Assembly (NCBI RefSeq): GCF_022965755.1
Contig: NZ_CP095187.1
Location: 2,480,001 to 2,544,000 of the forward strand
Source of the DNA: Pseudoxanthomonas sp. F37
GTDB lineage: Bacteria; Pseudomonadota; Gammaproteobacteria; Xanthomonadales; Xanthomonadaceae
Length of the DNA stretch: 64,000 nucleotides
Direction of reading: 5' to 3'
Positions 1-64,000 of the stretch are shown one piece after another. Position 1 is the stretch's first letter. Each line of letters opens with the position of its first letter. A program made the translations under genes and the position numbers. The notes under the pieces are model-generated. The model was not told the DNA's origin and did no database searches. It worked only from the letters and a program-made list of their open reading frames with translations.

Positions 1-53
1 ATGAGGGCTTCGAAGGGGGTCTTGTCGATGCGGGGAGAGCGGGTGCGTGCCAC
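1..53 (-). CDS. possible 5' end of a leftward gene (partial)
   Basis: A GTG at 53 opens a reading frame running off the left edge (17 codons, beginning MARTRSPRIDKTPF). The residue composition is plausible for a protein N-terminus. A divergent gene starts at 153, so 54-152 would serve as a shared promoter region. Only 17 codons are visible, no ribosome-binding site is convincing and no family can be named, so this is a weak call. Confidence 0.25.
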   Translation of the reverse strand, partial: MARTRSPRIDKTPFEAL

Positions 54-152
54 GTGGCGTCAGGCTGCGTGAGTCGAAAGGGGCGGTATTGTCGCACGGC
101 GGTCCAACGCCACCCGGACGCTAGAATGGCCCCATCCGCAGGATGAACCCCC

Positions 153-851
153 ATGTCCCCCGCCCCCGGCACGATGCCCTCCCTCCTCCTGGTGGAAGAC
201 GACCGCATCAGCGCGGCCTTCCTGTCGGCGGCGCTGGCGGCACTGCCGGCCCGGGTCCAGGTGGCGGAGGATTGCGCACAGGCGCTGGCGGCGAGCGGCC
301 CCTTCGACGCTTGGCTGATCGACGCCAACCTGCCCGATGGCAGCGGCACCTGGCTGCTGCAGCGCCTGCGTGCGACCGATGCCGCCGCATGTGCGCTGGC
401 GCATACCGCCGACGCCACGGACGCCATGCGCGAGGCGCTGCTGCAGGCGGGTTTCGCGCAGGTCCTGGTCAAACCCCTGTCGGCGCAGGCGCTGGTGCGC
501 GCCCTGCGCGCTGCCCTCGGCGGCGCGGACGGTGGGCCCGACGACGTTGCCGATTGGGATGACCGGGCGGCGCTGAAGGCGCTGGCCGGGAATGCGGAGC
601 ACGTGGCCAGCGTGCGGCAGTTGTTCCTGTCCGAACTGCCCACCACCCGTAGCGCCTGCCTGGCGGCCTTCGACCGCGGCGACCCTGCCGCGCTGCGCGC
701 CCAGTTGCACCGGCTGCAGGCCAGCTGCGGCTTCGCGGGTGCGGCAGCCCTGGCGGTCATCGCCTCGCGCTGGCATGCCGCGCCGGCGGATGCGGCCCTG
801 CGCGAGGCGTTCGCCATGGCCTGCGCGCGCCTGCTCACAGCCGTGCGCTGA
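153..851 (+). CDS. response regulator receiver protein with C-terminal HPt-like domain
   Basis: 232 aa. Residues 10-120 form a receiver domain: acidic pocket EDD at 15-17, phosphoacceptor Asp57 in LIDANLPDG, switch Thr85 and conserved Lys107 in VLVKPLS. The C-terminal part (about 135-232) resembles a histidine phosphotransfer domain, with His186 in LHRLQASCGFAGA matching the HPt motif. No DNA-binding or enzymatic output domain is present, so it probably passes phosphate within a phosphorelay; this is inferred. No kinase gene is visible nearby. The start is supported by AGGA nine bases upstream. It converges on recO with a 3-bp gap. Receiver call is firm, HPt call is good but motif-based. Confidence 0.85.
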   Translation: MSPAPGTMPSLLLVEDDRISAAFLSAALAALPARVQVAEDCAQALAASGPFDAWLIDANLPDGSGTWLLQRLRATDAAACALAHTADATDAMREALLQAGFAQVLVKPLSAQALVRALRAALGGADGGPDDVADWDDRAALKALAGNAEHVASVRQLFLSELPTTRSACLAAFDRGDPAALRAQLHRLQASCGFAGAAALAVIASRWHAAPADAALREAFAMACARLLTAVR

Positions 852-854
852 GCC

Positions 855-1598
855 CTACCCGTCCGGCGGACCCGCGCGCTTCAGCCGGCCCAGGTCGCCG
901 ATCATCTCCCACGACTTCAGCCCGCGCGGGCCCAGGTGGTGCGCCAGCACGGAGCGCAGCGGCAGGCGCAGGCTGGCCAGGTCCTCCGCCGACGGTCGTG
1001 CATCGCCGGCCAGCGCAAGCAACGCCCGGCCGGTCGCGGCCCGGCTGCGCTCTTCGTGTCCGCGGTCGCTGAGCAGGCGGCGCGGCCCCTGCTCGGGATC
1101 CAGCCGGTAGCGTGCCGCGGGATCGATGGGAAAGCCTTCGGCGTCCTGGTCCAGCGCAAAGCCCACGCCCAGCGCCTCCAGCAGGTCGCGCTCGAAGCGT
1201 CGCAGCGTCCACGCCAGGCCCTCGCGCTGCCGCAGGCCCTCGCGCGCGTCCGCATAGGCCTCGAACAGTGCGGGAAGCGGATCGTGCCGTGGCGCCAGGC
1301 GCAGCACCAGTTCGTTGAGGTAGAACGCCGCCAGCATGGCGTCGCCGGCCGGCTGCGGCGCCGCATCCAGCGCCTCGGCCGCGACCAGGCGGCCGAGCTC
1401 GCCGCGCAGGTCGACGTCCAGCCGGATGCACTGCAGCGGCTGCAGCGCGGCGCGCAGCACATGCCGCTTCGGGCCCTGCACCCCGCGTGCGACCAGGCCG
1501 ATGCGCCCGTGGTCGTTGCCCAGCACTTCCACCAGCAGGCTGGTCTCGCGCCAGGGACGCGCGTGCAGGACGAAGGCGGTCTCGCCCGTGATGCGCAT
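855..1598 (-). CDS. recO: DNA repair protein RecO
   Basis: 247 aa, normal length for RecO, which loads RecA with RecF and RecR during recombinational repair. The N-terminal OB-fold begins [20 protein letters not shown], typical of the family, followed by the alpha-helical domain. It is the last gene of the leftward lepA-lepB-rnc-era-recO cluster and lies 15 bp after era. In many gammaproteobacteria pdxJ follows recO; here a convergent response regulator occupies that place. Confidence 0.95.
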
Positions 1599-1613
1599 CA
1601 GGGGTGCGCCACC

Positions 1614-2552
1614 CTATTCGTAGCCGAAGGCCTTCAACGCGGTCTCGTCGTCCGACCAGCCCTCGCGCACCCGCACCCAGGTCTCCAGGAAGACCTTGCG
1701 GCCGAACAGGTGCTCCATCTGCTGGCGCGACTTGCTGCCGATCTCCTTCAGGCGCGCTCCGCCCTTGCCGATCACGATGGCCTTCTGGCTTTCGCGTTCC
1801 ACCCAGATCACCGCGCCGATGCGGGCCAGTTCGCCCTTCGGCGAATCCTCGGTGGTGAAGCGTTCGATCTCGACCGTGGTGGCGTAAGGCAGCTCGGCCC
1901 CCAACTGGCGCATCAACTGCTCGCGCACCAGTTCGGCGGCGAGGAAGCGCTCGCTGCGGTCGGTGATCTCGTCCTCGCCGAACGCGGGCGGCGCTTCCGG
2001 CAGCAGGCCCAGCACGTCCTTGACCAGGGCCTCCAGGCCATTGCGCTTGAGCGCGGAGACCGGATGCACCGCGGCGAATTCCCGCTCCTGGCCCACCTGG
2101 GCCAGGAACGGCAGCAGCGCGGCCTTGTCCTTCAGCCGGTCGACCTTGTTGACCACCAGCACCACCGGGATGCCGGCATCGCGCAATACGTTGTAGGCCA
2201 GGGTGTCTTCTTCGTCCCAACGGCCGGCTTCGACCACCATCAGCGCGGCGTCGACCTCCTCCAGCGCACCGCGCGCGGCCCGGTTCATCACCCGGCTCAT
2301 CGCCGATGCCGAGAACTTGCCCTGCTGCTTGTGCAACCCGGGCGTGTCCACCAGCACGATCTGCCCGGCCGGCCGGTCCTTGCCGGCCGCGAACGTGGCG
2401 ATGCCGAGCAGCCGGTGGCGGGTGGTCTGCGGGCGGTTGGAAGTGATGCTGACCTTGGCGCCCACCAGGGCGTTGGTCAGGGTGGACTTGCCCACGTTGG
2501 GGCGGCCGATCACGGCAACGCTGCCGCTGCGGTGGGAAGAGGAATCGCTCAC
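1614..2552 (-). CDS. era: GTPase Era
   Basis: 312 aa from a GTG start. Era binds 16S rRNA 3' ends and acts in 30S subunit maturation. The GTPase domain shows G1 (GRPNVGKST), G3 (DTPG) and G4 (NKVD); a C-terminal KH domain contains the [12 protein letters not shown] loop. An upstream ATG at 2642 would add 30 residues that overlap rnc and look unlike Era. The GTG at 2552, 10 bp after the rnc stop, places the G1 motif at the usual distance from the N-terminus, so I chose it. Confidence 0.95.
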
Positions 2553-2562
2553 CGGGGGGTAC

Positions 2563-3225
2563 TCATTTCGAAATGTCGAGTTTCTCGAGCAAGGCCGCCG
2601 CGGCGGCCTGCTCGGCGTTGCGACGGGAGGTGCCTTCGCCATCCGCCGTCAGCGGCGGATCCAGCGTGGTGCACCGGGCCAGGAACTGCTTGGCATGGTC
2701 GTCGCCGCTCTCCAGCACCAGTTCGTAGAGGGGCAAGGGACGCTGGCGCCCCTGCAGCCATTCCTGCAGCCGCGTCTTGGCGTCCTTCTCGGGCCGCCCC
2801 ACCGGCAGCGCCGCCAGCGAGGCCTCGAACCAGGGCAGCACCACGGCCCGGCAGGCCTCATAGCCACTGTCCAGGTAGATGGCCGCGACCACCGCTTCCA
2901 GCGCATCGGCCAGGATCGAATCGCGGCGGTGGCCGCCGGACTTCATTTCGCCCGGACCCATGGTCAGGCGCTCGCCCAACTGCAGCGCGCGCGCGATGGT
3001 GGCCAGCGACGCCTCGCGGACCAGTTCGGCGCGCGCCCGGGTCAGGGCACCTTCGTCCGCCTTGGGCCAGCGCTGGAACAAGGCCTCGGCGATCAGCAGG
3101 TTGACCACGCCGTCGCCCAGGAACTCCAACCGCTCGTTGTGCGGCGCACCCGCGCTGCGATGCGTCAGGGCCTGCGCAAGCAGGCCCTGGTCGACGAAGG
3201 CATGGCCGATGCGGTCAACCGCCAA
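2563..3225 (-). CDS. rnc: ribonuclease III
   Basis: 220 aa, usual size. This endonuclease cleaves double-stranded RNA in rRNA and mRNA processing. The catalytic signature [11 protein letters not shown] is seen near residue 30 (Gly replaces the usual final Ser), with the second acidic cluster in [15 protein letters not shown]; the C-terminal third is a double-stranded-RNA-binding domain. The start is uncertain: TTG at 3225 gives the family's usual N-terminal length, but its AAGGAG sits immediately against it. Coupling to the gene ending at 3230 is likely. Confidence 0.95.
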
Positions 3226-3229
3226 CTCC

Positions 3230-3607
3230 TTATTCCGGCGCGCGCCGCGTCAGCGGCTCGGACGCATCGAACTTGCCGACCACGTCCAGGTTGCCCACCA
3301 GGGGGCGACGCACTTCGTAGCTGACGCTCATCCTCCAGCCACCGTCCATGCGCTCGATCTTCACGTGGGAAGGCTTCACGCTCTCGGAGTAGTTGATGTA
3401 GAGCCGGCGGAAGAACAGGTCCTGGATCTTGGCCGGGTCCATGTCGGACACGCCGGGTTCGGCCGCCACGCCCTTGAGCGAGGATTTGACCGCGTAGAAC
3501 TCCTGGTACATCGGGAACAGCCGCATGGCGATGAAGGCGGCAAAGCCCACCACCACCAGTACCAGCAGGAATCCCAACAACGTCATGCCACTCTGGTTTC
3601 GCTTCAT
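3230..3607 (-). CDS. DUF4845 membrane protein between lepB and rnc
   Basis: 125 aa. A short basic N-terminus and one hydrophobic segment (about residues 8-30, [18 protein letters not shown]) resemble a type IV pilin-like N-terminus; the rest is soluble and probably periplasmic. DUF4845 proteins are known at this position, between signal peptidase and RNase III, in many beta- and gammaproteobacteria. Function unknown. It ends 4 bp before rnc and is probably cotranscribed with lepB. Confidence 0.85.
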
Positions 3608-3646
3608 CGTGCTTCCCCCGTGCTTGCCCCGTGGATGTCGGACCGC

Positions 3647-4456
3647 TTACTCGATGCCGTTGCCGATGCGCGAGGCATCGAAGCCATTCTTGCAGAACCA
3701 GCCCTGGCAGTTCAGCCAGACCAGGAACGCCTTGCCCCGCAGGTTCTGCTCCGGCAGGAAATGGTAGTCCCAGAAGCGCCCGTCCAGGCTGTTGTCCCGG
3801 TTGTCGCCCATCACGAAATAGTGGCCCGGCGGGACCACCCAGTCGCCCTCGCCGCCACCGGGCGGGGGCAGGCCCACGCTTTCCAGGATGGTGTGCGGGC
3901 GGCCGGGAAGGTCCTCGCGCAGCAGGGTGGCACCGAAGGCTTCGGCCCGCCCGTCGGGGCCGCCGTACTCGCCCAGGGTCTCGTACTTCAGCGGCTGGCC
4001 GTTCAGGTAGACGGTGTCGCCATGGAAGCCCACCTTGTCGCCGGGCAGGCCGATGACCCGCTTGATCCAGTTGTTCTCGGGGTCGTGCGGCGGCTTGAAC
4101 ACCACCACGTCGCCGCGCGCCGGCTCGCCGATGGCCAGGAACTTCTGGTTGGTGATCGGCAGGCGCAGGCCGTAGGAGAACTTGTTGACCAGGATGAAGT
4201 CGCCGATCAGCAGGTTGGGCATCATCGAGCTGGACGGGATCTTGTACGGCTCGGCGATGAAGCTGCGCAGCACCAGCACCACCGCCAGCACCGGGAAGAA
4301 GGCGCGCGAGTAGTCCACCAGCACCGGTTCCTCGTCCAGCAGCCCGCCTTTGGCCTTGCGGCGCTTGGCGAAGAACAGGGCATCCAGCAGCCATACCGCG
4401 CCGCTGCCCAGCGTGGCCACCACCAGCAACGTTTCGAACCAGGTCATCAAACTCAT
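3647..4456 (-). CDS. lepB: signal peptidase I
   Basis: 269 aa inner-membrane protease that removes signal peptides from exported proteins. Two N-terminal hydrophobic segments are seen (about 5-25 and 55-75). The catalytic Ser lies in PSSSMMPNLLIGD, the catalytic Lys in NNWIKRVIGLPGD, and the MGDNRDNS box is present near the C-terminus. I start at ATG 4456 because AAAGGA lies 6 bp upstream; a start at 4477 would add seven residues without a better site. Downstream of lepA as in most gammaproteobacteria. Confidence 0.95.
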   Translation of the reverse strand: MSLMTWFETLLVVATLGSGAVWLLDALFFAKRRKAKGGLLDEEPVLVDYSRAFFPVLAVVLVLRSFIAEPYKIPSSSMMPNLLIGDFILVNKFSYGLRLPITNQKFLAIGEPARGDVVVFKPPHDPENNWIKRVIGLPGDKVGFHGDTVYLNGQPLKYETLGEYGGPDGRAEAFGATLLREDLPGRPHTILESVGLPPPGGGEGDWVVPPGHYFVMGDNRDNSLDGRFWDYHFLPEQNLRGKAFLVWLNCQGWFCKNGFDASRIGNGIE

Positions 4457-4522
4457 CGAGCGTCCTTTGGATTGCACGTGCCGGCCGGCGACGGCCCTGC
4501 CGCCGCCGGTCCCTGCACCGGA

Positions 4523-6331
4523 TTACTTGCTGTCCACCTGCAGCACCGCCAGGAAGGCTTCCTGCGGAATCTCCACGCGGCCCACCTGCTTCATCCGCTT
4601 CTTGCCCTCTTTCTGCTTCTCGAGGAGCTTCTTCTTGCGGGTGATGTCGCCACCATAGCACTTGGCCAGCACGTTCTTGCGCATGGCCTTGACGGTGCTG
4701 CGCGCGATGATCTGCGAGCCCACCGCGGCCTGGATGGCCACGTCGAACATCTGCCGCGGGATGAGGTCCTTCATCTTCTCGCACAACTCGCGGCCGCGCC
4801 GGTCGGCGTGGCTGCGGTGCACGATCAGGCTGAGCGCGTCGACCTTGTCGCCATTGATCAGCGTGTCCAGGCGCACGAACGGACCGGGCTGGAAGCGCAG
4901 GAACGAATAGTCCAGCGACGCGTAGCCGCGGCTGACCGACTTCAGCTTGTCGAAGAAGTCCAGCACCACCTCGGCCATCGGCAGCTCGTAGCTGATCTGC
5001 ACCTGGCTGGCCAGGTACTGGATGCCGATCTGCACGCCGCGCTTTTCCTCGCACAGCTTGATGATGGCGCCGATGTAGGCCTCCGGCGTCAGGATGTTCG
5101 CGCGGATGATGGGCTCGCGCACCTCGTCGATCAGGTTGGACTGCGGCAGTTTGGCCGGGTTGTCCAGCGAAAGTACCGTGCCATCGGTCTTGAGGACTTC
5201 ATACACGACGGTCGGCGCCGTGGTGATCAGGTCCAGGTCGTACTCGCGTTCCAGGCGCTCCTGCACGATCTCCATGTGCAGCATGCCCAGGAAGCCGCAG
5301 CGGAAGCCGAAGCCCATGGCTTCCGAGCTTTCAGGTTCGAACCGCAGCGCGGCGTCGTTCAGGCGCAGCTTCTCCAGGGCCTCGCGCAGCGCCGGGTAGT
5401 CCTCGGCGTTGACCGGGAACAGGCCGGCGAACACGCGCGGCTGCATCTCCTGGAAGCCGGGCAGCGGGCCCGGTGCCGGGTCGCCGGCCAGGGTCAGCGT
5501 GTCGCCGACCGGCGCGCCGTGCACGTCCTTGATCGAGGCGGTGATCCAGCCCACCTCGCCCGCGCCGAGCTTCTTCAGCTCCTTGCGCTTGGGGGTGAAC
5601 ACGCCCACCTTGTCCACCTCGTGGGTGCGGCCGGTGGACATCACCAGGATCTTGCTCTTCGGGCCGATCTCGCCCTGCATCACGCGCACCAGCGAGACCA
5701 CGCCCAGGTAGTTGTCGAACCACGAGTCGATGATCAGCGCCTGCAGCTTGTCGGTGTCGCGCGGCTGCGGCGGCGGGATGCGCTGGACGATCGCTTCCAG
5801 CACCAGGTCGACATTGAGGCCGGTCTTGGCGCTGACGGCGACGGCGTCGTCTGCGTCGATGCCGATGACGGCCTCGATCTCGGCCTTGGCGCGCTCGATG
5901 TCGGCCGTCGGCAGGTCGATCTTGTTGAGCACCGGCACCACTTCCAGGCCCTGCTCCACCGCGGTATAGCAGTTGGCGACGGACTGCGCTTCGACGCCCT
6001 GGGCGGCATCGACCACCAGCAGCGCGCCTTCGCAGGCGGCCAGCGAGCGGCTGACTTCGTAGCTGAAGTCGACGTGGCCGGGGGTGTCGATGAAGTTGAG
6101 CTGGTACACCTGCCCGTCCTTGGCCTTGTAAGGCAGGGACACGGACTGGGCCTTGATGGTGATGCCGCGCTCGCGCTCGATGGGATTGGAGTCGAGCACC
6201 TGCGCTTCCATCTCGCGGGCCTCGAGGCCGCCACAGAGCTGGATGATGCGGTCGGCCAGGGTCGACTTGCCGTGGTCGACGTGCGCGATGATGGAAAAGT
6301 TGCGGATGTTCCGCATGGAATCGGAGGACAT
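4523..6331 (-). CDS. lepA: elongation factor 4 (LepA)
   Basis: 602 aa, close to the family norm. This ribosome-associated GTPase is related to EF-G. Motifs: G1 [10 protein letters not shown]3 DTPGHVDF and G4 NKIDLP, followed by EF-G-like domains and the LepA-specific C-terminal domain ending in a lysine-rich stretch ([18 protein letters not shown]). An alternative ATG five codons downstream (MRNIRNFS) is possible, because no strong Shine-Dalgarno sequence marks the first. Lies between mucD and lepB, all leftward. Confidence 0.97.
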
Positions 6332-6477
6332 GGGGGCGGCGGCCTGTGCCGTCGTCAGGAGAACGCGACATTATCGCACGGCCGGGCCGCGGCCTGTCTC
6401 ACCCGTGGATGGGATGGGCCCGGGCCGCAGCGGCATCGCCTCGCTGGCGCGGGGCAATGCGCCGATGCCGGGGCGGG

Positions 6478-7983
6478 TCAGTCCTTTTCGACCGTCACCG
6501 CCACGAAGCGGGTCACCCCGCGGCTGCGCACCAGCAACATGACGGTGTCGCCGGGCTTGGCGGCCGCCAGCTCGCGGTCCAGTGCCGCCGGGCTGTTCAC
6601 CTTGTTGCGCCCCACCTGCAGGATGACCATGCCCGGCGACAGGCCGGCCTCGCGCGCGGCGGCACTTTCCACCCGGCTGACCAGCACGCCGTCGCCGGAC
6701 TCCAGGCCCAGGCGCTTGCGGCTGTCGGCGTCCAGCGGCTGCGTCTGGATGCCCAGCACGTTGCGCCCGGTGGGCGCGGCGGGGGCATCGGGCGCGGTCG
6801 GCAGGGCGCGCGCGGCGGTCTCGCCTTCGTCCAGTTCGCTCAGGGTGACGGCGACATCGCGCGACTTCCCGTCCCTCAGCAGCCCCAGCGTCACCTTGGT
6901 GCCGGGCGCCATGGCGCCGATGACGGGCGGAAGTTCGCTTGAATCGTTGATCGGCCGGCCGTTCACGGACCGGATGACATCGCCCGGGCCAATGCCGGCC
7001 TTCTCCGCCGGACTGCCGCTGACCACGTCGTTGACCAGCGCGCCGCGGTTGTCGGGAAGGCCGAAGCCCTTCACCGCGTCCGACGTGACCGCGCCCACCT
7101 GCACGCCCAACTGGCCGCGGCTCACGCGACCGGTGGACTTGAGCTGCTCCACCGCGCCCATCGCCAGGTCGATCGGGATGGCGAAGCTGATGCCCATGTA
7201 GCCGCCGGACACCGAGAAGATCTGCGAGTTGATGCCGACCACTTCACCGCGGGTATTGAGCAGCGGGCCGCCGGAATTGCCCTGGTTGATCGCCACGTCG
7301 GTCTGGATGAAGGGCACGTAGCGCTGCTCGGGCGACGCACTGCGGCCCACGGCGCTGACGATGCCCGCGGTCACCGAATGGTCCAGTCCCAGCGGCGAGC
7401 CGATGGCGACCACCCACTGGCCGGGCTTGAGCGCGGCGGAATTGCCGATGCGCACCGTAGGCAGGCCCTTGGCCTCCACTTTCAGCAGCGCCACGTCGTA
7501 CTGCTGGTCGCTGCCGACCACCTTGGCGGTCAGCTCGCGGCGATCGGGCAGCGTCACCTTCACCTCATCCGCACCGTCGACCACGTGGTGGTTGGTCAGC
7601 ACATAGCCATCGGCGGAAATGATGAAGCCCGAGCCCATCGAGGTCCCGCGCCGCTGGGGCCCCTGCTGGCCCGGGCCGGGCATCTGGAAGCCGGGCGGCA
7701 GCATGCGCCGGAATATCTCGGGGATATCCGCTTCCTCATCGCTGGCCTGCGCGCTGCGGCGCGACCCGACGGTGGCCTCCACGTTCACGACGCCCGGCCC
7801 CACCTGTTCCACCAACTGGGTGAAGTCCGGCAGGCCGGTCACCAGTTGCGGTGCGGCCGATTGCGCCACCGCGGGCGCGGCGGCCGCCACCGGCGCGGGC
7901 GCCTCGGCCTGCTGCGCACAGGCGGCCAGTGGCGTGGTCAGCATCAACACGGCCAGCAGGCCGTTACGGGCGTGAGGAGTCAT
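6478..7983 (-). CDS. mucD: DegP/MucD-type periplasmic serine protease
   Basis: 501 aa. The N-terminus is an export signal ending in a possible lipobox (LAAC). The trypsin-like domain carries His in LTNHHVVDGADE, Asp in QYDVALLKVE and Ser in INQGNSGGPLLN; two PDZ domains follow (about 275-365 and 400-495). HtrA proteases degrade misfolded envelope proteins. Position directly after rpoE-rseA marks it as the sigma-E operon member often called mucD. GAGG lies 10 bp before ATG 7983; ATG 7992 would add three residues but sits only 1 bp from that GAGG. Confidence 0.93.
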   Translation of the reverse strand: MTPHARNGLLAVLMLTTPLAACAQQAEAPAPVAAAAPAVAQSAAPQLVTGLPDFTQLVEQVGPGVVNVEATVGSRRSAQASDEEADIPEIFRRMLPPGFQMPGPGQQGPQRRGTSMGSGFIISADGYVLTNHHVVDGADEVKVTLPDRRELTAKVVGSDQQYDVALLKVEAKGLPTVRIGNSAALKPGQWVVAIGSPLGLDHSVTAGIVSAVGRSASPEQRYVPFIQTDVAINQGNSGGPLLNTRGEVVGINSQIFSVSGGYMGISFAIPIDLAMGAVEQLKSTGRVSRGQLGVQVGAVTSDAVKGFGLPDNRGALVNDVVSGSPAEKAGIGPGDVIRSVNGRPINDSSELPPVIGAMAPGTKVTLGLLRDGKSRDVAVTLSELDEGETAARALPTAPDAPAAPTGRNVLGIQTQPLDADSRKRLGLESGDGVLVSRVESAAAREAGLSPGMVILQVGRNKVNSPAALDRELAAAKPGDTVMLLVRSRGVTRFVAVTVEKD

Positions 7984-8055
7984 CGAATGCATGCCTCGAT
8001 AGAAAGGGAAACGGGGTTTGTGGGGGCACCCGGCGTGCGGCCGGGTGCCGGAATG

Positions 8056-8970
8056 TCATTCGCGTGGCGCGTCGGCGGGCACGGCCACCGGCGGGACGGA
8101 CTGGGGACGCGGCTCGAACGGATAGAACGTCCGCGCGGCCGCATCGGCGCTGTATCCGGTGGTCAGCGCACCCGTGGCCGACGGATAGCCCGGCAGTGCG
8201 GAGCGCGGCCAGGGACGCGGGGCGACGACGGCGTCGTGCGCGCGGTGCGAGAACGGATCGCTGGCCGTTGGCATCGCGGTTGCGGCCAGCGCCGCCACCG
8301 CATCCGACGGCGCGCCCTGTGCGCCGACGCTGCCGTTCGCGCGCACCGGCGCATCCGCACGTGCCACGCGCTGGGCGCTGCGCGCTGCCTGCTGGCTGCG
8401 CGTGGCACTGCGGCGCGTGGCGTCCTGGCGGCGCGGTGCTGCGGCGGCCACGGCCACTGCAGCCGCCGCGTAGGCTTCGGCATCGGGCGCGGGACCGGCC
8501 GGCGATGCGGGCGCCGTCGCAGGCGCGCTGGCCTGCGTGGAAGCGACCTGGGCGCCGTCGCTGACCGGCACGTCCTGCGGCGATTGCTGGCGGGCCATGA
8601 ACAAGGCGACCAGCGCCACCGAAGCCGCCAGCGCTCCCCCGCCCCAGCGGGCCAGCAGGTTGCGCGGACGCGCGGCCGGGGCCGCCAGTGCGGCCTGCGC
8701 TGCGTTCGACGCGGCCGCATCGCCGGCGATCGCCAGCGCCACGCGCTCGGCGAATCCGGCCGGCGCCGGCGCCTGGGCGTGGCCACGCAGCACGTCGCCG
8801 CACAGCTGCCAACGCTCCCAGCAGCCGGCCAGGTCGTGGTCGTGCTGCAGGCGGCGCAGCAGGAAGCGGGCCTGGTCGGCCAGCAACTCGCCGTCCATCA
8901 GGGCGGACAGCTGCTGGCGATGGTGGGTGTCGAGCTTGTCGATGGTGGGTGTCTCGTTGCGGGCAGTCAT
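8056..8970 (-). CDS. rseA: anti-sigma-E factor RseA
   Basis: 304 aa. The N-terminal 90 residues match the RseA sigma-binding domain (HRQQLSALMDGEL near residue 17, then a conserved cysteine in AGCWERWQLCGD). One membrane segment lies near 115-130 (GGALAASVALVALF), followed by a long Ala/Pro-rich periplasmic part with arginine-rich patches that is longer than in enteric RseA. The start codon overlaps the rpoE stop (ATGA), indicating translational coupling. Holds the stress sigma factor inactive until regulated proteolysis; this function is inferred from family and position. Confidence 0.9.
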   Translation of the reverse strand: MTARNETPTIDKLDTHHRQQLSALMDGELLADQARFLLRRLQHDHDLAGCWERWQLCGDVLRGHAQAPAPAGFAERVALAIAGDAAASNAAQAALAAPAARPRNLLARWGGGALAASVALVALFMARQQSPQDVPVSDGAQVASTQASAPATAPASPAGPAPDAEAYAAAAVAVAAAAPRRQDATRRSATRSQQAARSAQRVARADAPVRANGSVGAQGAPSDAVAALAATAMPTASDPFSHRAHDAVVAPRPWPRSALPGYPSATGALTTGYSADAAARTFYPFEPRPQSVPPVAVPADAPRE

Positions 8971-9587
8971 GAGCGGGCACGCTCCCGGGTTGCACTGTCG
9001 GTGTCCAGCAGGGGACGCAGTTGTTCGTCGATGGCCTCGCGCGCCCGGAAGATGCGCGAGCGCACCGTGCCGATCGGGCAATCCATCTTCTGCGCGATCT
9101 CCTCGTAACTGAGGCCTTCCACTTCGCGCAGGGTGATCGCGGTGCGCAGTTCTTCCGGCAGCCCGTCCACCGCCCTCATCACCGTGGCCTCCATCTCCTG
9201 GCGCATGAGTTCGCGCTCGGGGGTGTCGGTGTCGCGCAGCCGGGCGCCGATGTCGTACTGCTCGGCGTCGGCGGCATCCACGTCCGCGGTGGGCGGACGG
9301 CGGTTGTGCGCGACCAGGTGGTTCTTGGCGGTGTTCACGGCGATGCGGTGCAGCCACGTATAGAACTGGGAATCGCCCCGGAAATTGCCCAGCGCGCGGT
9401 AAGCGCGCAGGAACGTCTCCTGGGCCACGTCCTGGCACTCGCTCCAGTCATGGATGTAACGCCCGATCAGCGCCACCACGCGATGCTGGTACTTGCGCAC
9501 CAGCAGGTCGAAGGCCGCGCTGTCGCCGCGTTGCACGCGCCTGACCAGCTCGAGGTCCAGCTCCTGGGTTGGATCTGTTTCGGCCAT
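8967..9587 (-). CDS. rpoE: RNA polymerase sigma factor RpoE (ECF)
   Basis: 206 aa extracytoplasmic-function sigma factor. Region 2 (FDLLVRKYQHRVVALIGRYI, then DVAQETFLRAYRAL) and region 4 helix-turn-helix (GLSYEEIAQKMDCPIGTVRS) are clear. The start at 9587 (MAETDPTQELD) matches family N-termini; longer in-frame starts upstream would cover its own promoter. Coupled to rseA and mucD. Expected to drive the envelope-stress regulon and its own transcription. Confidence 0.95.
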   Translation of the reverse strand: MAETDPTQELDLELVRRVQRGDSAAFDLLVRKYQHRVVALIGRYIHDWSECQDVAQETFLRAYRALGNFRGDSQFYTWLHRIAVNTAKNHLVAHNRRPPTADVDAADAEQYDIGARLRDTDTPERELMRQEMEATVMRAVDGLPEELRTAITLREVEGLSYEEIAQKMDCPIGTVRSRIFRAREAIDEQLRPLLDTDSATRERARS

Positions 9588-9627
9588 GCCGGGCCGCACT
9601 CCTGTCGGCTCGGCGGTGGCCGTGCCC

Positions 9628-9653
9628 TGTGACCGCGCTAGCGGGGAAAGTTC
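9628..9653 (-). promoter_or_regulatory. candidate sigma-E (RpoE) autoregulatory promoter
   Basis: Leftward GAACTT (-35, 9653-9648), 15 bp spacer, TCACA (-10, 9632-9628), about 40 bp before rpoE. GAACTT is the known sigma-E/AlgU -35 element; the -10 is a weaker match to TCTGA/TCAAA. Confidence 0.5.
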
Positions 9654-9825
9654 AACGCCTTGTCCAAACCGTTGCCCTATCAAGAATTTAACCGGAGCAG
9701 CGGGAACATCCCCCTGCCGCCGGTCACGCCCGTGACGACGTTCTCGTTGATATGTGGATTTGACGGGGATGAAACAACCTCGGGATGATAGCGGCCTTAT
9801 CCATACGTGAACGGATGGTCCCTGC

Positions 9826-11901
9826 ATGGCCGCGAACTTCGATGGGCTGCGATTCAGTCACTGGCAGACCGAGCTGCGTGCCGACGGCATCGTCGTGCTG
9901 GCCTTCGACCGCCAGGGCGCCAGCGTCAACGCGTTCTCGCAGGACGTGCTGATCGAACTGGCCGACATCCTGGAACGCCTGTCCATCGATCCGCCCAAGG
10001 GCGTGGTGCTGCGTTCGGCCAAGGCCAGCGGCTTCATCGCCGGCGCGGACCTGAAGGAATTCCAGGCGTTCGACCGCAAGGGCACCGTCAACGACGCGAT
10101 CCGCCGCGGCCAGGCCGTGTTCCAGAAGCTGGCCGAGCTGCCCTGCCCCACCGTGGCCGCGATCCACGGCTTCTGCATGGGGGGCGGCACCGAGATCTCG
10201 CTGGCCTGCGATTACCGCGTGGCCAGCAGTGACCCGTCCACCCGCATCGGCCTGCCCGAAGTGAAGCTGGGCATCTTCCCCGGCTGGGGCGGCAGCGCCC
10301 GCCTGCCGCGCCTGGTGGGCGCACCGAAGGCGATGGACATGATGCTCACCGGCCGCACGCTGTCGGCCGGTTCGGCCAAGGCCATGGGCCTGGTCGACAA
10401 GATCGCCGAAGCGGCGGTGCTGGTGGATGCCGCGGTGGCGCTGATCGGCTCGCGCCCGCAGCGCCCGTTCAAGCAGCGCTTCACCGGCTGGATCAGCAAC
10501 AGCTGGCTCGCCCGCCAGATCCTCGCGCCGCAGATGACCAAGCAGGTCGCGCGCAAGGCGCCGAAGGCGCACTACCCCGCGCCCTATGCGCTGATCAACG
10601 CCTGGAAGACGGCCGGCGGCAAGGGCATCCAGGGCCGCCTGGACGCCGAGCGCAGGGCGGTGGTGAAGCTGGCCGGCACGCCGACCGCGCGCAACCTGAT
10701 CCGCATCTTCTTCCTCACCGAACGCCTGAAGGGCCTGGGCGGGAAGGATCACGGCATCGCCCACGTGCACGTCGTCGGCGCCGGCGTGATGGGCGGCGAC
10801 ATCGCGGCGTGGTCGGCCTACAAGGGCTTCAACGTCACCCTGCAGGATCGTGAGCAGCGCTTCATCGACGGGGCCCTGTCGCGGGCGCAGGAACTGTTCG
10901 CCAAGAAGGTGAAGGACGAGAGCAAGCGCCCGGCCGTGGCCGCGCGCCTGAAGGGCGATCTGGGCGGCGATGGCGTGCCGCAGGCCGACCTGGTGATCGA
11001 GGCGATCATCGAGAACCCCGAAGCCAAGCGCGCGCTCTACCAGACCGTCGAGCCGCGCCTGAAGGCCGACGCGCTGCTGACCACCAACACCTCGTCGATC
11101 CCGCTGACCGAACTGCGCGAGCACATCCAGCGCCCGGCGCAGTTCGCCGGCCTGCACTACTTCAATCCCGTCGCCCTGATGCCGCTGGTGGAGATCGTGC
11201 AGCACGACGCACTGGACGAGGCCAACGTCAGGCGCCTGGCCGCGTTCTGCAAGGCGCTGGACAGGTTCCCGGTGCCGGTCGCCGGTACGCCCGGCTTCCT
11301 GGTCAACCGCGTGCTGTTCCCGTACATGCTGGAAGCCGCCACCGCCTACGCCGAAGGCATCCCCGGCCCGGTCATCGACAAGGCCGCGGTGAAGTTCGGC
11401 ATGCCGATGGGCCCGATCGAGCTGATCGATACCGTCGGCCTGGACGTGGCCCAGGGCGTGGGTGCGGAGCTGTCGCCCTTCCTCGGCCTGACGGTGCCGG
11501 CGGCGCTGGCGACGGTGGAACCCGGCAAGCGCGGCAAGAAGGACGGCCAGGGCCTGTACAAGTGGGAACAAACCGACAAGGGCAGCAGGCCCGTGAAACC
11601 GCAGGTGCCGTCGGACTACAAGGCGCCGGACGACCTGGAAGACCGGCTGATCCTGCCGCTGCTCAACGAAGCGGTCGCCTGCCTGCACGACGGCGTGGTC
11701 GCCGATGCCGACCTGCTCGATGCCGGGGTGATCTTCGGCACCGGCTTCGCCCCGTTCCGCGGCGGCCCGATCGAACACGTCAAGGCGGTCGGTCCCGACG
11801 CGCTGCTGGAAAAGCTCAAGGCGCTGCAGGCGCGCCACGGCGACCGCTTCGCGCCGCGCCCGGGCTGGGACAACCCCGTGTTGCGCACGCCCACGATCTG
11901 A
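9826..11901 (+). CDS. fadJ: bifunctional enoyl-CoA hydratase / 3-hydroxyacyl-CoA dehydrogenase
   Basis: 691 aa, the size of FadB/FadJ alpha subunits. The N-terminal crotonase domain keeps both catalytic glutamates (in MGGGTEISLACDYR and RIGLPEVKLGI). The NAD-binding domain starts at HVVGAGVMGGDIA, and the dehydrogenase histidine lies in FAGLHYFNPVALMPL. Performs the hydration and oxidation steps of fatty-acid beta-oxidation. No thiolase gene adjoins it, which favours a FadJ-like stand-alone arrangement. The symbol is less certain than the function. Confidence 0.92.
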   Translation: MAANFDGLRFSHWQTELRADGIVVLAFDRQGASVNAFSQDVLIELADILERLSIDPPKGVVLRSAKASGFIAGADLKEFQAFDRKGTVNDAIRRGQAVFQKLAELPCPTVAAIHGFCMGGGTEISLACDYRVASSDPSTRIGLPEVKLGIFPGWGGSARLPRLVGAPKAMDMMLTGRTLSAGSAKAMGLVDKIAEAAVLVDAAVALIGSRPQRPFKQRFTGWISNSWLARQILAPQMTKQVARKAPKAHYPAPYALINAWKTAGGKGIQGRLDAERRAVVKLAGTPTARNLIRIFFLTERLKGLGGKDHGIAHVHVVGAGVMGGDIAAWSAYKGFNVTLQDREQRFIDGALSRAQELFAKKVKDESKRPAVAARLKGDLGGDGVPQADLVIEAIIENPEAKRALYQTVEPRLKADALLTTNTSSIPLTELREHIQRPAQFAGLHYFNPVALMPLVEIVQHDALDEANVRRLAAFCKALDRFPVPVAGTPGFLVNRVLFPYMLEAATAYAEGIPGPVIDKAAVKFGMPMGPIELIDTVGLDVAQGVGAELSPFLGLTVPAALATVEPGKRGKKDGQGLYKWEQTDKGSRPVKPQVPSDYKAPDDLEDRLILPLLNEAVACLHDGVVADADLLDAGVIFGTGFAPFRGGPIEHVKAVGPDALLEKLKALQARHGDRFAPRPGWDNPVLRTPTI

Positions 11902-11916
11902 CCGGAAGCGAGCACC

Positions 11917-12315
11917 ATGGCCTTCGCCGACCTGCTGCTGGCCCTGGCACTCGGGGCGGCGCCCGCCGCGACCGCGCCGGATGCCGCCGTGCTGTCCGGC
12001 GTGCTGGAAGTCCATGAGCGTACGGGCGGCTGCGGCGGCGAGGCCGACACCGCCCTGCGCACGCATGTGGAAGGCTCGCGCACGACCTTTGAGCAGGACA
12101 TCTGGCTGTCCTCGCGCGAGTCCCTCGACCCGATCGACGTCCTCCAGGTCGCGCGCGAGGGCACCACGCTCAGTGCGACGGTGAACGTACACGTCGCGGA
12201 AACCGAACCCGGCCGCCCCGTTCCCGCCTGCATTCGTCCGGTCAGCCTGCGCCTGCACATCGAAGGCCTGCCGCCCGGCGACTACACCCTGCAGCTCAGG
12301 CGCGCGGAGTCCTGA
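11917..12315 (+). CDS. hypothetical secreted protein
   Basis: 132 aa, 15 bp after fadJ. An N-terminal hydrophobic stretch with Ala-rich end (LLLALALGAAPAATA) is consistent with a signal peptide; the remainder looks like a small beta-rich domain with two cysteines. Not recognised. Codon use matches the surrounding genes. Probably cotranscribed with fadJ, although nothing shows a functional link. Confidence 0.7.
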   Translation: MAFADLLLALALGAAPAATAPDAAVLSGVLEVHERTGGCGGEADTALRTHVEGSRTTFEQDIWLSSRESLDPIDVLQVAREGTTLSATVNVHVAETEPGRPVPACIRPVSLRLHIEGLPPGDYTLQLRRAES

Positions 12316-12333
12316 CGACCCCCGCGCCGCGGA

Positions 12334-12861
12334 TCAGCCCTCCGGCAGCACCTGCGCCATCACCCAGTCTTCCTTCGGGTCGTCGCCCACGTGGAAGATC
12401 GACCGGCCGACGATCTGGAAGCCGTGCTTGCGCCAGAAACGGATCGCCTGCGGCGATTCCTGCCACACCGTCAGCCACACCGAGCGCGAGCCCCGCAGGC
12501 GCGCGGCGGCCAGCAGGTGCGAGACCAGCACCGCTGCGATGCCGCGTCCGTGGAAGGCATCGTCCAGGTAGATGCGCGCCAGCTCCACCGTGGGTTGCAG
12601 GCCCACGTCGGTGGGCGGCAGCGTGCCCCAGCGCAGTTGCGCGAAGCCCGCCCATACGCCGTCCTGCTCGACGAGCAGCGTAAGCGTGTCCGGGTCGCGG
12701 ATCTCCTGCGCCTGCCGTTCGGGCGTATAGGCCTGCGCGACGAAGGCCGCGACGTTCTCGGGTGTGCTGCAATGGCCGTTGGCGGCCAGGAAGGTGCGCC
12801 GCATCATCGCGGACAGTTCAGCGGCTTCGGACAGCCGCGCGGGTCGGATTTCGGTTTTCAT
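12334..12861 (-). CDS. GNAT-family N-acetyltransferase
   Basis: 175 aa, single GNAT domain. The acetyl-CoA-binding region is visible as VELARIYLDDAFHGRGIAAV (motif A, R-G-x-G-I/A type), followed by FWRKHGFQIVGR (motif B region) near the C-terminus. Substrate unknown. The start MKTEIRPARLSEAAEL is a typical GNAT N-terminus; longer in-frame extensions look non-coding. Convergent with the secreted-protein gene on its left. Confidence 0.88.
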   Translation of the reverse strand: MKTEIRPARLSEAAELSAMMRRTFLAANGHCSTPENVAAFVAQAYTPERQAQEIRDPDTLTLLVEQDGVWAGFAQLRWGTLPPTDVGLQPTVELARIYLDDAFHGRGIAAVLVSHLLAAARLRGSRSVWLTVWQESPQAIRFWRKHGFQIVGRSIFHVGDDPKEDWVMAQVLPEG

Positions 12862-12982
12862 GCACCGTGCATGGTACGTGCTTCCATGCCACGAAAAAAC
12901 GCGGAGACCGTGCGGATGAGGCCAAGGTGAGCCCTGCGGTCGCACATCGCCTACCATGGCGCCCCCTGTTCCGGATGTTCCC

Positions 12983-13609
12983 ATGCTCCGCTGGCTGATC
13001 CTGAGCCTGCTGCTCATCCCGCTTTTCGCGCGCGCGGCCGACGACGAAGCCGCCGTGCGCGCCACGTTCGCGGCGTACAAGGCGGCCGTGCTGGCCCGGC
13101 AGGGCGAGCGCGCCGCCGACCACGTCACCGCCGGCACGCTGCGCGAGTACGCGCGCTACCGCGAACTGGCGCTGGCCGCGCCACGCACCGCGCTGGAAGC
13201 GCTGCCCATGACCGAGCGCCTGCAGGTGCTGATCATCCGCGCCCGCGTGCCCGCCGCCGATCTGCGCGCGATGGACGGACGGCGGGTGTTCACCCACGCG
13301 GTGGACCGCGGCTGGATCGGTCGCGAGGGCGTGGAGCGCAGCGAACTGGGCACCGTGCAGGTGGGCGGCGACCATGCGGCGGCGCGGCTGAAGATCGGCG
13401 CCACCGAGCTGCCCATCGATTTCGAGTTCGAGCGCGAGCCGGGCGGCTGGCGCTTCAATCTAATCCCGTTGACCACCATGAGCGAAGACGTGTTCAAGCA
13501 GCTGGCGCGGCAGAACGGGGTCAGCGAGAACGAGATGGTGATGACGCTGCTGCGCGGCCTTTCCGAAACCCCGGTGGACGAGCGCCTGTGGGATCCGCCG
13601 GCACGCTAG
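12983..13609 (+). CDS. hypothetical secreted protein
   Basis: 208 aa. Signal peptide at residues 1-18 (MLRWLILSLLLIPLFARA, cleavage after ARA). The mature part is mixed alpha/beta with no recognised domain; its early part (VRATFAAYKAAVLARQGERAADHV) is reminiscent of SnoaL/NTF2-like proteins but the match is not strong enough to name. I chose ATG 12983 over 12956 because it places the signal peptide at the N-terminus. Confidence 0.75.
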   Translation: MLRWLILSLLLIPLFARAADDEAAVRATFAAYKAAVLARQGERAADHVTAGTLREYARYRELALAAPRTALEALPMTERLQVLIIRARVPAADLRAMDGRRVFTHAVDRGWIGREGVERSELGTVQVGGDHAAARLKIGATELPIDFEFEREPGGWRFNLIPLTTMSEDVFKQLARQNGVSENEMVMTLLRGLSETPVDERLWDPPAR

Positions 13610-13616
13610 GCGCGGG

Positions 13617-13871
13617 TCAGCGCCGCGCGAACACGTCCGGCGGCGCGCGTACCGGGCTGCGATGCGCGGGCAGCTCGCCCACCAGCCCCAGTTGCGCGGA
13701 GAAATCCGCCAGCCGCGCCCACACGTAGGGCTGCAGGTCGTCGGGGGCGGTGTCGTACACCTGTCGCCACAGCCGGTCCATGAACACGCGCGGCTCCTCG
13801 CGCAGCGCACCGCGTTCGATGCGTTCCCCGGCGGCGGCCAGTACGGCCCGGATGTCGGCCAACGTGTCCAT
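13617..13871 (-). CDS. small hypothetical protein
   Basis: 84 aa, starts MDTLADIRAVLAAAGERIERG. Predicted soluble and helical, no signal or membrane segment, no recognised domain. Convergent with the preceding gene, 7 bp apart. Codon use is ordinary for the region, which supports a real gene. Confidence 0.6.
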   Translation of the reverse strand: MDTLADIRAVLAAAGERIERGALREEPRVFMDRLWRQVYDTAPDDLQPYVWARLADFSAQLGLVGELPAHRSPVRAPPDVFARR

Positions 13872-13969
13872 GACCGCAGGGTAAGGGCCGTGCATGCCGG
13901 TTGTGTTACACCAGACCCGGCCGTCCGACGATCGGCGCCAAAGCGTGAACGCGGTTACGGTCCCCGATT

Positions 13970-14848
13970 TCAGTGCGGTGTCGGGCCGGCCGGTTCGAAC
14001 AGCCACCGCATCGCACGCCGGTAGGCCTCGCCGATGGTGGCCGCGTGCGTGCCGCCTTCCAGCTCGATCAGTGCCACCTGCCAGGGCGCCTGGGGCCGCG
14101 CGGACCAGGCACTGGCCCACTCGCGCGCGACCTGCCGGCGCGCATCGGTGTCGCGGGTGCCGCTGACCACCGCCACCCGCAGGTCCCGCCGCGCATGCGC
14201 CAGGGCCGGCGCGAAAAGCTGCCCCCGCGCCGGGCCCTGCGCCGGATTGCTGGCGATGCGTCCCCAGAACAGGTCCGGCGCCTCGCGCGCCGACCACAAA
14301 ACGAAGTAGCCGCCACGCGACTGTCCCAGCAGGATGCGCCGTGCAGGGTCGGCGGCGTAGCGGCGCTCCACCTCGGGCACCAGCTGCTCGCGCAGGAAGG
14401 CCAGGAAACCCGGCGCCCCGCCCTGCTCCGGGGTGGCGTCCGGCCCCGGCGCGGTGAAGTCGGTATTGCGCCGGTTGATGGCCGGGTCGAAGCCGCCATA
14501 GGCGATGCCCACGATGATCGCCTCGGGCAATTGCTCGTCGTAGTGGAGGAACAGGTGGGTCGGCGCCAGCAGCGGAAACAGGCTGTCGCCGTCCAGGACG
14601 TACACCACCGGGTAGCGCGTCGGCGCGGCGGCGTCATAGCCCTCGGGGTAACGCACGAAGATGTGGTGCGCGCGCCCCGAGCCGCGGTCCGTCAGCGGGA
14701 AATAGTCGCCCTTCAGCGCCGGCAGGTGCGCCAGCGGCCCCCGCACGCCCGCACCGTCCGGGGCGGCAGGCACGGGCGGCGCCGCCCAGGCCGCCGGCAT
14801 CGCGGCGGCCAGCAGCCACAGCAGCAGAAACCTCATGCGGCGGATCAT
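13970..14848 (-). CDS. secreted alpha/beta-hydrolase, putative esterase (esterase D/IroE type)
   Basis: 292 aa. Signal peptide (FLLLWLLAAAMPAAWA) then a PF00756-like hydrolase: strand VVYVLDGDSLFP, nucleophile Ser in LLGQSRGGYF, a putative acid near SGTRDTDARR and His in ELEGGTHAATIG. Substrate unknown; relatives include enterochelin-type esterases and S-formylglutathione hydrolases. GGAGG eight bases before ATG 14848 sets the start, giving a short basic N-region. Divergent from an AraC-type regulator 112 bp away, which may control it. Confidence 0.85.
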   Translation of the reverse strand: MIRRMRFLLLWLLAAAMPAAWAAPPVPAAPDGAGVRGPLAHLPALKGDYFPLTDRGSGRAHHIFVRYPEGYDAAAPTRYPVVYVLDGDSLFPLLAPTHLFLHYDEQLPEAIIVGIAYGGFDPAINRRNTDFTAPGPDATPEQGGAPGFLAFLREQLVPEVERRYAADPARRILLGQSRGGYFVLWSAREAPDLFWGRIASNPAQGPARGQLFAPALAHARRDLRVAVVSGTRDTDARRQVAREWASAWSARPQAPWQVALIELEGGTHAATIGEAYRRAMRWLFEPAGPTPH

Positions 14849-14960
14849 GCGCAGTACCTCCCTCGATGCCCGGCCGGCGGGCTCCGCCATTATCGCCCCG
14901 TCGGCCGGCGGCGCGGACGCGGCACAATGGCCGCCCCGTACAAGCAAAGCATCCTCCCCG

Positions 14961-15437
14961 GTGAACCCACGTCCCGAGCTGCTGCGCCGGCTGCTGCGCG
15001 CGAAGGACCGCATGGATGCCGCTCCCGACCAGGACTGGCCCATCCCGCGGCTGGCCGAGCTCAGCGCGGTTTCGCCGGCATACTTCGCCCGCGCCTTCAG
15101 ACAGGCCTTCGGATTGCCGCCGCACCGCTACCTGCTGACGCGGCGCATCGAACGCGCCGCGGCGCTGCTGCGCGACACCGATGCGCCCGTCATCGACATC
15201 GCGCTGCAGACCGGCTGGCGCAGCATCGGCACCTTCGGCCGGATCTTCCGCGACATCACCGGCGAAAGCCCGGGCCAGTGCCGCCTGCGCGCGCGCAAGG
15301 CCGTGCACGCTCGCGGCGGCATGCCCGAGTGCGTGGTGCGCGCCGTGGAGCGTCCGGACCTGAAGAGCGCAGTTCTGGAGAAGCGCCGGCGGGCGGGCGC
15401 GACTAAGGTGGCTGCCCCGACCGAGGAGGCTCCATGA
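14961..15437 (+). CDS. AraC-family transcriptional regulator (DNA-binding domain only)
   Basis: 158 aa from a GTG start. Consists almost only of the double helix-turn-helix DNA-binding domain (IPRLAELSAVSPAYFARAFR, then VIDIALQTGWRSIGTFGRIF); no ligand-binding domain. Its stop overlaps the start of the following VOC gene (ATGA), so the two are coupled. Pairs of short AraC regulators with VOC proteins are common; the regulator may act on its own operon or on the divergent esterase. Confidence 0.88.
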   Translation: MNPRPELLRRLLRAKDRMDAAPDQDWPIPRLAELSAVSPAYFARAFRQAFGLPPHRYLLTRRIERAAALLRDTDAPVIDIALQTGWRSIGTFGRIFRDITGESPGQCRLRARKAVHARGGMPECVVRAVERPDLKSAVLEKRRRAGATKVAAPTEEAP

Positions 15438-15853
15438 GCGAAGGCATCGAAGTAGTAGGCATCTATGTGCGCGACCAGGACGAGGCGCTGGCGTTCTACG
15501 TGGACCGGCTGGGCTTCCGCGTCCAGGCGGATGTGCGCAACGGCGACTATCGCTGGCTGACGGTGCAGCACCCGCAACAACCGACGCTGCAGCTGGGCCT
15601 GTTCCGGCCCGGCCCACCGGTGCACGACGCCGCCACCGCCGAGGCCCTGCACGGGCTGGTGGCCAAGGGCGCCATGCCGCCGCTGGTGCTGCAGGTGCAG
15701 GACTGTCGTGCCGCTTACCAGGCGCTGAGCGCGAAGGGCGTGGAATTCATCCAGGAACCCATCAGCCGCTACGGCCAGGTCGATGCCGGCTTCCGCGATC
15801 CGTCCGGCAACGGCTGGAAGATGATCGAACGCCAGCGCAAGGAGACGGCATGA
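15434..15853 (+). CDS. VOC-family protein (glyoxalase/bleomycin-resistance fold)
   Basis: 139 aa. The paired beta-alpha-beta-beta-beta modules are recognisable: VVGIYVRDQDEALAFYVDRL at the start and VEFIQEPISRYGQ with FRDPSGNGWKMIE at the end. VOC proteins include glyoxalase I and dioxygenases; the substrate here cannot be read from sequence. Overlaps the AraC gene before it and the small membrane gene after it (both ATGA), forming a three-gene unit. Confidence 0.88.
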   Translation: MSEGIEVVGIYVRDQDEALAFYVDRLGFRVQADVRNGDYRWLTVQHPQQPTLQLGLFRPGPPVHDAATAEALHGLVAKGAMPPLVLQVQDCRAAYQALSAKGVEFIQEPISRYGQVDAGFRDPSGNGWKMIERQRKETA

Positions 15854-16074
15854 GCCTGGCGCGCGTGTCCCGGCAGAGCCACCGCGGGCTCTCCATCGTG
15901 TTCACGCTGACGGTGGCGCTGAACTTCGCCTGGCGCGCGGCCGCCCAGGGCGAGCCGCCGCCCTGGGTGACGTACGCGCCGCTGCCACCGTTGTTCCTGC
16001 AGTTGTTCACCGGGCTGCATCTGTTCGCCCTGCCCTACCTGCAGCGCCGGCATGCCGACGGCGCGGCGCACTGA
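15850..16074 (+). CDS. small hypothetical membrane protein
   Basis: 74 aa, third gene of the AraC-VOC unit, start overlapping the VOC stop. Two hydrophobic stretches (about 14-30 and 45-62) suggest two membrane segments or a signal anchor. No family recognised. Confidence 0.65.
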   Translation: MSLARVSRQSHRGLSIVFTLTVALNFAWRAAAQGEPPPWVTYAPLPPLFLQLFTGLHLFALPYLQRRHADGAAH

Positions 16075-16127
16075 CAGGCCGCGCAGGCCGGGCCAGGATC
16101 CTGTTCCTCCGCCGACGGCGCAGCGCG

Positions 16128-16158
16128 CAAAACAAAAAGGCGGGGATTTCTCCCCGCC
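16128..16158 (-). terminator. Rho-independent terminator of the fasciclin gene
   Basis: 8-bp GC stem GGCGGGGA/TCCCCGCC with TTTC loop (16139-16158). On the minus strand it is followed by a T-rich tract (16138-16128) 25 bp beyond the fasciclin stop. Confidence 0.85.
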
Positions 16159-16183
16159 GCCGGCATTCCGTTGCAACCACCCC

Positions 16184-16636
16184 TCAGTGAGGTTTGGCTT
16201 CCGGAATGTTCACCTTGTCGATGCCGTGGATCACGCCATTGCGGGCCATGATGTCCGGACGGGTGACGTGCGCGCCGCCGATGCTCAGCCTGCCTTCGGC
16301 CACCTGCACGGGTGCGGCCTGTCCTTGCACCGTACGCGCCGACTGCCATTTGCCGACATCGGCCGTGGTCTTGCGGCCGCTGACCAGGTGATAGTTGACC
16401 AGTGACGCCAGTTCGTCCTTGTTGGCGGGTTGCAGCAGGCGATCCAGCGCGCCGGCCGGCAGGGCCGAGAACGCTTCATCCGTCGGCGCGAACAGGGTGT
16501 ACTGCTCGGTGCCGTCCAGCGAGGCCGTCAGGCCCGCCTTGTCGATGGCGTTGACGAAAGTGGAGAAGGACTTGTTGTTCTTCAGCGTGCCCACCAGGTT
16601 CTGTTGGGCGAGGCCTTCTTTCTGTTGCATTTGCAT
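16184..16636 (-). CDS. fasciclin-domain protein
   Basis: 150 aa, essentially one FAS1 domain: NLVGTLKNNKSFSTFVNAID at the start, TLFAPTDEAFSALP in the middle and NGVIHGIDKVNIP at the end, all diagnostic. FAS1 proteins usually act in adhesion outside the cytoplasm. The start at 16636 is set by AGGAA 6 bp upstream, giving no signal peptide. A GTG at 16774 would add a signal-like segment (LLLLSALSLCLASC) but has a poor ribosome site and its codons are unlike the rest, so location is unresolved. Confidence 0.85.
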   Translation of the reverse strand: MQMQQKEGLAQQNLVGTLKNNKSFSTFVNAIDKAGLTASLDGTEQYTLFAPTDEAFSALPAGALDRLLQPANKDELASLVNYHLVSGRKTTADVGKWQSARTVQGQAAPVQVAEGRLSIGGAHVTRPDIMARNGVIHGIDKVNIPEAKPH

Positions 16637-16945
16637 GGGAATTTCCTGCGGAGTGGACCCGTTACGGGTCGAGCGGACGGCCAAGGCCGTGGCCGGGCAA
16701 GATGCCAGGCACAAACTCAATGCGGAGAGTAGGAGGAGGTGTTGCGCGGCTGAGCAGCCGATACGGTATTGCACCGTAACGCCACCAACCTGCGCCTTCC
16801 GGTGTTATCACGGTGTGAGGCCCGTCCGTCCGAATGTGTCCAGCGCTGCGCGCCGACGTGCTAGCGTGGCTGCACGCGGGATTCCGATGCCGGTTACCTC
16901 CCGCGCCCGCCCTGTGCCGGCCCGCACATTTGCCGGAGCCGCCTC
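16637..16945. other. intergenic region upstream of fasciclin gene and small gene pair
   Basis: 309 bp without a confident gene. It contains the in-frame extension of the fasciclin gene discussed above and probably divergent promoters; no clear -35/-10 pair was found. Confidence 0.4.
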
Positions 16946-17257
16946 ATGAACATCAAGCGACATCGCGTCGTCTCGAACGAATCCCCGTTCCCGGGCGCCA
17001 CCCACGCGCTGCAGGACCACGCTGTGCAATGCGCCGAGAACGAAGGCTGGCCCATTCCCGGCGAGCCCACGGAGCCGTCGCGGGTGGTGGCCCAGGCCAC
17101 CTTCGTGCAGCGTGTCACCGCACGGGTGAGCCTGCACGTCCGCAACGAGGTCCATTTCTGGTCCGGGCACCCCGTCCAGCACAAGCGTGCGGCGCCACCG
17201 GCGCGGCGCGTGGTAGTGATGCAGTGGCAGGGGGGCGTGCAGGCCGCGCGGCCATGA
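16946..17257 (+). CDS. hypothetical protein
   Basis: 103 aa, starts MNIKRHRVVSNESPFPG, with GGAG seven bases upstream of the ATG. No signal peptide, membrane segment or recognised domain. Stop overlaps the start of the next gene (ATGA), so the pair is coupled. Confidence 0.6.
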   Translation: MNIKRHRVVSNESPFPGATHALQDHAVQCAENEGWPIPGEPTEPSRVVAQATFVQRVTARVSLHVRNEVHFWSGHPVQHKRAAPPARRVVVMQWQGGVQAARP

Positions 17258-17502
17258 GCAGCATTTCGCTGGTCATTTCACCGCAAGGCGTGGAATACGT
17301 CGGGGGCCGCCTGGACCCCGACATGGATTCGCGCCTGAACGCCTACCGTCTGGTGCACGAGCAGCAGAGCCGCGCGGGGAACGTGCGCTGGTTCGTCTTC
17401 GCCCAGGCCGACCTGAGCAAACCCGAGGCGCTGTCGCGCGCGCAGCAATGGTATGCCTCGAACCGCCACCCGGACTGGCCGGGCATCGCGCAGATTGCGT
17501 GA
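17254..17502 (+). CDS. hypothetical protein
   Basis: 82 aa, starts MSSISLVISPQGVEYVGGRLD. Small mixed alpha/beta protein, no recognised domain. Translationally coupled to the preceding gene. The following 232 bp (to 17734) hold no gene I can support. Confidence 0.6.
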   Translation: MSSISLVISPQGVEYVGGRLDPDMDSRLNAYRLVHEQQSRAGNVRWFVFAQADLSKPEALSRAQQWYASNRHPDWPGIAQIA

Positions 17503-17734
17503 CCCGGCCCGTCCACAGGAGCCACTGCAGTCGCGGTGCCCCGTGAAGACGACCACGGCCTGGCGGCAGCAGGCCGCGGACCTGTCGCCCATCTTGCTCA
17601 GTGGGCGGCGTTCGTCAGGGACAGGCCGACCGGGTTGGCGAACCCGGTATCGCGCACGCCGAGTGCGGCGTCGATGACATCCAGCGAGCCTGCGGGCACT
17701 TCAGTGCGATGCGGTCGCGAGGCCGCGCCGCGGT

Positions 17735-17953
17735 TCATTTCTTCATGGCAGCGACGATCTCGGATACCCCCAGTCCGAGTTCGAGCTGCAGGCGCACGTA
17801 CTCGCGCTCCTTGCGCGACAGCGGGCGCCCCATTTCGATGCGCACGTCCTCGGCTTCCAGAATGCGCAGGATCCTGGGCAAGGCCGAGCCGATGGCGTCA
17901 GGCCCGTAACCCGCTTCCCGCAGGGCGGCGCTGAGGATGGCTTGGGTGTTCAT
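17735..17953 (-). CDS. small hypothetical protein
   Basis: 72 aa, predicted all-helical (MNTQAILSAALREAGYG through GVSEIVAAMKK). Length and an arginine-rich helix suggest a small soluble, possibly regulatory protein, but no family is recognised. Isolated leftward gene. Confidence 0.55.
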   Translation of the reverse strand: MNTQAILSAALREAGYGPDAIGSALPRILRILEAEDVRIEMGRPLSRKEREYVRLQLELGLGVSEIVAAMKK

Positions 17954-18109
17954 GGGTGATCCAGATCGAATGAAGGGAGCGCATTGTGCGCCCCGACGGC
18001 AGGATCAGGTGGGCGGACGCACGGACGACCCGGGGCGGGTGGCTTGAGCCGCGAGCGTGTCAGCCGCCCGGGCGCGTCGCTGGCCAGACGCGATGCGGCG
18101 ACGCGCCGT

Positions 18110-18829
18110 TCACCGGCGCGCGGAGCGTGCGCGTCGTCCCTTGCTGCTTTGCGCAGTGGCGCGACTGCGCACGAACTCGGGGAAGGTCTCCGCCAATGAG
18201 TCCTTGTCCGGCAGGATGTAGAACACCCCGCCCCGCTCGAACGTCGGGCGGATGACCTGCTCGTAGAACTCGGGTGCGACGTTGATGCAGCCGTGCGTGA
18301 CGCGGTTGTCGTCCGGCGAAGGCGAGGCAAGGCGCTCGACGCGCCTCTCGGCCGGGACGCCGGTCGCCGTCGGATGGATCGAGACCGCGGAATCGTAATC
18401 CACCCACAGCACGCGACCGGCGTCGATGGACGGGCCATAGCCGCCCACGAAGCGGCCGGCAGGGGTGGTGCGGTCGCGGCCCGGAATCTCGCGAAGCGCA
18501 AGGCCGCTGATGCCGGGGGCCGTGTGATCGCCGATGGCCGAGCCGAAGAGGCCGGGTGCTGCTCCGCGAAGGCGTCCATCGCCGCCGAACACCAGGATCT
18601 GCGCAGACGCCTTGTCCATGACCGCGAACGGATAACCTTCGCTGTCCTTGCTGGCGACCACCCAACCGGCGAGCTCGATCACCGTCTCGGACACTTCCTG
18701 GTCAGGCGGAAGCAGGTCGACGGACGCTACGGTTCCTGCGCCGGTTTCTTCGGCACGTGCCGCATCGGGGCTGGTGAACGCCAACGCCAATACCAGTGCG
18801 CCACAGGCGCTGCGGATCGAGGAATGCAT
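18110..18829 (-). CDS. secreted L,D-transpeptidase-like (YkuD) protein
   Basis: 239 aa. Signal peptide with AxA-type site (FTSPDAARA). The C-terminal half shows the YkuD signature: a histidine in AVSIHPTATG followed about 30 residues later by VTHGCINV, with the catalytic Cys in HGC. Such enzymes make 3-3 peptidoglycan crosslinks or attach lipoproteins to peptidoglycan. The neighbouring Lpp-like lipoprotein gene makes the second role possible, but that is inference from proximity. Ends in a basic tail. Confidence 0.82.
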   Translation of the reverse strand: MHSSIRSACGALVLALAFTSPDAARAEETGAGTVASVDLLPPDQEVSETVIELAGWVVASKDSEGYPFAVMDKASAQILVFGGDGRLRGAAPGLFGSAIGDHTAPGISGLALREIPGRDRTTPAGRFVGGYGPSIDAGRVLWVDYDSAVSIHPTATGVPAERRVERLASPSPDDNRVTHGCINVAPEFYEQVIRPTFERGGVFYILPDKDSLAETFPEFVRSRATAQSSKGRRARSARR

Positions 18830-18860
18830 GAACGTGCGGATGGGACGGTTCCTTGAAACG

Positions 18861-18906
18861 AAAAGCGGAAAAAGAGAAGAATCCGGTGGCCAGCAAGGGC
18901 CACCGG
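18861..18906 (-). terminator. Rho-independent terminator of the Lpp-like gene
   Basis: 9-bp stem CCGGTGGCC/GGCCACCGG (18883-18891 with 18898-18906), six-base loop, followed on the minus strand by a pyrimidine/T-rich tract (18882-18861). Confidence 0.8.
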
Positions 18907-18948
18907 GTTCCGGGTTCAAACCGTTCGTCACAACGCGTGCGGGAACGA

Positions 18949-19224
18949 TTAACCGCGCGGCACGCGGCGCGGCGCCTCTTCGAGCTGCCGGACGCGGCTT
19001 TCCATCTGATCCAGGCGCTGGTTGGCCTGCTGCGCGGACTGGTTGGCGGACTCGGCACTCTGCGCCGCGCCCTGCACCCGGGTGTCGAGCTGGTCCAGGC
19101 GCGAGTTGATGGTGGCGAACTCGTCGTCGTAAGTGGCGCAGCCGGCAAGGCCCACGCCAGCGACGATCGCCACGCCGAGCACACGCGCCATGGCCAGGTG
19201 TTTCTTCTTGGTGGTCGTAAACAT
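18949..19224 (-). CDS. Lpp/OprI-like alanine-zipper outer-membrane lipoprotein
   Basis: 91 aa. Signal with lipobox VGLAGC, then a heptad-patterned helix (INSRLDQLDTRVQGAAQSAE, SANQSAQQANQRLDQMES) typical of Lpp/OprI alanine-zipper lipoproteins. It ends in an arginine/proline tail rather than the terminal Lys of Braun's lipoprotein. ATG 19224 is chosen because GGAGG lies seven bases upstream. Own promoter and terminator imply a strong monocistronic transcript. Confidence 0.88.
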   Translation of the reverse strand: MFTTTKKKHLAMARVLGVAIVAGVGLAGCATYDDEFATINSRLDQLDTRVQGAAQSAESANQSAQQANQRLDQMESRVRQLEEAPRRVPRG

Positions 19225-19526
19225 TTCCAATCCTCCTTCGTCTTGGGGCCCCGGAATATAGCGACCTTTTCAGCGGTAGCCGCAAGTCCACTTCAGCTTA
19301 TGTTGGAGTACGTGGACAAGTCGTGAAGATGGAATCCGCGGGCCTGATGGCCTGGAATACGGAAAATCCACCGGTTTGTTGACCCCGTTCGCAGTCGCGC
19401 CCGGGATAGCCGCACAGTCCTTGCGTGCGTCCGCGATGTCCAACTGCGTTCCCGGGCCGCGCTGCACGCCCCGCCGGACGCCTCGTGCGGAAGCAGGGGT
19501 CGAAGGAAAACGCGCCGGATGACGCC
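19225..19526. other. intergenic region upstream of Lpp-like gene
   Basis: 302 bp without a gene. The right-hand part next to the lipoprotein gene is AT-richer and holds its likely promoter; the rest shows no recognisable element. Confidence 0.5.
19255..19285 (-). promoter_or_regulatory. candidate promoter of the Lpp-like gene
   Basis: Leftward TTGCGG (19285-19280) and TATATT (19260-19255), spacer 19 bp; an overlapping CTATAT gives 18 bp. The -10 is good, the -35 moderate. It lies 31 bp before the start codon. Confidence 0.4.
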
Positions 19527-20180
19527 TCAACACCCCATCGGCGGCAGGAACGCCAGCGTCGATACCACCACCCATCCACCCTTCCGCAGCACTTCCACCC
19601 GCACCCGCACCGTGCTGATCGCCACGAACGGCACCACCGTGCCCAGCGCGTCGCCCTGGCCGATGCGCGCAATCCAGTCGTCCGCCTGCGACGGGTCGCC
19701 CTGCGCCGCGGTGTGCGCGCGCACCGCCTGCGCCAATTCACCCTGCGTGTAGGGCGGGAAGCACGCGTGCTGCTCGGCCGGGGGCGTGGGCAACACGAAC
19801 GACACCTCATCCCGCGCCTCCGCCGCTACCCAGTCGGAGACGCAATGCTTCCAGCCGGTCAGGTCCAGGTGCGGCCCTTCCGCGCTCAGGCCCAGACTGG
19901 TTTCGTACTGCACGCGTACGCGCCAGGTTGCACCCGGCTTGGCGGGCTGCAATTGCAGGGTCGTGCCGTACACCTCATCGCCTAGCTCCAGCGGGATGGT
20001 CAGCTGGGGCGGCACCGGCCCTTCGTGCCGCCATCCCGAAAACGAGCTGTCGCCCCCCGCATGCGGCAACACGCGCAGGCTGTGCAGCGCCTGCGCCTGT
20101 GCCCACAGCGGCACGCACAGCAACGCCAGCCACAGCAGGGCGCCGCTGCAGCCGGCTGCGATTCCTTGCCTCCTCTTCAT
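19527..20180 (-). CDS. hypothetical secreted protein
   Basis: 217 aa. Signal peptide (GALLWLALLCVPLWAQA, cleavage after AQA) followed by a beta-rich region with cysteine pairs (LTGWKHCVSDW, EQHACFPPY). Not recognised. ATG 20180 begins a basic n-region MKRRQG, which fits a signal peptide; longer versions do not. Probably periplasmic. Confidence 0.7.
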   Translation of the reverse strand: MKRRQGIAAGCSGALLWLALLCVPLWAQAQALHSLRVLPHAGGDSSFSGWRHEGPVPPQLTIPLELGDEVYGTTLQLQPAKPGATWRVRVQYETSLGLSAEGPHLDLTGWKHCVSDWVAAEARDEVSFVLPTPPAEQHACFPPYTQGELAQAVRAHTAAQGDPSQADDWIARIGQGDALGTVVPFVAISTVRVRVEVLRKGGWVVVSTLAFLPPMGC

Positions 20181-20368
20181 CCTGGTTCCCCGCAGGAATG
20201 GAAATCCGGCGCCGATGGTAGCGCGATGCGCGGCGGCCACGTGGCGGTGGCGGGCGGTACGCACAGCCTGAACACCGTCCGGCGCGTCGGCGGCGGTTTC
20301 ACGGAAGCGTGACCCCGCCACGCCTAAGTTCGCAGCGGACACAGACGCGCCGCGCGCAGAGGAACGCC

Positions 20369-20656
20369 ATGACCATGATCAGACTGCGGGCCACCGGGCC
20401 GCGCACCGGATTCGATGCCCTTCTGGCCGACCTGCACGGCATGGAGGGCGTGGAACGGGCGGAGGAACTGGCCGACCTGATGCCGCACATGGACGATGAG
20501 GATTCCAGTTCCGCCGGCCTGATGGACGACCGCGGCGGCGATGTGCGCGCCCTGGAGATCGAAGTGCTGTCGCCGCACGCCGACCGAGTACGCGAGGCCG
20601 CCGCCGACATCGCAGGCCAGTACGGCCTGGTGCTGGAATACGTGGACGAATTCTGA
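20369..20656 (+). CDS. small acidic hypothetical protein upstream of topoisomerase IB
   Basis: 95 aa with a strongly acidic centre (ELADLMPHMDDEDSSSAGLM). AGAGGA five bases upstream fixes ATG 20369. It ends 6 bp before the topoisomerase gene, so the two are almost certainly cotranscribed. No known domain. The last part (ALEIEVLSPHADRVREAAAD) looks like a compact alpha/beta fold. A role with the topoisomerase is inferred only from position. Confidence 0.75.
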   Translation: MTMIRLRATGPRTGFDALLADLHGMEGVERAEELADLMPHMDDEDSSSAGLMDDRGGDVRALEIEVLSPHADRVREAAADIAGQYGLVLEYVDEF

Positions 20657-20662
20657 GGCGCG

Positions 20663-21658
20663 ATGGCGGGCCTGCTGCACACCACGGACGCGATGCCGGG
20701 CCTGCGACGGCAACGGCGCGGGCGCGGCTTCGTGTACCTGGATGCGCGCGGGCGCCGCGTGCGCGCACCGGCCACGCTGGCGCGCATCCGTCGCCTGGCC
20801 ATCCCGCCGGCCTATACCGATGTGTGGATCTGCGCGCAGGCCAACGGCCATCTGCAGGCCACCGGCCGCGATGCGCGCGGCCGCAAGCAGTACCGCTACC
20901 ATCGCCACTGGCATGCCGAGCGCGGCGCACGCAAGTACGACCGCCTGCTCGCCTTCGCCGATGCCCTGCCCCGCCTGCGCCGCCGGGTCCGCGCCGACCT
21001 GGCGCTGCCGGGGTTTCCGCGCGGGAAAGTCGTGGCGCTGGTGGTGGCCCTGCTGGGCCAGACCCTGTTGCGCGTGGGCAACGCCAGCTACCAGAAGACC
21101 AACGGCTCCTATGGCATCACCACGCTGCGCAACGTGCATGCGCGCTTCATCGCGGACAGCGAAGTGCGCTTCGCCTTCCGCGGCAAGGGTGGCAAGGTGA
21201 TGGAAGCGCGCGTCGACGATGCCCGCCTGGTACGGCTCGTGCGCCGCTGCCGGCAACTGCCCGGGCAGGCGCTGTTCCAGTACCGCGATGGCGACACCGT
21301 GCAGCGCATCGGTTCCGGCGACGTCAACGCCTACCTGCAGGACGTGCTGGGCGGCCCGTTCACCGCGAAGGATTTCCGTACCTGGGGCGCCACGCTGTTC
21401 GCCTTCCGCACACTGGCGACGATGGACGTGCCGGAGGCGGAAGGCGCCCGCCGGCAGGCCTGCATGGAGGTCCTGCGCGCCACCGCCGCCATCCTCGGCA
21501 ACACCCCGCGCATCTGCGAGCGCTGCTACGTGGACCCGCGCGTGTTCGAAGGCTGGGAAGACGGCCGCCTGCAGCGCGTGGCGGCGAACGCGCGCGGCCC
21601 CCGGCAATGGGAACAGGCGGCGAGCCGCTTCCTCAGGCGCGCGCGCCGCGGGTCATGA
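20663..21658 (+). CDS. DNA topoisomerase IB (poxvirus-like)
   Basis: 331 aa, the normal size of bacterial topoisomerase IB, which relaxes supercoils through a 3'-phosphotyrosine. Conserved catalytic-core blocks are seen: LLRVGNASYQKTNGSYGITT (core Arg and Tyr region), FAFRGKGGK (Lys) and TAKDFRTWGATLFAF (Arg). The likely nucleophile Tyr lies in ERCYVDPRVFEGW near the C-terminus. Its last 6 bp overlap the convergent ligD end. Confidence 0.9.
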   Translation: MAGLLHTTDAMPGLRRQRRGRGFVYLDARGRRVRAPATLARIRRLAIPPAYTDVWICAQANGHLQATGRDARGRKQYRYHRHWHAERGARKYDRLLAFADALPRLRRRVRADLALPGFPRGKVVALVVALLGQTLLRVGNASYQKTNGSYGITTLRNVHARFIADSEVRFAFRGKGGKVMEARVDDARLVRLVRRCRQLPGQALFQYRDGDTVQRIGSGDVNAYLQDVLGGPFTAKDFRTWGATLFAFRTLATMDVPEAEGARRQACMEVLRATAAILGNTPRICERCYVDPRVFEGWEDGRLQRVAANARGPRQWEQAASRFLRRARRGS

Positions 21659-24199
21659 TGGTTTGCGGCGCCGCTTTTCCGGCACGGGTGATTCCTCCAG
21701 TGCGGAAAGCGCCTTGCTGACCGAGGCCAGGTCCTGCTTGCGCCGGCCATAGTCGCCCCACGGATGCGCGCGCAACCGGCCCATGCGGCGCGGCGCGCTG
21801 GTCAGCGTATAGGCATCGCCGCCCTTGATGCGGCCCAGTTCCTCCCAGCGCAGCGGCATGGCGACCGGCGCGCCTTCGCGCGCCCGCAGCGAGAACGACG
21901 CCACGCTGGTGGCACCGCGTCCATTGCGCAGGTAGTCGATGAAGATCCTGCCCTTGCGGAACTTCTTGGTGGCGGTGGCCACGTAGGCGAGCGGATCGGA
22001 GCCGGCCATCGCGTCGGCGAAGGCGTGCGCGAACGCCTTCACCTGCAGCCAGGGGCAGGCCGGCTTCAGCGGCACCACCACATGCAGGCCCTTGCCGCCG
22101 GACGTGCGCACGAACGAGGTCATCCCCAGGCCACGCAGGCGCTTGCGCACCAGGCGCGCGGCCTCCACCACGCGCTGCCACGCCACGTCGGGGCCCGGGT
22201 CGAGATCGAACACGATGCGGTCGGCCAGGTCCGGAGCGTCGGCCCGCGCACCCCAGGGATGGAATTCCAGCGCATTGAACTGCACCAGTTCGAGCAGGCC
22301 GGCTTCATCGCGCACCACCAGGTAATCCGCGCGCGTGCCGCCCTCCTCTTCCAGCGGCACCGCCTCCACGCGATCCATGCCGGGCGTGTGGTGCTTCTGG
22401 AAGAAGCACGGCCGCCCTGCGCCCTGCGGGCATCGCACCACCGACAGCGGGCGCCCTTCCAGCTCCGGCAGCAGCCAGCGCGCCATCGCACGGTAGTAGT
22501 CGAACACCTGCCGCTTGGTGATGCCGCTGTCCGGAAAGACCACGCGCTCGGGATGCGTCAGTTCGATCCTGGCGTCGGCGGCGCGGGTGCGTTTGGCGGG
22601 CATGGTGGCATCTCCGGCGGCGGGACGTGCTTCACGCAGGTCCGCCGGCCGCTTGTCGCGGCGGATGGTCTTCAGCGCGGGCTGGCGCAGCAGGCCCTGA
22701 TTGCCGCGGCCATGATGGAACACCTCGGCGACCAGGCGCGGCACGACCCAGCGCGCGCGGCGCAGTTCGGGATCGTCCACGTCCACCCGGGCGGTGGGCG
22801 TCGCGCGCGCGCCCTTGGCCAGCTGCGTGGACAAGGAATCGAGCAGCGCATCGCTCATGCCGGTGCCGACGCGCCCGGCATAGCGCCAGCCGCGGGCGCC
22901 GTCGGGTGCGGCCAGCAGCAGTGCGCCCAGCCCGGCGCGCCGACCCTTCGGCGCGGTGAAGCCGACCACGGCGAACTCTTCGGCATCGCGTTGCTTGATC
23001 TTGCGCCAGGCATCGCCGCGCCCCCCATGGTAGGGCGCGTCGGCGCGCTTGGAGATGATGCCCTCCAGCCCGCGCTCCAGCGCCATCTGCAGGGCCTCTT
23101 CGCCACGCCCGACGATGTGCGAGCTGTACACCAGGCGGTCCGGCGGCGACTTCATGATCTCGGCCAGCAGCGCCTTGCGCTGGTACTGCGGACTGGCGGC
23201 CAGGTCCACGCCGTCCACCTGCAGGATGTCGAACAGGACGTAGGACAGGGTGGCGTTCTTCTCGCCCGACAGCGTGGCCTGCAGCAGGCCGAAGTCCTCC
23301 TGCCGGCCGGCGCCGGCGACCAGTTCGCCGTCGAGCACCGCCTCGCCCAGACCGAGCGCTTCGAGTGCGGCGACGATCTCCGGTGCCTTGTCGGTCCACT
23401 CGCGCTCGTTGCGCGACCACAGGCGGACGCGCCCGCGCCGGATCTCGGCGATCAGGCGGTAGCCGTCCCACTTGGCCTCGTGCAGCCAGTCGTCACCGGT
23501 GGGGACCTGCTGCTGCAGCTTCGCCAACTGGGGCGCACGGAACGCCGGGCGGTGCGAGGTGGCGCGCGCACGATCCAGCCGCGCCGCGCGACGCGCCCAG
23601 CTGACGGACGCAGCCGCAGGTCGCGCCGCCTTGCGCGCGGGCCGCCCGGGCCTGCGCGGAGCCGACGCACCGGGGGGCGGAGTGACGTCGTCCAGCAGGT
23701 CGTCGGCTTCGCGCGGACCGGCGAACGCATCGCGCTCCTTGAACAACAGCCACTGCGGCTGTCGCGCCGGCGTGGGCGTGCGCACCAGGTGCCAGCCCCC
23801 CTTGAGCTTCTGGCCGAACATGCGGAAGCGCAGGTGTCCCTTGGCCAGCTGCGCCTCGGCGTCGCCGTCGGTGGTCCACAGGCCGCGATCGAACGTGGCG
23901 ACATGGCCGCCGCCGTACTGGCCCTTCGGTATCTCGCCCTCGAAGCCGGCGTAGTCCAGGGGGTGGTCCTCCACTTCGGCGGCCAGCCGTTTCACCTCGG
24001 GATCGAAGCTGGGCCCCTTCGGCACCGCCCAGCTCTTCAACGTGTCGCCCACCTGCAGGCGGAAGTCGTAGTGGCGATGGCTGGCATGGTGCAGCTGGAC
24101 CACGAAAATGGGGCGTTGGCTGCGCGCACGGTGCCCCTCGGCCGACGGCTCGGGCGTGCGGTCGAAGCGGCGCTTGCGGCGGTATTCCTGCAGGCTCAT
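21653..24199 (-). CDS. ligD: multifunctional non-homologous end-joining DNA ligase D
   Basis: 848 aa. Domain order phosphoesterase-ligase-polymerase, as in Pseudomonas LigD. Residues about 30-150 hold the 3'-phosphoesterase (QLHHASHRHYDFRLQVG, EGEIPKGQYGGG). The ATP-dependent ligase has its adenylated Lys in HEAKWDGYRLIAE. From about 545 the primase-like polymerase begins (ELTHPERVVFPD, with VFDLDPGPD carrying metal-binding Asp residues). It repairs double-strand breaks with Ku. The ligase-linker region is basic and Ala-rich. Downstream of ku and a GIY-YIG-like gene. Confidence 0.95.
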   Translation of the reverse strand: MSLQEYRRKRRFDRTPEPSAEGHRARSQRPIFVVQLHHASHRHYDFRLQVGDTLKSWAVPKGPSFDPEVKRLAAEVEDHPLDYAGFEGEIPKGQYGGGHVATFDRGLWTTDGDAEAQLAKGHLRFRMFGQKLKGGWHLVRTPTPARQPQWLLFKERDAFAGPREADDLLDDVTPPPGASAPRRPGRPARKAARPAAASVSWARRAARLDRARATSHRPAFRAPQLAKLQQQVPTGDDWLHEAKWDGYRLIAEIRRGRVRLWSRNEREWTDKAPEIVAALEALGLGEAVLDGELVAGAGRQEDFGLLQATLSGEKNATLSYVLFDILQVDGVDLAASPQYQRKALLAEIMKSPPDRLVYSSHIVGRGEEALQMALERGLEGIISKRADAPYHGGRGDAWRKIKQRDAEEFAVVGFTAPKGRRAGLGALLLAAPDGARGWRYAGRVGTGMSDALLDSLSTQLAKGARATPTARVDVDDPELRRARWVVPRLVAEVFHHGRGNQGLLRQPALKTIRRDKRPADLREARPAAGDATMPAKRTRAADARIELTHPERVVFPDSGITKRQVFDYYRAMARWLLPELEGRPLSVVRCPQGAGRPCFFQKHHTPGMDRVEAVPLEEEGGTRADYLVVRDEAGLLELVQFNALEFHPWGARADAPDLADRIVFDLDPGPDVAWQRVVEAARLVRKRLRGLGMTSFVRTSGGKGLHVVVPLKPACPWLQVKAFAHAFADAMAGSDPLAYVATATKKFRKGRIFIDYLRNGRGATSVASFSLRAREGAPVAMPLRWEELGRIKGGDAYTLTSAPRRMGRLRAHPWGDYGRRKQDLASVSKALSALEESPVPEKRRRKPS

Positions 24200-24274
24200 G
24201 CATGCTCCTCACCGGTGTTATGGCGCGCGCGGCGTCAACACGACGTGCAGGGCCAGGTTCGCATGCGAGCCGTT

Positions 24275-24901
24275 TCAGCGGGGCGACAGGCTGTTGCGCG
24301 CGTGCCAGGCCTGCAATGCCGGCGATACCGCACCGTCGAGCGGCAGTTCCAGGGCCGCGTAGGCATCCAGGGCATCGCGCAGCGTGCGCCACGGCGCACC
24401 GGCATGCGCGGGCGGCCAGGCATCCACCGGGCCGAACTGCGCCACGGCGGCCGATTCGCCCGACTGCAGCAGGTCGCGCTGGGCATGCAGGCGCTGCGCC
24501 ACCCATTCGCGCAACGGATGGACGGCGATGCCCTCGTCGTGCAACGCCATGCGCGCCTCCTGCAGTCGTGCCTGCGCACCACGGAACCATTCCGTGCGCC
24601 CCGCAGCGCGCGCGGGCACGGTCAGCGGCGGGGGCGCGGCATGCGCGCGCAGGGCACGCTTGAGCCGCGTCTCCCAACTGCGCGCCTCGCGCGTGCTGCC
24701 GGATCGGGCCAGCCAGCCGCGCTCCAGGTCGAAGAAGGCGTAGTAGCGCGGCGAGAACGCGCGCATGCGCACCATGGGGTCGGCGGCAATGCCGAGCTTG
24801 GCGTGGTCCTCGTAGGCGCAGGGCAGCACGTAGAGCCACGCGGCGCCGTCGGCGCCGGTGCCGATGCCGTCCACCGGCACGATGCGCCGCCCGCCCGCCA
24901 T
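24275..24901 (-). CDS. GIY-YIG/T5orf172-like hypothetical protein in the NHEJ operon
   Basis: 208 aa. Residues 22-82 resemble the GIY-YIG nuclease superfamily, T5orf172 type: Tyr24 in LYVL (first strand), KLGI at 35-38 (the YIG-strand equivalent, Lys in place of Tyr as often in T5orf172), Arg45, and Glu77 in SWETRL at the expected catalytic-Glu helix. The remainder is helical and unrecognised. It starts 4 bp after the ku stop and ends 75 bp before ligD. A nuclease role is a hypothesis from motif spacing; an inactive fold is possible. Confidence 0.65.
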   Translation of the reverse strand: MAGGRRIVPVDGIGTGADGAAWLYVLPCAYEDHAKLGIAADPMVRMRAFSPRYYAFFDLERGWLARSGSTREARSWETRLKRALRAHAAPPPLTVPARAAGRTEWFRGAQARLQEARMALHDEGIAVHPLREWVAQRLHAQRDLLQSGESAAVAQFGPVDAWPPAHAGAPWRTLRDALDAYAALELPLDGAVSPALQAWHARNSLSPR

Positions 24902-24905
24902 GCGC

Positions 24906-25826
24906 TCAGCGCGACGCCGCCTTGCGCGCGCGCGTGGCCGGGGCCTTCTTCGCCGCCTTCGTCGCCTTGCGTGCCGCCTTCTTCGCCGGTGCCTTCTTCG
25001 CGGCGGTCTTCCTGGCCGGCGTGCGTTTCTTGGTGTCCAGGCTTTTCTGCAGCAGCGCCATGAAGTCGACCACGTTGGTGGCCGCGTCCTCGTGCTCGGC
25101 CGCCTCGTCCGGGACGATCTTCGTGGTGGCGCCGCGCGCCTTGATCCGCTTCTTGATGATGGCTTCCAGCCGCTTGCGGAACTCGTCGTGGTAGTCCCCG
25201 GGGGTCCAGGCGGCGGACATGGAACCGATCAGGCTCTCGGCCATCTCGCGCTCCTTGGCGGTGATGCGGTAATCCGATGCCTTGCCGGTGGGCAGCTTGT
25301 ACTCGTCCGGTTCCACCAGTTCCTGCGGATAGCGCAGCATCATCAGGACCAGCGCATCGCCCTCCGGGACCACGGCGCACAGGTATTCGCGGGTGCGGAT
25401 CACTACCCGCGCCACGCCCACCTTGCCGGTGCCGGCCAGGGTGTCGCGCAGCAGCACATAGCCCTTCTCGGCCTTCTTGCCGGGTACCAGGATGTAGGGT
25501 TTCTCGTAGAAACGGATGCCTATTTCGTCGCGGTCGACGAAGGCCTCCACGTCCACCGATTCGTGCGTCTGCGGCGCGGCCGAAGCGATGTCCTCCTTCT
25601 CCACCACCACGTAACTGCCCTTGTCGTACTCGAACGCCTTGACGATGTCCTTCCACGGGACTTCCTCGCCGGTCTCGGCGTTCACGCGTTCGAAGCGGAT
25701 GGGCTTCCTGTCGCGCGAGTCCAGCATGCGGAAGCTGATATCGACCTTGCGCTCGCCGGACATCAGCGACACGGGAATGTTCAGCAGACCGAAGGAGAGG
25801 GTACCGGTCCAGATGGGGCGCGCCAT
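24906..25826 (-). CDS. ku: Ku protein (NHEJ end-binding)
   Basis: 306 aa. The single bacterial Ku core is plain (RPIWTGTLSFGLLNIPVSL, then FEYDKGSYVVVEKEDI), ending near residue 255. A lysine/alanine-rich C-terminal extension follows (about 265-306, repeats of the KKAPAKK kind), which in other species increases DNA binding and supports threading. Works with LigD encoded two genes downstream. First gene of the leftward NHEJ group. Confidence 0.95.
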   Translation of the reverse strand: MARPIWTGTLSFGLLNIPVSLMSGERKVDISFRMLDSRDRKPIRFERVNAETGEEVPWKDIVKAFEYDKGSYVVVEKEDIASAAPQTHESVDVEAFVDRDEIGIRFYEKPYILVPGKKAEKGYVLLRDTLAGTGKVGVARVVIRTREYLCAVVPEGDALVLMMLRYPQELVEPDEYKLPTGKASDYRITAKEREMAESLIGSMSAAWTPGDYHDEFRKRLEAIIKKRIKARGATTKIVPDEAAEHEDAATNVVDFMALLQKSLDTKKRTPARKTAAKKAPAKKAARKATKAAKKAPATRARKAASR

Positions 25827-25920
25827 GGAGTGCCTGCCACGGGGAAGGAGGCCTGCATGCTGGCCAGCCGGGACGAAAGCCCGCGTGAAAGCCAGTGGCC
25901 GCGCGCGACGCGGCCGCGCC

Positions 25921-26274
25921 TTACATGGTGTGCGTGGGCTTCTCGCCGCTGAGGCTGCCCGCCAGCATGGTCTCGATGCGGTTCTTGATGGCTTCGCCTT
26001 CGCTGGTCTCGGCGAACTGCACGCCGATGCCGGCCGCGCGGTTGCCCTGGGCGCCGGCAGGCGTCACCCACACCACCTTGCCGGCCACCGGCAGCCGGTC
26101 GCTGGACTCGGGCAGCGTGAGCAGCAGGAAGACTTCGTCGCCGAGGAAGTAGCGCTTGGGCGTGGGCACGAAGATGCCGCCGCCCTTCACGAACGGCATG
26201 TAGGCGTTGTACAGCGCGGCCTTGTCCTTCACTGCCAGTGACAGGATGCCCTGCCGTCCACCTGCTGCGTTCAT
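25921..26274 (-). CDS. pilZ: PilZ-domain protein (type IV pilus assembly PilZ)
   Basis: 117 aa. Short PilZ protein with the block AYMPFVKGGGIFVPTPKR, as in the xanthomonad pilus PilZ. The usual c-di-GMP-binding RxxxR and DxSxxG motifs are not visible, consistent with this subclass that acts by protein contacts in pilus biogenesis. Located after holB, its usual place in Pseudomonas and Xanthomonas. Confidence 0.92.
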   Translation of the reverse strand: MNAAGGRQGILSLAVKDKAALYNAYMPFVKGGGIFVPTPKRYFLGDEVFLLLTLPESSDRLPVAGKVVWVTPAGAQGNRAAGIGVQFAETSEGEAIKNRIETMLAGSLSGEKPTHTM

Positions 26275-26296
26275 TCCCCGTCTCCGTGCGTGTCGG

Positions 26297-27283
26297 TCAG
26301 CCGCGCCGCGCGCCGACAGCGCGTTCGCGGTCGCTGCCGGCCCATGCCAGCAGCAGTTCCACCATGGCCAGGTCGGCGCGCACCGTGGTCCGCAACAGGT
26401 CGCGGGTGCGATTGGCGGCGTCGAACCAGGTGGCCAGCTTGTTCAATCGCGCCGGATCGGTCAAGCCGACGCGGCCGGCCTGCTCCAGCGCAAGATCGGC
26501 GGCATGGCGCAGGCGCGCATCGGCCAGTTCGTCGTTGGCCCAGCGCTGCGCGGTCTCCACCACGCCGATCTCGCCCTGCTCCAGCCGCTTGAGGTCGCGC
26601 GCGACGGCTTCGCGCAGGGCCAGGCCGTCGTGGCGCAGCCAGTCGTCCGCCAGGCCGGGGTGGCCGCGCGCGGCGTCCAGTGCCCGGGCCGCGTCGCGCT
26701 CGGCATGTCCCTGCGCCTGCAGCCAGGCCAGCGCCTCGTCCTGTGGCGGCAGCCGGAACTCGATGCGCTGGCAGCGGCTGCGGATCGTCGCCGGCAGGCG
26801 CGCGGGCTGTGCGCTGATCAGCCACAGGTAGCGGCCCGGGGCCGGCTCTTCCAGGGTCTTCAGCAACGCGTTGCAGGCCGCGCGGTTGATGGCGTCGGCG
26901 GGGTCGAGGATCGCCACCTGCGCCTGGCCGTACTGCGGCGTCAACGCCAGTTTCTGGGCGACCTCGCGCACCTGGTCGATGACGATCTCGGTGCGCAGCT
27001 TGCTGCCGTCCTTGGTGGGCGCGAACGACACCACCTGCAGGTCGGGATGGGTGCCGGCGTCGATCAGGTGCGCGCTGCGGTCGTTCGGCGCGGGTTCGCC
27101 CCGCGCATCGCGCTGCTGCGCCAGCACGCGGCGCGCCAGCCGGTCCACCACCGCGCGCTTGCCCAGGCCCGCAGGGCCGCAGACCAGCAGGCCGTGGCCG
27201 AGGCGGCCGGCCTCCAGCGCCGCGACCGCATGGTCGTAGGCACGCTGCTGCCAGGGCGAGAAGGTGGCGGCGCGGGCGCTCAT
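26297..27283 (-). CDS. holB: DNA polymerase III delta' subunit
   Basis: 328 aa. AAA+ clamp-loader subunit: HGLLVCGPAGLGKRAVVDRL (P-loop region), NALLKTLEEPAPGRYLWLIS and the SRC motif in TIRSRCQRIEF. Part of the replication clamp loader with DnaX (tau/gamma), also in this window. Start ATG 27283 overlaps the tmk stop (ATGA); upstream in-frame starts would overlap tmk. Confidence 0.94.
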   Translation of the reverse strand: MSARAATFSPWQQRAYDHAVAALEAGRLGHGLLVCGPAGLGKRAVVDRLARRVLAQQRDARGEPAPNDRSAHLIDAGTHPDLQVVSFAPTKDGSKLRTEIVIDQVREVAQKLALTPQYGQAQVAILDPADAINRAACNALLKTLEEPAPGRYLWLISAQPARLPATIRSRCQRIEFRLPPQDEALAWLQAQGHAERDAARALDAARGHPGLADDWLRHDGLALREAVARDLKRLEQGEIGVVETAQRWANDELADARLRHAADLALEQAGRVGLTDPARLNKLATWFDAANRTRDLLRTTVRADLAMVELLLAWAGSDRERAVGARRG

Positions 27284-27942
27284 GCCAGGTCGCTGTCGGT
27301 GAGGGTGCGCAGGTAGGCGCCGATGGCCGCCTCCACCGCGGCCGCAACGCCGGCCGGCGGTTGCGCGGCATCGATCACGCGGAACCGTTGCGGCTCGGCA
27401 GCGGCGCGCGCGCGGAACCCGGCGCGCACCCGCTCGAAGAAATCGTCCTGCTCGCTTTCGATGCGGTCCGGCCACAGGTCGCGGCCGGCGGTGCGCGCGC
27501 GGCCTTCACGCACGTCCAGGTCGAGCAGCAGGGTCAGCCCCGGCTTCACGCCCACTGCGCGGCGCTCGAGTGCGGCGATCCACTCCGGGTCCAGGCCGCG
27601 GCCGGCGCCCTGGTAGGCATAGCTGGAGTCGGTGAAGCGGTCGCTGACGACGAACGCGCCGCGGCGCAGCGCAGGGCGCACCACTTCGCGCACATGCTGC
27701 GCACGCGAGGCGAACATCAGCAGCAGTTCGGTCTCCGGCGCCAGCGCTTCGTCCTGCGGATTGAGCAGCAGCTCGCGGATGCGCTCGGCCAGCGGCGTGC
27801 CGCCGGGTTCGCGCGTCAGCACCACCTCGTGGCCGGCCGCCTGCAGGCGGTCGCGGATGGCCGCGATGGCGCTGGTCTTGCCGGCCCCCTCGCCGCCTTC
27901 CAGCGTGATCAGGCGCGGCTGGGTCAGCACGGCCTCGCTCAT
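27280..27942 (-). CDS. tmk: thymidylate kinase
   Basis: 220 aa. Converts dTMP to dTDP. P-loop LEGGEGAGKTS near residue 15, the DR motif in VVSDRFTDSSYAYQGAGRG, and a lid rich in Arg (GRARTAGRDLWPDRIE). Start overlaps the mltG stop, and its stop overlaps the holB start, so mltG-tmk-holB are translationally coupled. Confidence 0.96.
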   Translation of the reverse strand: MSEAVLTQPRLITLEGGEGAGKTSAIAAIRDRLQAAGHEVVLTREPGGTPLAERIRELLLNPQDEALAPETELLLMFASRAQHVREVVRPALRRGAFVVSDRFTDSSYAYQGAGRGLDPEWIAALERRAVGVKPGLTLLLDLDVREGRARTAGRDLWPDRIESEQDDFFERVRAGFRARAAAEPQRFRVIDAAQPPAGVAAAVEAAIGAYLRTLTDSDLA

Positions 27943-29006
27943 GGCGCTTCCGCCTTGCGCAGGGTCTCGCGGCGGGTGACCAGGTAGCGCGCGACCGCGG
28001 CGTTGTGCTCGGCGAGCGTGGCCGAAAAGACGTGCCGGCCACTGCCATCGCCGACCGCGACGAAGTACAGCGCGTCGCCGTCGGCCGGATCCACGGCCGC
28101 CCGCAGCGCGTCCGCGCCCGGCATGGCGATGGGCGTGGGTGTCAGGCCCTTGCGGGTATACGTGTTGTAGGGCGTGTCGGTGGTCAGGTCGCGGCGGCGG
28201 ATATTGCCGTCGTAGCCGCTGCCGATGCCGTAGATGACGGTGGGATCGGTCTGCAGCGGCATGCCGATCTTCAGCCGGCGCGCGAACACCCCGGCGATGG
28301 CCGGACGTTCCTCGGCGATGCCGGTTTCCTTTTCGATGATGGAGGCCAGGATCAGCGCCTCCTCGGCCGACTGCAGCGGAATGCCGGGCGCACGCGCTTC
28401 CCAGGCGGCGGCCAGGGCCTTTTCCATGGCGGCGTAAGCGCGCTTGAGCACGTCCAGGTCGGACTCGCTGCGTGTATAGACGTAGGTCTCCGGCAGAAAG
28501 CGCCCCTCCGGATGCTGGCCGGGATGGCCGAGCGCCGCCATCAGCTCGGCATCGCTCAGGTCGGCGGTCTTCTGCTGCAGCGGCGAGGCATTGCGCAGCG
28601 CTGCGCGGACCTGGCGGATGTTCCAGCCTTCCACCAGGGTGAAGCGGTACTGCAGCGTGCGGCCTTCCCGCATGCGCTGCAGCAGTTCGCGCGGGGTCAG
28701 CGTGGGTTCCAGGGCGTACTCGCCGACCTTCAGCTGGCTGGCGGTATGGGTCTGGCGCGCCAGCAGGCGCCACTGCAGGTCGGTGCCATGCGACACCCCG
28801 TTCTCGCGCAGCTTGCGCAGGACGGTGGGGAAGGCGTCGCCGGAGGCCACTTCCACCGTCGCACCGGCCGTCGCGCCGCCGATGGGCGCATCCGCGAAAC
28901 CGCGGTGCCCCTGCCACAACCACAGGCCGGCCCCCACCGCCACGGCCAGCAGCAGGGCGAACAGGATGACGATGAAGCGGCAACCGCGCTTGAGAGCTGA
29001 CGCCAC
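27939..29006 (-). CDS. mltG: endolytic murein transglycosylase MltG
   Basis: 355 aa from GTG 29006 (GAGGA four bases upstream). One N-terminal membrane segment (FIVILFALLLAVAVGAGLWLW), a LysM-like region, then the YceG domain with the catalytic Glu in LILASIIEKETGIAEERP and the conserved LQTDPTVIYG and NTYTRKGLTPTPI blocks. Cuts nascent glycan strands and sets their length. The gene order mltG-tmk-holB is conserved in gammaproteobacteria. Confidence 0.95.
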   Translation of the reverse strand: MASALKRGCRFIVILFALLLAVAVGAGLWLWQGHRGFADAPIGGATAGATVEVASGDAFPTVLRKLRENGVSHGTDLQWRLLARQTHTASQLKVGEYALEPTLTPRELLQRMREGRTLQYRFTLVEGWNIRQVRAALRNASPLQQKTADLSDAELMAALGHPGQHPEGRFLPETYVYTRSESDLDVLKRAYAAMEKALAAAWEARAPGIPLQSAEEALILASIIEKETGIAEERPAIAGVFARRLKIGMPLQTDPTVIYGIGSGYDGNIRRRDLTTDTPYNTYTRKGLTPTPIAMPGADALRAAVDPADGDALYFVAVGDGSGRHVFSATLAEHNAAVARYLVTRRETLRKAEAP

Positions 29007-29236
29007 GTAGTCCTCGGTGCTTGAAGCAGGCCGTGCAGGATACCCGGTCGCCGTCTCAGGCTGTAGGCGCGGTCGCCAAAGCGGTTCGCTCCCCCGCCCC
29101 TGCAGCAGCCGAAGATCGATGCGGGGACGGGACGACGTCGGGCGATGCCGCGGTGCGGGAAAGCTCCGCAGGCATCTTGGCGAGAGGTGCACCCGGCAAG
29201 ACACGGAGGACGGGCCTCACGTCGTCGCCGTCGCCC

Positions 29237-29281
29237 CTCATCCGCCCTTCGGCACTTTCTCCCCGCTCCCGCAGGGAGAAG
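29237..29281. repeat. xanthomonad-type intergenic repeat
   Basis: Hairpin-forming sequence of the type starting CCTCATCCGCCCTTCGGCAC and including TTCTCCC/GGGAGAA arms, reminiscent of short elements that recur in Xanthomonadaceae genomes. It lies in the 285-bp gap between pabB and mltG, which otherwise holds nothing recognisable. Copy number cannot be judged from one window. Confidence 0.45.
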
Positions 29282-29291
29282 GCATCAGCGA

Positions 29292-30653
29292 TCAGGCGTC
29301 CAGGGCCTTCAGCAAGCCGCGGGCCTTGGCACGGGTCTCGTCCAGTTCCCGGTCCGGGACCGAATCGGCGACGATGCCGGCGCCGGTACGGAAACGGGCC
29401 ACACTGCCGGCACCATCGGCCACGACCTCGGCGCTGCGGATCAGGATGTTCAGGTCCAGGTCGCCGTCGCGGTTGAGCCAGCCGAAGGCGCCGGTGTACG
29501 CGCCGCGCGGGACCTGCTCCAGTTCCGCGATGATCTGCATGCAGCGCACCTTGGGGCAGCCGGTGATGGTCCCCCCGGGGAAGGTGGCGCGGATCACCTC
29601 GCCGGGCGTGGCATCCGCACGCAGGTGGCCACGCACGTTGCTGACGATGTGGTGCACGTGCGCATAGCTCTCCACCGTCATCAACTCGTCCACCTGCACG
29701 CTGCCGGGCACGCACACGCGTCCCAGGTCGTTGCGTTCCAGATCGATCAACATGACGTGTTCGGCGCGTTCCTTGGGGTGCCCGACCAGTTCGCGGATGC
29801 GTGCGGCATCGTCGTCGCCTTCGAAACGCGGTCGCGTGCCGGCGATGGGCCGGGTTTCGACCACCTCGCCGCGCACGGAGACCAGCCTTTCGGGCGATGA
29901 GCTCACCACCGTCCAGTCCGGCGTGGCGAACAGGCCGGCGAACGGCGCCGGATTGGCGGTGCGCAGGCGCGCGTACAACGCCGCCGGATCCAGCGGCGCG
30001 TCGAAGCGCGCCTGCCAGGCGCGCGACAGGTTGACCTGGAAGATGTCGCCCGCGCACAGGTAATCGAGAATGCGCCGCACGCCCCCGGTGAAGGCGTCGG
30101 GGGCGTCTTCGTCGATGCGGGCCGGCGGCTGCCAAGCGGGCAGGTCCGGCTGTTGCGTCGACGCCGCCACGTCGGCGAGCGTGCGTGCGATCAGGTCGCC
30201 CTGCCCGGCCTCGGCCACCACCACGCAATCGCCGGTGCTCCGGTCGCGCAGGACGGCGGCGGGACAGCGCAGGGCGAGCGCGACCGGCTGGGTGGCGGGG
30301 GTCTGCGGCAGGTGCAGGACCGGTTCGACCTGCTGCGCCAGTTCGTAGGCCAGCAGCAACGCCCAGCCGCCCCGGAACGGCCAGCGCGGCTCCTCGCGCG
30401 GCGTGCGCTGGGCCTGCCAGTGACGGTCGAGCGCGGCGAGGAAATCACCGGCCTCCACCCCGCCCGCCAGATCGCGGGTGATGCCGTCGGCATCCAGCCG
30501 CAGCCCCGTGCCATCGGCCACCAGCAGGAAATCCCAGCGCCCCTGCGCGGTGCCCGACGCCACCGATTCCAGCAGCACGGGATAGCGCCGCGGGTCCTGC
30601 CGATGCAGGGCCAGCAGGTCGGTGGTGGCGGGAAGTGCGCGGGTTTCGATCAT
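29292..30653 (-). CDS. pabB: aminodeoxychorismate synthase component I
   Basis: 453 aa. Chorismate-utilising enzyme: GDIFQVNLSRAW, PIAGTRPRF, ERAEHVMLIDLERNDLGRV, FPGGTITGCPKVRCM and a C-terminal RTGAGIVADS all match the PabB/TrpE family. The VNLS and AEHVMLIDLERND forms, and the fab/mltG/tmk neighbourhood, favour PabB (folate synthesis) over TrpE. The PIAGT motif has Ala where E. coli PabB has the catalytic Lys. It occupies the place pabC holds in E. coli. Partner pabA is not in the window. Confidence 0.88.
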   Translation of the reverse strand: MIETRALPATTDLLALHRQDPRRYPVLLESVASGTAQGRWDFLLVADGTGLRLDADGITRDLAGGVEAGDFLAALDRHWQAQRTPREEPRWPFRGGWALLLAYELAQQVEPVLHLPQTPATQPVALALRCPAAVLRDRSTGDCVVVAEAGQGDLIARTLADVAASTQQPDLPAWQPPARIDEDAPDAFTGGVRRILDYLCAGDIFQVNLSRAWQARFDAPLDPAALYARLRTANPAPFAGLFATPDWTVVSSSPERLVSVRGEVVETRPIAGTRPRFEGDDDAARIRELVGHPKERAEHVMLIDLERNDLGRVCVPGSVQVDELMTVESYAHVHHIVSNVRGHLRADATPGEVIRATFPGGTITGCPKVRCMQIIAELEQVPRGAYTGAFGWLNRDGDLDLNILIRSAEVVADGAGSVARFRTGAGIVADSVPDRELDETRAKARGLLKALDA

Positions 30654-30655
30654 GC

Positions 30656-30755
30656 CATCGTCGTTCCGGCCAAAGCCGGAACCCAGGTTGCTTTGCTTGT
30701 CCAGGGAACAGGAAGCGAAATCAGGATGGATCCCGGCCTGCGCCGGGATGACGAT
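30656..30755. repeat. paired REP-like hairpins (BIME-type)
   Basis: Two inverted copies of a short GC hairpin, TTCCGGC/GCCGGAA at 30664-30681 and TCCCGGC/GCCGGGA around 30730-30748, each flanked by GATGACGA or its complement. Lies between fabF and pabB and may stabilise or terminate the fabF transcript. Confidence 0.65.
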
Positions 30756-30773
30756 CTCTTGTCCGCCGTGGAA

Positions 30774-32015
30774 TCAGATCCGCTTGAACACCAGCGTGCC
30801 GTTGGTGCCGCCGAAGCCGAAGCCGTTCGACATCGCCACATCGATCTTCTTCTCGCGCGCCGTATGCGGCACGTAGTCCAGGTCGCAGCCTTCGCCCGGC
30901 TCGTCCAGGTTGATGGTCGGCGGGATGATGCCGTGGTGGATGGCCAGCACGGAGAAGATGGCTTCCGCGCCGCCCGCCGCGCCCAGCAGGTGGCCGGTCA
31001 TCGACTTGGTGGAACTGACCATGATCCTGTACGCGTGGTCGCCCAGCGCGCGCTTCATGGCCAGCGTTTCGGCCAGGTCGCCCAGCGGCGTGGAGGTGCC
31101 GTGCGCGTTGAGATATTCCACCTGGTCGACGTTCAGGCCGGCGTCCTTCAGCGCCGACAGCATGCAGCGCGACGGCCCTTCGCCGTTCTCGCTGGGCGCG
31201 GTCATGTGGAAGGCGTCCTGCGAGGCGCCGAAGCCCGCCAGCTCGCAGTAGATGCGGGCGCCGCGCGCCTTCGCATACTCGTATTCCTCCAGCACCAGAA
31301 TGCCGGCGCCGTCGCCCAGCACGAAGCCGTCGCGATCCTTGTCCCACGGGCGCGAGGCCCGGGCCGGATCGTCGTTGCGGGTGGACATGGCCTTCATCGC
31401 GCAGAAGCCGCCCACCGAGGTCGGCGACGAGCCGCGTTCGGCGCCGCCGGCGATCATCACGTCGGCGTCGCCGTACTGGATGGTGCGCATGGCGATGCCG
31501 ATGGAGTGATTGGAGGTGGCGCAGGCCGAGACCGCCGAATAACCCGGGCCTTTCAGCCCCTTCATGATGCTCAGGTGGCCGGGCAGCATGTTGATGATGG
31601 TGCTGGGAATGTAGAACGGGGAGATCTTGCGGGGGCCGCCCTCATGCAGCTTCACCGCCGTCTCCTCGATGCCGAGGATGCCGCCGATGCCGGCACCGAT
31701 GATGGCGCCGACGCGCTCGGCATTGGCTTCGGTCACTTCCAGCCCGGCGTCTTCCATCGCCATCAGCGACGCGGCCAGGCCGTAGTGGATGAAGGAGTCC
31801 ATCTTCTTCACGTCCTTCGGCGGCACGAAGGCGGTCGGGTCGAAACCGCGGATCTCGCCCGCGATCTTCGTGCTGTAGCCCTCGGTGTCGAAGGTGGTGA
31901 TGGGGCCCAGGCCGGATCGCCCGTTGACGATGCCGTCCCAGCTGGTGGCCATGTCATTGCCCAGGGGGGACACCAGGCCCATGCCGGTGATGACGACGCG
32001 ACGACGCTGGCTCAT
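30774..32015 (-). CDS. fabF: 3-oxoacyl-ACP synthase II
   Basis: 413 aa condensing enzyme of fatty-acid elongation. Catalytic Cys in SAVSACATSNHSIG, His in NAHGTSTPLGD and His in STKSMTGHLLGAAGG. GAGGAA six bases upstream supports ATG 32015 (MSQRRRVVITGMG). Follows acpP as in E. coli. Confidence 0.97.
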   Translation of the reverse strand: MSQRRRVVITGMGLVSPLGNDMATSWDGIVNGRSGLGPITTFDTEGYSTKIAGEIRGFDPTAFVPPKDVKKMDSFIHYGLAASLMAMEDAGLEVTEANAERVGAIIGAGIGGILGIEETAVKLHEGGPRKISPFYIPSTIINMLPGHLSIMKGLKGPGYSAVSACATSNHSIGIAMRTIQYGDADVMIAGGAERGSSPTSVGGFCAMKAMSTRNDDPARASRPWDKDRDGFVLGDGAGILVLEEYEYAKARGARIYCELAGFGASQDAFHMTAPSENGEGPSRCMLSALKDAGLNVDQVEYLNAHGTSTPLGDLAETLAMKRALGDHAYRIMVSSTKSMTGHLLGAAGGAEAIFSVLAIHHGIIPPTINLDEPGEGCDLDYVPHTAREKKIDVAMSNGFGFGGTNGTLVFKRI

Positions 32016-32076
32016 ATCGGATTCCTCGTAGATCTTGGGCCGCGCCCTACGCGGGCGCATGGGGGCCGGATACGCG

Positions 32077-32098
32077 CGGGGCCGCATGCGCGGCCCCG
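32077..32098. other. strong GC hairpin between acpP and fabF
   Basis: Perfect stem CGGGGCCGC/GCGGCCCCG (nine pairs) with ATGC loop. No T-tract follows on the minus strand, so it is more likely an mRNA-stabilising or attenuating structure than a full terminator. Confidence 0.5.
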
Positions 32099-32123
32099 AC
32101 ACGGTTTGCTGCAGACGCGGGAC

Positions 32124-32363
32124 TTACGCCTTGACGTGCGCCTTGACGTAGTCGATGGCCTGCTGCACCGAAGTGATCTTCTCGGCTTCCTCGTCCGGAA
32201 TCTCGCACTCGAACTCTTCTTCCAGCGCCATCACCAGTTCAACGGTGTCCAGCGAGTCGGCGCCGAGGTCATCGACGAACGATGCGCTGGTGGTGACTTC
32301 CTCTTCCTTCACGCCGAGTTGTTCGACGACGATTTTCTTGACGCGTTCTTCGATGCTGCTCAT
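32124..32363 (-). CDS. acpP: acyl carrier protein
   Basis: 79 aa, highly acidic four-helix protein carrying growing acyl chains. The phosphopantetheine-bearing Ser lies in [12 protein letters not shown]. Start ATG 32363 ([17 protein letters not shown]) is canonical. A 142-bp leader separates it from fabG and contains a TACACT element that could serve as -10 of an acpP promoter, without a clear -35. Confidence 0.98.
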
Positions 32364-32505
32364 GGATTCGCTCCAGACGGAGATGGGTGACTTGTTGGAT
32401 TCTGCCGACGCCGGGCGAAGGCAAACCGGGGATAGTGTAGTGGAAACCGGGGACGCCGGGCAGGTATCGCCAAACGCCCCCGAATCAACCACTTACAGCT
32501 AATTC

Positions 32506-33249
32506 TTACGGCATGTACATGCCGCCGTTGACGTGCAGGGTCTCGCCGGTGATGTAGCCGGCCGCCGGACCCGCGAGGAAGGCCACCGCGTGGGCGATGT
32601 CGGCAGGTTCGCCCAGGCGGCCCAGTGCGATCTGCTCGCCGAGCGCCTTCTTGGTCTCTTCCGGCAGGTCCTTGGTCATGTCGGTGGCGATGAAGCCCGG
32701 GGCGACCACGTTGACGGTCACGCCGCGGCTGCCGATTTCCTTGGCCAGCGACTTGGAGAAGGCGATGATGCCGGCCTTGGCCGCGGCGTAGTTCGCCTGG
32801 CCCGCGTTGCCGGTCACGCCGATCACCGAGGCGATGTTGATGATGCGGCCCTTGCGCGCCTTCATCATGCCGCGCATCACCGCCTTGGACGTGCGGTAGA
32901 CGCTGGTGAGGTTGGTGTCGAGGATGGCCTGCCAGTCCTCGTCCTTCATGCGCATCAGCAGGTTGTCGCGGGTGATGCCGGCGTTGTTGACCAGGATGGA
33001 GATGGCGCCGAACTCCTTGGCGATGGCGTCGATCAGCGCATCCACCGCGGCGGCGTCGGTCACGTCGAGCTGGCGGCCATGGCCGCCCACGCCCGCCATG
33101 CGTTCGCCGATGGCCTGCGCGCCCGACGCCGTGGTCGCGGTACCGATGACGGTTGCGCCCTGTGCCGCCAGTTCGTCGGCGATGGCGGCGCCGATGCCGC
33201 GGCTGGCGCCGGTGACCAGCGCGATTTCACCCTGCAGGGGCTTGCTCAT
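32506..33249 (-). CDS. fabG: 3-oxoacyl-ACP reductase
   Basis: 247 aa SDR enzyme reducing 3-ketoacyl-ACP with NADPH. TGASRGIGAAIA (cofactor motif), NNAGITRDNLLMRMKDEDW, catalytic Ser in NIASVIGVTGNAGQ and YAAAK with Tyr/Lys, C-terminal ITGETLHVNGGMYM. Part of the fabD-fabG-acpP-fabF run. Confidence 0.97.
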   Translation of the reverse strand: MSKPLQGEIALVTGASRGIGAAIADELAAQGATVIGTATTASGAQAIGERMAGVGGHGRQLDVTDAAAVDALIDAIAKEFGAISILVNNAGITRDNLLMRMKDEDWQAILDTNLTSVYRTSKAVMRGMMKARKGRIINIASVIGVTGNAGQANYAAAKAGIIAFSKSLAKEIGSRGVTVNVVAPGFIATDMTKDLPEETKKALGEQIALGRLGEPADIAHAVAFLAGPAAGYITGETLHVNGGMYMP

Positions 33250-33315
33250 GTGATGTCCTCGGAACGGTCCGCGCGGACGCGACGTATCAGGATAAGGGAT
33301 CGGGTACGGCGAAGG

Positions 33316-34260
33316 TCAGGCGCGCCACTCGGCCAGCGCGCCCTCGAAGTCGCCCACGGCGCCGATGGCACGCGCATCCAGGCCCTTGTCGATGCGCTTG
33401 ACCAGCCCCGCGAGCACCTTGCCGGGACCGCATTCGGCGATACGCGTGGCACCGTGGGACGCCAGCACCTGCACGCATTCGGTCCAGCGTACCGGCAGGT
33501 ACAGCTGGCGCACCAGCGCCTCACGGATCGCATCCACGCCCGCATGCGTCTTCGCATCGACGTTCTGCACCACCGGCAGCGACGGCGCCTGCCAGGACAG
33601 GCCCGCCATCACTTCGGCCAGCCGGTTCGCCGCTTCCCGCATCAGGGGCGTATGCGACGGCACGCTGACGGCCAGTTTCACCACCTTGCGGATGCCGCGC
33701 TCGGTGAGCAGTGCGATGGCGCGCTCGACCGCTTCGCTGTCGCCACCGATCACGATCTGGCCGGGCGAGTTGTAGTTGGCCGGCACCACCACCTTGCTGT
33801 CCGATGCCAGCGCACAGACCTCGGCCACCAGCGCATCGTCGGCACCCAGCACGGCCGCCATGGCGCCCACGCCGGTTGGTGCGGCATCCTGCATCAACTG
33901 GCCGCGCAGGCGCACCAGATGCGCACCCTCTTTCAGCGACAGCGCACCCGCGGCGACCAGCGCGGTGTACTCGCCCAGGCTGTGCCCGGCCAGCAGCGCC
34001 GGCGCGGGGCCGCCCTGCTGCTGCCATGCACGCCACACGGCGATGCCCGCGGCCAGCAGCGCAGGCTGGGTGTATTCGGTGCGGTTGAGCATTTCCTCGG
34101 GGCCGCCCTGCGAGAGCGCCCACAGGTCCACGCCGGCACCGTCGGAGGCTTCGGCGAACGTCTCGCGCACGATCGGATGCAGCTCGGACAGTTCGGCCAG
34201 CATGCCGACGGACTGCGAGCCCTGGCCCGGGAACACGAAAGCGAGATGCGTGGAAGTCAC
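33316..34260 (-). CDS. fabD: malonyl-CoA:ACP transacylase
   Basis: 314 aa from GTG 34260. Starts LAFVFPGQGSQSVGM; nucleophile Ser in LLAGHSLGEYTAL; catalytic Arg in LVRLRGQLMQ; His in SVPSHTPLM. Loads malonyl groups onto ACP. The GTG is the only sensible start giving the family N-terminus. Confidence 0.96.
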   Translation of the reverse strand: MTSTHLAFVFPGQGSQSVGMLAELSELHPIVRETFAEASDGAGVDLWALSQGGPEEMLNRTEYTQPALLAAGIAVWRAWQQQGGPAPALLAGHSLGEYTALVAAGALSLKEGAHLVRLRGQLMQDAAPTGVGAMAAVLGADDALVAEVCALASDSKVVVPANYNSPGQIVIGGDSEAVERAIALLTERGIRKVVKLAVSVPSHTPLMREAANRLAEVMAGLSWQAPSLPVVQNVDAKTHAGVDAIREALVRQLYLPVRWTECVQVLASHGATRIAECGPGKVLAGLVKRIDKGLDARAIGAVGDFEGALAEWRA

Positions 34261-34410
34261 TCGGACACCCTGCGTGAAAACAGGCCGCGATGATACGGGC
34301 GAACCTGCCGGATTGTCTGTACCGGGGCGTATGCGTTCATGCCTGCGACACGCTGTCGCACGCCATGACGGGCGCCATGCGGACGCGCGATGCGGGTGCT
34401 GGAAACGCGA

Positions 34411-34436
34411 AAGGCGACGCTGCGAAGCGTCGCCTT
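34411..34436 (-). terminator. hairpin terminator or attenuator between fabH and fabD
   Basis: 11-bp perfect stem AAGGCGACGCT/AGCGTCGCCTT with a four-base loop, in the 204-bp fabH-fabD gap. A short T tract follows on the minus strand. It implies partial uncoupling of fabD-fabG-acpP-fabF from fabH. Confidence 0.65.
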
Positions 34437-34464
34437 CCAACGGGCGTGGCTGCGTGCGTGCGGC

Positions 34465-35460
34465 TCAGTAGCGCAACAGCACCGAGCCCCAGGTGAAGCC
34501 GCCGCCGAAGGCCTCCAGCAGCAGCAACTGGCCGCGTTCGACGCGACCGGAGCGGATGGCCGTGTCCAGCGCCAGCGGCACCGAACCGGACGACGTGTTG
34601 CCGTGCTTGTCGACGGTCACGATCACCTGGTCCATCGACATGTCCAGGCGCCTGGCCGTGGCTTCGATGATGCGCAGGTTGGCCTGGTGCGGGATCAGCC
34701 AGTCCAGGTCGTGCTTGTCCAGGCCGTTGGCTTCGAGCGTCTCGTCGACGACGCCATCCAGCGCCTTCACCGCGTACTTGAAGACGTCGTTGCCCTTCAT
34801 GTGGATGCGGATGCCGTTGTTCGGCTCGTCCTTGTTGAAGCCGGCCGACACGCCCACCGGGTTCCACAGCAGTTCCTTCTTGCTGCCGTCGGCGTGCAGG
34901 TGCGTGCTGAGCACGCCCGTTTCCGTGTCGGCCTTGAGCACCGCGGCGCCGGCGCCGTCGCCGAACAGCACGCAGGTGGTGCGCTCGGTCCAGTCGACGA
35001 TGCGGCTGAGGGTCTCGGTGCCGATCACCAGCGCGGTCTTCGCATCGCCGCAACGGATGAACTTCTCCGCCACGCTCAGCGCGTAGATGAAGCCGGAGCA
35101 GGCGGCGTTGACGTCCATGGCGGCACAGCCGGCCGCACCCAGGCGCGCCTGGATGAGGCAGGCGGTGGACGGGAAGATCAGGTCGGGCGTGGTGGTGCCG
35201 ACGACGATCAGGTCGATCTCGGAGGCGTCCACGCCCGCGGCTTCGAGCGCGCGCAGCGCGGCCTGGTAGCCCAGATCGCCGGCGGTTTCGCCTTCGGCGG
35301 CGATGTGGCGTTCGCGGATGCCGGTACGGGACTGTATCCACTCGTCGCTGGTGTCGACCAGCTTGGACAGGTCCTCGTTGGTCAACACCTTTTCAGGCAG
35401 ATAGCTGCCCGTTCCGGCGATGCGCGCGTAAATGCGCCCCTTGTTGCCCGGCTCGCTCAT
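34465..35460 (-). CDS. fabH: 3-oxoacyl-ACP synthase III
   Basis: 331 aa. Starts fatty-acid synthesis by condensing acetyl-CoA with malonyl-ACP. Catalytic Cys in [12 protein letters not shown], His in [10 protein letters not shown], Asn in [13 protein letters not shown] 35460 is chosen because GGGAG lies five to six bases upstream; ATG 35472 would add four residues. Directly follows rpmF with no plsX between, unlike E. coli. Confidence 0.96.
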
Positions 35461-35552
35461 GCACGCTCCCATTGCCGGCCCGACTGCGGGCCCAGGTTGT
35501 CATCGATCATGCGGAAAGCGCGCCCAGCCCACGGGAGGACGCGCCGCATGGA

Positions 35553-35747
35553 TCAATCTTCCTCGACCACCGAGGTCTTGGTGGCGATGACCTTCTTGCC
35601 ACGGTAGTAGCCGTCGGCGGTCACGTGGTGACGCAGGTGCGTCTCGCCCGTGGTCGGGTCGGTGGACAGCTGCTTGGCGGTCAGCGCGTCGTGCGAACGA
35701 CGCTGGCCACGACGGGACGGGGTGACGCGGGATTTCTGCACAGCCAT
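35553..35747 (-). CDS. rpmF: 50S ribosomal protein L32
   Basis: 64 aa. [20 protein letters not shown] is the standard L32 N-terminus; no zinc-binding cysteines (C-minus form). GGAG seven bases upstream. Located between yceD and fabH as in other gammaproteobacteria. Confidence 0.97.
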
Positions 35748-35814
35748 GGGATTGCTCCAGCTCTCGTATCTGTTGGTGAACCTTGCGGTTCGTGTTGCCA
35801 GACCGCCGTAGCGG

Positions 35815-36321
35815 CTAGTTCTTCTTCAGCGAAGCCAGCGCCGCGAACGGGCTGGTCTTCGCCACCTCTTCTTCGTCCGCCGCCCACTCGCGTTCCACCG
35901 CGTCGGACGCCGGGTCCACCGCCACCACCGGCACGGCGAGGACCAGTTCGTCCTCCACCAGGTCGGCGGGGCGCAGCATGCCGTCTTCCGGCACCAGCAA
36001 TGCCTCGTAGTCGGGCGGCAGCGCGGCCTCTTCGTCCTCGCTGCGCACCAGACCCAACCGCTGCGTCAACACCACCGGCAGCACGAAACGCTGCAGGCTG
36101 CGCTGGCACACCAACGGCAGGCCGGCCTCGATGTGCAGTTCCAGGTACGGGACCCGCAACCCATCGTGGTCGAATTCCACCGTGTAGCGCACGTCGCCTT
36201 CGGTATCGGCCAGAAGGCCCTGCAGGCGCGTCATGGCAGACAACGGCAGGCGGCCTTCGAAGCTGCGCCGGTTCGCGACCATGCGCCACGCATCCAGCAG
36301 CTCGGGCGTATTCGCGGACAT
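35815..36321 (-). CDS. yceD: YceD family protein (DUF177)
   Basis: 168 aa. DUF177 proteins sit upstream of rpmF across bacteria and are linked to ribosome or 23S rRNA accumulation. Recognisable by the early [18 protein letters not shown] block and [18 protein letters not shown] centre; the tail ends [10 protein letters not shown]. Its start lies only about 10 bp from an excellent promoter (36332-36360), so the mRNA would be leaderless or nearly so. Confidence 0.93.
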
Positions 36322-36331
36322 AAGCCGCTGA

Positions 36332-36360
36332 ATGTTAAGGATCAAACCCGGAACTGTCAA
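36332..36360 (-). promoter_or_regulatory. sigma-70 promoter of yceD-rpmF
   Basis: Leftward TTGACA (36360-36355), 17-bp spacer, TAACAT (36337-36332). This is the best-matching promoter in the window. Predicted transcription start falls about 4 bases before the yceD ATG. Confidence 0.8.
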
Positions 36361-36442
36361 ACCACCCCGGCAGCGGAGGATTGGCTTGCCGCCCGCCGCG
36401 CCCGCGGGCAGACTCCCCCGCCCGTCCTGCCGGTGCCCCCCC

Positions 36443-37012
36443 ATGCCGTTGATGCTCGCCTCCACCTCCCGCTACCGGCGCGAACTGCTGGAACGGCTGC
36501 GCCTGCCGTTCCATATCGCGCGGCCCGAGGTGGACGAGTCGCCCCTGCCCGGTGAGGCCGTCCCGGCCATGGCGGCACGCCTGGCCCGCGCCAAGGCGGA
36601 GGCGATCGCCGCGCAGCACCCCGGCACGTGGATCATCGGCTCGGACCAGGCCGCCGAACTGGACGGCGTGCCGCTGGGCAAACCCGGCCACCGCGAGGCC
36701 GCACTCACCCAGTTGGGCGCCATGTCCGGTCGCCAGGTCCGCTTCCACACCGCCGTGTGCATGCTTCGGGACGGACGCGCCCTGGAAGCGGCCGACGTCA
36801 CCACCGTGCGCTTCCGCACGCTGGCCCCGGCCGAGATCGAACGCTACGTGGATGCCGAGCAGCCGTTCGACTGCGCCGGCAGCTTCAAGTCCGAGGGGCT
36901 GGGGATCGCGCTGTTCGATGCCATCGAGTCCTCCGACCCGACGGCCCTGGTGGGCCTGCCCCTGATCGCGGTGGCGAAGATGCTGCGCGAAGCAGGCTTC
37001 GACCTGCCCTGA
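36443..37012 (+). CDS. Maf-family nucleotide pyrophosphatase (YceF type)
   Basis: 189 aa. Maf signature LASTSRYRRELLERL at the N-terminus and IIGSDQAAELDG carrying the catalytic Asp. Position divergent from yceD-rpmF matches E. coli YceF, which hydrolyses 7-methyl-GTP; the QAAELDG rather than QVA/DG form fits that subfamily. ATG 36443 (MPLMLASTSRY) is the family start. Confidence 0.9.
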   Translation: MPLMLASTSRYRRELLERLRLPFHIARPEVDESPLPGEAVPAMAARLARAKAEAIAAQHPGTWIIGSDQAAELDGVPLGKPGHREAALTQLGAMSGRQVRFHTAVCMLRDGRALEAADVTTVRFRTLAPAEIERYVDAEQPFDCAGSFKSEGLGIALFDAIESSDPTALVGLPLIAVAKMLREAGFDLP

Positions 37013-37016
37013 TCCG

Positions 37017-38867
37017 CTAGCGCAGCACCACCGGCTGCTCGGCCCACGTCTCCACGCTGCCGTCGCCGCCGGTCACCCGCAGGCCCAGCCAGTGGCGGCC
37101 GGCCGGCAGGCCGCTGGCGTCCACCTGCGCATCGAACTGCACGCGCGGCATGCGCGGGTCGCGCGATCGGTCCTTGAGGAACCGCTGCAACCAGGCGTTG
37201 TCGGTGAAGTCCGTCGCAGTGGCGACCACCCGGCCATCCAGCAGTACCTCCACCCGGGTCACGCCCACGCCGTCCTTCACCGCCCAGCCGCCCACCCTGA
37301 AGCGGCGCGCCACGCCGGCGCCGGCCTGTGGCACATCGATGTGGGCCACCACCGGCGAAATGCAGGCATCGCCCTGGGGAGCAGCGGGCAGCGCGAACAA
37401 CAGGAAGCGGCGCGCGCCATGGTCGATGTTCACTGCCTGCGGCGGCGGCAAGGGGCCGACCACGGAACACAGTTGCTGGTACCGGGCGAGCAGCGCGCTG
37501 AACTTCACGTCCGTCGCGCCTACCACCAGCAGGGTGGGGGCATTCACCCGGCCCTCGTGCTGCAGGCCCCACAGCTGCAGTTGCGGGGCACGGCCGTGCT
37601 TGCGGTTGAGCGGGTGGTCGAGCACGGGGATGCGCGCATCCGCAAGCGCGAAACCGAGCTCGGCGCCGGTCTTGAAACTGTCGGCAAGCAGCGCGGTTCC
37701 TTCCGGCATGCGCGCCCGCGCCCGTTCCACTTCCACCGCCAGCCGGTCCCAGCCGGCGAAATTCTCGGGGTAGTACTTGCTGCCGGCCGCCTGCAGGCGC
37801 AGGCCCGGCACCGACACCACCACGTAATAGCCCAGCATCAGCACCGTGCCGGCGGCAGCCAGGCCCCAGGTCGCCAGCCGCCACTTGCGGGGCCATTCGC
37901 GCAACTGCAGCGGCACGACGAGCAGCAACGCCAGGTAGCCCGGCAGCGTCCAGTGGAAACTGACGCGCTCGTTGTCGGCGAAAAAGCCCAGCAGGAAGAA
38001 ACCCAAGGTGGACACCGCGCCCAGCAGCGCGAAATAGCGCCATTCCGGCCCGGCGCCCCCGCCGCCGCCCGCCCCGCGGATACCGCGCACGCTGACCACC
38101 AGCATCGCCCAGAACAGCAGGGGCGTGGCCAGCGCCGCCTGCACCAGCAGGAAGCGCGCGCCATCGCCATGGAAGCGCCACGGATGCCGGTCGAGCAACT
38201 GGAAGCGCAGGCCCGCATCGGCGTATTCCAGGTTCCAGGCCAGCAGGGGCGCCCAAGCCAGCAGGCCCGCCGCCAAGGCCACCCAGACCCGCGCATCGCG
38301 CAACGCACCGCGCCCCTGCGGCAGGCACAGCAGTGCGATCAGGCCCACGCCGATCACGCCGACGAAACGGTAGTGGCTCAGCGCACCCAGCACCAGGCCC
38401 AGCGCCAGTTCGGTGGCCGACATCGCATCGACGCCGCGCAACATGCGTGCACCGGCATCGGCGCACAGCACGGTCGCCAGCGCCATCGGCACGTCGGGCA
38501 GCGCCAGCAGGCCCAGCGTGCCCGACAACGGCATCAACACGGTCAGCAGCGCCGCCTGCCAGCCCACGGTGGCGCCGAACCAGTGCGCGGCGCTGCGCGC
38601 CACCAGCCAGGGCAGTACCGCCGCGATCAGCAGGAACGGCGCGCGCACCGCGAGCACATGATGTCCGCCCAGCTCCACGCCCAGCCGCGTCAACCACGCG
38701 GTCATCCCCGGCAGGTCGGAATACGCCGCCGCCAGGTGCTGGCCCTCCTGCCAGTAGAACGCCTCGTCGACGAACAACGGCAGGCGCGCGGCGATCGCGA
38801 CCTTGACCACCGTCACGATTGTCCACACGGCAAGGAACCCTCGGCGCGCGCGTTGTTCTTCGTCCAT
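37017..38867 (-). CDS. membrane glycosyltransferase (GT39/ArnT-like, PMT_2)
   Basis: 616 aa. About ten hydrophobic segments in residues 10-360. An acidic loop motif follows the first segment (PLFVDEAFYWQEGQHLAAAY; the DEA/Y pattern is typical of PMT/ArnT-type lipid-linked sugar transferases). A soluble part of about 250 residues follows, ending in a beta-sandwich-like segment (FRVGGWAVKDGVGVTRVEVL) as in Ig-like domains. Acceptor and donor unknown. Convergent with maf, 4 bp apart. Confidence 0.85.
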   Translation of the reverse strand: MDEEQRARRGFLAVWTIVTVVKVAIAARLPLFVDEAFYWQEGQHLAAAYSDLPGMTAWLTRLGVELGGHHVLAVRAPFLLIAAVLPWLVARSAAHWFGATVGWQAALLTVLMPLSGTLGLLALPDVPMALATVLCADAGARMLRGVDAMSATELALGLVLGALSHYRFVGVIGVGLIALLCLPQGRGALRDARVWVALAAGLLAWAPLLAWNLEYADAGLRFQLLDRHPWRFHGDGARFLLVQAALATPLLFWAMLVVSVRGIRGAGGGGGAGPEWRYFALLGAVSTLGFFLLGFFADNERVSFHWTLPGYLALLLVVPLQLREWPRKWRLATWGLAAAGTVLMLGYYVVVSVPGLRLQAAGSKYYPENFAGWDRLAVEVERARARMPEGTALLADSFKTGAELGFALADARIPVLDHPLNRKHGRAPQLQLWGLQHEGRVNAPTLLVVGATDVKFSALLARYQQLCSVVGPLPPPQAVNIDHGARRFLLFALPAAPQGDACISPVVAHIDVPQAGAGVARRFRVGGWAVKDGVGVTRVEVLLDGRVVATATDFTDNAWLQRFLKDRSRDPRMPRVQFDAQVDASGLPAGRHWLGLRVTGGDGSVETWAEQPVVLR

Positions 38868-38909
38868 CTCGCTACACTTCTCCCGACCACGATCGGAACC
38901 GAGAGCGCG

Positions 38910-39863
38910 ATGTCCGCCATTCCCAGTACCCGCCCTATGCTATCCGAAGGTCTCGCCGAGGCCCTCAAGCGGGCGCAGGCCCAGGTCAATGCGCTGGTGC
39001 TGGGCAAGACGCATGAAGTGCGTCTGGCGTTCGTCGCGCTGCTGTCCGATGGCCATCTGCTGATCGAGGATCTGCCCGGACTGGGCAAGACCACGCTGGC
39101 GCACGCGCTGGCGGCCACGTTGGGCCTGGGCTTCCAGCGCGTGCAGTTCACCTCGGACCTGCTGCCGGCCGACGTGCTGGGCGTGTCGGTGTACGACGCG
39201 CAGGCGCGCGCCTTCACTTTCCATCCCGGGCCGGTCTTCACCAACGTGCTGCTGGCGGATGAGATCAATCGTGCCCCGCCCCGCACCCAGAGCGCCCTGC
39301 TGGAAGCGATGGCCGAGCACCAGGTCACCCTGGATGGCGCCACCCATGCGCTGCCGGCGCCGTTCTTCGTGATCGCCACGCAGAATCCGGTGGACCTGTC
39401 GGGCACCTACCCCCTGCCCGACTCGCAGCTGGACCGTTTCCTGCTGCGGCTGGCGCTGGGCTACCCCAGCCCGGCATCCGAACGCGAACTGCTGGCGGGC
39501 AGCGATCGGCGCGTGCTGATCGCACAGGCCCTGCCGCTGTTGTCCGCCGACGACGTGCTTGCGCTGCGCGCTGCGGTGAACGATGTCCACGCCAGCGATG
39601 CGCTGATCGACTACGTGCAGGCCCTGCTGTCGCGCAGCCGGCAGCACCCGGGCGTGCGGGTCGGCCTGTCGCCGCGCGCCGGCATCGCCCTGCTGCGCGC
39701 GGCGCGCGCCTATGCGTTGTTGCTGGGACGCAGCCATGTGCTGCCCGACGATGTGCAGGCCCTGTTCGCGGCCGTGGCCGCGCATCGCCTGGTGCCGGAA
39801 GCGGAAGCGGCGTCGGCCGCCACGCTGGCCAAGGCCATCCTGCACGCGGTACCGGTGGACTGA
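38910..39863 (+). CDS. MoxR-family AAA+ ATPase
   Basis: 317 aa. Walker A in EDLPGLGKTTLAHAL, Walker B in VLLADEINRAPPRTQSALLE, sensor-1 in IATQNPVD. MoxR ATPases act as chaperones, often with VWA or DUF58 proteins; here a DUF58 gene and a transglutaminase follow, forming the widespread moxR-DUF58-tgpA arrangement. Divergent from the glycosyltransferase gene. Confidence 0.93.
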   Translation: MSAIPSTRPMLSEGLAEALKRAQAQVNALVLGKTHEVRLAFVALLSDGHLLIEDLPGLGKTTLAHALAATLGLGFQRVQFTSDLLPADVLGVSVYDAQARAFTFHPGPVFTNVLLADEINRAPPRTQSALLEAMAEHQVTLDGATHALPAPFFVIATQNPVDLSGTYPLPDSQLDRFLLRLALGYPSPASERELLAGSDRRVLIAQALPLLSADDVLALRAAVNDVHASDALIDYVQALLSRSRQHPGVRVGLSPRAGIALLRAARAYALLLGRSHVLPDDVQALFAAVAAHRLVPEAEAASAATLAKAILHAVPVD

Positions 39864-39865
39864 GG

Positions 39866-40831
39866 GTGGCGATGCAGGCATCGGCGGCCCGGTGGCTGGC
39901 CCAGTGGGCGCGGCCACGCGCGGTGGAGGTGCTGCCGGTCCGCCTGGACCGTCGCCGGGTCTACGTGCTGCCCACGCGGTTCGGGCTGTTCTACGCTGCC
40001 CTCGTTTTCACCATGGCGCTGGGCGCGCTGAACTACAACAACAATCCGGCCCTGCTGCTGGCCCTGCTGCTGGGCGCCACGGCGATGGCCAGCCTGATCT
40101 TCGCCCACCTGCAGCTGTCCGGTCTGCGCGTGGACGCCGTGTCGGCCGATCCGGTGTTCGCGGGTGAGCGGCTGCGGGTGCACGTGGCGCTGTCCGCGCG
40201 CGATGCGCGCCGACGGAACGGTCTGCGGCTGGATGCGCTGGGCGCCGGCACGTTCGTGCCGCCGCTGCCGCCCGAAGGGAGTGCGGTGGCCGAGTTGTAT
40301 CTGGATACGCACCAGCGCGGCTGGCACGACATCGGCCGGATGCGGGTATCGACCACACAGCCGCTGGGACTGGCGCGCGCGTGGTCCTGGGTCTGGCCGT
40401 CGCCGTTGCTGGTGTATCCGGCGCCCGAAGTCCAGGGACCGCCGCTGCCCGAAGGCGGGCGCACCGGCCAGCATGCCCGCCTGGATCCGGCCGGCGACGA
40501 TGTCCACCACCTGCGCGGCTATCGACCCGGCGATGCGCCGCGCACGATCGCGTGGAAACCATCGGCCCGCCGGGACACCCTGCTGGTGCGCGAATACGAG
40601 CAGCCGGTAGGCATCGAGGTGCTGCTCGCATGGGATGCGCTGGGCGCGCTGCCCTACGAACAGCGCATCCGGCGCCTCGCGCACTGGGTGGAACAGGCCG
40701 AGCGGGCAGATCGCCGCTACCGCCTCGCCCTGCCCGGCCAGCCGGCCCTGGGGCCCTCCCAGGGCCCTGCCCACCGTCATCTCTGCCTGCGCGCGCTCGC
40801 GCTGATGCCGCATGCCGATGCCGCACGCTGA
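39866..40831 (+). CDS. DUF58 domain membrane protein
   Basis: 321 aa. Two adjacent membrane segments near residues 38-85 (FGLFYAALVFTMALGAL, LLLALLLGATAMASLIFA), then the DUF58 signature DDVHHLRGYRPGDAPRTIAWK near 215-235. Start GTG 39866, two bases after moxR; ATG 39872 is an alternative. Its last 20 bp overlap the transglutaminase gene. Confidence 0.88.
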   Translation: MAMQASAARWLAQWARPRAVEVLPVRLDRRRVYVLPTRFGLFYAALVFTMALGALNYNNNPALLLALLLGATAMASLIFAHLQLSGLRVDAVSADPVFAGERLRVHVALSARDARRRNGLRLDALGAGTFVPPLPPEGSAVAELYLDTHQRGWHDIGRMRVSTTQPLGLARAWSWVWPSPLLVYPAPEVQGPPLPEGGRTGQHARLDPAGDDVHHLRGYRPGDAPRTIAWKPSARRDTLLVREYEQPVGIEVLLAWDALGALPYEQRIRRLAHWVEQAERADRRYRLALPGQPALGPSQGPAHRHLCLRALALMPHADAAR

Positions 40832-42761
40832 CGCCGCCATCCTTCCTGATCGCGACAGCCGCCTGTGGACGCTGGCCAGTGCCGCGCTGTGCCTGCTGGC
40901 GCTGCTGGTGCAACTGCCGACCACGCTCGCCCTCGGCCTGGGTGCGACGGGACTGGTGCTGACCGCTGCATCCTGGCGGCGGCCGCTTCCGGCATTCGTG
41001 CGCATCCTGCTGGCGCTGGCGATGCTGGCGGCGGTGCTGTCGGTCACCGGGTTCCGCTTCGGTCGCGACACCGGCTGTGCGCTGCTGGCCGCGATGCTGG
41101 CCATCAAGCCCGGCGAGACCCGCAGCCTGCGCGACCACCGCAGCCTGGTGGGCTTTGCCCTGTTCGCGCCCTTCGCGGCATTCCTGCTCGACCAGGGGCC
41201 CCTGACCATGGCGCTGGGGGCACTGGGCATCGGCAGCGCCCTGGTCGCCCTGCACCGGCTGGCCGACGTGGAGGCGCACAGCGTGGCCACGGGACCGGAC
41301 GTGGTGCCCCGCATGGCGCTGGTGGGGCGGCTGGTGCTGATCGGCTTGCCGCTGGTGCTGGCGGCGTTCTGGTTGTTCCCGCGTTTCGCCACCCCGCTGT
41401 GGGGCGTGCCCGAACGGGCGCTGTCCAAACCGGGCCTGGGCGAGGACATGTCGCCCGGCGGTTGGCTGGACCTGATGGCGGACGAAGATCCGGCCCTGCG
41501 CGCGCAGTTCTTCGGCGCCACACCGCCACCCGAGCAGATGTACTGGCGCGGCCCGGTCATGTGGAACTACGACGGCCGCACCTGGACCCAGGCCCCGTGG
41601 CTGCGCGGCCTGCCGCCTGCGCGCGTGCAGCACGGCCAGCGGCAATGGGACTACCAGCTCGAAGTCGAGCCCACCGACCGCCGCCAGTTGGTCGCGCTCG
41701 ACCTGGCGGTCGAAGCGCCGGAGGGCGCGCACCTGGCCAACGACTACGGCATGACGGTGCGCACGCCGCTCAGCGCGCTGACCCGGTGGCGCATGCGCGC
41801 GTCCACGCCGGCAAGCTTCGAAGCCACGTTGCCGCACCTGCTGCGCCAGCAGGCCCTGCAGTTGCCCAACGGATTCGACCCGCGCACGCGCGCCATGGCC
41901 GCCCAGTGGCGGCGCGAAGCCGGCGCGGACGATGCGGCGCTGGTCCGGCGCGCCCTGGACTGGATCCGCGCCGAGTTCGCCTACACCCTGGAATCCCCGC
42001 TGCCCGGCCGCAACGCGGTCGACGAGTTCCTGTTCGACCGCAAGCAGGGCTATTGCGAACATTTCAGTTCCGCCTTCGTCGTGCTGATGCGCGGGGCGGG
42101 CGTGCCGGCACGCGTGGTCACCGGCTACACGGGCGGGGTGTACAACCGCCTGGGCGGCTACTGGGTGGTCCGGCAGATGGACGCCCATGCCTGGGCCGAG
42201 GTGTGGTTGTCCGGACGCGGCTGGGTGCGCGTGGACCCGACCGCGGCGGTCGCACCCGAGCGCATCTACGACACGCTGGACGACCGCATCGGCGAGGGAG
42301 TGGACGCGGGCCGCCTGACGCTGGAAGGTTTCGGCAGCGTCAGCGACTGGCTGCGCCGCGGCTGGAACGACCTGGTGCTGGGCTTCGATGCGCAGCGGCA
42401 GGCGCGCCTGCTGGAGCGGTTGGGCGGCAACGGGCTGGGGTCCCGCGGACTGGCGCTGCTGTTCGGCCTGTTCGCAGTGGCGACCCTGGCCTGGATGGCG
42501 TGGTTCCTGGCACGGGGCGAACGCGAGCGCGATCCGCTGCTGCGGGCCTGGCATCGCCTGGATGCCCGCTATGCCCGCCTGGGTCTGGGCCGCGAACCGC
42601 ATGAAACCGCCGGCGACTGGGCGCGACGCGTGGCGGCGCGCCGTCCACAAGGCGCCAATCTGCTGTTTTCGCTCAGCCGCCGTTTCGCCGCTGCGCGCTA
42701 CGCTCCGAGCAAGGGGGACCAGCGGGCTCTTATCGAAGACCTGCGCCGGCACCGCCCATAA
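40812..42761 (+). CDS. tgpA: transglutaminase-like membrane protease (TgpA type)
   Basis: 649 aa. Several N-terminal membrane segments (about 20-190), a periplasmic transglutaminase-like domain with catalytic Cys in KQGYCEHFSSAF, His in QMDAHAWAEVW and Asp in VRVDPTAAVA, then one more membrane segment (LALLFGLFAVATLAWMAWFL) and a cytosolic DUF4129-like tail. Matches Pseudomonas TgpA, which is essential there. Works presumably with the MoxR and DUF58 products. Confidence 0.9.
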   Translation: MPMPHADAAILPDRDSRLWTLASAALCLLALLVQLPTTLALGLGATGLVLTAASWRRPLPAFVRILLALAMLAAVLSVTGFRFGRDTGCALLAAMLAIKPGETRSLRDHRSLVGFALFAPFAAFLLDQGPLTMALGALGIGSALVALHRLADVEAHSVATGPDVVPRMALVGRLVLIGLPLVLAAFWLFPRFATPLWGVPERALSKPGLGEDMSPGGWLDLMADEDPALRAQFFGATPPPEQMYWRGPVMWNYDGRTWTQAPWLRGLPPARVQHGQRQWDYQLEVEPTDRRQLVALDLAVEAPEGAHLANDYGMTVRTPLSALTRWRMRASTPASFEATLPHLLRQQALQLPNGFDPRTRAMAAQWRREAGADDAALVRRALDWIRAEFAYTLESPLPGRNAVDEFLFDRKQGYCEHFSSAFVVLMRGAGVPARVVTGYTGGVYNRLGGYWVVRQMDAHAWAEVWLSGRGWVRVDPTAAVAPERIYDTLDDRIGEGVDAGRLTLEGFGSVSDWLRRGWNDLVLGFDAQRQARLLERLGGNGLGSRGLALLFGLFAVATLAWMAWFLARGERERDPLLRAWHRLDARYARLGLGREPHETAGDWARRVAARRPQGANLLFSLSRRFAAARYAPSKGDQRALIEDLRRHRP

Positions 42762-42777
42762 CCGCTGGAGACTGGCC

Positions 42778-43287
42778 ATGAACCTTCGCTTCGCTGTCCT
42801 TGCCGCAGCCGCCGCGCTGCTTTCCGCCTGCGCAACGGCCCCCAAGCCGCTGCAGGGCAGCTTCACCCAGGTCAATCCGCGCGACGCGGTGGCCACGCCC
42901 CAGGTGGGCGCGCCGGTCCGCTGGGGCGGCCGGATCATCAGCACCACGCCGGGGCCGAACGCGACCTGCTTCCAACTGGTGTCGCGTCCGCTGGGCGCCA
43001 CGGGCCGGCCGCTTTCGTCCGCACCGGATGCCACCGACGGCCGTTTCATCGCATGCCGGGCCGGCTTCTACGACCCGGCCGTGTTCGCCGAAGGCCGCGA
43101 GGTGACCTTCATCGGCAAGATCGAGGGCTACGAAACGGCACGCATCGGCGAATACGACTACCAGTTGCCGCGCGTCGCCGCCGACGTGGTGTACCTGTGG
43201 CCGGAAGTGCGTGAAGTGGAAGTGCGCCCCTACCCGTATTACGACCCGTTCTGGGGACCGCGCTGGGGTTACTGGGGCTGGTGGTGA
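42778..43287 (+). CDS. Slp-family outer-membrane lipoprotein
   Basis: 169 aa. Signal with lipobox LLSAC (Cys18 lipidated) and the Slp pattern: VRWGGRIISTTP, FIACRAGFYDPAVFAEGREV and TFIGKIEGYE. Slp proteins are starvation- or stress-induced outer-membrane lipoproteins of unclear role. Odd feature: the last 20 residues are nearly all Tyr/Trp/Pro/Phe with few charges. Ends 24 bp before a strong terminator. Confidence 0.88.
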   Translation: MNLRFAVLAAAAALLSACATAPKPLQGSFTQVNPRDAVATPQVGAPVRWGGRIISTTPGPNATCFQLVSRPLGATGRPLSSAPDATDGRFIACRAGFYDPAVFAEGREVTFIGKIEGYETARIGEYDYQLPRVAADVVYLWPEVREVEVRPYPYYDPFWGPRWGYWGWW

Positions 43288-43310
43288 CGGGGCAGCCGCG
43301 CAGATGGAGA

Positions 43311-43336
43311 AAAGCCGCTCGATGAGCGGCTTTTTT
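43311..43336 (+). terminator. Rho-independent terminator after slp
   Basis: Stem GCCGCTC/GAGCGGC (43314-43330) with GAT loop, followed by six T. The A-run on the left arm lets it also work for the convergent hinT gene. Confidence 0.9.
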
Positions 43337-43352
43337 CATGGGCCCGCATCGC

Positions 43353-43709
43353 TCAGGCGGACGTCCCGAAGCGCCCCAGCGGTGCGCCGGCCAGCAGGTG
43401 CAGGTGGATGTGGAACACGGTCTGGCCCGCATGCTCGCGGCAGTTCATGACGATGCGGTAACCGTCCTGCGCGAAGCCTTCGCGGCGCGCGTACTCGGCC
43501 GCCGCCAGCGCCAGCTTGCCGATCAGGTGCGCCTGGTCCTGGCGCAGGTCGTCCAGGGTGGGGATGGCCTCGTTCTTGGGGATGAAGAGCACGTGCACCG
43601 GCGCCTGCGGCGCGATGTCCTTGAAGCCCAGCACCTCCTCGTCCTCGTAGACGATGGTGGCGGGGATCTCGCGGCGGATGATCCGGGCGAAGAGGGTGTC
43701 GTCGGTCAT
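43353..43709 (-). CDS. HIT-family hydrolase (HinT-like)
   Basis: 118 aa. Histidine-triad motif QTVFHIHLHLLAG near the C-terminus and FARIIRREIPATIVYEDEE at the start identify the HinT branch, which hydrolyses nucleoside phosphoramidates. Located after recR. Confidence 0.93.
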   Translation of the reverse strand: MTDDTLFARIIRREIPATIVYEDEEVLGFKDIAPQAPVHVLFIPKNEAIPTLDDLRQDQAHLIGKLALAAAEYARREGFAQDGYRIVMNCREHAGQTVFHIHLHLLAGAPLGRFGTSA

Positions 43710-43734
43710 GGGGTGCTTCCTCGTGCGGGTGCGG

Positions 43735-44328
43735 TCAGTTCATTTCGCTGCGGCCGCCGAACGCATGCGCCAGCGTGCCGCGGTCCACGTATTCCAGCTC
43801 GCCTCCCAACGGCACGCCGTGGGCGAGCCTGCTCGGCCGCACACCCTGCTGGCGCGCGAGTTGCGCCAGATAGTGCGCGGTCGCTTCGCCTTCGACGGTC
43901 GGATTGGTGGCGATGATCAGTTCGGTCACCTCGCCCTGGGCCAGGCGTGCGGACAGTGCGTCCAGCCCCAGTTCGCGCGGACCTATGCCGTCCAGCGGCG
44001 ACAGCCGCCCGTGCAGGACGAAGTAGAGGCCGCGGTAACCGGTCGCCTGTTCGATCGCCAGCCGGTCCGATGGCGACTCCACCACGCACAGCTGATGGCG
44101 GTCCCGGCTGCCGCTGGCGCACAGCGCGCAGACCTCGCTCTCGGTGAAGTCGCGGCAATGCGCGCAATGGCCGATATGGTCCAGCGCCTCCGCCAGCACG
44201 CCGGCCAGGCGCTTGCCGCCCTCCCGCTCGCGGTCGAGCAGGTGGTAGGCCATGCGCTGTGCGGTCTTCTGCCCGACACCGGGCAGGACGCGCAGCGACT
44301 CGATCAATTGTTCGAGGAGTGTGGACAC
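43735..44328 (-). CDS. recR: recombination protein RecR
   Basis: 197 aa from GTG 44328. Helix-hairpin-helix ([20 protein letters not shown]), C4 zinc finger (CAHC and CALC) and Toprim region ([27 protein letters not shown]). Acts with RecO and RecF. The GTG places the family N-terminus correctly. Confidence 0.96.
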
Positions 44329-44411
44329 GGGCGTGATTCTGGGCGGCCATGCGAGGGGGCGAACGGGGCAACCGCCACAGCGGTCTGCCATTCGCCCGCC
44401 CGTCACCGCAC

Positions 44412-44732
44412 TCAGAACGGCAGCTTCATGCCCGGCGGCATCGGCATGCCGGCCGTGGCCGCGCCCATGCGCGCCTTGGATTCGGCGTCGACCTTGTTGG
44501 ACGCATCGTTGAAGGCCGCCGCAATCAGGTCTTCCAGCATCTCGGCGTCGGACAGCAGCGAGGGGTCGAGGCGGACCTTGCGGCATTCCTTGGCGCCGGT
44601 CAGCGTCACGCTGACCATGCCGCCGCCGGCGTTGCCGGTGACCTCCAGCTTGGCCAGTTCTTCCTGGGCGCGCTGCAGGTTCTCCTGCATCTTCTGCGCC
44701 TGCTGCATCAGTTGGGCGATGTTTCCACGCAT
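44412..44732 (-). CDS. ybaB: YbaB/EbfC nucleoid-associated protein
   Basis: 106 aa. [20 protein letters not shown] and [20 protein letters not shown] are characteristic. Small dimeric DNA-binding protein always found between dnaX and recR. Start 7 bp after the dnaX stop. Confidence 0.95.
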
Positions 44733-44739
44733 GTCGTGA

Positions 44740-46500
44740 TCACTCTTCGTAAGGTCGGATGGAATCCGGGACGAGCCGGGCGCCATGCTGCTGCATCAGC
44801 TGCCGCACGTCCGGATGGTTCATGAAGGTTTCCTCGGCGACGTTCTGCTGCTCGTCGCGCTGGCGGTGGCTGCGCTGCTTGAGCGTCTCGCCTTCGGCCG
44901 CGGCGGCGAAGGCCAGCCGCGGCGCCACGCCATAGCGGCTGGCGATCGCATCGCGCAGTTCGCCCAGGGTGCGCTCGGAGCGGAGATAGTCGAAGCCGCT
45001 GTCCAGCGCCAGGGTCAGCGTCCCGTCCGCGTAACCGGCGAAGGCCACATTGTCGACCAGTTGCTTGCCCACGCCCTTCAGGCCGCAGGTCCCGGCGAAA
45101 TGCAGCCAGGTTTCGGCGTCGGTGATGCCGATGCCGGCCGGCATCGTGGTCGACGCTGCGGGTGCGGGTGCGGGCGCAGGTGTGGGGGGCCCAACCCTCG
45201 CCGGCTCGGCGGGCGGCCACGGTGGCATGTCATCGACGGCGACGTGCGCAGGCACGGGACTCTCTTCGCGCGCCATCTGCTGCGGCGGCATGACCGGCTC
45301 TGCCGCGACGGCCACCCTGGCCTGCACGGGCGCCGAAGCGCTGGGCGCCGGCGCCACTGGCGCGGATGCCGGCACGGGGCTGGCGGAAGCCGTGCGCGCT
45401 TCGCCACGCATCTCGCCGGCCTGGGCCGGACGGAACGCGAGCATCCGCAGCACGCTCATCTCGAAACCGGCGCGTCCACTCGGCGCCAGGTGCAGGTCGC
45501 GACGCCCGTTGATCGCCATCTGGTACCAGAGCTGGACCACCTCGGGCCGCAGTTGGCCGGCGAAGGCATCCACGTCGACGCCTTCGGCCTCCACGCTGGC
45601 CGACGGCACCAGCTGGCGCACCTGGATGCGGTGCAGCGCTTCGGCCACCGCATCGAGTACGCCGGCCCAGTCGGGCGAGAACTCCGCCAGCCGCGCCACC
45701 ACCTGCAGCAGGGCCTCGCCATCGCCCTGCACCAGGGCCGCCAGCATGGCGCTGACCTGGGTACGGTCCACCGTGCCCAGCATGGTGCGCACGCCCTCCT
45801 CGCGCAGCGCACCGCCGGCGTAGGCGATGGCCTGGTCGAGCAGCGACAGGCCGTCGCGCAGCGAGCCGTCGGCGGCGCGGGCGAGCTGGGCGATGGCGGT
45901 CGCATCGGCCTCGATGGCTTCCGCGCCCAGGATCTTCGTCATCTGGCCGCGGATCTGCTCCTCGTCCAGGCGCTTGAGGTTGAACTGCAGGCAGCGCGAC
46001 AGCACGGTGACCGGCAGCTTCTGCGGGTCGGTGGTGGCGAGCAGGAACTTGACGTGTTCCGGCGGTTCTTCCAGGGTCTTCAGCAGCGCGTTGAACGCCG
46101 CCTTCGACAGCATGTGCACTTCGTCGATCAGGTAGACCTTGTACTTGCCGCGCGAGGGCATGTACTGCGCGTTCTCGATGACCTCGCGCACGTCGTCCAC
46201 GCCGGTGTTCGAGGCGGCGTCGATCTCCAGCAGGTCGATGTAGCGGCCGGCATCGATGTCCAGGCAGGCGGCGCACTGGCCGCAGGGATCGGCGCTGGTG
46301 CCCTTCTCGCAGTTCAGCGACTTGGCGAAGATGCGCGCGATGGTGGTCTTGCCCACGCCACGCGTACCCGTGAACAGGAAGGCATGGTGGACGCGGCCGC
46401 TGTCCAGCGCATTGGTGAGCGCGCGGACCACGTGTTCCTGGCCGACCAGCTCGGCGAATCGCTTGGGACGCCACTTGCGGGCGAGGACGAGATAGGACAT
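44740..46500 (-). CDS. dnaX: DNA polymerase III tau/gamma subunits
   Basis: 586 aa. Walker A FTGTRGVGKTTIARI, zinc-binding Cys cluster (CGQCAACLDI), DEVHMLSKAAFNALLKTLEE and SRC motif LSRCLQF. A long Ala/Pro linker (about 375-470) leads to the tau-specific C-terminal domain. The AAAAAAG slippery heptamer used by E. coli for gamma is not visible, so gamma synthesis by frameshift is not supported here. Confidence 0.96.
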   Translation of the reverse strand: MSYLVLARKWRPKRFAELVGQEHVVRALTNALDSGRVHHAFLFTGTRGVGKTTIARIFAKSLNCEKGTSADPCGQCAACLDIDAGRYIDLLEIDAASNTGVDDVREVIENAQYMPSRGKYKVYLIDEVHMLSKAAFNALLKTLEEPPEHVKFLLATTDPQKLPVTVLSRCLQFNLKRLDEEQIRGQMTKILGAEAIEADATAIAQLARAADGSLRDGLSLLDQAIAYAGGALREEGVRTMLGTVDRTQVSAMLAALVQGDGEALLQVVARLAEFSPDWAGVLDAVAEALHRIQVRQLVPSASVEAEGVDVDAFAGQLRPEVVQLWYQMAINGRRDLHLAPSGRAGFEMSVLRMLAFRPAQAGEMRGEARTASASPVPASAPVAPAPSASAPVQARVAVAAEPVMPPQQMAREESPVPAHVAVDDMPPWPPAEPARVGPPTPAPAPAPAASTTMPAGIGITDAETWLHFAGTCGLKGVGKQLVDNVAFAGYADGTLTLALDSGFDYLRSERTLGELRDAIASRYGVAPRLAFAAAAEGETLKQRSHRQRDEQQNVAEETFMNHPDVRQLMQQHGARLVPDSIRPYEE

Positions 46501-46561
46501 GCCGCCATTGTGCCACGCTGCGCAAGCCCGTCCTCCCGCCGGGACCGCTTGCCGGTCTCGC

Positions 46562-46590
46562 TTGTGGCGCCCCCCTGCGGGCGCTAGAAT
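46562..46590 (+). promoter_or_regulatory. promoter of tRNA-Ser(GGA)
   Basis: TTGTGG (46562-46567), 17-bp spacer, TAGAAT (46585-46590). About 40 bp before the tRNA 5' end. Confidence 0.65.
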
Positions 46591-46630
46591 TCACGCCCCT
46601 GAAAGCGGCCGCAAGCCGCGTTCAGGTCCC

Positions 46631-46723
46631 GGAGAGGTGTCCGAGTGGTTGAAGGAGCACGCCTGGAAAGTGTGTAAGCGTCTAAACCGCGCTTCGGGGG
46701 TTCGAATCCCCCTCTCTCCGCCA
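46631..46723 (+). tRNA. tRNA-Ser (anticodon GGA)
   Basis: 93 nt including encoded CCA. Acceptor GGAGAGG with TCTCTCC, anticodon loop CTGGAAA reading GGA, long class II variable arm, T-arm GGGGG/CCCCC around TTCGAAT. Its 3' end is the integration site of the adjacent island. Confidence 0.97.
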
Positions 46724-46724
46724 G
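46706..46724 (+). repeat. attL: 3' end of tRNA-Ser
   Basis: ATCCCCCTCTCTCCGCCAG, 19 bp identical to 50779-50797. It covers part of the T-arm, the acceptor strand and CCA. Confidence 0.88.
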
Positions 46725-46731
46725 TTTACGC

Positions 46732-46757
46732 AAACCCCTGACTCGTCAGGGGTTTTT
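46732..46757 (+). terminator. terminator after tRNA-Ser, supplied by the island
   Basis: 10-bp stem AAACCCCTGA/TCAGGGGTTT with CTCG loop, followed by TT. Lies inside the inserted DNA. Confidence 0.85.
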
Positions 46758-46779
46758 CGTTTCTGGTCCCGACCGGGTG

Positions 46780-46801
46780 CAGGACACAAATCGGGACACA
46801 T
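46780..46801 (+). repeat. left copy of 22-bp island repeat (possible integrase arm site)
   Basis: 22 bp built from two GGACACA units; 20 of 22 bases match 50705-50726 in the same orientation. Immediately upstream of the integrase remnant. Confidence 0.7.
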
Positions 46802-46807
46802 CTCCCG

Positions 46808-47179
46808 ATGCGCATTCCACATCATCTGGTTCGTTCCTCTTCAGGGCTCTGGTCGTTTCGTCAGCGGGTTCCCGCCGACCTCCAGCACCTCATTGGCCGT
46901 CGCCTGCTCAAGCGCACCCTGCGCACGAATGACCTGTCCGAGGCCCGGCTGCGCGCGCTGGTGTTGGCGTCCCGCTATGCTCAAGCCTTCTCAACGCTGA
47001 GGGATCGGCGGATGGACAAACTGGGGAAGAAAGAGGCCGATGAGCTGATCGCCAGACTGACGCAGACCGAGGGCCTCAAGGACCTCACGCTACATCGGAC
47101 ACGGGCTCCTGACGGGACGGTCAGCGAGCGCTGGCAGATCGACACGGACGAGGACCTGCGGCTTGACCGCCTGCGGTAG
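46808..47179 (+). pseudogene. tyrosine-recombinase (integrase) N-terminal remnant
   Basis: 123 aa. LVRSSSGLWSFRQRVPADLQ with HLIGRRLLKRTLRTNDLSEA is the DUF6538-type N-terminal region of tRNA-targeting phage and island integrases. The core-binding and catalytic domains (Arg-His-Arg-Tyr) are absent; the frame stops at 47179, just after an IDTDEDL segment. Full-length relatives are about 400 aa, so roughly two thirds is missing. Position beside the att site fits an island integrase. Confidence 0.8.
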
Positions 47180-47438
47180 CAACCAGCCCTCTGAAAGCGA
47201 CGCCCAGCAAGCCATTAATGCAAAGTTCGAAGGGGCGATGGGCAGCGCCGTCCGTGTGCAGGAATACCGTGACTTCGCCTTGAGCGGCTGCCGCCAATCA
47301 GAGACGGCGGACGGCGTCGTCTGCGACGTGGGCGGATCCATCGTGCTGGACATCGCCGGAACGTCCCAGGTTCGGCCGTTCACCGAGCCCGTCCGGTTCT
47401 CGAAGGCGTCGGGCACCTGGACGGCACACAGGCCCTGA
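47163..47438 (+). pseudogene. lipoprotein fragment lacking its signal peptide
   Basis: 91 aa from TTG 47163, overlapping the integrase remnant by 17 bp. It begins LTACGSNQPSESDAQQAIN, which reads as a lipobox (LTAC) whose preceding signal-peptide hydrophobic core is missing. The body has two further cysteines (SGCRQSE, GVVCDVGG) and may be an intact mature lipoprotein domain. Probably a deletion fused the integrase 5' part to this gene. Family not recognised. Confidence 0.55.
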
Positions 47439-47445
47439 TCCGCCC

Positions 47446-47757
47446 ATGACCTACTACGCCCCTACACCCATCGTTTCGGTGATGACCCCACAGGCACGTT
47501 TCACACTGTGCTTCTGCGTTGCGGTTCTTCTGACGGGGCCGTTCGGCCTCGTCATCGGCCCCGTGCTCTCACGGCTCCTCCGGAAGCGCGCGGAGCGCCT
47601 CCATCCCTTCGCTGCGGCTCAAGCCCAACAACGGAGTGCCGGCCACTTCAACATCTGCCAGATCTGGGCTATCACGGCGTGCGGCCTCATGGGGCTGGTC
47701 GGAGCGCTCGTCATGCTGCCTACGGTTCCCTTCGTGATTCTTGGCATGTTCGGCTGA
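47446..47757 (+). CDS. small hypothetical membrane protein
   Basis: 103 aa. Two hydrophobic segments (about 20-42, FTLCFCVAVLLTGPFGLVIG, and 74-101, ITACGLMGLVGALVMLPTV) separated by a basic loop. Seven bp after the lipoprotein fragment, so probably cotranscribed. No family recognised. An internal ATG at residue 13 is an alternative start. Confidence 0.6.
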   Translation: MTYYAPTPIVSVMTPQARFTLCFCVAVLLTGPFGLVIGPVLSRLLRKRAERLHPFAAAQAQQRSAGHFNICQIWAITACGLMGLVGALVMLPTVPFVILGMFG

Positions 47758-47859
47758 CCAACCGCCAGCAACTAACAGCGCCTTAGCTCAGAAATAACTA
47801 TCTGCATGTAGTCGTCCTTTAGCTTAGGCTCGTGGGCAATGAGCACAGGAGTTCCATTG

Positions 47860-48240
47860 ATGAAGAAGCGCTATTTCTCAGTCGTTCGAGTGGCGGGACT
47901 CGTGAGCCTGCTTCTGAGCACCGCTCCGTGCCTTGCTAGCCAGGCCGAGAAGGGGTCTTATGACGGTTCCCTAGAAAGCCCGGTCCTCAAGTGTTACGAG
48001 GAATATGCCAAACGCTATAGCGCGACGAATGCCGCACCCGCCGACATTGCCTCGGCTGCGTATGCACATTGCTATGACGCGCTTCTGAGCTACGCCAATA
48101 AAATCCGGGCCGACACCGCGTCAAGCCCGGCCATATTCAATGTCGAGGAGCGTGTTACGGCAGCTCGCGCCGAGCTCGAGAAGCGTGCCCACGCTGCCGC
48201 CCTTTCTCAGATACTTCGCTCTCGTTTCGATTCAAACTAA
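47860..48240 (+). CDS. hypothetical secreted protein
   Basis: 126 aa. Signal peptide MKKRYFSVVRVAGLVSLLLS ending near CLAS; mature helical part with two cysteines (LKCYEEYAKRY, YAHCYDALLSYA). AGGAG eight bases before ATG 47860 sets the start. Codon use is clearly different from the high-GC flanks, in keeping with acquired DNA. No family recognised. Convergent with the DUF6624 gene, 12 bp apart. Confidence 0.65.
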   Translation: MKKRYFSVVRVAGLVSLLLSTAPCLASQAEKGSYDGSLESPVLKCYEEYAKRYSATNAAPADIASAAYAHCYDALLSYANKIRADTASSPAIFNVEERVTAARAELEKRAHAAALSQILRSRFDSN

Positions 48241-48252
48241 GTCTTGCTACTG

Positions 48253-49392
48253 CTATTTGTCCTGATAACGTGCACGGATCAGATCGAGATACTCCTCGGA
48301 CGGACCCATCGCCATCTGCATGCGTCTGGCATCCAGATGGGCAATGTCCTCGACCGGCTTCAAGACGATCTTCCCATCCACTCGGTCTGTCTGAGTGCCA
48401 TACAGTTGCTTCTTTCCCTCGGCGAGCAGCACGCGATCGGTCAGCAACGCAAACTGCTGGCGCGAGAGTTGCCGAGTTTCCATGAGCGGCTTGGCCAGAT
48501 CCAGAGCCCTTCTCTGAAGCTCAACGTCACTCGCGTGCTGCACCAGCAAGAAAAAGGTTGACACACCGTCACGTCCGACTTGAGCCACGCCAGGGAACCC
48601 GTGTTGCTCAAGTATCTCGTGGAGACGGGAAAGGTTGTCGGCGTCAGCCCTTTCTACTGCAGCTCGGAGCTGCTCCTTCTCGGCATCGGTTTTTGCACCG
48701 ATCAGTGCGTGCCGCGTGCGCTGATCCGACTCAATCATTCTCCCCAGTTCCTGCCGAAGCTCTGCCAGCTGATACCCTGCGAACTCAACTGACAGTCGCG
48801 GGAAAGGATTGGCCTCGTCGAGAGATAGACCCTCATCCAATCTGCGCTGAACTCGCTGCAGCTGCGAACTGGCGTCCTCCAGCCCGTAAAAGTCTCGATA
48901 GAACCTCAATCCGCTTAGGCTCTTGGGCATGCTAGGAACAATCGCCTTGCCGTCGACATCTTGATGAATCACCGTCCCATACCGTTGACTCTCTCGGTTC
49001 TTAATCTGGATTTCGTCAACTAATCGCGCATAAGCGTAGGGATCTATATCAACGCTAACTTGCGGATCCATCGCGCGCAGAACGTCTTCCTGAAACAGAG
49101 GATCCAGGCCCGCATCTAGCAATAGTCGACCTATAGCATCCACGGTATCCAAACCAACACTGGCCACCGTCGGCCAACCGTATGTCCTCAACGCAAGCTT
49201 GAATTTTTCAATACTCTCAGATGACAGCGGTCGATCTTCTTTCAGAAGCTCAGCATACGCGGAAGCCTCAGCTTCATCATGACTCTTTGCCTTGGAAACC
49301 CGGTAATCCTCCGAAGCACCGAAAGCCGCTGAACAGAACAACAAAAGACCTATAGAAAAGAAGATCTGCACCGATCTACCGAACATACTCAT
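48253..49392 (-). CDS. secreted protein with two DUF6624-like repeats
   Basis: 379 aa. Signal peptide about 1-26 (IFFSIGLLLFCSAAFGA). Two similar modules, about 71-165 and 264-360. Each has a HG/YGWP-like start (YGWPTVASVG; HGFPGVAQVG), a middle LTDRVLLAEG or LVDEIQIKNR segment and a YGT motif (SQRYGT; KQLYGTQ). The second matches DUF6624, the first is a diverged copy. Function unknown. The start ATG 49392 overlaps the ATP-grasp stop (ATGA), so the two proteins are made together. Confidence 0.78.
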   Translation of the reverse strand: MSMFGRSVQIFFSIGLLLFCSAAFGASEDYRVSKAKSHDEAEASAYAELLKEDRPLSSESIEKFKLALRTYGWPTVASVGLDTVDAIGRLLLDAGLDPLFQEDVLRAMDPQVSVDIDPYAYARLVDEIQIKNRESQRYGTVIHQDVDGKAIVPSMPKSLSGLRFYRDFYGLEDASSQLQRVQRRLDEGLSLDEANPFPRLSVEFAGYQLAELRQELGRMIESDQRTRHALIGAKTDAEKEQLRAAVERADADNLSRLHEILEQHGFPGVAQVGRDGVSTFFLLVQHASDVELQRRALDLAKPLMETRQLSRQQFALLTDRVLLAEGKKQLYGTQTDRVDGKIVLKPVEDIAHLDARRMQMAMGPSEEYLDLIRARYQDK

Positions 49393-50360
49393 ACACCCGA
49401 TATCCTGTTTTCTTGCGTTGCCCACGCATTGTATTCGGCCAAACCCGGGAACCTTCCAGCATCTTCCTCTCCAGCTAGGGCGGCTGCTACATGCGAAACT
49501 ATAGGGCCGCCCCCATGAAACTCCACAAACAGAAACGCACCGCCAGGATTGAGATCAAGAAAATACCGATCCCCTTTGGCATCAATGCAGAAGTCGCTGC
49601 TCGCCATCGTTATTTCGAAGTGCTCCGCTAGCCTTTCCAATTCACGATTCATCTGCGGATCAAAAAACGACTCGAACTTGAGCGTGCCGTCGGTTTGGAA
49701 GGGCCGAAAGTCAATGCACTCTTCATGAGGACTCTCAATCTTACACGCGAAGACTTGCTTTCCTACAATCACCGCGCGAACATCCGCAACCTTGTCAATG
49801 GCCTGTTGATAGATGGCCGGACATGCAAGGATCTGAGCATCACTCATTTCTTCAAATTGATCCGAAGACAAGGTGTTGGCATATGTCATCAGTTGGGAGC
49901 CGTCCTCATGCCTCCATGTGTAAACATCCAACGGTTTGACGACGACGCAACCTTGCTTCTTGACAAACTCACGCACCTCATTGGGGTCGTTGCTGACAAG
50001 CGTTTCTGGAAACCTGATTCCCAGCCTTTTGCAAGCTTCGAGCTGCTCCAGCTTGTATTCACCACGAATAGCCGCGGGCTTTCCGTTGAGCCATCGCGTG
50101 CCACTATCCGCCATTCGCTCAAGAACGTTATCGACGTATCGGGAGCTTTCCCCGCGGATGTAGTCTCTATCAGAATCCCCGGTCCCCTCAGTGAACTTCC
50201 GAACTTGAAACACTCTTCGCAACCATGCGCCCGCGAATTTCGCAGTCCCCGCTACGCGAATCGACGTGTCTTTACCGTTCTGAAGATGAACAGAGTAGCC
50301 AGGCCGCTGAATCGCAAAGGAAGTATCCCAGAACTCAACCTCGTAGGGGAAGCTGATCAA
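49389..50360 (-). CDS. ATP-grasp ligase of the MvdD/graspetide-maturase type
   Basis: 323 aa from TTG 50360. Features of peptide-modifying ATP-grasp enzymes: RRVFQVRK, RFPETLVSNDPNEVREFV, ATP-binding Lys142 in VVVKPL, IYQQAIDKVADVRAVIVG (as in QEYVPKR-E-LRVTVVG of relatives) and the metal-binding FLDLNPGG (Asp269, Asn271). Relatives form ester or amide macrocycles on ribosomal peptides. The N-terminus appears about 30-40 residues short, without ATG or clear ribosome site, so it may be truncated. No obvious precursor with an acidic core is adjacent. Confidence 0.75.
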   Translation of the reverse strand: MISFPYEVEFWDTSFAIQRPGYSVHLQNGKDTSIRVAGTAKFAGAWLRRVFQVRKFTEGTGDSDRDYIRGESSRYVDNVLERMADSGTRWLNGKPAAIRGEYKLEQLEACKRLGIRFPETLVSNDPNEVREFVKKQGCVVVKPLDVYTWRHEDGSQLMTYANTLSSDQFEEMSDAQILACPAIYQQAIDKVADVRAVIVGKQVFACKIESPHEECIDFRPFQTDGTLKFESFFDPQMNRELERLAEHFEITMASSDFCIDAKGDRYFLDLNPGGAFLFVEFHGGGPIVSHVAAALAGEEDAGRFPGLAEYNAWATQENRISGV

Positions 50361-50614
50361 TGGGAACCGACGTGAAAATTGAAAGCTTTACTATTACCTT
50401 TGTGAGCGGCGACGGCTCTGAAGTGAACGAGGTCATCACCAAGACGCTGCCGAAGAAACTTAAGCTCAACCTGACGCCCAAAGACGAAACTTTTTCGCAG
50501 CGTTTGGCTACTACGAAAGCGCTCGACACGGCACGCAAAGCCAGAGTCTCTGGTTTTACCTCCACCGCAAAGCCAACAAGGCCTCTTTCGAGCTTTGTCT
50601 CGACAAAGAAGTGA
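50360..50614 (+). CDS. small hypothetical protein divergent from the ATP-grasp gene
   Basis: 84 aa, MGTDVKIESFTITFVSGDGS onward; lysine/threonine/serine-rich, beta-strand-like first half and basic tail (PLSSFVSTKK). AGGGGA about nine bases upstream supports ATG 50360. It starts at the very base where the ATP-grasp frame opens on the other strand, leaving no room for a divergent promoter. It could be a partner or substrate of the ligase, but its tail lacks the Asp/Glu residues usual in graspetide cores. Confidence 0.55.
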   Translation: MGTDVKIESFTITFVSGDGSEVNEVITKTLPKKLKLNLTPKDETFSQRLATTKALDTARKARVSGFTSTAKPTRPLSSFVSTKK

Positions 50615-50704
50615 GCTTTCGTCGCCGTTCCCCACGGCGAGACTCAATGAGTCCACATACACGCTAGTCAAGCTAGCGCTCGCGTGCTTGATCCGTTAAT
50701 CTTA

Positions 50705-50726
50705 CAGGACACAAAACAGGACACAT
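50705..50726 (+). repeat. right copy of 22-bp island repeat (possible integrase arm site)
   Basis: Matches 46780-46801 at 20 of 22 bases. A further inverted GTCCTGTA unit follows at 50738-50745, pairing with TACAGGAC at 50703-50710. Confidence 0.7.
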
Positions 50727-50778
50727 TCCTTGTTTGCGTCCTGTAGGAGAATCAAGGACTTAGGGTCGGGTTGACTCG

Positions 50779-50797
50779 ATCCCCCTCTCTCCGCCAG
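50779..50797 (+). repeat. attR: duplicated tRNA-Ser 3' end
   Basis: 19 bp identical to 46706-46724. Upstream bases do not continue the tRNA, so this is a boundary scar, not a second tRNA. Confidence 0.88.
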
Positions 50798-50805
50798 ATT
50801 CGAAG

Positions 50806-50825
50806 CATCCCGGCCTGCCGGGATG
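50806..50825. repeat. single REP-like hairpin
   Basis: CATCCCGGC/GCCGGGATG around CT; same type as the right-hand hairpin of the repeat near 30740. Native DNA just outside the island. Confidence 0.55.
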
Positions 50826-50831
50826 ACGGCG

Positions 50832-50858
50832 AACCGCGCTACGGCGCGGTTTCGTTTC
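50832..50858 (+). terminator. ancestral terminator of tRNA-Ser, now at the island's right flank
   Basis: Stem AACCGCGC/GCGCGGTT (50832-50839 with 50844-50851), loop TACG, then a T-rich TCGTTTC. In the ancestral order it would lie about 35 bp after the tRNA. Confidence 0.6.
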
Positions 50859-50861
50859 TAT

Positions 50862-50970
50862 GGTGGCCCCGTCGGCCCCTCGCGACGCTAGGTCGAAAAC
50901 CCCGCCAGGGCCGGAAGGCAGCAACGGTATCGATCGACGCGGGCGCCGAGGCCAGCCGGCGGGGCCACCG
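50862..50970 (+). ncRNA. ffs: signal recognition particle 4.5S RNA
   Basis: About 109 nt. Ends pair as GGTGGCCCC/GGGGCCACC; the domain IV hairpin has the conserved CCAGGGCCGGAAGGCAGCAA with GGAA tetraloop and the symmetric loop bound by Ffh. Followed by CCTTTTC, a likely termination tract. Position near tRNA-Ser and dnaX matches other gammaproteobacteria once the island is removed. The remaining 108 bp to 51078 hold nothing recognised. Confidence 0.93.
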
Positions 50971-51078
50971 CCTTTTCAGGCGCAGGCCGTTCATTGATGC
51001 CTGCCGTTGCGACGGCGCCTTTCACCGCGCGATGTACCTGTCGCCAGCACGGCCTTGTCATCGCGTCTGCGCACACGA

Positions 51079-52095
51079 TCAGTCGGGGATGATAGCCAAG
51101 GCGTCGGGTTCACGGCCGGTTACCCAGTAGTCGACGACCTGCCAGCGCTGTGTGTCGACCACGGCGATGCGATCGCCCCCACTGATCGCCACATAGGCGC
51201 GCGGGCGATCCGACGCCACCACCACCCCGATAGGAAGCGCCGCATTGCCGAGCATCGTGGGCTGATAACGCATGTCCTCGCGCGAAAGCGGCACGGTGGC
51301 GATCGGCACCTTGGTGCGGGCATTGAAGACGGCCAGCGTCGCGGCCCGCGCATTGGTGACGAAGGCGAGCGCGCCGTCGGCAGCGAAGGTCACGCGGATC
51401 GGAAAGCCCTTGCTGCTCATGCGGCGCTTGATGGCCAGCGTGCGTGGATCGTGCACAGTCAGGGTGCCGTCCTCACGGTTGGTTACCCAGACTTCGGCCC
51501 CGTCCGGCCGCACCGCGACGCCTTCGGCGCCCTTGCCTGCGGGACGCTCCACGCGCGCACCGGTCGCCAGATCGATCCGGCTGACCGTGCCGGTCTGGAT
51601 CTTGGTCAGGTAGGCCACCTGTCCGTCCGGCGACAATGCCACCATGTGGCCGGTGCCGGCGCCCACATCGAGCGTCCGCTCGACTTCGCCCGACGCGACA
51701 TCCACCACCACAAGGCTGGCGGTGGCTTCCGTGGTGACCAGCACCCGGCGACCATCGGGGAGAAAGCGGATGCCATGCGGGGCGCTGTGCTGCCCCAAGT
51801 CGATAGTGCGTGTCGGCTTGCCTCCTACCAGGTCCAGGACCGATACCGTGTTGCCAGACTGCGAGCCTCCGTAGTTCGTCACCACGGCCGTGCGACCGTC
51901 GGGCGCCACCGCAATTTCGTGCGGCGCCTCGCCTGTCCTGTATTCGCCTGTCTTGCGTCCGTCGCGCAGCGACAGCCGCCACACTGTGTCCGCGGACTTG
52001 TTGCCCACCATCAGTTCGGCCGCCTGCGTCGCGGACGCGCCGAGGCACGCAAGGACGATGCCGACGCCAGGCGCGACCGCCCGCACCACGCTCAC
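51079..52095 (-). CDS. periplasmic YVTN-type beta-propeller protein
   Basis: 338 aa. Signal peptide (ASATQAAE, cleavage after AQA or QAA). Repeated beta-propeller blades of the PDGRTAVVTNYGG / PDGRRVLVTTEATASL / PDGQVAYLTKIQTGTV kind, about seven, typical of YVTN/NHL surface or periplasmic proteins. Partner unknown. Its start overlaps the moaE stop (ATGA), so it is read as the last gene of the moa operon, an unusual association. Confidence 0.88.
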   Translation of the reverse strand: MSVVRAVAPGVGIVLACLGASATQAAELMVGNKSADTVWRLSLRDGRKTGEYRTGEAPHEIAVAPDGRTAVVTNYGGSQSGNTVSVLDLVGGKPTRTIDLGQHSAPHGIRFLPDGRRVLVTTEATASLVVVDVASGEVERTLDVGAGTGHMVALSPDGQVAYLTKIQTGTVSRIDLATGARVERPAGKGAEGVAVRPDGAEVWVTNREDGTLTVHDPRTLAIKRRMSSKGFPIRVTFAADGALAFVTNARAATLAVFNARTKVPIATVPLSREDMRYQPTMLGNAALPIGVVVASDRPRAYVAISGGDRIAVVDTQRWQVVDYWVTGREPDALAIIPD

Positions 52096-52520
52096 GATCC
52101 TTCCGCCACGGGATGCAGCCAGTCCGCATCGCCTTCGCGGTAGTGCTCGCGCTTCCAGATAGGCACGCGCTGCTTCACTTCATCGATGATGTAGCGGCAG
52201 GCATCGAAGGCGGCGCCACGATGCGCTGCGCTCACCCCCACCCACACGGCCAGATCGCCGATCGCGAGGGCGCCGACACGGTGTGCACAGCAGGCCGCCA
52301 GCACATCGAAACGCTCCATCGCCTCGGTCACGATCCGTTCGCCTTCGCGTGCGGCGAGCGCGCCATAGGCTTCATAGTCCAGGCCATCGACCGCGCGACC
52401 GGCGTGGTGGTCGCGGACCCAGCCCTCGAACGTCGCATGGCCGCCCGCGCGCGGGTCGCGCAGGTCGGCGCCGAGCCTTGCGACGTCCAGCGGTTCCGCC
52501 GACAGGAAGAAGCGCTGCAC
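52092..52520 (-). CDS. moaE: molybdopterin synthase catalytic subunit
   Basis: 142 aa. Converts precursor Z to molybdopterin with MoaD. Family blocks FEGWVRDHHAGRAVDGLDYEAYG, CAHRVGALAIGD and the catalytic Lys region VPIWKREHYREG. Three bp after moaD. Confidence 0.95.
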   Translation of the reverse strand: MQRFFLSAEPLDVARLGADLRDPRAGGHATFEGWVRDHHAGRAVDGLDYEAYGALAAREGERIVTEAMERFDVLAACCAHRVGALAIGDLAVWVGVSAAHRGAAFDACRYIIDEVKQRVPIWKREHYREGDADWLHPVAEGS

Positions 52521-52523
52521 GGC

Positions 52524-52769
52524 TCAGCCTCCGCTCACCGGGGGAATGAAGGCGACTTCGCTGCCCGCCCGCAGCGGATCCTGCCAGCGCGCGAACTCGC
52601 CATCGACGGCCACGCGCAGGTGTTCGCGCGGCCAGGCAATGCCGTGACGGGCCTGGATCTGGTCATAGAGTCCCGCCAGATCAACCGCCTCGGTGCTGAC
52701 CGATTCGCTGGGCACCCCCGCGCGCTCGCGCAGGCTGGCGAAATACAGCAGGGTCAGGGTGACGCTCAT
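52524..52769 (-). CDS. moaD: molybdopterin synthase sulfur carrier subunit
   Basis: 81 aa ubiquitin-fold protein ending in the diagnostic Gly-Gly (IPPVSGG) that is thiocarboxylated and donates sulfur. Start overlaps the moaC stop (ATGA). Confidence 0.95.
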
Positions 52770-53248
52770 GGCGCCCCCACGTCGCGCTTGCCGCCGCGCT
52801 TGCCCACCAGCTTCGCCGGCCCCAGCACGATGGCGTGCGACAGCGCCTTGCACATGTCGTACACCGTCAACGCGGCCACGGTGGCGCCGGTCAGTGCTTC
52901 CATCTCCACACCGGTGCGGTGCACGGTGCGGACCTGGCATTGGATCAGCAGCGCGCGCTCTCCGTCCCAATCGATGGACAGCCGGCAACCGTCGATGGGA
53001 AGCGGATGGCAGAACGGGATCAGTTCGTGCGTCCGCTTCACCGCCATCGTGCCGGCGATGATCGCCGTGTCGACGATGCCGCCCTTGGCGCTGCGCAGGC
53101 CGCTGCGCTTCAACTGCCGCGCCACCTCGTCGGGAAAGCGTACCCGGCAGCTCGCCCGCGCCTCGCGCGCAGTGGCGTCCTTGCCGGAAACGTCGACCAT
53201 CGCCGGTCGGCCGGCGGCATCCAGATGGGTCAGTGCAGTGCGGGGCAT
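52766..53248 (-). CDS. moaC: cyclic pyranopterin monophosphate synthase
   Basis: 160 aa. [20 protein letters not shown] at the start, [18 protein letters not shown] and [20 protein letters not shown] are characteristic. Second step of molybdenum cofactor synthesis after MoaA. ATG 53248 gives the family N-terminus. Confidence 0.96.
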
Positions 53249-53265
53249 GCAGGTCCTTGGGGGAA

Positions 53266-54279
53266 TCAGCCGCCGATAAGATACATCTCGACACGGCGCC
53301 GGTCCCGCACTTCCGGTCGGCCGCGCAGTTCGCTGTAACGGTCGCCGCGCGCCGACCACAGGCCGGCCACGTGCGCGGCCAGGGCCTCTTCGCCCTGCGC
53401 CAGGACCGCGCGCAGGTCGGTGCCGCCGGAGGCGAACAGGCAGGTGAACAAGCGGCCATCCGCCGACACCCGCGCCCGATGGCAGTCGCCGCAGAACGGC
53501 GTGCTGACCGAACTGACGAAACCGACTTCGCCACCGCCATCGTCGAATCCGTAGCGTTCGGCCACCTCGCCCCGGTAGTCCGCCTGCACCGGATGCAGCG
53601 GCCAGCGCGCGGCGATGCGGTCGCGCAGCACGGCCGAAGGGACCATGCGCTCCCGCCGCCAGTCGTTGCTGTCGCCCACGTCCATGAACTCGATGAAACG
53701 CACGACATGCCCGGTGCCACGGAAGCGCTCCACCAGCGGGACCACCTGGCTCTCGTTGACGCCGCGCTGGACGACGGCATTGATCTTCAACCGCTTGAAG
53801 CCGGCCGCCACCGCGGCGTCGATGCCGGCCAGCACCTCGCCGACCCGGCCGCGTCTTCCGGACATCTCGGCGAACACCTCCGGATCCAGCGCATCCAGGC
53901 TGACGGTGATGCGCCGCAGGCCGGCCTCGTGCAGGGCCTGCGCCTGCTGGGCGAGCAGCACGCCGTTGGTGGTCAGCGCGATGTCCTCCAGGCCCGGAAT
54001 GACGGCCAGCCGGCGCACCAGTTCGGGCAGGCGCTTGCGCAGCAGGGGCTCACCGCCCGTAAGCCTGAGTTTGCGCACGCCCAGTCGCACGAACGCGCGC
54101 ACCAGGGTCTCGATCTCGTCGAAGGACAGACGTTGCGAGGCGTCCGTGCCGTAGTCTTCGGGCACGCGGTCCGCCGGCATGCAGTAGCCGCAGCGGAAAT
54201 TGCAGGCGTCGATGACCGACAGGCGCAGGTCGTGCAGCGGACGCCCCAGCAGGTCGTGCGGCGCAGGCGTGCCGTTCAC
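53266..54279 (-). CDS. moaA: GTP 3',8-cyclase MoaA
   Basis: 337 aa radical SAM enzyme. N-terminal cluster [10 protein letters not shown] (CxxxCxxC), [12 protein letters not shown], and C-terminal cluster residues in [17 protein letters not shown] and FTCLF. Its terminus reads MYLIGG, keeping the essential Gly-Gly. First gene of moaA-C-D-E; start overlaps the preceding gene's stop. Confidence 0.96.
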
Positions 54280-55028
54280 GGCAGCTCGACCCGCCGCGGC
54301 GGCGGCAGCGCAATGCCCTCGCCGGGTGTCGCGACCCGATGCCCGCGCGCCCGCAGGGCTTCGCCGTCTTCGACGCTGGCGTAGTGGTAAAGCACGCAGC
54401 GAGCCAGCAGCGCAGGCGGGTACTCACGTTCCAGGTCGTCGATGCCGCTGTGCGAAGGATTGCCGTGCAGGCCGCAGTCGTGCGCGATCAGCTCGCCGGC
54501 GTCGGCATGGCGCGCCAGCATTTCCGGAATGGGCCGCGTATCGCCCGTCCATACCACGCTGCCGTGCAGGCGCAGGCCGAACGCCGTGTCGGGCCAGTGA
54601 TGCCGCACCGGGAAGACCTCCACCCGCTGGCCGTCGTGCCAGAAGGCCTCGCCGACCGGCACCAGCTGGAACGCATCCCAGAAGTTCGCGCCGCCCTCGG
54701 CCAATACGTTGGGATAGCTGGCGATGCGCTGGTGCAGCAGCGGCACCAGCGGCGCCGGCACGTACAGGCGCACCTGGCCGCGGCGCGCGGGGTCGAAATA
54801 GCTGGCCACGAACAGGCGCTCCATGCCCGCCACATGGTCAAGGTGGACATGGGTGATGAAGACCGCCATGGGCATGTCGCCATAGCGGGCCTGGAAGGCG
54901 GTCAGGCCTTCGCCACCACAGTCGATCGTCAACCAGGGCGCGCCCCCGCGCTCGAGCGTGGCCATCGCCGAGCCCAACTCGACCGCGCTGGCGTTGCCCA
55001 CGCCATGGAAGTGCAGCGTCCACCCCAC
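54276..55028 (-). CDS. metallo-beta-lactamase-fold hydrolase
   Basis: 250 aa from GTG 55028, directly after the kdkA stop. Metal ligands in FITHVHLDHVAGMERL (HxHxDH), a further His in VRHHWPDTAFG, Asp in WTGDTRPIPE and His in YHYASVE. The layout with LHFHGVGNASA at the start resembles RNase Z-like members. Substrate unknown. ATG 55052 is an alternative, overlapping kdkA by 23 bp. Coupled to moaA by ATGA. Confidence 0.85.
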   Translation of the reverse strand: MGWTLHFHGVGNASAVELGSAMATLERGGAPWLTIDCGGEGLTAFQARYGDMPMAVFITHVHLDHVAGMERLFVASYFDPARRGQVRLYVPAPLVPLLHQRIASYPNVLAEGGANFWDAFQLVPVGEAFWHDGQRVEVFPVRHHWPDTAFGLRLHGSVVWTGDTRPIPEMLARHADAGELIAHDCGLHGNPSHSGIDDLEREYPPALLARCVLYHYASVEDGEALRARGHRVATPGEGIALPPPRRVELP

Positions 55029-55029
55029 C

Positions 55030-55773
55030 TCAATACCCCCGCGACCAGGCATGGTCGTAGGCGCGGCGCAGGTGGGCGAAATCCGTACCCACCTCGTCCG
55101 CGCTGCGATCGCCCCGCAGCTTGAGCAACGAGCGTCGCAGGCGGGCGAGGTTCTGTTCGCGCCAGGCCGTGGCGGGAATGCGCAGGCGCCCCCGGTCGAA
55201 GTCGATCAGCCAGCCCTGGCCGTTCCCGTCGAAGAGGATGTTGTGGGCATTGAGGTCCGCGTGGTCCAGGCCGGCGCGGTGGAAGCGCGCCACCAGGCGG
55301 CCGGTGGTTTCCCACGGCGCCTGCGCTTTCACGGCGAGGTCGGCGAGCGTGCGCACCCCCATCAGCCGTTCCAGCAGGATGGATGCACGGTAGAACATGC
55401 CATCGCGCACGTAGCTCGCGGCGACCGGGCGCGGCACGGGCAATCCCCGCGCCAACAGGGCGCGGGTGAGCCGGAATTCGGCGAAACTGCGGGTCTTGTC
55501 CGGGCCGTGCCACAGGTAGCGGTCGCGGCTGAAGCGGGCCGCCAGCCCGCCCCGCCGGTAGTGCCGCAGCACGCACTGGCTGGATGGCGCGTCGATGAAC
55601 CAGGCGCCGCCGCGCCCCCCGCTGTCGACCGGCCGGGCGCGCTCGCCCCACTTTTCCGGCGAGAACCAGTCGGGGTCGGCTTGCCGCAGGTGTTTGCGGT
55701 CGAACAGAATCGCACCGTATCCGCTGCCTTCGCGGAACGGCGTCAGGGATTCCGAGGCGTCAAAACCGACCAT
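55030..55773 (-). CDS. kdkA: 3-deoxy-D-manno-octulosonic acid kinase
   Basis: 247 aa. Kinase-like fold: [20 protein letters not shown], catalytic loop [14 protein letters not shown] and metal-binding DFDRGRLR. Phosphorylates Kdo in the lipopolysaccharide core of Haemophilus, Vibrio and Xanthomonas-type bacteria. The divergent GT9 glycosyltransferase fits core synthesis. Confidence 0.93.
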
Positions 55774-55792
55774 CCAGCGAGTCTAACAACAC

Positions 55793-56839
55793 TTGTCCAC
55801 GATTCCCCAATCGCTCTGCCTGCTCCGCCTGTCCGCCCTGGGCGACGTCACCCACGTGGTACCGCTGGTGCGCACGCTGCAGCGCCACTGGCCCCAGGCG
55901 CGCCTGCACTGGGTGATCGACAATGGCGGCTCCAAGCTGCTGGAGGGCCTGCAGGGCGTCACCTTCCACACCTACGACAAGAAGACCGGCCTGGCGGGCA
56001 TGCGGGCGTTGCGGGCGGAGCTGCCCGCTGCCGGCTTCGATGCGCTGCTGCAGATGCAGGTGGCCCTGCGCGCCAACCTGCTGTCGGCCTTCATCCGTGC
56101 GCGCAGGCGCATCGGCTACGACCGCGGCCGCTCCAAGGACCTGCACGGCCTGGTCATCAACGAACGCATCCCCGACCGCCCCGGCATCCACGTACTGGAT
56201 GCGATCGGCAGCTTCTGCGAACCACTGGGCCTGAAGCAGACCAGCGTCACCTGGGACCTGCCCGTTCCCGCCGACGCGCATGCGTGGGCCCGCGCGCAGT
56301 GGCCGGCGGACGCGATGCGCACGCTGGTCATCTCGCCCTGCTCCAGCCACGAACGCCGCAACTGGTACGCCGACCGCTATGCGGCGGTGGCCGACCATGC
56401 CGCCGCCCACGGGTGGCGCATCGTGCTGTGCGGTGGACGCAGCGAGCTGGAGCGCCAGACCGCCGATGCGATCATCGGCGCCATGCAGGCGCCGGTGCTT
56501 GACCTGGTGGGCAAGGACACCTTGAAGCAACTGCCGGCCCTGCTGGCGCGCGCGGACCTGGTGATGACGCCCGACTCGGGGCCCATGCACATCGCCAATG
56601 CCATGGGCAGCGCCGTGCTGGGCCTGCATGCCGCCAGCAACCCGCTCCGCAGCGGCCCCTACTCTTCCGTGCGCTACTGCGTGGACCGCTACGACGACGC
56701 CGCGCGCCGCTACAAGGGCAGGCCGGCGTCGGCGCTGAAGTGGGGCACCAAGATCGAGCACGACGGCGTGATGGCGCTGATCACCGTGGACGACGCCATC
56801 GCCGCGTTCGAGCGCCGCCGCGCGGATCTGGCGGGGTGA
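55793..56839 (+). CDS. GT9 lipopolysaccharide heptosyltransferase-like glycosyltransferase
   Basis: 348 aa. LRLSALGDVTHVVPLVRTLQ (GDV motif), RIGYDRGRSKDLHGL, SPCSSHERRNWYADRY, TPDSGPMHIANAMGS and LHAASNPLRSGP are the GT9 marks shared with WaaC/WaaF. Adds a sugar, probably heptose, to the inner core; the exact position cannot be told. Begins with TTG 55793 and a weak ribosome site. Divergent from kdkA, 19 bp apart. Confidence 0.9.
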   Translation: MSTIPQSLCLLRLSALGDVTHVVPLVRTLQRHWPQARLHWVIDNGGSKLLEGLQGVTFHTYDKKTGLAGMRALRAELPAAGFDALLQMQVALRANLLSAFIRARRRIGYDRGRSKDLHGLVINERIPDRPGIHVLDAIGSFCEPLGLKQTSVTWDLPVPADAHAWARAQWPADAMRTLVISPCSSHERRNWYADRYAAVADHAAAHGWRIVLCGGRSELERQTADAIIGAMQAPVLDLVGKDTLKQLPALLARADLVMTPDSGPMHIANAMGSAVLGLHAASNPLRSGPYSSVRYCVDRYDDAARRYKGRPASALKWGTKIEHDGVMALITVDDAIAAFERRRADLAG

Positions 56840-56851
56840 GCGGCACCGCGA

Positions 56852-57259
56852 TCAGGACGCGCCGGCGCCCTGGTAGTCCTGGTAGGACTTCTCTTCCACG
56901 TAGGTAGACCCCAGGGCCAGGTTGATGGCCTTCTTGATGCGTGCGCGCTCATCGTTCTCGATGTAGACGCTGCGTGCCAGGCGGACGAAGTCGTCGTCGA
57001 AGGCCTGCGCCTTCTCCTTCAGCCGCACCTCGTCCTCGATCGCCCACAGCCGCTCGTTGACCGCCTTCAGCCTGGCGCGAAGCTCGGCGATGTCGTGTCC
57101 GGCGACCGGGTGCGCCAGCCAGGTCTTTTCCAGCGCGGCCAGCTCGTCGCGGACGTGGGCCAGCTTGGCCGGGTCGCTCATGCGCTCGGACTTGATCTGC
57201 AGGATGGCGATCTTGTCCAGCAGTTCGCCGAAGGAGACGGGGACGAGGATCTCGGACAT
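56852..57259 (-). CDS. DUF6165 family protein
   Basis: 135 aa. MSEILVPVSFGELLDKIAIL is the conserved beginning of DUF6165; the rest is helical, charged (IKSERMSDPAKLAHVRDELA) and probably a coiled coil. Function unknown. It lies next to the GT9 gene, as is common for this family near lipopolysaccharide genes. Confidence 0.85.
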   Translation of the reverse strand: MSEILVPVSFGELLDKIAILQIKSERMSDPAKLAHVRDELAALEKTWLAHPVAGHDIAELRARLKAVNERLWAIEDEVRLKEKAQAFDDDFVRLARSVYIENDERARIKKAINLALGSTYVEEKSYQDYQGAGAS

Positions 57260-57316
57260 GGGGGACTTCCGCGGCTGGGGAGGACATTCTAGGCGCCGCC
57301 GCGCGCCGGGAACGCA

Positions 57317-57338
57317 AAAGCCCCCTTGCGGGGGCTTT
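57317..57338 (-). terminator. Rho-independent terminator of tRNA-Ser(CGA)
   Basis: Stem AAAGCCCCC/GGGGGCTTT with a four-base loop, T-rich on the minus strand, 8 bp after the tRNA. Confidence 0.85.
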
Positions 57339-57345
57339 CTTGAAC

Positions 57346-57436
57346 TGGCGGAGAGGGAGGGATTCGAACCCTCGATACGCTATTAACGTATGCCTGATTT
57401 CGAGTCAGGTACATTCAACCACTCTGCCACCTCTCC
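57346..57436 (-). tRNA. tRNA-Ser (anticodon CGA)
   Basis: 91 nt with encoded CCA. Acceptor GGAGAGG paired to CCTCTCC, anticodon loop CTCGAAA, long variable arm, T-arm GAGGG/CCCTC around TTCGAAT. Unlike the GGA isoacceptor it carries no insertion. Confidence 0.96.
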
Positions 57437-57649
57437 GGTGGCCCGGCGCTTGCCGGGGCGTGAATGATACGTGGCGGGCCGCGTCCGGACAAGCCGCGCC
57501 TCCTGTCGCGCCCGCGTGCCTCACCTCCCCTGCACATGGATGAACTCCCGCCTGCGCCGATAGGCATGCGCGCCTTGCCCGATGTCCTGTCCGCCCGGAT
57601 CATTGCGTATCACGGGATAGGCGAATGCCGTCCGCACAGACAGGGCACC

Positions 57650-58354
57650 ATGATCGAATTCGGCCACATCTCCCACGTGGGGCTCCGGCGCGAGCTGAAC
57701 GAGGACACCTACTACGGCGACAGCGAGCTGGGCCTGTGGCTGGTGGCCGACGGCATGGGCGGGCACGCCTGCGGCGAAGTGGCCAGCGCGCTGGCGCGCG
57801 AGACCATCGTGCGCGAGATCCGCGACGGCACGCCGCTGGCGCAGGCCATCCGGATAGCCGACGAGGAGATCATCCGCACCTCACGCCGCCGCAACGACAC
57901 CCTGCCCATGGGCACCACCGTGGTGGCCGCGCGCATCCAGGGCAACCGCTTCGAAGTGGCCTGGGTGGGCGACAGCCGCGCCTACCTGTGGCGCGAGGGC
58001 CAACTGGCGCAGTTGAGCCAGGACCACAGCTATGTGCAGGAACTGATCGCCCAGGGCGCCCTGACCAGCGAGCAGGCGCGCACCCACCCACACCGCAACG
58101 TCGTCACCCAGGCCCTGGGCGTCACCGATCCCAACCACCTCAACGTGGAGACGATGACCGGGGAACTCCGCCCCGGCATGCAGTTGCTGCTGTGCAGCGA
58201 CGGCCTGACCGAGGAAGTCGACGACCCCAGCATCGCCGCCACCCTGAAGCACGACGACTGCAGCGCGCAGGAATGCGTCGATACCCTGATCGCCGCCGCG
58301 CTGGACGGCGGCGGCTCGGACAACGTCACCGCCATCCTGGTGCGCTGCCACTGA
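57650..58354 (+). CDS. PP2C-family serine/threonine phosphatase
   Basis: 234 aa. Metal-binding motifs NEDTYYGD, VADGMGGHACGEVAS, VGDSRAYLWREG, CSDGLTEEVDD and GGSDNVTAILVR identify the Stp1-type bacterial PP2C. Reverses Hanks-type kinase phosphorylation, often tied to type VI secretion; no kinase is visible nearby. ATG 57650 (MIEFGHISHVGLRRELNED) gives the family N-terminus; longer frames look non-coding. Confidence 0.92.
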   Translation: MIEFGHISHVGLRRELNEDTYYGDSELGLWLVADGMGGHACGEVASALARETIVREIRDGTPLAQAIRIADEEIIRTSRRRNDTLPMGTTVVAARIQGNRFEVAWVGDSRAYLWREGQLAQLSQDHSYVQELIAQGALTSEQARTHPHRNVVTQALGVTDPNHLNVETMTGELRPGMQLLLCSDGLTEEVDDPSIAATLKHDDCSAQECVDTLIAAALDGGGSDNVTAILVRCH

Positions 58355-58360
58355 CCCCGT

Positions 58361-59089
58361 TCAGCCGGCCTCGAACGCCGGCGCATCCCACAGGCAGCGG
58401 CCCCCCGCCTTCTTGCGCAGGGTCGCCAGACGCGCCTCGTGCGCGGCCAGCTCATCCGCCGACACGGTCACGCGCGGACGGGCGCCCGCGACCGCGGGGT
58501 CGAAATGGCGAACCACCGTCGCCGCGACGCCCGGCGCCGCCTCCTCCGCGCCACCGAACCCGATCTCGCGCTGCCCGGCCGTCAGGTTCAGGTAGACATC
58601 GCACAGCAGTTGGGCGTCGAGCAGCGCGCCGTGCAGTTGCCGGTGGGTGTTGTCCACGCCCAACCGCTTGCACAGCGCGTCCAGCGAGTTGCGCTGCCCC
58701 GGGAACCGTTGCCTGGCCAGCAGCAGCGAATCCTCGACCGTCACGCGGTCGCCCAGGCGACCGTAGGCCTCGCCCAGCAGCGAAAGTTCGTAGTCCAGGA
58801 ACCCCACGTCGAAGGCGGCGTTGTGGATCACCAGCTCGGCGCCGTCGATGAAGGCCAGGAACTCGTCGGCGATCGCCGCGAACACGGGCTTGTCCGACAG
58901 GAACTCCAGGCTGAGGCCGGTGACTTCGGCCGCCCCCTGCTCGAATTCCCGCTGGGGATTGATGTACTGGTGATAGGTCCGACCGGTCGGCCGCCGCTCG
59001 ACCAGCTCCACGCAGCCGATTTCGACCACGCGGTTGCCCTTCTTCCATTCCAGGCCGGTGGTTTCGGTGTCGAGGACGATCTGGCGCAT
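58361..59089 (-). CDS. dnaQ: DNA polymerase III epsilon subunit (proofreading)
   Basis: 242 aa. DEDDh 3'-5' exonuclease: VLDTETTGLEWKKG (Exo I), VIHNAAFDVGFLDYEL (Exo II), HGALLDAQLLCDVYL (Exo III with His). The C-terminal tail would bind the alpha subunit. ATG 59089 overlaps the GNAT stop by one base (TGATG). The adjoining rnhA is the usual dnaQ neighbour. Confidence 0.95.
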   Translation of the reverse strand: MRQIVLDTETTGLEWKKGNRVVEIGCVELVERRPTGRTYHQYINPQREFEQGAAEVTGLSLEFLSDKPVFAAIADEFLAFIDGAELVIHNAAFDVGFLDYELSLLGEAYGRLGDRVTVEDSLLLARQRFPGQRNSLDALCKRLGVDNTHRQLHGALLDAQLLCDVYLNLTAGQREIGFGGAEEAAPGVAATVVRHFDPAVAGARPRVTVSADELAAHEARLATLRKKAGGRCLWDAPAFEAG

Positions 59090-59649
59090 CAGGCTGAGGC
59101 TTCCTTGGGCAGGGGCAGGTGGAACAGGTCGAGCGCGTGCTCGACGTGCGGCAACACGATCATTCTGTCGAATTCGAATCCCAGCTTCTGCAACAGCCCG
59201 ATCGATGCGGCGTTGTCGGGATTGACGATGGCGCGCAGGCAGGTGAGCCGCAGCCGCGTGGCGGCGTCGGCGATGACCGCCTGCGCGGCCTCGTGGGCGA
59301 AGCCCTCGCCCGTGTGCATGGGCAACAGTGCGTAGCCCAGGTCGGGGCCGTCCAGCCCCTCGCGCCGGACCAGCCCGCAATTGCCTATCAGTGCGCCGGT
59401 GTCCTTGCGACGTACCGCGTACATGCCGAAGCCATGGTCCGCATAGCTCCGCAGCGCGCCCTCGCGCAGATAGGCACGCGCCTGCCCGAGCGTGCGCACG
59501 CCGCGGTCGGCGATATGGCGGATGAAGGCCGGATCGTTGAGCAGCGCAAGCATCAGTGCCGCGTCCTCGTCGTTGCGATCGGACATGGCATGCAGGCTCA
59601 GGCGCGGCGTCTCGGCGACGATCTGGCCGGGCATCACCGCGACCGTCAT
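59089..59649 (-). CDS. GNAT acetyltransferase (RimJ/RimL type)
   Basis: 186 aa. [53 protein letters not shown] (acetyl-CoA loop) and [19 protein letters not shown] are the RimJ/L pattern. It sits between rnhA and dnaQ, overlapping both (ATGA and TGATG). Target unknown. Confidence 0.9.
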
Positions 59650-60095
59650 GCCACCGCCCCGTTGCGGAAACGCACGGCCGCGTTGCGCGCCAGCACATCG
59701 ACGCGTTCGTTGTCCGGGTCGCCGTTATGGCCCTTGACCCACTTCCATTCGATCCTGTGCCGGCCGGTGGCGGCATGCAGGCGCTCCCACAGGTCGCGGT
59801 TCTTCACCGGATCGCCGCCCGCCGTCCTCCAGCCGCGCCGCACCCAGCCCGGCATCCATTCGGTGATGCCCTGGCGCACATACTGCGAATCGATGTGCAG
59901 CGTCACCCGGCAACCCTCCGTCAGCACTTCCAGTGCGGCGATGGCCGCCATCAGCTCCATGCGGTTGTTGGTGGTCTGCGCCTCGCCGCCGACCAGTTCA
60001 CGCTCCTTGTCGCCGTAGCGCAGCAGCGCGGCCCAGCCGCCGGGGCCGGGATTGCCCAGGCAGGAGCCATCGGTATGGATGCTGACGTGTTTCAT
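59646..60095 (-). CDS. rnhA: ribonuclease HI
   Basis: 149 aa. Degrades RNA in RNA-DNA hybrids. Active-site residues in [15 protein letters not shown] (Asp), [10 protein letters not shown] (Glu), LHIDSQYV (Asp) and [10 protein letters not shown] (Asp); basic handle region present. Confidence 0.97.
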
Positions 60096-60114
60096 GTGTC
60101 CTCGTGGAAGAAGG

Positions 60115-60777
60115 TCAGGCCGCCGGGGCGGCGCGCCAGGCGCGCGCCACCGGGGCCGGGGGAATCACACCTGCCACACGCTTTTCCGCGCCGAGCAGGC
60201 GGGCCGCACGCAGGGGCGCGGGGCCGTGGCCCGGGGCCTGCGGGACGCCACGCCAGACGGGGCCATAGTGGAGGACGTGTTCGGCCGCCGTGAGGCCGGC
60301 TGCGGCCAGTTGCAGGTGCCACTGGCTCAACGCGCGGGCTGTCAGGCCGGTCCCCCGCCAGCGCAGTCGATACGGGCTCCACGGGTTCAGTACGAACAGC
60401 CACAGCCGTCCACCGGGCTCGAGCACGCGGGCGCATTCCTGCAGCAGCGGCTGCGGGTCGCCCGCATCCAGCACGTGCTGCAGCACGATCACGGCCACCG
60501 CCTCGGTCGGCAGCGGCAACGGCAGGCCGCAACGTACCTGCCCGGCCAGGCGCGGTGTCCCCGCCTTCGCGCGCAGCCACAGGCCGCGCATGGTGGGGAT
60601 GTCCTCGGCGGGCACGTGCTGCCCACCGTCCGGGCAGACCCACAGCCACGGCCCCGGCGTCCTGCTGGTGAGCGCCTGGCTGACCCGGGCCCGCTCGGAG
60701 GCCAGGACCGGTCCGCCGCGGCCCGTCCCGAACCACGCCAGGGCATCGGGTTGACGGGCAAACGCGAAGGCAGGCAT
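60115..60777 (-). CDS. class I SAM-dependent methyltransferase
   Basis: 220 aa. A diverged class I methyltransferase: the glycine-rich motif I is weak, but [22 protein letters not shown] and [20 protein letters not shown] (motifs III and post) are typical. Located in the conserved rnhA-dnaQ-gloB neighbourhood where such a gene is usual. Substrate unknown. Confidence 0.8.
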
Positions 60778-60835
60778 GTTCGGATTGTAGAGGACGCCGC
60801 CCCCGGGCGTCCGTCCGACCGGAGTCCGCCCGCCG

Positions 60836-61615
60836 ATGCGCCTGCTCGCCCTGCCCGCCTTCGAGGACAATTACATCTGGGCGCTGGTCGACGACGAAGG
60901 CGACGCGCTGGTGATCGATCCCGGCGACGCCGCGCCCGTGCTCGCCGCCACCGGCAACGGCCTGTGGCCCGCCGCCGTCTTGGTGACGCACCACCATGCC
61001 GACCACGCTGGCGGCATCGCCGCCCTGCGTGCGCGCTGGCCCGCGCTGCCGGTATTCGCCCCGCGCGACGACCGCATTCCCGAGGCCTCCGACCGCGTTG
61101 GCGAAGGCGATGTGGTGCAGGTGAAGCACTGGCGCCTGTCCGTGCTTGAGGTGCCGGGGCATACGCGCAGCCATATCGCCTTCCACGGGGGCAGCCCGGA
61201 CGCCGCGCCCCATCTGTTCTGTGGGGACACCCTGTTCAGCCTCGGCTGTGGCCGCCTGTTCGAAGGCACGCCGGCACAGATGCTCGCTTCGCTCGACCGG
61301 CTGGCGGCCCTGCCGGCCACGTCGCTGGTCTGTTGCGGCCACGAATACACCCTGTCCAACGCCGCCTTTGCCGCGACCGTGGATCCGCACAACCCGGCCC
61401 TGCGCCGGCGCATCGAGGACGCCCGCACCATGCGCCACGCCGGGCGCCCCACCCTGCCGGTGACGCTGGCCAGCGAAACGGCGACCAACCCCTTCCTGCG
61501 GGTGGACGAGGACGCCCTGGTCACCGCGGTCGGCCATCGCCTGGGACGGGCCCCGGTCGACCGGGTGGAGACGTTCGCCACGCTGCGGCAGTGGAAGAAC
61601 GATTTCCGCGCATGA
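60836..61615 (+). CDS. gloB: hydroxyacylglutathione hydrolase (glyoxalase II)
   Basis: 259 aa. [13 protein letters not shown] (THxHxDH), [31 protein letters not shown] and [10 protein letters not shown] match GloB. Hydrolyses S-D-lactoylglutathione in methylglyoxal detoxification. The start [15 protein letters not shown] is standard. Overlaps the lytic transglycosylase start (ATGA). Confidence 0.96.
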
Positions 61616-62796
61616 ACGGCCGCAACGTGCTGCGCCTGGCCCTGCTGGCATCGATCTGGGGCATGTCGGTGCCCGCGGCCCTGGCGGAACCCCCGGAGAC
61701 GGTGGAGGCGCCACCGGCGGGACCGGCTGCCGCGCCCGATGCCGCCGGCATTCCCGTCGGTCACCAGCGCAGCGGGCTGGACATCTACCAGCGCTTCCGC
61801 GATGGCCTGGCCGATCCCGAATGCGACAGCCAGGCGACGAACGGCCGCTGGAAGCAGCACTTCGGCCATGCCCCCGGGCAGCTGGCACGGGCCGAGGACG
61901 ACCTGCTGCCCCTGTTCGGTTACGTGGTCGATGCCCTGCGCGATGCGCAGCTGCCCACGGAGTTCGCGTTGATCCCGTTCGTGGAGAGCGGCTACAAGCC
62001 GGGCGCACGCAATCCCAATGGACCGGCGGGCCTGTGGCAGTTCATCGCCATCACCGCACGCAACCACGGGGTGCCGATGCGCGAGGGGTACGACGGGCGG
62101 CTGTCGCCGGTCGATTCCACCCAGGCCGCGGTGCGCTACCTGAAAACGCTGCACGGCATGTTCGGCGGCGACTGGCGGCTGGCGGTGATGGCCTACAACG
62201 CAGGCGAATACCGCGTGCTGCAGTCGATGCGCCGCGCCGGCATGAATGCGCGCAACGCCCGGCCGGCGGAACTGCCGGGGCTGTCCGGCGTCACCTATGC
62301 GTACGTGGAGAAGCTGCACGCGCTCGCCTGCATCTTCCAGCAGGCCGACGACCGCGACGCCTGGCTCAGACAGCTCGATCGTCCCGTGCCGCGACTGGCA
62401 CCGCACGACCTGCCCGGTGATGCCACCCTCGCGTCCTGGGCGCGCGAACGGCAGCAGTCCCCCGCGCTGCTCGCACGACTCAATCCGGCGCTGACCGGCC
62501 GCTTCAGCCGCGGCGGCAAGCCGGTACGCCTGCTGGCGCCGACAGGCGCCGGCACGGAGCCGGCCCTGGCCGGAGGCGTCGCCGCACCCGATGCCGCCGC
62601 CGCGCCGTCCTCGCCGCCCGCCCCGGCCCCTGCCGCGGCGGCGCGCACGCACGAGGTCCAGCGTGGCGAATCGGCCTGGAGCATCGGCCGCCGCTACGGC
62701 ATCCCTCCGGCGCAGCTGCTGCGCCTCAATGGCCTGAAGGCCGACGCCGTGCTCCGCCCGGGCATGGTGCTCAAGCTGGACGACGGGGCGGGCTGA
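61612..62796 (+). CDS. lytic transglycosylase with LysM domain (MltD-like)
   Basis: 394 aa. Signal peptide ([19 protein letters not shown]). SLT domain about 105-260 with catalytic Glu in [15 protein letters not shown] and the [11 protein letters not shown] and [12 protein letters not shown] motifs. An Ala/Pro linker is followed by one LysM ([20 protein letters not shown]). Cleaves peptidoglycan. MltD of E. coli also follows gloB, supporting the match, though it has more LysM repeats and is a lipoprotein. Confidence 0.9.
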
Positions 62797-62830
62797 GCGC
62801 CGCCCACCGGCAGTTCCCCGCAGATACGGA

Positions 62831-62852
62831 AATCCCGCCGTGCGGCGGGATT
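62831..62852. terminator. bidirectional hairpin between transglycosylase and ppiD genes
   Basis: Stem AATCCCGCC/GGCGGGATT with GTGC loop. Short T tracts on either side make it a moderate terminator for both convergent genes. Confidence 0.6.
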
Positions 62853-62876
62853 CCGGTCGGTGACGAAGGGGGCGAC

Positions 62877-64000
62877 TCAGAGGCGCTCTTCGAACACCTT
62901 CACCTTGAAACGCTTGCGCAACGCATCGACGTAGGCCTGCGTCGCAATGCCACCGTTGAGCTGGGTCATCTGCTGCCGCATGTTCTCGCGTTCTTCGGCC
63001 GGCATCTGCGCGATGTCGCCCTCGGCCACCTTGTCGACGGTGAACACGGCATAGGCACCGTTGCCCAGCGCGACCTTGCCGGCGACGATCTTGCCCTGCG
63101 CCGGGCGCCCGGCGGCGAAGATCGCCTCGTTGGCTTCGGCGGTCGGCATGGGCATGCCACGGCGCAGCCCCGGCAATGCGTTGTAGCGCAGGCCTTCGGC
63201 GGCGGCGATGGTCGCCAGCGACTCGCCCTTCTGCAGGCGCGCGACCAGGGCGTCCGCCGCGGCCTGGGCCGCCTTCTCGCGCCGGTCCGCGCGGATGGCC
63301 AGCACCACCGCGTCGCGCGCCTTGTCCAATGGCAGGGCCTGTTCCGGCGTGTGCTGGGCCACGCGGATGACCACGCTGTGGTTGGGCGCGATCTCGATCG
63401 GATCGCTGACGGTGCCGTCCTGCACCAGGGTGTCGGAGAACGCGGCACGCAGCACCGCCGGCACGGTGGCGATGCCCTGCGGATCGTTGCGCGAGAACGG
63501 GCCGACCTTCTGCAGCGGCAGGCCGGTGGCCTGCGCGGCCGGCGCCAGTGCGGTCGGATTCTTCAGCGTCTCGTTGACCACGCGGCCAGCGAGGTCGTTG
63601 AACGCGCGCTCACGCTCGGCGTTGGCCTCCTCGGCCGCCAGTTCGTCGCGCACTTCCTCGAAACTGCGGCCGGTGCCACCGGTGACCTGCTTCAGCTGCA
63701 GGACGTGGTAGCCGAAATCGCTCTTCACCGGCCCGCGGATCTCGCCCACCTGCATGGCGAAGGCGGCGTCCTCGAACGGCTTGACCATCGACCCGTCCTT
63801 CGCGAACGGAGGCAGCTCGCCGCCCTGGTCCTTGGAGCCCGGATCCTCGGAATTGGCGCGCGCCAGCGCGGCGAAGTCGGCGCCTTCACGCGCCTGCTTG
63901 GCCAGCGCCGCCGCCTTGTCCTCCGCCTTCTTCAGCGTGGCCGCATCGGCGCCCGCATCCGCGGCGATCAGGATGTGGGCCACCACGCGCTGTTCCGGCG
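62877..64000 (-). CDS. ppiD: peptidyl-prolyl isomerase D (partial, C-terminal part)
   Basis: 374 codons visible; the N-terminal part lies beyond the right edge. The parvulin domain opens in PEQRVVAHILIAAD and continues to DFGYHVLQLKQV, then the PpiD-type second rotamase-like region and conserved QQMTQLNGGIATQAYVDALR near the end. Periplasmic chaperone anchored in the inner membrane, probably in the sigma-E-linked folding pathway. Confidence 0.9.
   Translation of the reverse strand, partial: PEQRVVAHILIAADAGADAATLKKAEDKAAALAKQAREGADFAALARANSEDPGSKDQGGELPPFAKDGSMVKPFEDAAFAMQVGEIRGPVKSDFGYHVLQLKQVTGGTGRSFEEVRDELAAEEANAERERAFNDLAGRVVNETLKNPTALAPAAQATGLPLQKVGPFSRNDPQGIATVPAVLRAAFSDTLVQDGTVSDPIEIAPNHSVVIRVAQHTPEQALPLDKARDAVVLAIRADRREKAAQAAADALVARLQKGESLATIAAAEGLRYNALPGLRRGMPMPTAEANEAIFAAGRPAQGKIVAGKVALGNGAYAVFTVDKVAEGDIAQMPAEERENMRQQMTQLNGGIATQAYVDALRKRFKVKVFEERL

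Follow-up and report, generated by a model that had tools for sequence, protein, structure and literature searches.

The window analysed here, a stretch of 64,000 nucleotides from Pseudoxanthomonas sp. F37, carries on its minus strand a gene for a graspetide-type ATP-grasp ligase (323 aa, TTG start, 49389..50360) and, downstream of it, a gene for a secreted tandem-DUF6624 protein (379 aa, 48253..49392). The two genes share the 4 bp of an ATGA stop/start (49389..49392, minus strand), as stated in an earlier note on this DNA, and the overlap presumably couples their translation. From the first base of the ligase gene an ORF of 84 aa diverges on the plus strand (50360..50614). The whole set lies within a small island at a tRNA-Ser gene.

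The ligase reading frame is open across its 323 codons and gave as best NCBIfam matches TIGR04187 (GRASP_SAV_5884, 3.2e-44), TIGR04185 (MvdC, 3.4e-31) and TIGR04184 (MvdD, 1.8e-27). These matches agree with the graspetide-type assignment of the earlier note, though the enzyme scores far below every curated cut-off, the best value being 151.4 versus 350 bits for TIGR04187. Homology to RiPP-maturing ATP-grasp ligases was evident from a profile of 53 relatives (248 bits), which were taken from 63 non-redundant sequences representing 78 usable of 80 loci. Searched against the PDB, the profile of the window ligase and these relatives matched solved ATP-grasp ligases, best 5ig8 (7.9e-79), which we take to be microviridin-type enzymes. 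All 12 residues that are invariant in the relatives are kept in the window ligase, as are 27 of the 36 positions conserved in at least 85% of them. The D-F-R motif is present (D217-F-R219), while position 269 is occupied by Asp and not by the Glu found in 52 of the 53 relatives; the ligase of the Xylella plasmid L048 shows the same replacement. The AlphaFold model shows a confident fold (mean pLDDT 91). Judged by its sequence, the enzyme looks to have kept its catalytic core. In the tree it sits on a long branch that is joined with a support of 64/50, and no graspetide group could be assigned to it.

At its N-terminus, the ligase is approximately 25 residues short and the pre-ATP-grasp domain is incomplete. 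When all 80 relatives were compared to the profile built from the 53, 78 of them, read as stop-to-stop frames, began at profile position 10 or earlier, whereas the match of the window ligase begins at position 29. The two exceptions are L117, whose match begins at the contig end, and L167, which matches from profile position 111. For each of the 53 relatives, the first 31 profile positions yielded between 19.9 and 56 bits, compared to -1.4 for the window ligase, and the missing segment was not found in any frame of 50270-50900. Ahead of the TTG start, no ribosome-binding site was seen by eye. The alignments fix the register of the N-terminus only weakly. The profile favours a start at the second strand by 0.9-2.1 bits, while the AlphaFold model, based on a MAFFT alignment in a different register, presents the first 20 residues as a strand and a helix with high confidence. 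Whichever register is chosen, the aligned relatives have some 20-25 residues more ahead of the conserved Arg48. Since the first 20 residues were modelled as strand and helix, the missing residues may belong to the interior of the domain, and the ligase may be functional. As to the lack of a competent active site, which the earlier note named as a refutation, the invariant residues are retained and the predicted fold is confident, but the N-terminal domain is shortened.

The DUF6624 gene starts with the ATG at 49392, or at 49425 if a GTG is used. Its product matches Pfam PF20329 in two stretches above the cut-off (1.5e-35; 122.7 bits versus a gathering cut-off of 27) and has, by eye, a hydrophobic signal peptide but no lipobox. 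The description as a secreted protein with two DUF6624-like modules was therefore correct, with the restriction that the first module is degenerate. With a profile made in this analysis from 17 of the 29 loci L049-L077 and module 2 of the window protein, modules 1 and 2 scored 55 and 203 bits, respectively. Module 2 (about residues 211-371) retains the conserved residues of the family, including the QH, DR, YGTQ and RR positions. By contrast, module 1 (about residues 48-152) is devoid of the His, with DE in place of DR and YGTV in place of YGTQ. Four tandem relatives were aligned; their first modules are likewise without the His and the last Gln, although DR is kept in three of them. The structure predicted for the protein (alignment A3, comprising 9 of 12 DUF6624 ORFs) is weak outside module 2. 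Another DUF6624 gene, in which one module was found, exists in the same genome (G000:C1:50301-50786; L002, L100); it is not accompanied by a ligase and lies among chromosomal genes that look ordinary by eye.

To determine how often ligase and DUF6624 genes occur together, 297 Xanthomonadaceae genomes (296 and the window's own) were searched at E 0.001. Ligase matches were obtained at 87 places in 50 genomes, DUF6624 matches at 91 places in 71 genomes. Leaving the window aside, a DUF6624 match was located within 3 kb of the ligase at 13 of 86 places, compared to approximately 0.1 expected by random placement. In twelve of these pairs DUF6624 lies downstream on the same strand; the thirteenth (G255) is a short fragment on the opposite strand. 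A second collection of 80 named loci, which has some contigs in common with the first sample, contained a DUF6624 ORF in 11 loci, ten times downstream on the ligase strand; L105 is the same opposite-strand fragment as G255. The ATGA overlap was present in 14 of the 20 pairs checked, the window counted, a number from which L088 (gap of 1.5 kb), L097/L105 (fragment, other strand) and L132, L146 and L148 (same contigs as L083, L080 and L081) are excluded. The repeated pairing that the earlier note proposed to look for thus exists and, as the pair recurs in other genomes, the lack of recurrence named beforehand as a refutation did not occur. On the other hand, ligase matches are missing from 45 of the 71 genomes that contain DUF6624, and hence the domain is not specific to graspetides. 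Beside the genes for the closest relatives of the tandem protein, L098 (49-50%) and L099 (42%), no ligase is encoded. The L098 gene (L098:6900-8300), the closest relative found, seems to be frameshifted, and the ligase-less tandem gene of L099 is abutted by an ORF (L099:5861-7297) with a weak match to the rve integrase core (2.4e-5, below the cut-off). Two loci contain a further, weaker DUF6624 gene behind the first (L079:5860-6357 and L081:5756-6322). Such double genes perhaps illustrate how tandem forms arise.

The island harboring the pair (46728-50778) goes back to an integrative element at tRNA-Ser(GGA) that has undergone a deletion. The tRNA gene (46631..46723, plus strand), which was detected by ARAGORN and by the Rfam tRNA model, served as integration target. 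Its 3′ end provides the left att repeat of 22 nt (46706..46727), which is 95% identical to the right repeat (50779..50800) located some 70 bp ahead of an SRP RNA gene. The right repeat is further supported by empty sites in congeners, which were encountered in 5 of 11 congener loci (L183, L185, L186, L187, L190). Three of the other congener loci possess a larger element of 16.8-17.9 kb at the tRNA-Ser (L188, extended as L203; L189, extended as L202; L193, extended as L204) with integrases of 502-507 aa; in L202, Pfam matches bear out both the integrase and a MobA/MobL relaxase. Compared to these three islands, the window element has kept both ends and lacks 13-14 kb at 47162. The deletion shortened the integrase to a fragment of 123 aa (DUF6538; 46808..47179, plus strand) and removed the signal peptide from a lipoprotein gene, which is now without its 5′ end (47163..47438, plus strand). 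Relatives of this gene (L195-L198) encode the full signal peptide, and DNA homology to them starts at 47162-47164. Since the deletion ends at 47162, it is situated away from the ligase gene, and a junction that might explain the shortening of the ligase was not seen. Between the repeats, the right half has a G+C content of about 50%, down from about 67-70%.

Alignment of the islands and the ORFs of the congeners delimited a cargo segment (47764..50704) comprising the 133-aa, DUF6624, ligase and 84-aa ORFs. This segment is absent from the three congener islands, which contain other genes there. The 133-aa protein (47839..48240, plus strand) has a signal peptide by eye, and its gene is convergent with the DUF6624 gene. 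It has matches in only 2 of the 297 family genomes, the window's included. A distant relative (L099:8463-8846; 38% over 52 aa, E 1e-7) is encoded beside a tandem-DUF6624 gene in another genus, and the 133-aa protein is possibly a third partner.

What distinguishes the window from most of its counterparts is the precursor. A motif search detected leader-type precursors upstream on the same strand in 10 of 13 DUF6624-adjacent loci (12 genome loci and a Xylella plasmid), those of the Xanthomonas type and of Xylella among them, while L084, L088 and L089 gave none. In the tRNA-Ser island, a motif search revealed no leader motif, and a recognisable leader-bearing precursor, such as stands beside the ligase in a complete cluster, is thus missing. 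Searches of the whole genome with precursors yielded no credible candidate, though unusual ones would be missed in this way. The precursor families are diverse, and the precursor profile also missed G202, where the ligase adjoins DUF6624, so that an unusual precursor elsewhere in the genome is conceivable. The 'no typical precursor' of the earlier note accordingly describes the window but is not a property of the system. We infer that a precursor was once present in the window and that its absence is most likely a loss.

With a probability of roughly 0.7, we regard the pair as an orphaned remnant of a known graspetide cluster type, which arrived as cargo of an integrative mobilizable element that later collapsed. 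This cluster type consists of a precursor, an ATP-grasp ligase and an exported DUF6624 protein. Where it is complete, the leader-bearing precursor would receive its lactone or lactam links from the ligase, and the DUF6624 protein would be translated via stop/start coupling and then sent across the membrane. It may act on the exported peptide by tailoring or processing, or it may protect the producer. As a precursor gene, the usual upstream region and approximately 25 ligase residues are missing, the pathway in the window very probably yields no peptide. Expression of the DUF6624 gene, whose reading frame is open, may nevertheless continue.

An alternative that deserves consideration, even though it is rather unlikely, is that the shortened ligase still functions and acts on a precursor whose gene lies at another place in the genome, with the DUF6624 protein as exported partner. 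The retained catalytic residues, the confident model and the preserved ATGA coupling are compatible with this, and the precursor searches are blind to some families. However, a credible precursor was found neither in the genome nor in the island, the N-terminus is short in comparison to 78 of 80 relatives, and the gene combines a TTG start with the lack of a ribosome-binding site visible by eye.

The position of the pair might also indicate conflict or defence cargo, since the same right-hand slot holds a PD-T4-5 match (1.2e-71) in L204, and Old-type (L203) and PbeC/DndD-type (L202) matches were obtained elsewhere in the elements, outside that slot. PADLOC, however, did not match the window ligase or the DUF6624 protein, in L202 and L203 the four ORFs of the slot that were tested matched no Pfam or PADLOC family, and location on its own is weak evidence. 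We consider this explanation improbable. Similarly improbable is a variant in which the naturally shortened ligase and the coupled exported tandem-DUF6624 protein need no dedicated precursor beside them and serve inter-bacterial conflict, the target of the modification being a protein or peptide whose gene lies elsewhere.

The earlier note had also suggested an unusual substrate, either the 84-aa protein or the DUF6624 protein. The small gene diverging from the ligase start does exist as an ORF, but it is unsupported as a gene. Relatives were detected neither in 296 other family genomes and 37 other genus genomes nor in plasmids, phages or viral contigs, and the G+C contents of its three codon positions (0.42/0.48/0.60) do not clearly indicate a coding sequence. 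The proposed recurrence of an 84-aa family beside the ligase was therefore not observed in the family genomes. As the ORF and the ligase gene start in opposite directions at the same base, 50360, there is no room for ordinary promoters, and one start or both are presumably doubtful. That the ORF encodes the precursor or substrate is highly improbable. It is adjacent, an AGGGGA stretch precedes its ATG (by eye) and its product is rich in Thr, Ser and Lys near the end. Yet it lacks a leader motif and relatives, contains no Asp or Glu to be linked within the last 20 residues, and diverges from the ligase gene, whereas the precursors of the relatives are encoded upstream on the ligase strand. Least probable of all is that the DUF6624 protein itself is the substrate, as might be suspected from the tight gene coupling, because identically coupled relatives mostly have a separate precursor and the 45 DUF6624 genomes mentioned above manage without a ligase match. 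All in all, nothing was found that would support either of the two proposed substrates.

If the pair is the remnant of a cluster, its value lies less in the window itself than in the question to which it points, namely the role of exported DUF6624 proteins in graspetide pathways. The ATGA-coupled loci with upstream precursors mark complete sets in which this role can be tested, and the contrast between the degenerate module 1 and module 2 hints at the DUF6624 residues that matter.

The association of both families has been described before. DUF6624 is frequent in graspetide groups 18, 20, 23 and 42 (Carter et al. 2026, PMC13097080), and this published pairing speaks against the new peptide- or protein-modifying pathway envisaged in the earlier note. 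The window resembles these groups in possessing a graspetide synthetase and a co-occurring DUF6624 protein; it differs from them by its shortened ligase and by the lack of a recognisable precursor. In an earlier study (PMC8939145, 2022), 'cluster 23' extracellular proteins of graspetide loci are portrayed as exported, having a conserved His and Arg and being encoded beside ATP-grasp ligases. This cluster probably corresponds to DUF6624, but many of its members are lipoproteins, whereas in the window protein no lipobox could be seen by eye. A function for DUF6624 is not named in the literature that was found, including by a full-text search for DUF6624.

Among the individual loci, the thatisin-type (group 16) ligases of Lysobacter and Luteimonas are nearest to the window ligase (about 32-37% identity). 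Their loci are nevertheless different: THATGPNGDD precursors, whose core, to judge from the name, belongs to thatisin, are encoded upstream, several loci include an ABC transporter ORF (by eye), and a full DUF6624 gene does not adjoin, the only exception being the opposite-strand fragment of G255. In L082, L085 and L086, as in the window, a secreted tandem-DUF6624 protein (31-32% identity) is encoded behind the ligase, and its module 1 is devoid of the conserved His. In contrast to the window, these loci contain a precursor-like gene and show no gene overlap. The ligases of these loci group in a separate clade, while the placement of the window ligase is weakly supported. The Xylella taiwanensis plasmid NZ_CP087679 (L048) shares with the window the order of ligase and DUF6624 gene, the ATGA overlap and the replacement of the usual Glu by Asp in the F-L-E-x-N motif of the ligase. 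It differs from the window in that its ligase is of full length (369 aa) and preceded by a precursor-like gene, and in that only one DUF6624 module is present. Just upstream of this precursor-ligase-DUF6624 set, a weakly trypsin-like protein is encoded (L048:6111-7148; Pfam below the cut-off). Measured against these systems, the locus in the window is a pair of the published kind that falls short of a complete graspetide cluster and is most likely what remains of one.
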